Assembly: GCA_030609135.1 (NCBI GenBank)
Contig: JAUWCU010000010.1
Coordinates: forward strand, 1-34,067
Direction of reading: 5' to 3'
Source of the DNA: Candidatus Stahliibacteriota bacterium
GTDB lineage: Bacteria > Hydrothermota > Tepidihabitantia > SM23-42
DNA: 34,067 nt
Shown here: in pieces, positions 1 to 34,067 of the stretch
Layout of the letters: each line of letters opens with the position of its first letter
How positions within the stretch are numbered: position 1 is the first letter of the stretch
Made by a program: the position numbers and the translations under genes
The notes under the pieces: model-generated
Seen by the model: the letters and a program-made list of their open reading frames with translations, nothing else
What the model was told of the DNA's origin: nothing
Databases searched by the model: none

Positions 1-178
1 TGCTCAACCTGATAATCGTCGAGCAAGCTCGCCCCGTGAAATAACAGGTAAATATATCTCTGCATGTATTATCCTTGTTATGAAATTCGTGTTTGTTTTT
101 GGTCTTCAGTTTTATAATATTTCACAGGGCTCGACCACTACATTGTGCATCATGCAATCTAAAAAAAGTGAAGAGGAG

Positions 179-1099
179 TCAGCTAACCTCCGACGCATAA
201 TACACCGCACCGAGGATCCCGGCATCGTCACCGAGTTTGCCCGGGACAATCTTGTATTTACGAAACTGAGCGCCCATGAGGCGCTGAGCTACGGTCTTTC
301 GAATCGGCTCAAAGAGAATTCTTCCAGCTTTTGATATCCCTCCTGAAATAACGATAATACCTGGATCAAACAAAGAAATAATACTCGATACACCGATACC
401 GATATAGAATCCTATCTGTTCAAATACCTTCTTTGAAACCGCATCTCCTTTTTTTGCTTCTCGGGCAATAATATGCGGCGTAATTTTTTTGTATTTGTTA
501 AGAGCACTCGGCTGTTGCTTCATCATGCGGCGCGCCCGTGCAGCAATGAATCGTGCACCCACATACCCTTCAAGATGACCAAACCGTCCGCATGTACATT
601 TCTTGCCGTCATATTTGATAGTTGAATGCCCGAATTCGCCAGCAAAACCATTAGCGCCAAATAGCAGGTGCCCCTCACATACTGCAGCTCCACCAACGCC
701 AGTGCCAAGCGTAAACAGAAAAACACTGTTATGTCCTTTTGCCGCACCAAATTTCCATTCACCAAGGCATATCGCATTTACATCGTTCAGAATATGCACG
801 GGAATGCTGAATTCGTCTCTTATGGCTTGGGCGAGTTTAATGTTATTCCAATCAATGAGGTTTGGCGAGTATCTGACAATCCCCTTTTTCGAGTCGATAA
901 TACCAGCGATACCAATGCCGATACCAGCTATTGGTTTGCTAAAAGTGCGGATCGCTTTCTTTATCTGATTAATAACTGGCACCGGTCCTTGCTGTCCATT
1001 GGTCGGCAATTTTGCTCGCTGCAAAACCTTACCATTTTTTACTAATGCTGACTTGATGTTTGTTCCGCCAACATCAACACCAACATAAAAGTGTTTCAT
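179..1099 (-). CDS. ROK-family sugar kinase / glucokinase-like
   Basis: GVDVGGTNIKSALV phosphate motif, LGTGVGGA, CTCGRFGHLEGYVG zinc-type motif. ATG at 1099 (M3 of the track ORF) preferred because a -10-like TATGAT abuts the track ATG at 1105. Confidence 0.9.
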   Translation of the reverse strand: MKHFYVGVDVGGTNIKSALVKNGKVLQRAKLPTNGQQGPVPVINQIKKAIRTFSKPIAGIGIGIAGIIDSKKGIVRYSPNLIDWNNIKLAQAIRDEFSIPVHILNDVNAICLGEWKFGAAKGHNSVFLFTLGTGVGGAAVCEGHLLFGANGFAGEFGHSTIKYDGKKCTCGRFGHLEGYVGARFIAARARRMMKQQPSALNKYKKITPHIIAREAKKGDAVSKKVFEQIGFYIGIGVSSIISLFDPGIIVISGGISKAGRILFEPIRKTVAQRLMGAQFRKYKIVPGKLGDDAGILGAVYYASEVS

Positions 1100-1105
1100 G
1101 CACAT

Positions 1106-1134
1106 ATCATACTCTTTAGTTGTCCAACAGTCAA
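1106..1134 (-). promoter_or_regulatory. Sigma70-type promoter of ROK gene: TTGACT-N17-TATGAT, 6 nt before ATG (predicted leaderless)
   Basis: Minus-strand TTGACT (1134-1129), 17 nt spacer, TATGAT (1111-1106). Confidence 0.6.
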
Positions 1135-1265
1135 CAATTCAGTCGTGCTGTTATCAACTTCTACTTCTTAAATTTAGCTGATAGTTTTACAGTTGGATGG
1201 TATGATAGTCGTACAGTCTGATTCACTGATATCCAGATACTCTGATATTCTCGTCTTGGAATAGC

Positions 1266-1817
1266 TTAACCGTTCTTCTTTTTCAATAACTCTTTTCCAT
1301 ATTCAAAGCCACGATCAAATGCAGTCATATTTAGCTCCAATGCTTTCTCAGGAACCGACCCAGGCAAAGCCTTTTTCATCCCTTCATAAGTCACAATCTC
1401 AGTTATCGCGGTAAAAAACCCCAACATAATAACGTTAGCCACGATCTTTCTACCGAGCTCTTCAGCGAAACGTGTTGCCGGTATAGAATAGACTTTAATA
1501 TTACCACGGGGTGATTTATGCTTCACCATATCTTCGTCAACGAGCAGTATACCATTTTCACTGAGTCCTGGTTCAAACTTATCATAACCCTCCTGTGACA
1601 TAGCAAACAGAACATCGACATCGGTTACATAGGGATATAATACTTTGCTTTCTGACACGACGAGCTGAGAGCTGCAAGCACCTCCCCTTGCTTCTGGACC
1701 AAAGGATTGGCTCATAGTAGCGTATTTATTGTCGTAAATCGCGGCGGCTTTGCCGGCAATTATCCCGGATCTAATAATACCTTGACCCCCGTAACCTGCG
1801 AATCTAACCTCAGCCAT
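1266..1817 (-). CDS. korC: 2-oxoacid:ferredoxin oxidoreductase gamma subunit
   Basis: MAEVRFAGYGGQGIIRSGIIAGKAA..QSFGPEARGGACSSQLVVS. Start inside the track ORF; 8 nt ATGGCTGA overlap with the preceding gene. Confidence 0.9.
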   Translation of the reverse strand: MAEVRFAGYGGQGIIRSGIIAGKAAAIYDNKYATMSQSFGPEARGGACSSQLVVSESKVLYPYVTDVDVLFAMSQEGYDKFEPGLSENGILLVDEDMVKHKSPRGNIKVYSIPATRFAEELGRKIVANVIMLGFFTAITEIVTYEGMKKALPGSVPEKALELNMTAFDRGFEYGKELLKKKNG

Positions 1818-2583
1818 TCTTGCCTCCTGCTCCTTTTTTCCCGGACTCAATGCCGTATGGAGTGAATTTCTCACCCAACACGTTGCCGAGCTGAGCATTA
1901 TAGGAATCAATAAATGTTGATCTTTCTTTGCTCGTGAATTTCCCCACGATAATTTTGTTCTCCGGTGTTATCCCCACATTCCTTGGATCCTCATCATTCC
2001 TTATCTCTGAGTTGTCGTAATAGAAACGTACAAGATCAGCGTTCACGTTACTGATGCTTGTATAGTAATCAGGCCCGGGTGCCAGAATTTCAATAATTGA
2101 CAGACCTTTCTTATTTAAAGCTTCGGCAATCGAATCGGCAAGTTCTTCAGTATGCAAAGCTGTCCAGCGCGCCGTATATATTGCACCGCATGAGTTTCCA
2201 AGATGCGGGATATTGAACGGCTCTTCGAATGTTGAATACGGTGAAAATTTCGGAGTTTCTATTGACACCGCTTTACCGGCGATCTTTCTGTACACGAAAT
2301 TATTAATACATATCACAGTAAGCTCCATATTTCTTCGACTGCCATGCACAAAGTGATTGCCACCAACCGTCATGAGGTCACCGGTAAACGGAACAACTTT
2401 AAGAGCGGGGTTAGCTAATTTAAGCCCCGTGCCAAATGCAATGGCTCGACCACGCGTCGTGTGAAAATAATCAAAACCAAAATGTTTGACTATTGCTGGT
2501 TCGAACAAAATATCCGAAGGGACACAAACCTGGTTGGGTTTTACCCCTGCTTTTTCAAGACCTTTGGCAAACGTCGTAATCAA
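1810..2583 (-). CDS. Degenerate KorB-like paralog lacking Fe-S cysteines and the intact TPP GDG motif
   Basis: Homologous to the 4083-4976 protein (FHTTRGRAIAFGTGLKLANP, GGNHFVHGSRRN, EPFNIPHL), but starts (TTG) after the WCPGCG region and reads FTGDLMTVGG where KorB has FSGDGDLIAIGG. Confidence 0.85.
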   Translation of the reverse strand: MITTFAKGLEKAGVKPNQVCVPSDILFEPAIVKHFGFDYFHTTRGRAIAFGTGLKLANPALKVVPFTGDLMTVGGNHFVHGSRRNMELTVICINNFVYRKIAGKAVSIETPKFSPYSTFEEPFNIPHLGNSCGAIYTARWTALHTEELADSIAEALNKKGLSIIEILAPGPDYYTSISNVNADLVRFYYDNSEIRNDEDPRNVGITPENKIIVGKFTSKERSTFIDSYNAQLGNVLGEKFTPYGIESGKKGAGGKNG

Positions 2584-2588
2584 CCCAT

Positions 2589-3830
2589 TTATTCCTTTAA
2601 TTTGGAACCTCCCTTGAAAACCAACTTTTCTAATTGTGTCTTGAATTCAATGACCTTCTCGATTTTCCGTTCTTCCTTTGCCCCTAATAAAATTGCATCA
2701 CATATATCATCAGGCATATGGACACCCGCACCGCCATGCGGGACCAGTACAACATTTGCATTACCATGACAGCATCTTGCAACATCAAAAACTACCTGTC
2801 CATAGTTTATTTCCGGAACCACAAACGCCTTTACTTTCTTGGCTAGTTCAGTAATCCGTTCATCAGGGAATGGCCAGACCGTAATGAGTCTTAGGTTACC
2901 AACCTTTATCCCTTTTTCTCTCGCCATTTCTATACCGCGCACCGCAACCCTTGATGAAATACCATAAGATACGACCACTACGTCTGCATCATCAAGCTGT
3001 TCTTCTTTCAACTCGATGATCTTATCTTTGTTGCACATGATCTTATCAATCAATCTTCTCACATACTTTAGTTCGAAATGTTCATTGTCAACTGGATAAC
3101 CACGTTCATCATGCAGTCTTCCTGAAATGAATAACTTGTGACCTGATCCAGCTTTTACCATTTTTGGCACAAGATCTTCATCTGGTTTAAATGGTATATA
3201 CTCATCAGGTGGACCTGTATACCATCGTCTTGGTTCAAGCTCGATCTCTTCTGCCCGTGGGATAACCACTTTCTCGGTCATGTGACCAACGCATTCATCA
3301 GCCATTATCATAACTGGACAACGATATTTTTCTGCCAGATTAAATGCCTTTATTGTGTGATCAAACAGTTCCTGAGGAGAATCTGGCGCTATGGCGATGA
3401 GTTCATAATCACCGTGTGAACCCCAACGCGCCTGCATCATATCTGCCTGCCCGGTTTTAGTTGGCACACCAGTTGAAGGACCACCGCGCTGGATATTGAG
3501 CAGTACAAACGGTGTTTCAAGCATAGCCCCATACCCGATAGTCTCCATCATCAAAGAATAACCAGGTCCAGACGTTATGGTCATCGTCTTCGCGCCGGCC
3601 CATGCCGCACCGACTATTGCTGATATCGAAGCGAGCTCGTCTTCCATTTGAATGAACATCGCACCGCCTTTTGGTGCGATACGCGCAAAAGCCTCGGCCG
3701 CTTCAGTTGATGGTGTAATCGGATAACCAGCAATAAACTTACACCCGGCAGCAAGCGCTCCGTAACCTGAAGCAACATCACCATCAATATAATAGACGCC
3801 GGTAAGCACATCTCTTTGATCAGCCTTCAC
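2589..3830 (-). CDS. korA: 2-oxoacid:ferredoxin oxidoreductase alpha subunit, canonical motifs
   Basis: YPITPSTE, TSGPGYSLMMET, QRGGPSTGVPTKTGQADMMQARWG. GTG at 3830 preceded by AAAGGAGGT; the track start (3854) lies upstream of the RBS. Confidence 0.88.
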   Translation of the reverse strand: MKADQRDVLTGVYYIDGDVASGYGALAAGCKFIAGYPITPSTEAAEAFARIAPKGGAMFIQMEDELASISAIVGAAWAGAKTMTITSGPGYSLMMETIGYGAMLETPFVLLNIQRGGPSTGVPTKTGQADMMQARWGSHGDYELIAIAPDSPQELFDHTIKAFNLAEKYRCPVMIMADECVGHMTEKVVIPRAEEIELEPRRWYTGPPDEYIPFKPDEDLVPKMVKAGSGHKLFISGRLHDERGYPVDNEHFELKYVRRLIDKIMCNKDKIIELKEEQLDDADVVVVSYGISSRVAVRGIEMAREKGIKVGNLRLITVWPFPDERITELAKKVKAFVVPEINYGQVVFDVARCCHGNANVVLVPHGGAGVHMPDDICDAILLGAKEERKIEKVIEFKTQLEKLVFKGGSKLKE

Positions 3831-3860
3831 CCTATTAGACCTCCTTTCAACCACCTGCTA

Positions 3861-4017
3861 TTACTCCGAACATATAATAGTTCCAATTATGTTGTGGAAC
3901 CTGTCATTCCGAACTTGTTTCGGAATTTCGATAAAGTGAGACTCTGAAATAAATTCAGAGTGACAATAGTGTAACATGCTAACGAAATCCACTGAAACTA
4001 TTATATGTTCTCCTTAG
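3861..4017 (-). mobile_element. MITE-like element, family A copy 1 (157 bp), TA flanks
   Basis: Terminal inverted repeats GAACATATAATAGTTYCA / TGAAACTATTATATGTTC; TA at 3859-3860 and 4018-4019; near-identical to 6224-6380 and the inverse of 23922-24085. Confidence 0.8.
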
Positions 4018-4082
4018 TAATATAACGCTTACCTATTCCAAACGTTAAATATTTTTTCTCTTTACCCCCGTCTTTATAAGGT

Positions 4083-4976
4083 CTAACCGGGTTCATTTTC
4101 ACCACCTTTGACTTTGGATAACCACTCGTTGTAGCGATCTGTATAACTCGGTCTTTCCCGGTCAATGAATTTACCGACTATGATCTTTCCCTGAAAATCT
4201 ATATCAAGATTCTTGGTATCTTCGCCATTACGTATTTCTGCATTATCATGGTAGTAGCGCATCATATCAAGACCATCCCCTAATCGGTTAATCCTTGAAT
4301 AATACTGGGCACACGGCGATATAGCTTCAACCACAGAAAACCCCTTCTTGTTGAGTGCTTCAACAAATGCATTAGTAAGCCGACGGACATGAAGCGTGGT
4401 CCAGCGCGCCACATACACAGCACCTGAAGAATCTGCTAAGTATGGAATATTAAAGGGTGGCTCCACACACCCGAAAGGACAGGTTGTTGCATATGCAGTA
4501 AGCGGTGTTGTTGGAGCAACCTGACCGCCGGTCATCGCATAGATAAAGTTATTTACACATACAACGAGCATATCGATATTTCTTCGGGCGGCATGAATGA
4601 AATGGTTTCCACCGATCGCAATAAGATCACCATCACCAGAAAAAACCACGACTTTCATATCTGGGTTGGCAACTTTAATGCCGGTAGCAAAAGCAATAGC
4701 CCGTCCATGAGTAGTGTGGAATGAATCAAGCTTCACATACCCGGCAACCCTGCCGGTACAACCAATGCCTGAAACAATGACTATTTTGCTAAGATCTATC
4801 TCGGCTTTTTCAAGCGCCGCTGCAAATGCAGTAACTGCCAAGCCAATCCCACAACCCGGACACCAGATGTGTGGTATCCTATCCATACGAAGCACGTTTT
4901 CCATCGGATGGATTCTGTCCATACTTGATGAATCAACTTGGATTTTCTTTTGCTGGTTTGTTTTTGGTGTTTGCAT
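4083..4976 (-). CDS. korB: 2-oxoacid:ferredoxin oxidoreductase beta subunit, canonical motifs
   Basis: IPHIWCPGCGIG, GIGCTGR, HGRAIAFATGIKVANP, SGDGDLIAIGGNHFIHAARRN, YAMTGGQ, TCPFGCVEPPFNI. Confidence 0.92.
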   Translation of the reverse strand: MQTPKTNQQKKIQVDSSSMDRIHPMENVLRMDRIPHIWCPGCGIGLAVTAFAAALEKAEIDLSKIVIVSGIGCTGRVAGYVKLDSFHTTHGRAIAFATGIKVANPDMKVVVFSGDGDLIAIGGNHFIHAARRNIDMLVVCVNNFIYAMTGGQVAPTTPLTAYATTCPFGCVEPPFNIPYLADSSGAVYVARWTTLHVRRLTNAFVEALNKKGFSVVEAISPCAQYYSRINRLGDGLDMMRYYHDNAEIRNGEDTKNLDIDFQGKIIVGKFIDRERPSYTDRYNEWLSKVKGGENEPG

Positions 4977-4987
4977 TCTATATCCCC

Positions 4988-6181
4988 TTATCTGAACTTA
5001 ATAATCCCATCTTTGATATTGTCCACCTGGACCGCTTGATTTATCGCTCTGAGAATATCATCAGTATTTTCAACACCTTTTTCACCATGCGCTATGAAAA
5101 AAACATTTGCTTTGCCATAACTACACCGTTCGACCTCTAAAACAACCTGTCCCAAATTCATTTCTGGGACGACAAATGCCTTTACCTTATCAGCAAGTTC
5201 TGCCACGCGCTCTTCTGGAAATGGCCAGACCGTGACTAATTTTAGACTTCCAACCTTTAACCCTAAACCCCTTGCTTGTTCCATTGCTTTGAACGCAGCT
5301 CTTGATGTCGCGCCATATGAGACAATGACGACGTCAGCATCCTCGGTATTGGCTTCCTGTACTTCAATAATCTCATCTGTATAATCCCGGATTTTTTTTA
5401 CCAGCGGATGCACATTGAGCTCTTGACATTCTTCATCCATTATTGGATAACCGCGATCATCATGGGTCAACCCAGTTACGTGAAACTTGTATCCCTGACC
5501 AATGTCAACCATAGGGGGAATCATATCTTCATCTCTTTTAAAGGGTAGATAGCTGTCTTTCGGACCGTCAAAATATCGGCGCGGTTCAAGTCTAATATCT
5601 TCAGCATGCGGGATCACTACATCTTCCTGTAAATGGGCAAGGTATTGGTCAGACATAATAGCCACAGGGATACGGAAGCGTTCTGAAAAATTAAATGCCT
5701 TGATTGTAAAATCAAACATTTCCTGTGAAGAACTCGGTGCCAGTGCGATCAACTCATAATCACCGTGTGAACCCCAGCGCGCCTGCATCATATCGGCTTG
5801 AGATGGCTGGCTGGGTAAGCCGAGGCCCGGGCCAACTCTTTGAACATCGACGATCACACAAGGTGTCTCCAGCATAATGCCCAGGCCGAGATGTTCCATC
5901 ATAAGCGATAATCCAGGGCCTGAGGTCACGGTCATCGATTTCTTACCGGTCCACGAAGCACCAATCACCGCCGCAAGGGCTGAAATTTCATCCTCCATTT
6001 GAATAAATGTCGCGCTAGCCTTTTTTGCTCGCTGAAGAAATCTTTCGCTGACCTCTAATGCCGGTGCGATAGGATAAACACCCAGGAACCGACATCCCGC
6101 AGACAACGCGCCTTCTGCACAGGCTTGATTACCACTAAGATTATGCGTGCCCGTTAAAACACCACTTGGGTCTGCCTTCAC
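4988..6181 (-). CDS. KorA-like paralog with altered YPITP motif
   Basis: Full-length KorA homolog but YPIAPALE in place of YPITPSTE and QRVGPGLGLPSQPSQ in place of QRGGPSTGVPTKTGQ. GTG at 6181 preceded by AAAGGAGGT. Confidence 0.87.
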   Translation of the reverse strand: MKADPSGVLTGTHNLSGNQACAEGALSAGCRFLGVYPIAPALEVSERFLQRAKKASATFIQMEDEISALAAVIGASWTGKKSMTVTSGPGLSLMMEHLGLGIMLETPCVIVDVQRVGPGLGLPSQPSQADMMQARWGSHGDYELIALAPSSSQEMFDFTIKAFNFSERFRIPVAIMSDQYLAHLQEDVVIPHAEDIRLEPRRYFDGPKDSYLPFKRDEDMIPPMVDIGQGYKFHVTGLTHDDRGYPIMDEECQELNVHPLVKKIRDYTDEIIEVQEANTEDADVVIVSYGATSRAAFKAMEQARGLGLKVGSLKLVTVWPFPEERVAELADKVKAFVVPEMNLGQVVLEVERCSYGKANVFFIAHGEKGVENTDDILRAINQAVQVDNIKDGIIKFR

Positions 6182-6223
6182 CCGGTTAGACCTCCTTTCA
6201 ACCATCTAATAATATAACACTTA

Positions 6224-6380
6224 TTTTTCCGAACATATAATAGTTTCAATTATGTTGTGGAACTTGTCATTCCGAACTTGTTTCGGAATCTCGATAAAGT
6301 GAGACTCTGAAATAAATTCAGAGTGACAATAGTGTAACATGCTAACGAAATCCACTGAAACTATTATATGTTCTCCTTAG
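6224..6380 (-). mobile_element. MITE-like element, family A copy 2 (157 bp), TA flanks
   Basis: Same terminal inverted repeats as copy 1; TA at 6222-6223 and 6381-6382. Confidence 0.8.
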
Positions 6381-6526
6381 TAATTATTACAAACTTTAAA
6401 CCCCGGACATAACATCTCATATAAAAGTTTCATGTTAACTCCCTGGTAATCATTCCAGCCAGAGATACTTGTTATGAATTTTTTGCAATCCCTAAGCTCT
6501 CTAACACCCACGCCGCGTTCACTCAT
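6377..6526 (-). CDS. Small ORF (49 aa), possible leader gene of the kor operon
   Basis: MSERGVGVRELRDCKKFITSISGWNDYQGVNMKLLYEMLCPGFKVCNNY, 4 nt after a consensus promoter; its stop is supplied by the MITE end. Confidence 0.4.
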   Translation of the reverse strand: MSERGVGVRELRDCKKFITSISGWNDYQGVNMKLLYEMLCPGFKVCNNY

Positions 6527-6530
6527 GTCC

Positions 6531-6558
6531 ATTATAGTAAAATAGCCCTAAATGTCAA
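6531..6558 (-). promoter_or_regulatory. Consensus promoter TTGACA-N16-TATAAT for smORF/kor operon
   Basis: Minus strand CCCTTGACATTTAGGGCTATTTTACTATAATGGACATG. Confidence 0.7.
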
Positions 6559-6570
6559 GGGTAAGTGGAC

Positions 6571-7236
6571 TTATTTCTGTTCCTCGGCATGATGTTTAAT
6601 GACACGTGCCTGAGCGATATATATGACATCTTCGCAAATATTCGTCGTCAGATCGGCAATGCGCTCAAGGTTCTTGGCAACTAAAAGAAGTGGTATAGCT
6701 GAACCAATTTTATCTGGCTGTTCAAGCATGTGAGTTAGCAGTATCCTTATTGTCTCATCTCTCATTTCATCGACCACGTTATCCCTTGCACAGACTTGCT
6801 GAGCCCTTTCCGCATCATTATCCATGAAGCTCTTGACGCTGTCTTTTAGCATCTCTTTTACCTCACTGGCCATTGACCAGATATTGCTTACCGGCTTGAT
6901 ACGCGGCTGTTCAATCAAGAAAGCAACTGAGCCGGCAATATTCACTGCGTGATCACCCATTCTCTCCATATCGTTATTCATCTTGATGACACCAATCAAG
7001 AATCTCAAATCAGTACCTACTGGTTGGTGACGCGCAATGAGTTCGATACACTGATCCTCAATGGCGATTTCGAAACGATCAATTCTATGGTCGATCTCTT
7101 TGATTTCCGACGCCATTTTAAGGTCTTTCTTCTTGAGCGCTTCCAACGCTTTGGTGATAGATTCTTCAACAAGTGCTGCCATCTCTAAAAGGTTCTTTTT
7201 TACCTTTTGCAGTTCCTCATCAAAATGGCGGTCCAT
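6571..7236 (-). CDS. phoU: Phosphate signalling complex protein PhoU
   Basis: Helical protein with ERMGDHAVNIA and LERIADLTTNICEDVIY signatures; last gene of the pst cluster. Confidence 0.95.
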   Translation of the reverse strand: MDRHFDEELQKVKKNLLEMAALVEESITKALEALKKKDLKMASEIKEIDHRIDRFEIAIEDQCIELIARHQPVGTDLRFLIGVIKMNNDMERMGDHAVNIAGSVAFLIEQPRIKPVSNIWSMASEVKEMLKDSVKSFMDNDAERAQQVCARDNVVDEMRDETIRILLTHMLEQPDKIGSAIPLLLVAKNLERIADLTTNICEDVIYIAQARVIKHHAEEQK

Positions 7237-7289
7237 TATACCTCCTTCTTTTTAGCCATTAGCAATTAGCCACTGGCTATCAGCAAAAC

Positions 7290-8039
7290 TTATCCAAATC
7301 TCCCTGAAATGTAATCAAACGTACGTTTGTCTGATGGGTTAGTGAAAATCTTTTTTGTGCTATTAAACTCGATCAGTTCACCAAGGAGCATGAAACCAAC
7401 CTCATCAGCAATACGTGCGGCTTGTTGCATATTATGAGTTACTATGATGATCGTGTATTTTCGTTTCAGTTCCAGCATCAGTTCTTCAATCTTACCGGTA
7501 GCAATAGGGTCGAGGGATGAACACGGTTCATCCATAAGCAGTATTTCCGGCTCAACTGCCAGAAGTCTTGCAATACAAAGCCGCTGCTGTTTTTCTGCAG
7601 ATAAACTCAGCGCCGACTCTTTTAACCGGTTTTTTAATACATCGAACAAATCAACTGCAGTAAGTGAACGTTCAACAATATCCCGTAATGTTTTTTTATC
7701 AGTAATGGACCAGATCCTTGGACCATAAGCGATATTGTCAAATATCGATAATGGAAAAGCATTAGGTCGTTGAAAAACCATGCCGACTTTTTTGCGCAAT
7801 AGAATAAGGTCGCACATCGGTGAATGTATATCCTCACCGTCAATCAGCACACCACCGGTGATTTTTACACCCCGGATCAAATCGTTCATCCGGTTAAAGA
7901 CCCTGAGCAAAGTAGATTTACCGCAACCCGACGGTCCAATAATTCCAGTAATCAAGTTTTCTTTAATTGATAGGTTGATGTTTTTCAAGCCTTGGAAACT
8001 CCCGTAATAGAGATTCAAATTCGATGCTTCAACGATCAT
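7290..8039 (-). CDS. pstB: Phosphate ABC transporter ATPase PstB (signature degenerate: LSAEK)
   Basis: [43 protein letters not shown] replaces LSGGQQQR. Confidence 0.92.
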
Positions 8040-8794
8040 CCAAACCTCCCTCGAATATAGTCATCGGTTCTTGGATCATCTGGTTTTGTAAAAATCTTTT
8101 TGGTCTTGTGAATCTCAATGAGTTCGCCAGCCAGGAAGAAAGCAGTTCGATCTGCAGTCCTCGCTGCTTGTTTTGTATTGTTGGTCACCAGAATAAATGT
8201 GTACGTTTCCTTTAGCTCAAGCATGGTTGCTTCAATCTTAGCAGTTGAAATCGGGTCCAAACCTGAACACGGCTCATCCATCATGATCACTTCAGGATTC
8301 ATTGCTAAGGTCCTTGCGATGCAAAGACGCTGCTGCTGACCACCTGACAGGGTTGATGCTGAATCGTATAGTCTATCTTTCACCTCTTCCCATAGGTTAG
8401 CAGCCTTTAATGCATCAGCAACAATATCATTTAGTTCCTGCCTTTTTATTTTTCTGTGAAGTTTCGGGCCATAGCTCATATTTTTGAAAATCGAACCCGG
8501 TAGCACTACCGGCGTTGCAAAAATCAAACCGACACGCTTTCTGAGATCATTGATAGGTATATTGAAAATATTTTCTCCGTCTAACCTTATCTTACCAGAA
8601 ATACGGGCATAATCGATTTCATAAAGTCGATTAAGCGCACGCAATAAAGAGCTCTTACCCGCATTGGCTGGTCCAATAACCCCGAGGATTTCCTTATCGT
8701 AGACTTCCAGGCTAATGTTCTTTAAAACCTGGTTCTGTCCATAGAAAAGATTAAGTTGCTCAACTGATATCTTCATCATCTTCTGACGATTCAT
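8036..8794 (-). CDS. Second PstB-like ATPase (Q-loop and H-loop degenerate)
   Basis: [18 protein letters not shown] (Q-loop Gln to Ala), LSGGQQQR intact, [20 protein letters not shown] (H-loop His to Asn). Overlaps pstB by 4 nt. Confidence 0.9.
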
Positions 8795-8797
8795 ACG

Positions 8798-9640
8798 TTA
8801 GTAATAGCGTTCCATGAAACGATGCATTAATCGATAAGCAACGAAGTTGACAAAAAGGATAATAATAATCAAAACCGTAGCTGTACCATAAGCTTTCTCC
8901 ATAGATATCCCCTCGCGGGCAAGTATGTAAAAATGAACTGCCAGGGTCCGCGTCGACGAGAATACTGAAGTCGGCATACCCAAAGAAGAACCAGCCGTAA
9001 ATATAACTGCGGCAGTTTCACCGATTGCGCGACCAATACCAAGGATGACACCGGTAAGGATACCGGGCAATGACGTTGGTAAAACCACCTTCAAAATTGT
9101 ATCGAGCTTACCACCGCCTAATGAGTAACTGATTTCACGGTAGGAAAGGGGCACTGCTTTTATGGCTTCTTCACTGGTACGTATAATGGTCGGTATGATC
9201 ATTACCGCAAGGGTCAAACTGCCTGATAGAATACTCCAACCTAATTTCAATTGTATTACAAAAAATATAAAACCAAATAAACCAAAGATAATAGAAGGAA
9301 CACCAGCAAGGCAATCTGCTCCAAAACTGATTATCCTGCGCAATAATCCGCCTCTCGTATATTCAACAAGATAAACAGCACTTCCAACGCCCAAAGGTGT
9401 TGCAATAATTATGGCAAGAACCGTAACAAATAACGTACCGATTATTGAAGGAAAGATACCCCCTTCTTTACCCATTTCCCTGGTCCTGTCAAATAGGAAT
9501 TCAAGGCTCAATTGAGCAAAGCCATTCTTGAAAACATACCCGATTATGAAAAATAGCACGACAACGGTGATGATCGTCATGAGTAAAAGGATGATATGGG
9601 CGATTATTTGGCTTGTTCTGGGACCGATCCTAAAAGTCAT
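8798..9640 (-). CDS. pstA: Phosphate ABC transporter permease PstA
   Basis: Multi-TM permease with GVGSAVYLVEY, ADCLAGVPSIIFGLFGF, LGIGRAIGETAAVIFTAG. Confidence 0.93.
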   Translation of the reverse strand: MTFRIGPRTSQIIAHIILLLMTIITVVVLFFIIGYVFKNGFAQLSLEFLFDRTREMGKEGGIFPSIIGTLFVTVLAIIIATPLGVGSAVYLVEYTRGGLLRRIISFGADCLAGVPSIIFGLFGFIFFVIQLKLGWSILSGSLTLAVMIIPTIIRTSEEAIKAVPLSYREISYSLGGGKLDTILKVVLPTSLPGILTGVILGIGRAIGETAAVIFTAGSSLGMPTSVFSSTRTLAVHFYILAREGISMEKAYGTATVLIIIILFVNFVAYRLMHRFMERYY

Positions 9641-10473
9641 TCTCTACGTCCAGTTACCCTTATTGCAATAATATTTAAGATTGTAATAATAATGAATAGA
9701 AAAGCCCCACAGGCAAAAAGTGCGGCACGGTGATCCCCGGTTGCATAACCTAATTCCAAGGCGATCGTCGAAGTTAGAGTACGGACCGAATCCAATATTG
9801 AATGGGGTATTTTTAGTGCATTACCAGCGACCATAATCACTGCCATGGTTTCACCAATTGCCCGTCCCATACCAAGGATAATACTGGCTACGATACCTGA
9901 ACGAGCCGCTGGTATAAGCAGCTTAACTACGGTCTGCCATTTGGTTGCGCCTAATGCGTAAGATCCCTCACGATAGGTATTGGGCACGGCAATTAGTGAA
10001 TCATAGGATATGCTGACAATGGTTGGCAAAATCATTATGCCCAAAATAATACTCGAAGCCAGCACTGAAAACCCTGGCCCTCCAAAATGAGTGCGAATAA
10101 ACGGCACCAGGATAACAATGCCGATAAAACCATAGACCACCGAGGGAATACCGGCTAATAATTCAATAATCGGCTTCAAGGTCTTTTGAACCATTTTTGA
10201 GGAGAATTCAGCGAGATATATAGCGCAGGCAAGGCCAAAAGGTATACCAACAACCAGGGCACCGACCGTGACCATTAATGACCCGATAATCATCGATAAA
10301 ATACCAAATTGACCTCTGGTTGGCGACCAGTGCATTGAAAAGAAATTACCCAACCCGATTTTGAAAATCAAAGGAATACCCTGTTGAAAAATAAAAAAAG
10401 TAATAAGAAGAAGTGAACCGATTGCAGAAAAGGCAATGACGAGCAGGAGTTTCTCAGCGATCTTATCTTTCAT
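9637..10473 (-). CDS. pstC: Phosphate ABC transporter permease PstC
   Basis: IELLAGIPSVVYGFIGI, LGATKWQTVVKLLIPAA, LGMGRAIGETMAVIMVAGN; 4 nt overlap with pstA. Confidence 0.93.
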   Translation of the reverse strand: MKDKIAEKLLLVIAFSAIGSLLLITFFIFQQGIPLIFKIGLGNFFSMHWSPTRGQFGILSMIIGSLMVTVGALVVGIPFGLACAIYLAEFSSKMVQKTLKPIIELLAGIPSVVYGFIGIVILVPFIRTHFGGPGFSVLASSIILGIMILPTIVSISYDSLIAVPNTYREGSYALGATKWQTVVKLLIPAARSGIVASIILGMGRAIGETMAVIMVAGNALKIPHSILDSVRTLTSTIALELGYATGDHRAALFACGAFLFIIITILNIIAIRVTGRRE

Positions 10474-10476
10474 GCG

Positions 10477-11268
10477 CTAATCATTACTGATTTCTGTAGC
10501 AGATATCAAACCATCACTTTTTAATATGTCCTGCCCCTCTTTTGAAAGCACAAACTCAATGAATTTCTTCACCTCACCAGTCGGTTCTTCAAGTAGCAAA
10601 AGTAGAAAAGGTCTGGTAAAGCCATATCGGCAGGTGATAAGATTTGCAAGCGTCGGTTCAACGCCATCTATTGCCAAGGCTTTTTCGCGTTCGTCAACCA
10701 AGCCAACTGAAATATAGCCGATCCCTTGTTGTGTTGTGGCGATTATTTCACGGACCGCCCCGTTTGAATCCTGAACCAAACAGGCGTCACTGATCACCTG
10801 GTCACCCATAATCATGTCTTCAAACGCACCTCGGGTACCTGACCCTTCTTCTCTGGTAACCGGGATGATTTTACCTTTCGTGCATCCGAACTCTGACCAG
10901 TCTTCATAGATTCCAGAAAAGATGCCTTGTATTTGTTCAATGGTCAAATCATCTATTAGATTATCTTTATGGACAATAACTGCAATCCCGTCAACTGCCA
11001 TTAAGTATGTTTTCAAACCCCGCTCACTGACTTTCAAATTTCGCGATGAGGCGCCGATATGACAAGTATTATTCAAGGTCGCCTGAATTCCGGCAGTTGA
11101 CCCTCCACCCTGAACATTTACCTGGATACCTGGGTTTTCTTCGGTGAAGCGCTCGGCGACTCGCTCGATAAAAGGTTGAATTGACGTAGATCCAGCAATA
11201 ATGATGCTACCTTTTCTCTGGGAACAGGTTGTGAGTAAAAATATGCAAACAATGGCGAGATAACGCAC
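10477..11268 (-). CDS. pstS: Phosphate-binding lipoprotein PstS
   Basis: Lipobox-like LLTTC, IAGSTSIQPFIERVAERF, GGGSTAGIQA, TREEGSGTRGAFE. GTG start. Confidence 0.92.
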   Translation of the reverse strand: MRYLAIVCIFLLTTCSQRKGSIIIAGSTSIQPFIERVAERFTEENPGIQVNVQGGGSTAGIQATLNNTCHIGASSRNLKVSERGLKTYLMAVDGIAVIVHKDNLIDDLTIEQIQGIFSGIYEDWSEFGCTKGKIIPVTREEGSGTRGAFEDMIMGDQVISDACLVQDSNGAVREIIATTQQGIGYISVGLVDEREKALAIDGVEPTLANLITCRYGFTRPFLLLLLEEPTGEVKKFIEFVLSKEGQDILKSDGLISATEISND

Positions 11269-11277
11269 TGTGCGTCT

Positions 11278-11305
11278 ATTATAATCAGAATCAAATCACA
11301 GTCAA
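11278..11305 (-). promoter_or_regulatory. pst operon promoter TTGACT-N16-TATAAT, 9 nt before GTG
   Basis: TTGACT (11305-11300) and TATAAT (11283-11278) on the minus strand. Confidence 0.65.
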
Positions 11306-11356
11306 CGATTTTGAACGCATATGAGCTGAACGCATATTCTTATTTCTCTTTGACCC

Positions 11357-11384
11357 TTGACAAGTACTAGATATTTCATATCAT
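11357..11384 (+). promoter_or_regulatory. Candidate promoter TTGACA-N16-TATCAT
   Basis: CCCTTGACAAGTACTAGATATTTCATATCAT, upstream of the C9 tract and C25 peptidase gene. Confidence 0.45.
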
Positions 11385-11448
11385 AATTATAGTGATGAAG
11401 ATAATATCCTGGAATATCAAACAAAATTCGAGAACAATAAATCTTCTA

Positions 11449-11457
11449 CCCCCCCCC
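11449..11457 (+). repeat. C9 homopolymer tract
   Basis: Nine consecutive C in AT-rich intergenic DNA (ctaCCCCCCCCCtta). Confidence 0.95.
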
Positions 11458-11643
11458 TTATTTGACAAACATTTCTCTTTTAAGAACTTTTCTAAATCAA
11501 AGTGGTGAAGTTATTGCTGGTAGGAATGGGTTAAGGAGAGCCTCTCCGTATTCTCTCCTCGACCCAGTATTGGATTGAGAATGAAGAAATGCAAAAACTA
11601 AAATATCATAGTAGTAATATAATCGTAAAAATAGGAGGATAAG

Positions 11644-14109
11644 ATGCGAAAACTATGTTTATTAATATTTGTGGGATTTTTGAGCCTTACTATGGCTCAA
11701 GGTCCATATACCCTATCATACAATCTTTCTCAGTTTGAATTCAGTGTTGAGAGTGGTTATAATAGGGTAAAAGGATTAGAGATGGCTACAACAACAGATA
11801 TTGGTGCACCAGAATTGCCAGTTAAATCATTAAACTTTATACTTCCTAATGGTAAAAGAGTAAACAATATCGAGGTTATATCGATTAATCTTGTCCCTTT
11901 ATCAGGGATATTTGATATTTATCCTGCTCAACCACCTGTACCACTGCCCGAACCACCTCCACCCTGGGTACCTCCTGATTCCTTTATCTATTCTCAGGAT
12001 GCGATTTATCCAGATTCAATGCCTATTCGAGTAATTCATCATGGGAAGTTTGATGGCATACCAGTAGCAACAATCGCTATATATCCCTTGCTTTATAATC
12101 CGGTAAGGGATAGTCTCTATTTTGTTCAATCAATCACTTTCCGTTTTACACTTGAACAAACGCCGATTTCTCGACGTCCAAAAATTAGAGGTGAACGGGT
12201 TCATCAATTATACAAAAATGGCATAAAAAGCAGTGTGTATAATAAATGGCAAGTTGAAGCCTTTTATACTCCTCCACAGCAACTTGTGTCAGATGAACAA
12301 TTACTATCAAGTGCGTATTATGAAGTTGTAATTGTTACTACCCAGGCAATGGCTGATGCATATCAATCATTAGCCGATTGGCTAACAGAAAAAGGTATGC
12401 CATGTGTTATAAAAACCACCGAATGGATATATGCACATTATGATGGGCATTGGGACGAAACTAACTATGCTGGACTATCTTATGAACACATTGGTGATGA
12501 TGCAGCAAAGATTAAGGAATTTTTATACCAGGCCTATTACAGTTATGGTCTTACCTTTGCAATTATAAGTGGCGTTCTTCAGCCGGATAACCCTTCTAAT
12601 AGTGTTCCTTTTAGATATTGCTGGAGATTTGATAATACCACTGACCCGTTGAAAATTATTCCAGCGGATCTGTATTTTCAGGATTTTAGTGGATACTGGG
12701 AAGTAGATGAAGATGGTAGAATTGGTGAACCCGGGGATGACGTGCCTGATTATCAGGAAGAAATTTATATCGGTAGAATCCCAGCCTGGAATTATGATCA
12801 GGCGCTTTCCTGGGTTGAAAAGCGATTAACCTATGAAAAATCTCCAGCAAATAGAAACCTTATGACCCAGTCACTCTGGATTACACAGGGAGCACAAGGT
12901 ATGCACAACTTTCCGAACTACATGGAACAAACAATACCACATTTCCCCTCTTACTTTATTCAACATCGGGTTGTGAATCACCCATGTAATGCAAATGACC
13001 ATAGATTAATGGACACTTTAAGTATGGGCTACGGCATGGTTTCAACTTATGGACATGGCTCAGGTGATACCCAAAGAAGTGCATATCCTGACCTTAGACA
13101 ATTAATCTTCAGCTTTAATTACCAGGGATTCCCTTATCTCCAGGAACCGTATAATATCGATAAATACTATGTGGTCTATTCAATGGGTTGTGAGAATGCC
13201 TATTTTGATACATGCACTGCGATTGTGAATTGGACCGGTTGGACAGGAAACACCCCTGAAGCCTGTATTGCTGAGGCATTTACCTCATATTACCGATACA
13301 ATGGACCCTCGCCTAATGGTTATCCACCCATCTGCGCTGCTGCTTTTCTTGGAAACACAAGATCTGGTTACCGAAGCACGAAGGACTTACACCAACATTT
13401 TCTCGATTATCTGTTTGATGTTGATGCACACATTGGAAATGCCGAGGCAAAATCGAAATATGCATATGGGTGGCATGGTTGGTATCACGCTTATACCCAT
13501 AATCTCTTTGGTTCACCTGAAATGGAGGTCTGGACCCAAGTTCCTGAAGACCTTTTTGTAAATCACCCAAAGGAAATTCCGGCAAATACGCCGATTGACT
13601 TTGTGGTTACTGTCTGGAGCGAACAAGGTCCGGTTGAAGGTGCCCTTGTTATCCTATACAAATGGCCTGAAATCTATAAATCAAAGAAAACCGAATCTAA
13701 TGGATGTGCTGTATTTTAAGAGCTTACTGTTCCATCCCCGGGTATAATGAAAGTAACGGTTACCAAAAAAAATCATATCCCATATCAGGGTAAGGTTGAG
13801 GTTTACGAAGGTGGAGGTCCGCAAACACATAAAATCATTCCCCAAGATCTTGTATTTGGTCTCAAGGTGTATCCTAATATTATTAGTCACAATACCCAAT
13901 TGCAATATACAATTCCGCAGAGCCAGAAAATTAGGCTTAATTTATATGATATTAGTGGTCGGAAAATCAATTCAATTGCCGATGGTGTTATTGAACCGGG
14001 AATCTATACCTATGATTTGGATTCTTCCATGCTCAGCGCCGGCATCTACTTCTTGATTCTTGAGGGTAAAGAAGAAACTATAACCGAAAAAGTTCTGATT
14101 GTGAGATAA
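11644..14109 (+). pseudogene. C25 (gingipain-like) peptidase with T9SS C-terminal sorting domain, split by an in-frame TAA at 13717-13719
   Basis: 691-aa ORF with gingipain-like region (YGHGSGDTQRSA, VVYSMGCENAYFD, LFGSPEMEVWT). The same frame resumes after TAA (ELTVPSPGIMKVTVTKKNHIPYQGKV...) and ends in a sorting domain (LKVYPNIISHNTQLQYTIPQSQKIRLNLYDISGRKI...ITEKVLIVR). Confidence 0.82.
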
Positions 14110-14120
14110 TAATTAAATAA

Positions 14121-14153
14121 CCCTGGTTTCCTGTTCTACGCAGGAAACCAGGG
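14121..14153. other. Perfect 13-bp-stem hairpin between genes
   Basis: CCCTGGTTTCCTG-ttctacg-CAGGAAACCAGGG; no U-tract, so an intrinsic terminator is not certain. Confidence 0.7.
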
Positions 14154-14172
14154 ATTAAGAGAATAAAATAAT

Positions 14173-15561
14173 ATGATGTTAATATTTTTGGTGTTAACGA
14201 GTTGGACTACAGAAACAGTGATGGCGGATAGCAGTTTATTGCAAGTTCCTGTAATTGCCACAGACGCAAGTGGCAACCCTTATATCTTAGTATCTAAGAT
14301 GAGAGGTGTCTCTAACGGCGTAAATCTTTATTATCTCTTTTTGTATACTAAGAATGGCGGTAACTGGCGGGCAGATACCTTTGAATCATATGGCGCAAAT
14401 TGTATGGAATCCAAGGATCTAACAATTGATAAGTTCAATCGCATCTATGCCATTTATTTCCAGGAGGATACACTCGATTATACCCGGTATTTAATCGTGG
14501 CATCAAAGGACTCTATTGGTTGGTCAAAAGATACGGTTGCGGAGTCAAACATGGGTCCTTCTTTCGACTGGGTATCAGTTGCCACTGATACAGTAGGTAT
14601 TCCTCATATTGCTTATGACTATTATCTAGATCCCTATACCAGAGGCTTTTATGCCTTTTTAGATGATTCAATCTGGCAAAAGGAGATAATTGATAGTTTA
14701 ACTGATGCCTATTGCTGTGCGATTGATGTAGATTCCCAAAACCAACCTCATATTAGTTATTTTCGTATGGGGGATAACCTATGGTATGCAAAGAAAATTG
14801 ACAGTGTCTGGTATTGTGAAGAGGTTGACCACACAAACTATGCAAGCTGGTGGACGACTTCGATCTGTATTGGCCCTGATGATTTATCAGGTATCGCCTA
14901 TAAAGACCCAAATTCGTATGAAGTTAAATATGCCTATCATAATGGAATTTCCTGGCATATTGACATTGTTGACTCTTTTGGCGGTGCTGTCGGAACCCAG
15001 AAGGCACTGGATATTGATTCGCTGGGTAAACCATATTTTATCTATGAGGGGGGCTATAATGATTATCTTGCCTATAAAGATACGGGTGCCTGGCACAAAG
15101 AAATATTACCCCTTACACCTTTGGTTACAAATGGATGCAGTGGTGCCTTGCGCATTGGTCGAGATGGCACAATCCACATTGCGAGACTTGCCACTGATGA
15201 TGTCTACACCTATCGTGAAATCCATTACATCTATGGCACACCAGAAAGAATTGAGGAAGAATCGCAAATTACAAACCCTGAATCTAATATCCCGAATCTT
15301 GAGGTTCTTCCAAATCCATTTTCAAAGCTGACGACCATCAAATTCCAAGTCCCAAGCTCCAAGAGCCAAGTCACAATGAGTATTTACGATGTGGCAGGAA
15401 AGTTGGTTAGACAATTCGACTATCCGACTATAAGACTATCTGACCAAGTAATCTGGCAAGGTAATGACAATCTCGGTCAAAAACTTCCGCCTGGCGTATA
15501 TTTCTGTTGCTTAAAGGTTGATGATCTGATTACAACCACAAAAATTACAAAATTGAAATAG
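14173..15561 (+). CDS. Secreted beta-propeller-like protein with T9SS type A sorting domain
   Basis: N-terminal hydrophobic signal; repeated IDSxxxPHIxY motifs; C-terminal LPNPFSKLTTIKFQVP...MSIYDVAGKLVRQF...LPPGVYFCCLKVDDLITTTKITKLK. Confidence 0.75.
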   Translation: MMLIFLVLTSWTTETVMADSSLLQVPVIATDASGNPYILVSKMRGVSNGVNLYYLFLYTKNGGNWRADTFESYGANCMESKDLTIDKFNRIYAIYFQEDTLDYTRYLIVASKDSIGWSKDTVAESNMGPSFDWVSVATDTVGIPHIAYDYYLDPYTRGFYAFLDDSIWQKEIIDSLTDAYCCAIDVDSQNQPHISYFRMGDNLWYAKKIDSVWYCEEVDHTNYASWWTTSICIGPDDLSGIAYKDPNSYEVKYAYHNGISWHIDIVDSFGGAVGTQKALDIDSLGKPYFIYEGGYNDYLAYKDTGAWHKEILPLTPLVTNGCSGALRIGRDGTIHIARLATDDVYTYREIHYIYGTPERIEEESQITNPESNIPNLEVLPNPFSKLTTIKFQVPSSKSQVTMSIYDVAGKLVRQFDYPTIRLSDQVIWQGNDNLGQKLPPGVYFCCLKVDDLITTTKITKLK

Positions 15562-15631
15562 AATTCTTATCACACCGTTTCCCAATTACTTAATTACTGA
15601 ATAACTTAATAACCAAATGACTTATCTCATA

Positions 15632-15659
15632 TTGACTTCGTATACCTTGTGAATATCAT
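15632..15659 (+). promoter_or_regulatory. uvrA promoter TTGACT-N16-TATCAT, 7 nt before ATG (predicted leaderless)
   Basis: ATTGACTtcgtataccttgtgaaTATCATatgtaccATG. Confidence 0.6.
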
Positions 15660-15666
15660 ATGTACC

Positions 15667-18489
15667 ATGATTAATGACATTCGGGTAAGAGGTGCACGAG
15701 TCCATAACTTAAAGAATATCGATATTACAATACCGCGCAATAAATTCGTGGTGATCACTGGTATTTCTGGGTCTGGCAAATCATCGCTCGCCTTTGATAC
15801 GCTTTATGCAGAAGGCCAGCGCCGCTATGTCGAGTCACTTTCTGCCTATGCTCGTCAATTCCTGGGCATGATGGATAAACCCGATGTCGATGAAATAACC
15901 GGTCTTTCGCCAGCGATTGCTATTCAACAGCGCAGCGCTTCAAAAAACCCGCGTTCCACAGTCGGTACGGTCACTGAGATTTACGATTACCTACGGGTGC
16001 TCTTTGCTCGCATCGGTACCCCTTACTGTCATAAATGCGGCCGCCGAATTCAATCCCAGACAACTGACCAGATAGTCGACGCGATCATGGCTTTGCCAAT
16101 CAATTCAAGGATCGAAATATTAGCACCGGTGGTGCGCGGTCGTAAAGGTGAATACAAAGAATTTATTACCCGGCTTAAACGGCGTGGTTATGTAAGAGCC
16201 AGGGTCGATGGAAAAATCTACGAGATCGAAAAAATCCCTCTACTTGAACGTTATAAGAAGCACGATATAGAAATCGTTGTTGACCGCATCATAATGAAAG
16301 ACGGCATCAGGAAACGACTTGCTGACTCAGCTGAAATCGGTTTAAAAGAAGCTAATGGCATCCTAACAGTTATTGTCAACGGCAAGGAAACCATAAGGTT
16401 TAGCCAGAAACTCGCATGTATGCACTGCTCCATAAGCTATCCAGAAATCGCACCGCGCATGTTCAGCTTCAACTCACCATATGGCGCGTGTCCAACCTGT
16501 GATGGTCTGGGTACAAAAATGGAAATCGACCCTGATAAGGTCATCCCAAATCAGAAGTTGTCCCTTAATCAAGGCGCCATAGTACACTATGGCATGCACA
16601 GCAACTGGCGCAGGTCCAAACTCACGGGACTCGCTGAGCAGATGAAATTCAGCCTTGATATACCGTTCAATAAACTGGGAGCAAACGCGAGAAACGCTAT
16701 TCTTTATGGTGATAACATACAGATAACTGTGAAGTACGTGCGCACTGATGGTAAGGGTCGTGGCGAATTTGAGGAATATTTTGAGGGCGTAGTACCAGAA
16801 CTGATGCGCCGCTATCACGAAACCACATCTGTGGCAATCCGTCAATACATCGAAGATTTCATGACCATTACAAAGTGTCCTTTATGCCACGGCGCGCGCT
16901 TAAGACCAGAAAGTCTGGCAATTAAAATCGGCCACAAGAATATCACTCAGGTCACTGAGCTATCAATAAAAAGTGGCTATGAATATTTCCAGAATCTGAA
17001 ATTGTCATTGACCGAACAAAAAATCGCCGGTGAAATCATAAAGGAAATCAAACGACGTTTGAGTTTCCTTATTTCTGTCGGTCTTGACTATCTCACCTTG
17101 GACCGGCCTACAGAAACTTTGGCTGGAGGTGAAGAGCAGCGTGTGCGTCTTGCCACCCAGATCGGCTCAGGGCTCGTTGGCGTGCTCTATATACTCGATG
17201 AACCTTCAATTGGACTCCATCAACGAGACAATATAAGGTTGCTCAATACATTAAAAGCACTGCGCGACCTCGGCAATACTGTACTCGTCGTTGAACATGA
17301 TGCAGAAACAATGCTCAGTGCTGATCATATTATTGATCTGGGTCCAGGAGCTGGTGAACAAGGTGGTCATGTAGTTGCTACCGGTACACCAGACCAGGTT
17401 TCCCGAACCAGGAAATCGATAACTGGCAAGTATCTGTCCGGCAAGAGAAAAATTGAAGTACCCGAGCAACGCCGACCAAGGTCAATGCGTAGCCTTATCA
17501 TAAAGGGTGCTCAGGCAAATAACTTAAAGTCAATCGATGCTGAAATCCCTTTGGGGTTGTTTGTTGTCATAACCGGGGTCTCTGGTTCTGGTAAATCAAC
17601 GCTCATTGTCGACACATTATATCGCGCCCTGGCACAAAAGTTCTACTATAGCAAGTATCCAGCCGGACAACACAAAGAAATTAAAGGGTTGGAATATATC
17701 GATAAAGTCGTAAACATAGACCAGTCACCAATCGGTCGAACACCACGCTCAAACCCAGCAACCTATACGAGCGCGTGGACACCGATACGCGAATTGTTTG
17801 CGCAATTACCCGCATCAAAGGTGCGCGGCTACAAACCCGGAAGGTTTTCCTTTAATGTACCGGGTGGTAGATGTGAACAATGTGAGGGTGATGGCGTACT
17901 GCGCATTGAAATGCATTTCTTGCCTGATGTTCACATTACCTGCGATGCCTGTCATGGTAAACGTTTTAATCGAGAGACTTTGGATATCAAATATAAGGGG
18001 AAAAATATCAGTGATGTCCTGAATATGTCAGTAAATGAGGCGCTTGAGTTCTTTCAAAATATCCCTAGAATCAAAAGAAAATTCAAACTCCTGCACGATG
18101 TAGGTTTGGGATACATTAAGCTCGGACAATCTGCAACGACGTTATCAGGTGGCGAAGCGCAGCGTATAAAATTGTCAAAAGAGTTGAGCAAAATCGCCAC
18201 TGGCAAAACCCTATATCTCCTTGATGAACCTACAACCGGACTCCATTTTGAAGATGTCAAACTTCTTTTGAGCGTTTTGAACCGCTTGGTTGACAAAGGC
18301 AATACGGTAATCGTTATTGAGCACAATTTAGAGGTCATAAAGTGCGCCGACTGGATTATTGACCTTGGCCCTGAGGGTGGTGATCATGGCGGCGAGATCG
18401 TGTGTCAAGGAACCCCTGAACATATAGCTTCTGTAATAAAATCATACACTGGCAAATTCCTGAGAAGAATGGTGCCCGTCGTATTTTGA
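15667..18489 (+). CDS. uvrA: Excinuclease ABC subunit A
   Basis: [44 protein letters not shown], zinc-finger CxxC pairs, [42 protein letters not shown] at 15667; the track start lies within the promoter. Confidence 0.97.
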
Positions 18490-18617
18490 AGTTTTGAGGT
18501 TACGAGGTTCTGAACTTCTTAGCTTCATAAGTTCATCTTTTCACAACCTCCTGCCTGTCGAAGATCTCGCTATAGTCTCGAGTCTAACGAAGTTAGAGAG
18601 AGGATTGTAACGAGAGG

Positions 18618-18700
18618 CCCCGTAGGATGTTAATCGTACGGGGTCATCGTCCGACTTGATCGGACGATCCAGACTGGATTCCCCGGTTGCACCGGGGAAT
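18618..18700. repeat. Cluster of three short hairpins
   Basis: CCCCGTA/TACGGGG; ATCGTCCGA/TCGGACGAT; ATTCCCCGGT/ACCGGGGAAT. Confidence 0.7.
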
Positions 18701-18744
18701 GACAAGAAAACCCGGGATTCCCTTACAAACTATGGGGTAAAATC

Positions 18745-18963
18745 TCAACAGAGTGACCGAGAATTAGAAGTAGGACCTGTCTGCGTGCGAATGCACAGGC
18801 AGGCGTTTACGCCCGCCCCGTTAAATAAACTTTTAGGAAAAGTATAAGCATCCCTATTACGCAATTTAACAGGGCCCGTGAAAATATGTCGAAATTTAAT
18901 CACATTTGACGAGCCTAAAGGCTCTACTCCTACAAATTTCGACATTCTCGGTCAGCCTGTTGA
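18745..18963. mobile_element. Inverted-repeat element, family B copy 1 (219 bp)
   Basis: TCAACAGAGTGACCGAGAAT ... ATTCTCGGTCAGCCTGTTGA; 44-nt block GAGCCTAAAGGCTCTACTCCTACAAATTTCGACATTCTCGGTCA shared with 33692-33854. Confidence 0.7.
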
Positions 18964-19049
18964 CTCCATAAATAAGCACAATTTTTGTGCACTAATCACG
19001 GATTCTATGCATTAGAACAGTTTTTACCTCCAAATTACATTGATTTCAC

Positions 19050-19065
19050 TGGCACGTTTCTTGCA
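19050..19065 (+). promoter_or_regulatory. Sigma-54 (RpoN) -24/-12 promoter
   Basis: TGGCACG-TTTC-TTGCA matches the TGGCACG-N4-TTGCW consensus. Confidence 0.75.
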
Positions 19066-19099
19066 TTTAGAAAGTGTAATTGTGCTTTGTGCACATTTT

Positions 19100-19152
19100 A
19101 AGATTTTTCAAAAAATGAGCCGCGTGATCACGCCGCTATCTTGAAAAATCTT
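19100..19152 (+). promoter_or_regulatory. 5' UTR stem-loop
   Basis: AAGATTTTTCAA ... TTGAAAAATCTT (12 bp arms) enclosing palindrome GCGTGATCACGC (19122-19133). Confidence 0.65.
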
Positions 19153-19196
19153 GCGAAGTTATAATTTTAGGTATTTGATCTATTCTAGGAGGTAAT

Positions 19197-19817
19197 ATGC
19201 AAAGCATAGGTCTGATCTTCATGGTTTGCCAGCTGACTTATCTGGGCAATTTTGACATGAGTGCCAATTATATACGCATCAACCCTAAACAACGAGAAGA
19301 TGAAACACTGTTACATGGCAGAACTACTATTGGTGTTTTTGGCGGTCCAATTGTTAAATTCACTGAGATCAATGATGATTTCGCGGTTCTTGTCGGCGGC
19401 CGCGGCGGACTGATCATAAACCATGCGTTTAGCATTGGGGCTGGTGGTTATGGTCTGGTAAATGATATCATGATTGATAATATACCGCCCCGCCAAGACT
19501 ATTTTCTGGAATTTGGCTATGGTGGACTGGTCTTGGAATACATATTGCGGCCAAGAAAACTCCTTCATCTCAGTGCACACACGCTCATTGGTGGCGGTAG
19601 TCTCTGTTTTCGCGATGACTGGTATGAAGCCTGGGATGACGATGCCTTTTTTGTTGCTGAACCAGGTCTGGATTTGATGTTGAATGTAACAAAGTGTTTT
19701 CGGATTGGTATCGGAGGTTCTTATCGCTATATTGCCGGCATAGGTTTGGACGGGCTCACAAATAAAGATATGAGCGGGGCAACTGTTGGATTAACGTTCA
19801 AATTCGGTGGGTTTTAA
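19197..19817 (+). CDS. Outer-membrane beta-barrel-like protein
   Basis: Glycine/aromatic alternating strands (GGRGGLIINHAFSIGAGGYGLVND, FRIGIGGSYRYIAGIGLDGL), C-terminal VGLTFKFGGF; AGGAGGTAATATG start. Confidence 0.6.
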   Translation: MQSIGLIFMVCQLTYLGNFDMSANYIRINPKQREDETLLHGRTTIGVFGGPIVKFTEINDDFAVLVGGRGGLIINHAFSIGAGGYGLVNDIMIDNIPPRQDYFLEFGYGGLVLEYILRPRKLLHLSAHTLIGGGSLCFRDDWYEAWDDDAFFVAEPGLDLMLNVTKCFRIGIGGSYRYIAGIGLDGLTNKDMSGATVGLTFKFGGF

Positions 19818-19886
19818 CCAGAGCGAGTAGATTTTCCTCATCAATAAATAATACATTTTGTCCATCTCTGTCATCAGTTTTTTATC

Positions 19887-19936
19887 CTTCGAGTAACCCC
19901 GCACTTTTGCAAAAGTGCGGGGGCATCGAGAAGTAC
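19887..19936. repeat. Modular hairpin repeat, copy 1
   Basis: CTTCGAGTAA-[CCCCGCACTTTTGCAAAAGTGCGGGG]-GCATCGAGAAGTACCT. Confidence 0.6.
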
Positions 19937-19978
19937 CTCAATGTATGTTCTCGACAAGCTCGAACAGTAACTCTTTAC

Positions 19979-20018
19979 TCTTCGAGTAAGTCCCGTAAGG
20001 GACGCATCGAGAAGTATC
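19979..20018. repeat. Modular hairpin repeat, copy 2
   Basis: CTTCGAGTAA-[GTCCCGTAAGGGAC]-GCATCGAGAAGTATCT: same arms, different palindromic core. Confidence 0.6.
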
Positions 20019-20085
20019 TTAAAAAATTATAAGGTAATAATCGTAATGAATCTTAAAGATGTGGGTAAACCTTAGGTTTTTCCCC

Positions 20086-20113
20086 TTGACTTTCGCCTTT
20101 TTTTTCATAGAAT
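20086..20113 (+). promoter_or_regulatory. nnr promoter TTGACT-N16-TAGAAT, 6 nt before ATG (predicted leaderless)
   Basis: CCCCTTGACTTTCGCCTTTTTTTTCATAGAATTTAATTATG. Confidence 0.65.
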
Positions 20114-20119
20114 TTAATT

Positions 20120-21688
20120 ATGCGTCTTGTTACCAACGAAGAGATGAAAAAAATAGACAAGTGGTCAATCAAAACCCTTGGTATGTCTGGTTGTGTTTTA
20201 ATGGAAAATGCTGGCCGCGGTTGCGTAAATGTGCTTGAAGAGTATTTTGACCTTGAAAATATCGCGGTATTAATCGTCTGCGGTAAGGGCAATAACGGTG
20301 GTGATGGTTTTGTCATTGCCCGACATTTGCAAAACCGGGGGTCCTTTATCAAGGTTATCCTTACTGGTCGTGGTAAAAGCCTAAAAGGCGATGCATTACT
20401 AAATTATAAACTTGCCAAGCATGCAAACATTGAAATCCACGAAACAATTGATATCGCCAGGATCAAAAGAATTTTAAATTCATTCAACCCGGATATTATT
20501 GTTGATGCTATTTTCGGTACTGGGTTTGAAGGACCGACAAAAGGGATGTATACTCGTTTGATCAATATGATCAATAATACTGAAAAGTTTGTGCTCTCAG
20601 TTGATATCCCTTCAGGCATTCATGGTAATGACGGTCAATTTAACAAGACCTGCATTATTGCCGACGCGACAGCAACGATGTGCTTGCCGAAACGTGGGAA
20701 CTATTTGTACCCGGGCCGGGAATTGTGCGGTGATTTATACATTGTTGATATCGGCGTACCGTACAAATTGATCAATGACGGGTTTCCCCAAGTGATTGAA
20801 TTTGATGATATATATCATTTGATGCCACCCAGACCACCAGATGGCAATAAGGGAACTTTTGGCAATGTCTTGATCATTGCCGGCGCCCGAGGGTTTTCAG
20901 GTGCCGCGGCAATGGCTGCGATATCTGCTTTAAAGGTCGGTGCTGGCCTGGTACGCCTGGCTGCACCAAAAAGTATTCTAAATGCCTTGGCAGCAAAGCA
21001 TTTAGAAATCGTCAAGGTGCCACTCTCTGAAACCAAGGATCAAACAATCAGCCCAGAAGCTATCGCCGACTTGCTGCCCCATCTTGAGAAAGCAGATGTT
21101 GTGGTTATTGGTCCGGGTATTACCACTAACCCAGAAACCGCCAAATTTCTGTTCAGTTTCCTGCCCAAAATCACGGTACCACTTGTTATTGATGCTGATG
21201 CTATAAATATCATCTCTAAAAATGTCAGATTCTTGAAAAAACTGAATGCCCCATTTATCCTTACGCCCCATCCAGGAGAACTTTCCCGGTTGACCAAACT
21301 CACAGCCCAAGAAATCAACTTAAACCGTATTGATCTGGCGCCATTATTAGCCAAAAAATTCTCTGGTGTCCTGGTTCTTAAAGGTGCACCCACAATCATT
21401 GCATCATCGAGTAAAGAAACCTATATAAATCCGACTGGTAATTCTGGTCTTGCTTCAGCTGGTTCAGGCGATGTATTGGTCGGCATGATTAGCGGATTTC
21501 TCGCCCAGAATCTGTCGTTAACCGGAGCTTCAACCCTTGGCGTCTTTTTGCATGGTTTATGTGCTGACCTGGCAATGGAAAGCAACAATGAATATTCATT
21601 GACTGCTGAGGATCTAATAGAACATATCCCTGCTTCTATCAACTACATAATAGGGAGAGAATTTGTAGAAGATAAAAGTAATGATTAG
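20120..21688 (+). CDS. nnr: Bifunctional NAD(P)H-hydrate epimerase / ADP-dependent dehydratase
   Basis: N-terminal YjeF-like domain (CGKGNNGGDGFVIARHL, DAIFGTGFEGP, SVDIPSGIHGNDG); C-terminal carbohydrate-kinase-like domain (KGTFGNVLIIAGARGFSGAA, LTPHPGELSRL, GNSGLASAGSGDVLVGMISG). Confidence 0.95.
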   Translation: MRLVTNEEMKKIDKWSIKTLGMSGCVLMENAGRGCVNVLEEYFDLENIAVLIVCGKGNNGGDGFVIARHLQNRGSFIKVILTGRGKSLKGDALLNYKLAKHANIEIHETIDIARIKRILNSFNPDIIVDAIFGTGFEGPTKGMYTRLINMINNTEKFVLSVDIPSGIHGNDGQFNKTCIIADATATMCLPKRGNYLYPGRELCGDLYIVDIGVPYKLINDGFPQVIEFDDIYHLMPPRPPDGNKGTFGNVLIIAGARGFSGAAAMAAISALKVGAGLVRLAAPKSILNALAAKHLEIVKVPLSETKDQTISPEAIADLLPHLEKADVVVIGPGITTNPETAKFLFSFLPKITVPLVIDADAINIISKNVRFLKKLNAPFILTPHPGELSRLTKLTAQEINLNRIDLAPLLAKKFSGVLVLKGAPTIIASSSKETYINPTGNSGLASAGSGDVLVGMISGFLAQNLSLTGASTLGVFLHGLCADLAMESNNEYSLTAEDLIEHIPASINYIIGREFVEDKSND

Positions 21689-23132
21689 TCTACAACTTTG
21701 TTCCATATTATTAGCCATAAATACCACACCCCAAAATATTTTCTTTGAGCGCTATACTCTTATGCCGCCCCTTGGCAATGTGAAATCTATCTGCGCGACA
21801 CCCTTGAATGTCTTTGCAATAAGTGACAATTATCTGTTGATTTTTGATAAACTGAGCTTAAACCTTGAAAAGACTATACATTTTGACGAGGACATTGAAC
21901 TCGTAGGTTATGACCAGCAGTCCAATGATCTTTGGATCACCAGCCCTTCAAGCATCATTAGATTTACCATCGCTACATACAGTATACGGGGATACCCGAT
22001 TGCCGACGATATAAACCGCCTCGGCATTGGTCTTGATTATGTCTATCTAGATGGCATCAAAAATTATTCATTGAATAAACGAACTGGCGAATTGAAATAT
22101 ATAGCATCATTTCCCGGTAATCTAACCTGGTTCAAGAGAACTACTGATGAAGATATCAAGACCTATAGTTTTCTCATGCCTTACTATTATTTTGATGAAG
22201 CCAAGAAGACCCAGGCACCATTCACTCGATTTCACATAAGCGCGGTCTTTGACGACGGCATGGACCTCTACGTAGGGACGAATGGCTATGGGCTATTGAA
22301 ATACAATAAGATTTCCTGGCTAAAGAAACGTGTTGTTTATGGACCGCTCGATAATCGAATAAAGAAAGCAAAAAGAGTCGGCGATAAAATAGCCTTCATC
22401 TCAAACCTCGGCATATCATACCTCAAAGACACCTCTCAAACCTGGCAGTACCAGCGTTTCACACATCAAATTACTGATGTTTTATTTCAAGACAATAATT
22501 TCATTGTCACTTTTGAAAACCGCATTTCCCGAACTGATGGAGGTGTGCTTATCACTGTCAGCAACATGGATAACAATATCCTCTGTCTTAGCAGTGATGA
22601 TACATTTACCTATATCGGCACATCGTCTGGCCTATACAAAATGTACAAGGGTACATCTACTGCCCTGCCTTTCGGTCCTGATAAATTCGCGGTGCATTCG
22701 GTTTATCCAATGAACGATGAAATATTTGTCGGTGGTGAAACTGGCTTTTTCAAGTACGACAAAACAAACGATGAATGGACAAGAGAACTAGGGTTTGGTG
22801 TGAAGCATGTCGTAGAATTACAGAATACACTATACCTGCTTGCCACGAACAACCAAATAATACAATACAAAAATATAAAGCAGGATCCAGGCACTGACAC
22901 AACCTGGGTTCTCTTGCCATATTTTAACATCTACGATATTGCATCAGATGAGGAGGTCATCTACTGCGCCTCTTATGCCGGCATTTACTATTTTGAACCG
23001 GAAACTGATGCATATCGGGTGGTCTATAACCTGCCGCGCATTAAGTTTGATCACGTCTTCGTCCTTGATGACAATATCATCGCCGTGTCCTCTAAAAATA
23101 TCTATTCTCTGCCCATAAAGTATCGAGATTAA
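21681..23132 (+). CDS. Beta-propeller-like protein, function unknown
   Basis: 483-aa ORF with repeated propeller-like strands (LYVGTNGYGLLKYNKISW, TYIGTSSGLYKMYKG); overlaps nnr by 8 nt. Confidence 0.6.
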   Translation: MISLQLCSILLAINTTPQNIFFERYTLMPPLGNVKSICATPLNVFAISDNYLLIFDKLSLNLEKTIHFDEDIELVGYDQQSNDLWITSPSSIIRFTIATYSIRGYPIADDINRLGIGLDYVYLDGIKNYSLNKRTGELKYIASFPGNLTWFKRTTDEDIKTYSFLMPYYYFDEAKKTQAPFTRFHISAVFDDGMDLYVGTNGYGLLKYNKISWLKKRVVYGPLDNRIKKAKRVGDKIAFISNLGISYLKDTSQTWQYQRFTHQITDVLFQDNNFIVTFENRISRTDGGVLITVSNMDNNILCLSSDDTFTYIGTSSGLYKMYKGTSTALPFGPDKFAVHSVYPMNDEIFVGGETGFFKYDKTNDEWTRELGFGVKHVVELQNTLYLLATNNQIIQYKNIKQDPGTDTTWVLLPYFNIYDIASDEEVIYCASYAGIYYFEPETDAYRVVYNLPRIKFDHVFVLDDNIIAVSSKNIYSLPIKYRD

Positions 23133-23172
23133 CCCTGGTCACATTTTCCAAACATGGAAATAAACTCTTATT

Positions 23173-23925
23173 ATGTCTGAAAAAAAACTCTCTTTTATTG
23201 ACCACCTCGAAGAATTAAGGAAAAGGATAATATATTCGATAATCTGCATTGTCGTATTCTCAATAATCGGTTTTTTCTTTGCCAAGAACCTACTGAACAC
23301 AATCATTAGCCAGGCACAACTTGAGTCGACTTATTTCTTTGCGCCGCTCGAAGCCTTTACCACGCAGATTAAAATAGCGATCTTCATCGGCATATTCATA
23401 TCTTTTCCATTCTTGCTATACCAAAGCTGGGTCTTTATTGGACCAGGTTTAACCAGGACCGAAAGGAAAATCTCCTTTTCCTATATGTTTTTCGGTCTTC
23501 TATTATTTCTCACTGGAAATCTATTTGGTTATTTCATACTCATACCGTTAGGACTAAAGTTCCTCTTAGGTTTTGGCACTGAGTATCTTCAACCACTCAT
23601 GAATATCAGTAAGTACATTGGTTTCATATTCTGGTGTCTTTTGGGGTCAGGCATACTTTTTCAGTTACCGCTTTTGCTTTTTTTCCTAATTAAACTGGGC
23701 GTAGTTGACGTAGAGACAGTTAGGAAACATCGACCCGAAGCAATCGTTATTATCCTTATATTATGCGCCATCATAACACCTACTGGTGATTTCTTCACGC
23801 TTTTGCTTATTTCAATCCCCTTACTGTTCTTATTTGAATTGAGTGTGCTCATTGCTGGAATCACTCAAAAGAAACCAAAGAAAGACAGGCTGACCAAGAA
23901 TCAGAACTTCCCGGCTTCCTACTAA
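23173..23925 (+). CDS. tatC: Sec-independent protein translocase TatC
   Basis: SFIDHLEELRKRIIYSI, multiple TM helices, FPFLLYQSWVFIGPGLTRTERK, ITPTGDFFTLLLISIPLLFLFELSV. Confidence 0.95.
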   Translation: MSEKKLSFIDHLEELRKRIIYSIICIVVFSIIGFFFAKNLLNTIISQAQLESTYFFAPLEAFTTQIKIAIFIGIFISFPFLLYQSWVFIGPGLTRTERKISFSYMFFGLLLFLTGNLFGYFILIPLGLKFLLGFGTEYLQPLMNISKYIGFIFWCLLGSGILFQLPLLLFFLIKLGVVDVETVRKHRPEAIVIILILCAIITPTGDFFTLLLISIPLLFLFELSVLIAGITQKKPKKDRLTKNQNFPASY

Positions 23926-24085
23926 GGAGAACATATAATGGTTTCAGTGGATTTCGTTAGCATGTTACACTATTGTCACTCTGAATTTATTTCAGAGTCT
24001 CACTTTATCGAGATTCCGAAACAAGTTCGGAATGACAGGTTCCACAACATAATTGAAAATTGAAACTATTATATGTTCGGAGTAA
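23922..24085 (+). mobile_element. MITE-like element, family A copy 3 (164 bp), overlapping tatC stop
   Basis: Reverse complement of copies 1 and 2 in window coordinates; TA at 23920-23921 and 24086-24087; extra AATTGAAA-like duplication near the right end. Confidence 0.8.
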
Positions 24086-24152
24086 TAAGTTCATTTTTCC
24101 CTATTAAACCATAACCTATAATAGGGCGTCATATTAACTAAGAGGAGGCAAT

Positions 24153-25070
24153 ATGAAATACGCGAAACTACTAATGCTTTTGCCGCTGATTGCAATCCTT
24201 GTAATCGGTTGTGCCAAAGAAAGTGACGAAGACGCAATTCAGGCTTTGCTTGAATCAAGTTGGTTTGTTGGCGACGGCGCGATCCGCAACGCTGATGATA
24301 GTACCAATGTACCTGGGAGTCAGGATGGACCCGGGCTTCTCGCCGACACCATCGGTTATGTCCGCTGGGTAAGATGGATCGAACGCCCAGTCGAGCGCGA
24401 ATTCTACATAGTCGTAAATGGCGACAGTGCTGACGTAACGATTACCGCACATTTTCATGGCGAGCCACCTGGCTATGGCATTTTCGTGAACAATGACCCG
24501 CTTGGTCCAATCTACCAACGCGCCATATCAGACAGTGTCATAAGAAAAGTCAAGCTCTACAGAGATGACAATGATCGCTGGCGCCTTGCAAGCCTTACCG
24601 TAGCTGATATTTACACAATTGGGACAGATCATCCTGTGACGATCACCCAAATCAAAGCGAGGGTTGAAAGCCGTGACTATGAATTTATCGTGACCAGCGC
24701 AGATACGTATTTTGAAAAGGATGAACTGCCCATTTTCTACCCATCAGATACGGTTGTGGTTTCGGTAATATGTAGTTGCCAGGATGATTCAACATGGGCA
24801 TTCTTACACCACGGCACAGGTCACCGACCTGGTACTGGTATCCATATCAGACAACCGTTCTATCGTGATAATACAACGAAATTTAGTAGAACCTGGATTA
24901 TCGCTGAGGATTCTATTATCCACACACCGGCGGTAAGACACAGTGCAACCGATGTTTTGGGTTGGCAAACCCTGTTTGGTGACTCAACTGCCACTTACTA
25001 TTCCCGGGCATGGTGCTTGCCCTATATTGTTATGGAGCCGGGTGAGGAAATGCCCGACGACGAGGAATAA
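24153..25070 (+). CDS. Lipoprotein, function unknown
   Basis: Signal plus lipobox MKYAKLLMLLPLIAILVIGCAKESDED; GAGGAGGCAATATG start. Confidence 0.8.
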   Translation: MKYAKLLMLLPLIAILVIGCAKESDEDAIQALLESSWFVGDGAIRNADDSTNVPGSQDGPGLLADTIGYVRWVRWIERPVEREFYIVVNGDSADVTITAHFHGEPPGYGIFVNNDPLGPIYQRAISDSVIRKVKLYRDDNDRWRLASLTVADIYTIGTDHPVTITQIKARVESRDYEFIVTSADTYFEKDELPIFYPSDTVVVSVICSCQDDSTWAFLHHGTGHRPGTGIHIRQPFYRDNTTKFSRTWIIAEDSIIHTPAVRHSATDVLGWQTLFGDSTATYYSRAWCLPYIVMEPGEEMPDDEE

Positions 25071-25098
25071 TCAAAGAATAACCAAAAAAGAGAAATCA

Positions 25099-25121
25099 AG
25101 AGGGGGCGCAATGCCCCCTCT
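25099..25121. terminator. Hairpin between convergent genes, likely terminator
   Basis: AGAGGGGGC-gcaat-GCCCCCTCT followed by T-rich sequence. Confidence 0.65.
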
Positions 25122-25153
25122 AAGAAATCATTTTCCTTTTTCCAAACTACAAT

Positions 25154-28100
25154 TTATCTCAACAAGATTACTTTCTTGACAAGCGCTTGATCATCAGATT
25201 CCAGCCGTACAAAATAGACACCCTGTGATAAGTTGATGTTACTAAAGGACTTGCGGTAAGTGCCTGAAGGTTGGTTTTCATTGACAACATGCTCAATCAA
25301 GCGACCGGTCACATCAAATAACGACAATTTAACATTGGTCCCTATTGGTAAGGTGTATCTGATACCGACAATTTCTTTGGCAGGGTTTGGCAAGATGCTC
25401 AGTGCCAGAACACCAGCTTGATCAGGCAGTGATTGAGAACTCTGCGGACCACCGCCCTTATTGTCCTTTTCATATTCACTTATCACCAGGATCGCACTCA
25501 CTGCTTTGTTACCCAATATCTTCATGGTAATCTGCCCGTCTTTATAAAGTAATTCGGGAAGAACATGCACTATAATCACGAGCGTATCCGGCAGGATGTG
25601 TATTGTATCGAATTGATGGCCATCGATGTTTATGGTAATGGGGAGGTTGGAACTCCCGCGCTGGTATAGGTAGACGTGTATCTTGTATGTTTTGCCCGAA
25701 TCAAGGTGTGTGAATTGATACTCAAGATACTGGGCGTCGTGGTCGATTCTTTTATAAGGTTCTGAGCCGTAGTGAGTGTACCCTTCACGACGGATTGTGA
25801 ATGGTGATGGTTCTTGTTCCCCGCACTGTGCAACGTACATAGGCAGCGCGTTTTCACCACCCTCACCAGGACCGCCAAATGCATGCGTCTTGAATTTGAT
25901 CTCATACGGCGGCGCGGTAGGCTGCGGAATAGTTTCGCTTCCTTCAGTCCAGATGAAATATACATTGGTGCCCAAAAGTGTCTGATAATGGGTGATGTGA
26001 GGGTAGTTGGAGAATGTTTCTGTTGCGCCGGTGCTGATATTCTGGGGTGTGGTCCAACCGCCAACTTCCGGATTGTAGTGGGAAAAATATACCTCATAGT
26101 TGTTGGTATGTTCTTCAACCCACGAGCAGAAGTGACCGCCTGTAAGAACAGGATAGGCAGATGGTACTGATATAGTGAAACACACTGGTTTGATTGATCC
26201 CCACGTGTAGAACGGGTGATTGCAGGTAAGAGAACGCCAGCTGATATCGCCACTTGCTTCCCAGACAAAATATACCACATTGCCTTCGATCGCAAGCGAA
26301 GGATGGTGACAGGTCGTGGATTGATGCGATACCCGTTCGGCAAAGCCATGCCCAAATGGTTCATGGCGATACCAAATCTGGTCGTTATTCTCCCACGTAA
26401 TATGGATATCAGGATTTGTGGCACTCATCATATACCCAATACTGGGATTATGCCCTGTGCCCACCCACTCTGACGTCGTGGGCAAAGGATTAAGAATGTT
26501 GAACTTTGTATATTTAACAGTCGATCCTTCAGTGTACGCAAGGTGTCCCCAATTGCCGCCAGCGATCGCAAAGGATGGCGGATCAATGGCACTCGTACTC
26601 GTGACGATCACAGCCGGATCCGACCATTGACTACCCGTAATGTGGCGTGCGAAGTAAATATAGTGTTGGTTCTCACTGTCAAGATAATGCCAAACTACTC
26701 CCGGCACCGGTGTCTCAGCTATGGGATCGTAACTGATTACCGGGTAACTCCCTTGACCCAGTTCCATCTTTTTGGACCAGGAGAATCCGCCATTGGTCGT
26801 GCGCGTAGCATAGATGACTCCGCCTGATTCGTATGTTACCCATATTTCATCGGTACCCTCAATACGCATCATGTTCCGCCCATTATTCGCAAGTGTCGCT
26901 TCAGATGAACTGCTCACCAGTGATTTATTGAAATCCGGGGTATAGGTGTAAACACCTTCTCCTGTAGCGGCCCAGACATATTGTGTATTATCTGAATCAA
27001 TTGTTAAATCATTTACCAGTTCTGGAGGTAATCCGATGGTGAGATTAAACCATTTTGCCCCGTAATCAACACTTGCATATACATAACCTTGTGTGCTGTT
27101 TTCATTTTCCTGACAGGCTGCGTAAATAAGCGAAGGTTCATCAGGGTCTTCACAGAGTGATTTCACAAAAGTGTAATCAAGACCAGTCATGGAAGAAATC
27201 CAGTTATCTGCAGCATCGGTGGTCTTATAAATGCCCTGATTGGAACCAGCAAACAGAATATTATTGTTAGTTACTGGCATAGCCAGTGTATTCACAGTAA
27301 TTGGATATGGCATTCCATCATTTTCAACAGTCCAATTTTGTCCGCTATTCGTACTTTTCTGAACACCATGAACAATCTCTCCCAAGTATAATATATCATT
27401 GATTAGAGGATCAACAAGTATGCTGTAAACCTTTGGGCCAAAGCCCCCAGGCCAATTACCTACTGGAACCCAGTTATTGCCACCATCAATTGACTTCATT
27501 ACACTATAATTGACTGAAGAAAGTGGCTGACCACCCGCGTACCAAATGCGTGGTGGAACTGCAGCAAGGCAATAGAAATATGCCGACGCCGGAGGGGGTC
27601 CGATTTCGTATACTATGTGCCAGTTTTCGCCGCCATCAGTGCTCTGCCAAATTTGACCATTGAAATCAACATCTGCATTTACCGCATGAATCCTGCTACC
27701 ATCTGATGGATCAGTTAGAATATCAGTTCGCATCCAACCAGATGGCATCGCTTTTACAAATTGCCACTCAGCACCGGTATTCAAACTACGATGTATGACA
27801 TCTCCACCGCCACTTCCATAACAACGTGACTTACAGTTCAACGTAGGCAAATTAGCTGTTACCGCCCATACATCTGCAATATGCATTCCAGTCATCCGTT
27901 CCTCCCATGATTCACCAAGATCAGTACTCCGATAAAAGGATCGCATTGTACCAAGATACACGACACCATTGGGATTGCTCAATGTTGGTTGATCAGCAAG
28001 TATTGACCAGCACATAGGATCATAGATACCAGTACCAAGTTGTTGCCATGTGAGTCCTTCATCACTACTGCGGAATACCTTCTGTCCCTCAGTGGCAGCG

Positions 28101-29003
28101 AATATATATTTGTTAGCGCCAACCTTTAAAATCGTCAGTGCTAAGCAATTCGTTCCTAAATCATATACTTTAGCCCATGAAGAACCACCATTGGTTGTTT
28201 TCCAGATACCCATGCTTGGTGCGTGATAAGCACCGCCGCCATAAACAATATTCCCAACATCGGGGTCGATTGCCAAAGAATACAGGCAAGTACCTTCAAT
28301 ACCTTGGTATGCCGATGTCCATGAATCACCGCCGTCAGTGCTTTTAAATACAAAAGGCGTGCCTGGCGGTGCACCCTTACCACACATAAAGACATAATTA
28401 GGGGAATTCGGGTCAGTCTCAATATCATAAATAGCAAGCACACCTGGATCATCCACTGCCGGCGAAATATCGTTCCACACATCACCGCCGATCGTTGTTT
28501 TAAAACAACAACCGGTTTCGTTTTCGCGGGGATAATGGCATCCTAAATAGACTGTGGATGGATTATTCGGGTCTATCTCAAAAACATGAGGACGGAAATT
28601 GGTTAAACCTGTGTTCTTCTCATTCCAAGGATATGATGGATTTCCATAATTATAATGTTTCCATACACCATCATCTTTGCAGCCGATATACACAACTTGA
28701 GGATTTTCTGGCTCACAAACAGTTACCCTGGGGGTATGAGTTATCGAAGGTGGAAAGTGTTCCTGCAAATCTTCCCATGTTAATCCTTCATCTGTAGATT
28801 TGAAGAATGACGCCCAGTCAATTACATCTGTAACATACATCACTGGTGTAGCACCAGGTTGTGTTCTCCCTAATGTAATGTCAGAGACAGTGTATGATAC
28901 CCATGGAAAGGCATCGGCTGTCCACTCACCTACCCCCCCCCATTGCTTGATTAAACATGATAAGCATGAGAAAAACTACGATATTCCTACGCATGGTATT
29001 CAT
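25154..29003 (-). pseudogene. Large BNR/Asp-box (sortilin-like) secreted protein with T9SS sorting domain; signal peptide separated from body by frameshift at a G9 tract
   Basis: ORF 25154-28843 has many SxDxGxTW-type boxes (FKSTDEGLTW, FKSTDGGDSW, WQSTDGGENW) and a C-terminal LSILPNPAKEIVGIRYTLP...VFFVRL-like sorting domain (GVYFVRLESDDQALVKKVILLR). RBS and signal peptide MNTMRRNIVVFLMLIMFNQAMG start at 29003 in a different frame. Confidence 0.8.
28933..28941 (-). repeat. G9 (minus strand) homopolymer at signal-peptide/mature junction
   Basis: Plus strand taCCCCCCCCCattg; one base fewer joins the signal peptide to the body ORF (..GVGEWTADAFPW..). Confidence 0.9.
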
Positions 29004-29042
29004 TTCTTCCTCCTTCTTGATTTTTTTACATATGATATTTCA

Positions 29043-30581
29043 CTACCTAATAAGTGCTATTTTCTCAGTGACACTCCACTCTCCAGCATCTGCTCTGATA
29101 AAATATATGCCTTCTACCACCTCCTTTCCTTGCTCATCCCGACCATCCCAGAATATTTGATTTGATGGTTGCATTGTCAAATGGTCAAATCGCTTGATTA
29201 AACACCCAGCAACATCGTAGATTGCCAGTGATAAATCGTGCATTATACCATATGAAGGTTGTAATGTAAATGCAATGGTTAATCTTCCCCTGGAGGGATT
29301 AGGATAAATCTCTAATTCGGGGACATGATATACCATTCTTGAATTCTGGTCATCCTCTGCTACTCCTACAAACCTCTTTCCTCGCTTATAATACAGCTCA
29401 CTATAAGCCGGATAGGGTCCATCACGATGGTCATTCCAGATAACATGTACCCACTCCTTTGAAACAACCATTCGAGGACGCCAGGAATTTTTGAGAGCAT
29501 TAGTAAGTCTCTCCTCGGTTAGCCAGGTCTCGCCGCCATCTGTACTCATTCGAAAATATAATTCAAACTCAGTATCAATTCCCCAGCGGTCGTCGTCCCA
29601 AACAACATAAACTGAATCACCACTTACACAAACGTCCGAAGCCTGTGCATGATGTACATCGGTTAGCTGTTTATAAGGAAGCCAGGATAACCCGTTATCA
29701 GTACTTTTGCTGAAGAAAATGTCGCCGGTCCAGGAATATGGTGAATACTTATAATCCATCCATGTAACATAGAGATTACCATTATAATCACAACACATTG
29801 CTGGTCCTTGACTGGCGGCGCTATCATTTGGTGAAATCACATCATAATCGCTCCAAGTTATACCCTGATCAGTACTTCTTTTATAGAAAATTTCCGAATG
29901 TAATGTCCCAAGTTTGTGGCGGATTACCATATGTATGGTTTGTGAATTATAGAGTAATCCAAAGGGGCTGTCGTATCCCAGACTATCGATAATGTTTTCA
30001 GGTAGCCATGTCGTACCGGCATCAGTACTCTTTTTAAGTGTAGTCAGATGATGAAAAAAATCATCAACATCATCCCAGATCACAAATACATCCTGGCTAT
30101 CACCCAGCGTGATTCCAGCCTTGGCACATGAGCGCCACTGGGATGAAAGAAGCGTCTCTGGTTCCCAACTCAGCCCACCGTCAACGCTTCTGCGATAGTA
30201 AATTACATAAGTACCTATATATCTTGCATCATCGTAAACAACATGAAGCGTTTCCCCGCGGACAGCAAATTGTCCTACATATGAGGAATTAGTATCAAGC
30301 GGCGATAATGACATGTCGTTAGACCAGGTTGTTCCCATGTCTGTGCTTCTTATAAAATATACATCCGCTCCTGCAGGTTCACGATTATCAGCAAAAACAA
30401 CATAGATTGTATCACCGAAAGTCTCAATATATCCACCACAGCACTGGCTTAGAACATCAGTCAACCTAACATCCGGCTCCCATTGAATCTGTGCTTGTAA
30501 GAAAGAAAAAAGTAATAAGTTATTGAATAGGAACAACATAGCATACACTAATAATCCAGATTTACTGGTTGATTTCTTCAT
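29043..30581 (-). CDS. BNR/sialidase-like repeat protein with T9SS sorting domain
   Basis: FIRSTDMGTTW, YRRSVDGGLSW, YKRSTDQGITW, FSKSTDNGLSW, FRMSTDGGETW; C-terminal LEIYPNPSRGRLTIAF...EGIYFIRADAGEWSVTEKIALIR. Confidence 0.8.
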   Translation of the reverse strand: MKKSTSKSGLLVYAMLFLFNNLLLFSFLQAQIQWEPDVRLTDVLSQCCGGYIETFGDTIYVVFADNREPAGADVYFIRSTDMGTTWSNDMSLSPLDTNSSYVGQFAVRGETLHVVYDDARYIGTYVIYYRRSVDGGLSWEPETLLSSQWRSCAKAGITLGDSQDVFVIWDDVDDFFHHLTTLKKSTDAGTTWLPENIIDSLGYDSPFGLLYNSQTIHMVIRHKLGTLHSEIFYKRSTDQGITWSDYDVISPNDSAASQGPAMCCDYNGNLYVTWMDYKYSPYSWTGDIFFSKSTDNGLSWLPYKQLTDVHHAQASDVCVSGDSVYVVWDDDRWGIDTEFELYFRMSTDGGETWLTEERLTNALKNSWRPRMVVSKEWVHVIWNDHRDGPYPAYSELYYKRGKRFVGVAEDDQNSRMVYHVPELEIYPNPSRGRLTIAFTLQPSYGIMHDLSLAIYDVAGCLIKRFDHLTMQPSNQIFWDGRDEQGKEVVEGIYFIRADAGEWSVTEKIALIR

Positions 30582-30651
30582 AAATACCCTTAGTTAATTA
30601 TAGTAAATACTAAGTTAATGTCAATAGGCTGATTTATAAAAACTAAAACTA

Positions 30652-31707
30652 TCATTCTAAATTTTTATCGGATATATTTGAAATATCTTTTAAATTCAAT
30701 ATTTTAAAACCTTCAATAACTTCTTTCCAAATACCGCCACCGTCAGTTGTTTTGTACAAACTAAATTTCCCCCCGGCAAAGAGCGTTTGATAATCTGAAG
30801 GATGAGAAATTAAACAAAGAAGTTTCCTCGCACAAATACCCTCATTTATCTCATACCAGGTAGCACCACCGTCAGGAGTCTTATACATTCCTCCATCTCT
30901 TGTTGCAGCATAGACTATGTCTTCGTTTATCGCTTTTAGACTGTTAGTATATTGCGGAGAATCTGTTAGCAGTACCCAGTACCCACCACCATTCTCGGTT
31001 TTGTAAACACGTTCATCCGCTCCTGCATAACCGACAGACTGATTGGCAAATTCAACTGTATAGATATCATCGTTGCTCATTTGTTGATTCCAATTATTAC
31101 CGCCATTTGTAGAAAGCCAAATACCCCTGTCTGAGGTTCCTGAACAGCCGGCAATAATCCAGATACCTCTCAGTGGGTCATGAGTAATTGCAATGTCATT
31201 CACATAGGGATCTGTGCCTGAACTTATATCCTTTGCATCCCAGGTCTCGCCACCATCCTCAGTCTTAAATACCGCACAAGGACCTGTACCACACCCCAGA
31301 TAAACAATACTCGAATTATTCGGATCCATGGCAAAACACAAGGGGTTGTTATTTGTGATCCCAGAACTCTTTGCAGCCCAGGTCACGCCGCCATCATCAG
31401 ATTTCCAGACCGGGGTCGCATCATATTTACCGATATAAACTGTATCTGCCCTGTTCGGACAAGTAATCACACAGGTGGGATTGACGATGTATTCGTGCTC
31501 TATAGGTTCCCACAATTCTCCTTCATCCACTGACTTATAGAGTTTATGGGTTCTATCCGCTGCAAAGATAGCCCAATAACTATGTATTGGATCCCATCCT
31601 ATACTCATATCGTCGGCCCGTCCTGCTGGCGGACCATTTAGACTCTGCCACTCTGCCGCAAAGATTACGAGTGGCAGAATTATGATTAGTGTTGATATTT
31701 TACGCAT
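30652..31707 (-). CDS. BNR/Asp-box repeat protein without sorting domain
   Basis: MRKISTLIIILPLVIFAAEW signal; YKSVDEGELW, WKSDDGGVTW, FKTEDGGETW, YKTPDGGATW. Start moved to ATG 31707 with AGGAGG RBS. Confidence 0.8.
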   Translation of the reverse strand: MRKISTLIIILPLVIFAAEWQSLNGPPAGRADDMSIGWDPIHSYWAIFAADRTHKLYKSVDEGELWEPIEHEYIVNPTCVITCPNRADTVYIGKYDATPVWKSDDGGVTWAAKSSGITNNNPLCFAMDPNNSSIVYLGCGTGPCAVFKTEDGGETWDAKDISSGTDPYVNDIAITHDPLRGIWIIAGCSGTSDRGIWLSTNGGNNWNQQMSNDDIYTVEFANQSVGYAGADERVYKTENGGGYWVLLTDSPQYTNSLKAINEDIVYAATRDGGMYKTPDGGATWYEINEGICARKLLCLISHPSDYQTLFAGGKFSLYKTTDGGGIWKEVIEGFKILNLKDISNISDKNLE

Positions 31708-31814
31708 GATATACCTCCTTTCAGCCAGAGGCTGAAACATTGATATATACGGATATTGATAGAGATGCAAACGGATTTTTTATCCTGTATCGTGAATCAT
31801 GCATCTTGTATCCA

Positions 31815-33296
31815 TTACTTCACCACCACTACTTTTTTGGTAGTATACTCCTCTCCTGCTCGGAGCATTATAAAATAGATCCCATCACACACCTCCTTGT
31901 TAAAATCAAAAACAAACTCACCTGAAACTTGATGCACTGGAAAAGTCTCAACAACTCTTCCAATGATATCTAATATCATTATCTCACCACCATCATTTGT
32001 ACCCAAATCGTAATAAATTAAAGAGTTTCCTTTTAAAATTGTGGAACAATTTAAAATAATACCAACGCTGTAAGGTTTAACAATCATCTCTTCATTTATA
32101 CCAACAAGAGTTTTCCGTTTATAGTAAAGCATCCATGGTCCAGTATTACCACTATCACGTTGGTCAGACCAGAAGAGATGTAGAAAATCACCATCACAAG
32201 CCAATGACGGGTTACGAGAATGAAATGACGCATTAGTTAACCGAACTTCAGATTCCCAGGTCTGCCCTAAATCCGTACTCATCCGGTAATATATCTCAAA
32301 ATTATTACCAAAACCATTCCTGTCATCCATCCAGACCAGATGTAAATTGCTGCCTTCCGCTAAAATGTCTGAAGCAGTAGCCCGATGCACTACGGTCAAT
32401 GAATCAATCTCTTCCCAGGTATTACCTGAATCACTGCTTGCCCGATAAAATATGTCTCCAGTCCAGGGATAAGGGCTATATTTATAGTCATACCAGGTAA
32501 TATGAATCCCGCTACTATCATCCGTGTCCATGGCTGGGCGCTGAGATCCGATTCCATCGTTTTCTGAAATAACCTGGCTATCACTCCAGGTTTCACCAGC
32601 ATCAGTGCTTTTATAAAAAAGAATTTCGGTAATCTCAGAAGCAGCGACTGAAAGCATTAAGTAAAAACTGATTGACTTTGACATCTTAAAACTTGGATGT
32701 GCTGCACCATCACCAATCACATCCGCGCTATCCCAACTTACACCATTGTCCGTGCTTTTCATAAATAATATATTTCCATCATCCCGTGTTGTCACCAAAC
32801 ATACAGTATCGCTATAAACACAAAGTCTCGGATTACCTCTCATCCCTGCCATATTTGTTTTATGAAGAGTATCAATAATGCCCCATGTATTGCCGCCATC
32901 AGTACTTTTTCTATAACAAATTGCATAATAGTATGCATAGCTTTCTTTCCATGCGACATGGACATTGCCGCCCCAAACAGCTATGCTGGGTGTGACTGCT
33001 GAGATACTGTCTTCAGGTGTTAATAACACATCCGCCCCCCAGGTCGCACCTGCATCGGTGCTGCGCTTGTAGAAAACCTCATCACGATAATTTGATAAAC
33101 TATCTAAATAATTTTTCCACCAGACTAAATGAATGGTATCGCCCCAACATGCAGACCTTGGATCTGCAGAGTAAGCATAATCAAAAGTCAACCGCCTATC
33201 CTCACTCCAGCCTGATTGGGCGGATAGATTAGAAGCAAGAGATAAGAAGTAAGAAGTAAGAAAACATAATAGAAATATGTGGGTAAGTTTCTTCAT
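31815..33296 (-). CDS. BNR/sialidase-like repeat protein with C-terminal sorting-like domain, paralog of 29043-30581
   Basis: YKRSTDAGATW, YRKSTDGGNTW, YKSTDAGETW, YRMSTDLGQTW; TGDIF and DYKYSPYPWTGDIF shared with the 512-aa paralog; ends GIYFIMLRAGEEYTTKKVVVVK. Confidence 0.8.
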   Translation of the reverse strand: MKKLTHIFLLCFLTSYFLSLASNLSAQSGWSEDRRLTFDYAYSADPRSACWGDTIHLVWWKNYLDSLSNYRDEVFYKRSTDAGATWGADVLLTPEDSISAVTPSIAVWGGNVHVAWKESYAYYYAICYRKSTDGGNTWGIIDTLHKTNMAGMRGNPRLCVYSDTVCLVTTRDDGNILFMKSTDNGVSWDSADVIGDGAAHPSFKMSKSISFYLMLSVAASEITEILFYKSTDAGETWSDSQVISENDGIGSQRPAMDTDDSSGIHITWYDYKYSPYPWTGDIFYRASSDSGNTWEEIDSLTVVHRATASDILAEGSNLHLVWMDDRNGFGNNFEIYYRMSTDLGQTWESEVRLTNASFHSRNPSLACDGDFLHLFWSDQRDSGNTGPWMLYYKRKTLVGINEEMIVKPYSVGIILNCSTILKGNSLIYYDLGTNDGGEIMILDIIGRVVETFPVHQVSGEFVFDFNKEVCDGIYFIMLRAGEEYTTKKVVVVK

Positions 33297-33566
33297 TGTC
33301 TCCTCTGTTTTATTATAATATCCATGTTAAAGAAGTCAATAGATAGATTCATAAAAATTAAAAACTTCATCTTATTTTAAATCTTTATGTGTTTGTTGAG
33401 AAAATACAGATACATCATTTTAATCTGGTTTTTTATCTACGTAATCAAAAGTATTGGATTCAAATTCCAAAACTTTTAAAATTCAATACTTCAAAGGCTA
33501 CTGCTGGGGGCAAATCTTAAGGGCGTATTGCCCAAATCTTTTTAGCGTTCCGAACATCTTAAAGAC

Positions 33567-33665
33567 GTCATTACGAGGAGTGAAACGACGAAGTAATCTC
33601 ATGAAAATTCAGGAGATTGCCACATCCTGCTCGTTGCATCTTCAACGAGCAGGCTTCGCAATGAC
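33567..33665. repeat. REP-like imperfect palindrome
   Basis: GTCATTACGAGGAGTGAAACGACGAAGTAATCTC ... GAGATTGCC ... GGCTTCGCAATGAC. Confidence 0.6.
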
Positions 33666-33691
33666 ATATGATTTATTTGGACAACACGCCC

Positions 33692-33854
33692 TTAACAGGC
33701 TGACTGAGAATAAGGAGTAGGGCGTTCACGCCCGTATTTTGGAGTGCTATGTCTCCTGACATTGCATGCAACGAGAGGACTCGTTGCACTCCATATTTAA
33801 TGAGCCTAAAGGCTCTACTCCTACAAATTTCGACATTCTCGGTCACCCTGTTAA
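33692..33854. mobile_element. Inverted-repeat element, family B copy 2 (163 bp)
   Basis: TTAACAGGCTGACTGAGAAT ... ATTCTCGGTCACCCTGTTAA; shared block with copy 1. Confidence 0.7.
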
Positions 33855-33874
33855 GATTTAACCCCATTTTTCCC

Positions 33875-33902
33875 TTGACTTTCCATTTTTTTATTATATA
33901 AT
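33875..33902 (+). promoter_or_regulatory. Promoter TTGACT-N16-TATAAT reading out of window
   Basis: CCCTTGACTTTCCATTTTTTTATTATATAAT, closely resembling the nnr promoter. Confidence 0.6.
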
Positions 33903-33937
33903 TCCTTTGTTTTACAATATAATGGGGGTAATAGGTA

Positions 33938-34059
33938 AGTTTTTCCTAAATTGTAGCGGTCGGATTTATCCGACATAATGAAAATATCCGAAAATTTGTG
34001 CGATGAATCGCACCGCTACAATAATTGCTACGTTTTTTATATCATTTTTAGGAAAAACT
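33938..34059. repeat. Nested inverted-repeat element
   Basis: Outer AGTTTTTCCTAAA ... TTTAGGAAAAACT; inner ATTGTAGCGGT ... ACCGCTACAAT (33950-34022); inner hairpins GTCGGATttATCCGAC and GTGCGATgaATCGCAC. Confidence 0.65.
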
Positions 34060-34067
34060 AAACTATT

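Follow-up and report, generated by a model that had tools for sequence, protein, structure and literature searches.

The window, the whole 34,067-nucleotide stretch of DNA analyzed here, carries an operon in which the alpha and beta genes of a 2-oxoacid:ferredoxin oxidoreductase (OFOR), an energy enzyme common in anaerobes and normally made of two identical working halves, have been duplicated and have then undergone reciprocal, conserved losses of active-site motifs, with selective retention of the elements that act in trans between protomers. The five linked genes probably encode an obligate asymmetric enzyme, in which a catalytic half, A2B1, is paired with a structural half, A1B', that completes the pocket. 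The first-pass annotation had recognized a dead beta subunit, KorB' (= KorB2), and had missed the degeneracy of KorA1, which recasts that dead subunit as the nonworking half of an enzyme whose two halves are reciprocally degenerate.

The kor operon and its origin

On the minus strand the genes run korA1-korB1-korA2-korB'-korG (Table 1), and the start of korG overlaps the stop of korB' (ATGGCTGA). The operon includes one full catalytic alpha-beta set plus gamma (A2, B1, and KorG). Three further POR_N alpha genes lie elsewhere in the genome, all of them distant from A1 and A2.

Table 1. Positions of the five kor genes in the window and the evidence for each assignment
Gene product	Coordinates	Strand	Evidence
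KorA1, pseudo-alpha	4988..6205	(-)	POR_N + PFOR_II domains, motif tables
KorB1, intact catalytic beta	4083..4976	(-)	TPP_enzyme_C 112 bits, motif alignments
KorA2, alpha with intact cis active-site residues	2589..3854	(-)	Domain profiles, motif tables
KorB' (KorB2), pseudo-beta	1810..2583	(-)	ORF, paralog alignment, ortholog motif tables
KorG, single gamma subunit	1266..1817	(-)	POR, PF01558

In maximum-likelihood trees, A1, A2, B1, and B2 each form one clade (support 100/99, 100/99, 100/99, and 100/100, respectively), and the intact single-copy A-B-G operon of one genome (G050) adjoins these clades. The five-gene operon came from a single korAB duplication. Within the window's family nearly every complete locus has the order A1-B1-A2-B2-G, which is also seen in several further families of its phylum. 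Besides WOR-3/Stahlbacteria, the operon is present in records titled Cloacimonadota and in two further phyla; by reading the loci we confirmed it in the Cloacimonadota-titled genomes (8 of 125 from that phylum match), in the phylum of G149, with 2 strong matches out of 82, and in that of G150, with 4 out of 80. In G010, G017, and G021, which belong to the window's family, and in sister families, the operon has just the three genes A-B-G, and none of the motifs is lost.

Loss of cofactor motifs in a retained beta subunit

The first-pass annotation had described KorB' as a pseudoenzyme beta subunit that lacks all Fe-S ligands and the TPP motif and is retained rather than decaying. The open frame of 257 codons that it reported was confirmed. 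KorB' shares 45% identity with KorB1 (E 4e-80), and all of the substitutions that had been listed relative to this intact paralog are present in the alignment. The suggested profile comparison with the beta family gave a divided answer: KorB' matches PF02775 (TPP_enzyme_C) with 62 bits against a cut-off of 21.9, but scores 103 bits against TIGR02177, under the cut-off of 262; the intact KorB1 likewise falls under it (202), so the second result is only weakly informative.

An intact N-terminus encoded upstream would, according to the same annotation, refute its description. This possibility is excluded: no Cys, and hence no CxxC, occurs in frame upstream of korB', the frame is open only to 2646, and the orthologs, none of which has an N-terminal CxxC segment among those examined, share the same start. 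They begin with ATG at the codon that corresponds to window positions 2592-2590, three codons before the TTG. The window has ATA at 2590-2592, so translation of its korB' probably starts at TTG 2583.

To place the Fe-S ligands, we aligned KorB1 to the beta chain of Sulfolobus tokodaii; they fall in WCPGC (C12, C15), SGIGC (C46), and ISPC (C197), in S. tokodaii beta numbering. In that chain, we take C46 and C197, as is general for the family, to be the two ligands that remain besides C12 and C15. The latter pair are Fe-S ligands in S. tokodaii (PMC5020499). All four [4Fe-4S] Cys are absent from every complete KorB2, the fourth by replacement of SPC with APG, SPG, and similar. The first-pass annotation had mistaken TCPFGC for a ligand motif, at a position where single-copy relatives have no Cys; its statement that all ligands are lost still stands, because the true fourth ligand, the Cys of SPC, is lost as well. 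GDGD is shortened by the two residues it had noted, and MTGGQ is altered, in every KorB2 examined, so that the absence of the four Cys and of the GDG loop extends to the orthologs. The second Asn of NN, at the Mg site, is present in the window and is N, S, H, or D across orthologs; in the S. tokodaii OFOR, Mg-TPP is held by GDG and Asn118b (PMC5020499). We infer from sequence alone that KorB' binds neither Fe-S nor TPP.

Each of these losses is common to all of the roughly 40 distinct ortholog sequences sampled (30 distinct plus 11 more, a few truncated at contig ends), which come from several phyla. Pairwise dN/dS against orthologs, a check the first-pass annotation had proposed, is 0.05-0.14 in the informative pairs and similar for the neighboring genes. 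Ancestrally conserved columns are kept at 93% in B1 and 52% in B2. An AlphaFold2 model of KorB' built from 17 orthologs (pLDDT 76.9, pTM 0.81) has OFOR beta chains as its top PDB matches in Foldseek (6n2n_B, E 1.3e-15, TM 0.67); a model of KorB1 was set aside (pLDDT 46.5, too few sequences). Losses shared across phyla, purifying selection, a retained fold, and strict conservation of the operon thus strongly support KorB' as a retained pseudoenzyme beta subunit, neither truncated nor decaying, whose inactivity is inferred. That it is instead a decaying pseudogene, or an artifact of assembly or annotation, might be argued from the losses themselves and from the missing ortholog ATG in the window copy. 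With identical losses and intact frames across so many sequences and phyla, low dN/dS, and strict synteny, this is scarcely credible, and we reject the pseudogene reading on the shared losses, the intact frames, and dN/dS.

At the former KorB' pocket new residues have become fixed in every copy (HGR to RGR, SG to (S/T)D), so the pocket, empty by prediction, is not free to drift. The same residues could mean that the dead A1-B' interface is a new functional site, for another ligand or for docking of a redox partner, and not only a structural half. We regard this as very improbable: homology to known ligand sites is lacking, and the fixed residues may merely fill the vacant TPP cavity.

KorB-like paralogs with the opposite pattern occur elsewhere. 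In L043 (G000:C88), two KorB-like proteins (4670-5488 and 10095-10880 (-)) keep the four Fe-S Cys and have lost GDGD and MTGGQ; the stretch has no KorA, and the neighboring genes are HdrA-like, NfnB/GltD-like, and DHODB/FNR-like, together with an MvhD. The pattern is the same in 10/10 such paralogs from five genomes (L043, L047, L048, L085, and L086). These proteins, a mirror image of KorB', are possibly electron-transfer-only beta subunits.

Reciprocal losses and the inferred pairing of subunits

In the S. tokodaii OFOR, crystal structure and mutants establish that Thr256a and Arg344a bind the substrate carboxylate and that all residues of YPITP are required (PMC5020499). The window KorA1 has YPIAP for YPITP and GPGL for GPST, and retains both QMEDE, with its TPP-activating Glu, and the VTGLTHDDRGYP trans loop. 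No KorA1 whose sequence extends over these motifs has either Thr: A, V, M, I, E, P, Q, R, S, or F stands in place of the one in YPITP, and that of GPST is missing. Arg123, the equivalent of Arg344, is kept in the window A1 and missing from many others. KorA2 has its cis residues intact (YPITPST, QRGGPSTG, MEDE) and a relaxed trans loop (ISGRLHDERGYP); KorB1 is complete for the four Fe-S Cys, GDGD, NN, and MTGGQ, and lacks the C-terminal GDKF tail. Every A2 and B1 examined keeps the motifs lost from A1 and B2. Because A1 has lost the substrate Thr and B' the Fe-S and TPP motifs, with A2 and B1 intact, only the pairing of A2 with B1 has the full set of cis residues, and A1 with B' is predicted to be unable to form an active site; activity itself is inferred.

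The operon might nonetheless encode two enzymes, an A1-B1 OFOR of altered specificity, comparable to oxalate oxidoreductase, and a non-catalytic or regulatory A2-B' pair. A1 does adjoin B1 in gene order, all A1 copies have the TPP-activating Glu, and YPIRP, the oxalate oxidoreductase motif, appears in some of them. Yet no single new specificity residue emerges among the replacements of the A1 Thr, the substrate Arg is missing from many A1, and an A2 with all cis catalytic residues would be left with only a cofactor-less B' as partner. We consider two enzymes unlikely, and an oxalate-oxidoreductase-like specificity of A1 is rejected, as the Thr position of YPITP is too variable. YPIRP is absent from the window alphas (A1 YPIAP, A2 YPITP) and restricted to a few distant A1; these belong to one lineage (L176, L178, and L179, of G386, G385, and G387), where it stands in an otherwise pseudo-alpha context.

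An asymmetric OFOR accounts for why a dead protomer would be kept, since each OFOR active site is made complete by elements from the opposite protomer. In S. tokodaii, Asp468 reaches the pocket from the opposite protomer (PMC5020499), and the beta C-terminus stretches over the other subunit in the structure. If a dead A1-B' protomer faces A2-B1, A1 should therefore keep the Asp468' loop, which A2 may lose, and B' should keep the tail, which B1 may lose. Both predictions of the pairing were met. The loop, VTGLTHD(D/E)RGYP, is almost invariant in A1 and in single-copy alphas and relaxed in A2; the 20 residues from residue 242 are the most A1-favoring stretch of alpha relative to A2, and random column draws gave p = 0.0006 for residues 238-262 (a permutation that ignores phylogeny). 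The contrast is weaker in the deepest lineages, where some A2 keep TGLTH (L112, L132, L175) or SGLTH (L172). B2 has the tail (GDKF and downstream residues), which reads VLGEKFTPYG in the window, as do the closest single-copy betas; B1 lacks it.

These trans elements also bear on whether A1 and B' act to inhibit the enzyme or to regulate its assembly, swapping with A2 and B1 in an otherwise symmetric (A2B1)2. Dead paralogs do regulate active partners elsewhere, as in the T. brucei AdoMetDC prozyme (PMC5201418) and deoxyhypusine synthase (PMC3663545), but (A2B1)2, in which A2 has lost the trans loop and B1 the tail, would seem incomplete on its own, and the genes are strictly co-operonic. We give such swapping little weight, less than the two-enzyme reading.

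Under the preferred asymmetric arrangement, the five genes would make one OFOR, a dimer of alpha-beta protomers as in known OFORs, with protomers that are unlike. A2-B1 would be catalytic, with TPP-Mg and [4Fe-4S] in B1 and the substrate carboxylate in A2; A1-B' would be dead, B' binding neither cofactor and A1 not holding substrate. A1 would lend its Asp468'-position loop to the A2-B1 pocket, and the C-terminal tail of B' would reach over the partner protomer. At the Asp468' position every A1 has Leu, as does, according to published work, the 2-oxoglutarate-specific KorAB of H. thermophilus, and B1 is still basic at the position of Lys49b, which the S. tokodaii OFOR requires for 2-oxoglutarate (PMC5020499); on these two residues an enzyme of the 2-oxoglutarate type is likely, but not shown. 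Two different alpha and two different beta genes predict asymmetry, with stoichiometry inferred. Assembly, the facing of subunits, single-site activity, and substrate likewise remain inferences for a complex without structure or biochemistry.

Further points count against the asymmetric reading, besides this lack of structure and biochemistry, the neglect of phylogeny in the permutation, and the weaker loop contrast in the deepest lineages. The Asp468' assignment is borrowed from a distant enzyme, the window A1 keeps the Arg344 equivalent, though many A1 do not, and the TPP-activating Glu is kept in every A1, where a site entirely without function should have no use for it. This Glu may serve the inter-site communication proposed for thiamine enzymes or be only structural; we cannot tell which.

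Relation to known oxidoreductases and pseudoenzymes

A search of the open literature for pseudoenzyme or duplicated OFORs returned nothing relevant, most subscription papers being outside its scope, and in the searched passages of a metabolic survey of WOR-3, korABCD figures merely as a pathway marker. We lean, with somewhat more reserve than for the asymmetry itself, toward the broader view that a two-site thiamine enzyme has become a fixed one-site machine in several candidate phyla, its pairs dividing cis roles (TPP, Fe-S, carboxylate) from trans roles. The two active sites of thiamine enzymes are thought to alternate through communication between cofactors (cited for OFOR in PMC5020499), and an OFOR with one site since an old duplication would, if real, be a natural test of the need for the second. 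It would also be a clear bacterial case in which reciprocal active-site loss has converted a central metabolic enzyme from a pair of like protomers into an obligate heteromer, and a single enzyme of this kind would be scored as two by annotation pipelines that tally korA and korB.

Known OFORs (S. tokodaii 5B46-48, M. marinus 6N2N, and H. pylori 8YS5) have homologous alpha, beta, and gamma subunits; their full catalytic set is carried here by A2 and B1, and the predicted fold of B' matches their beta chains. In them, two identical protomers form a dimer that has two active sites, whereas here two reciprocally degenerate pairs and one gamma gene make up a five-gene operon. Oxalate oxidoreductase of Moorella thermoacetica is also an OFOR with a changed alpha YPITP motif (YPIRP; PMC5020499), but there the Arg is functional and the dimer consists of two identical catalytic heterotrimers, whereas in A1 that position is free to vary and the window has Ala. 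A parallel in logic lies in the trypanosomatid deoxyhypusine synthase (PMC3663545) and AdoMetDC-prozyme (PMC5201418), obligate hetero-oligomers in which a catalytic paralog likewise needs a dead one. Those enzymes are unrelated to the OFOR, and in the kor operon two types of subunit have lost complementary parts, along with a cofactor and a metal cluster.
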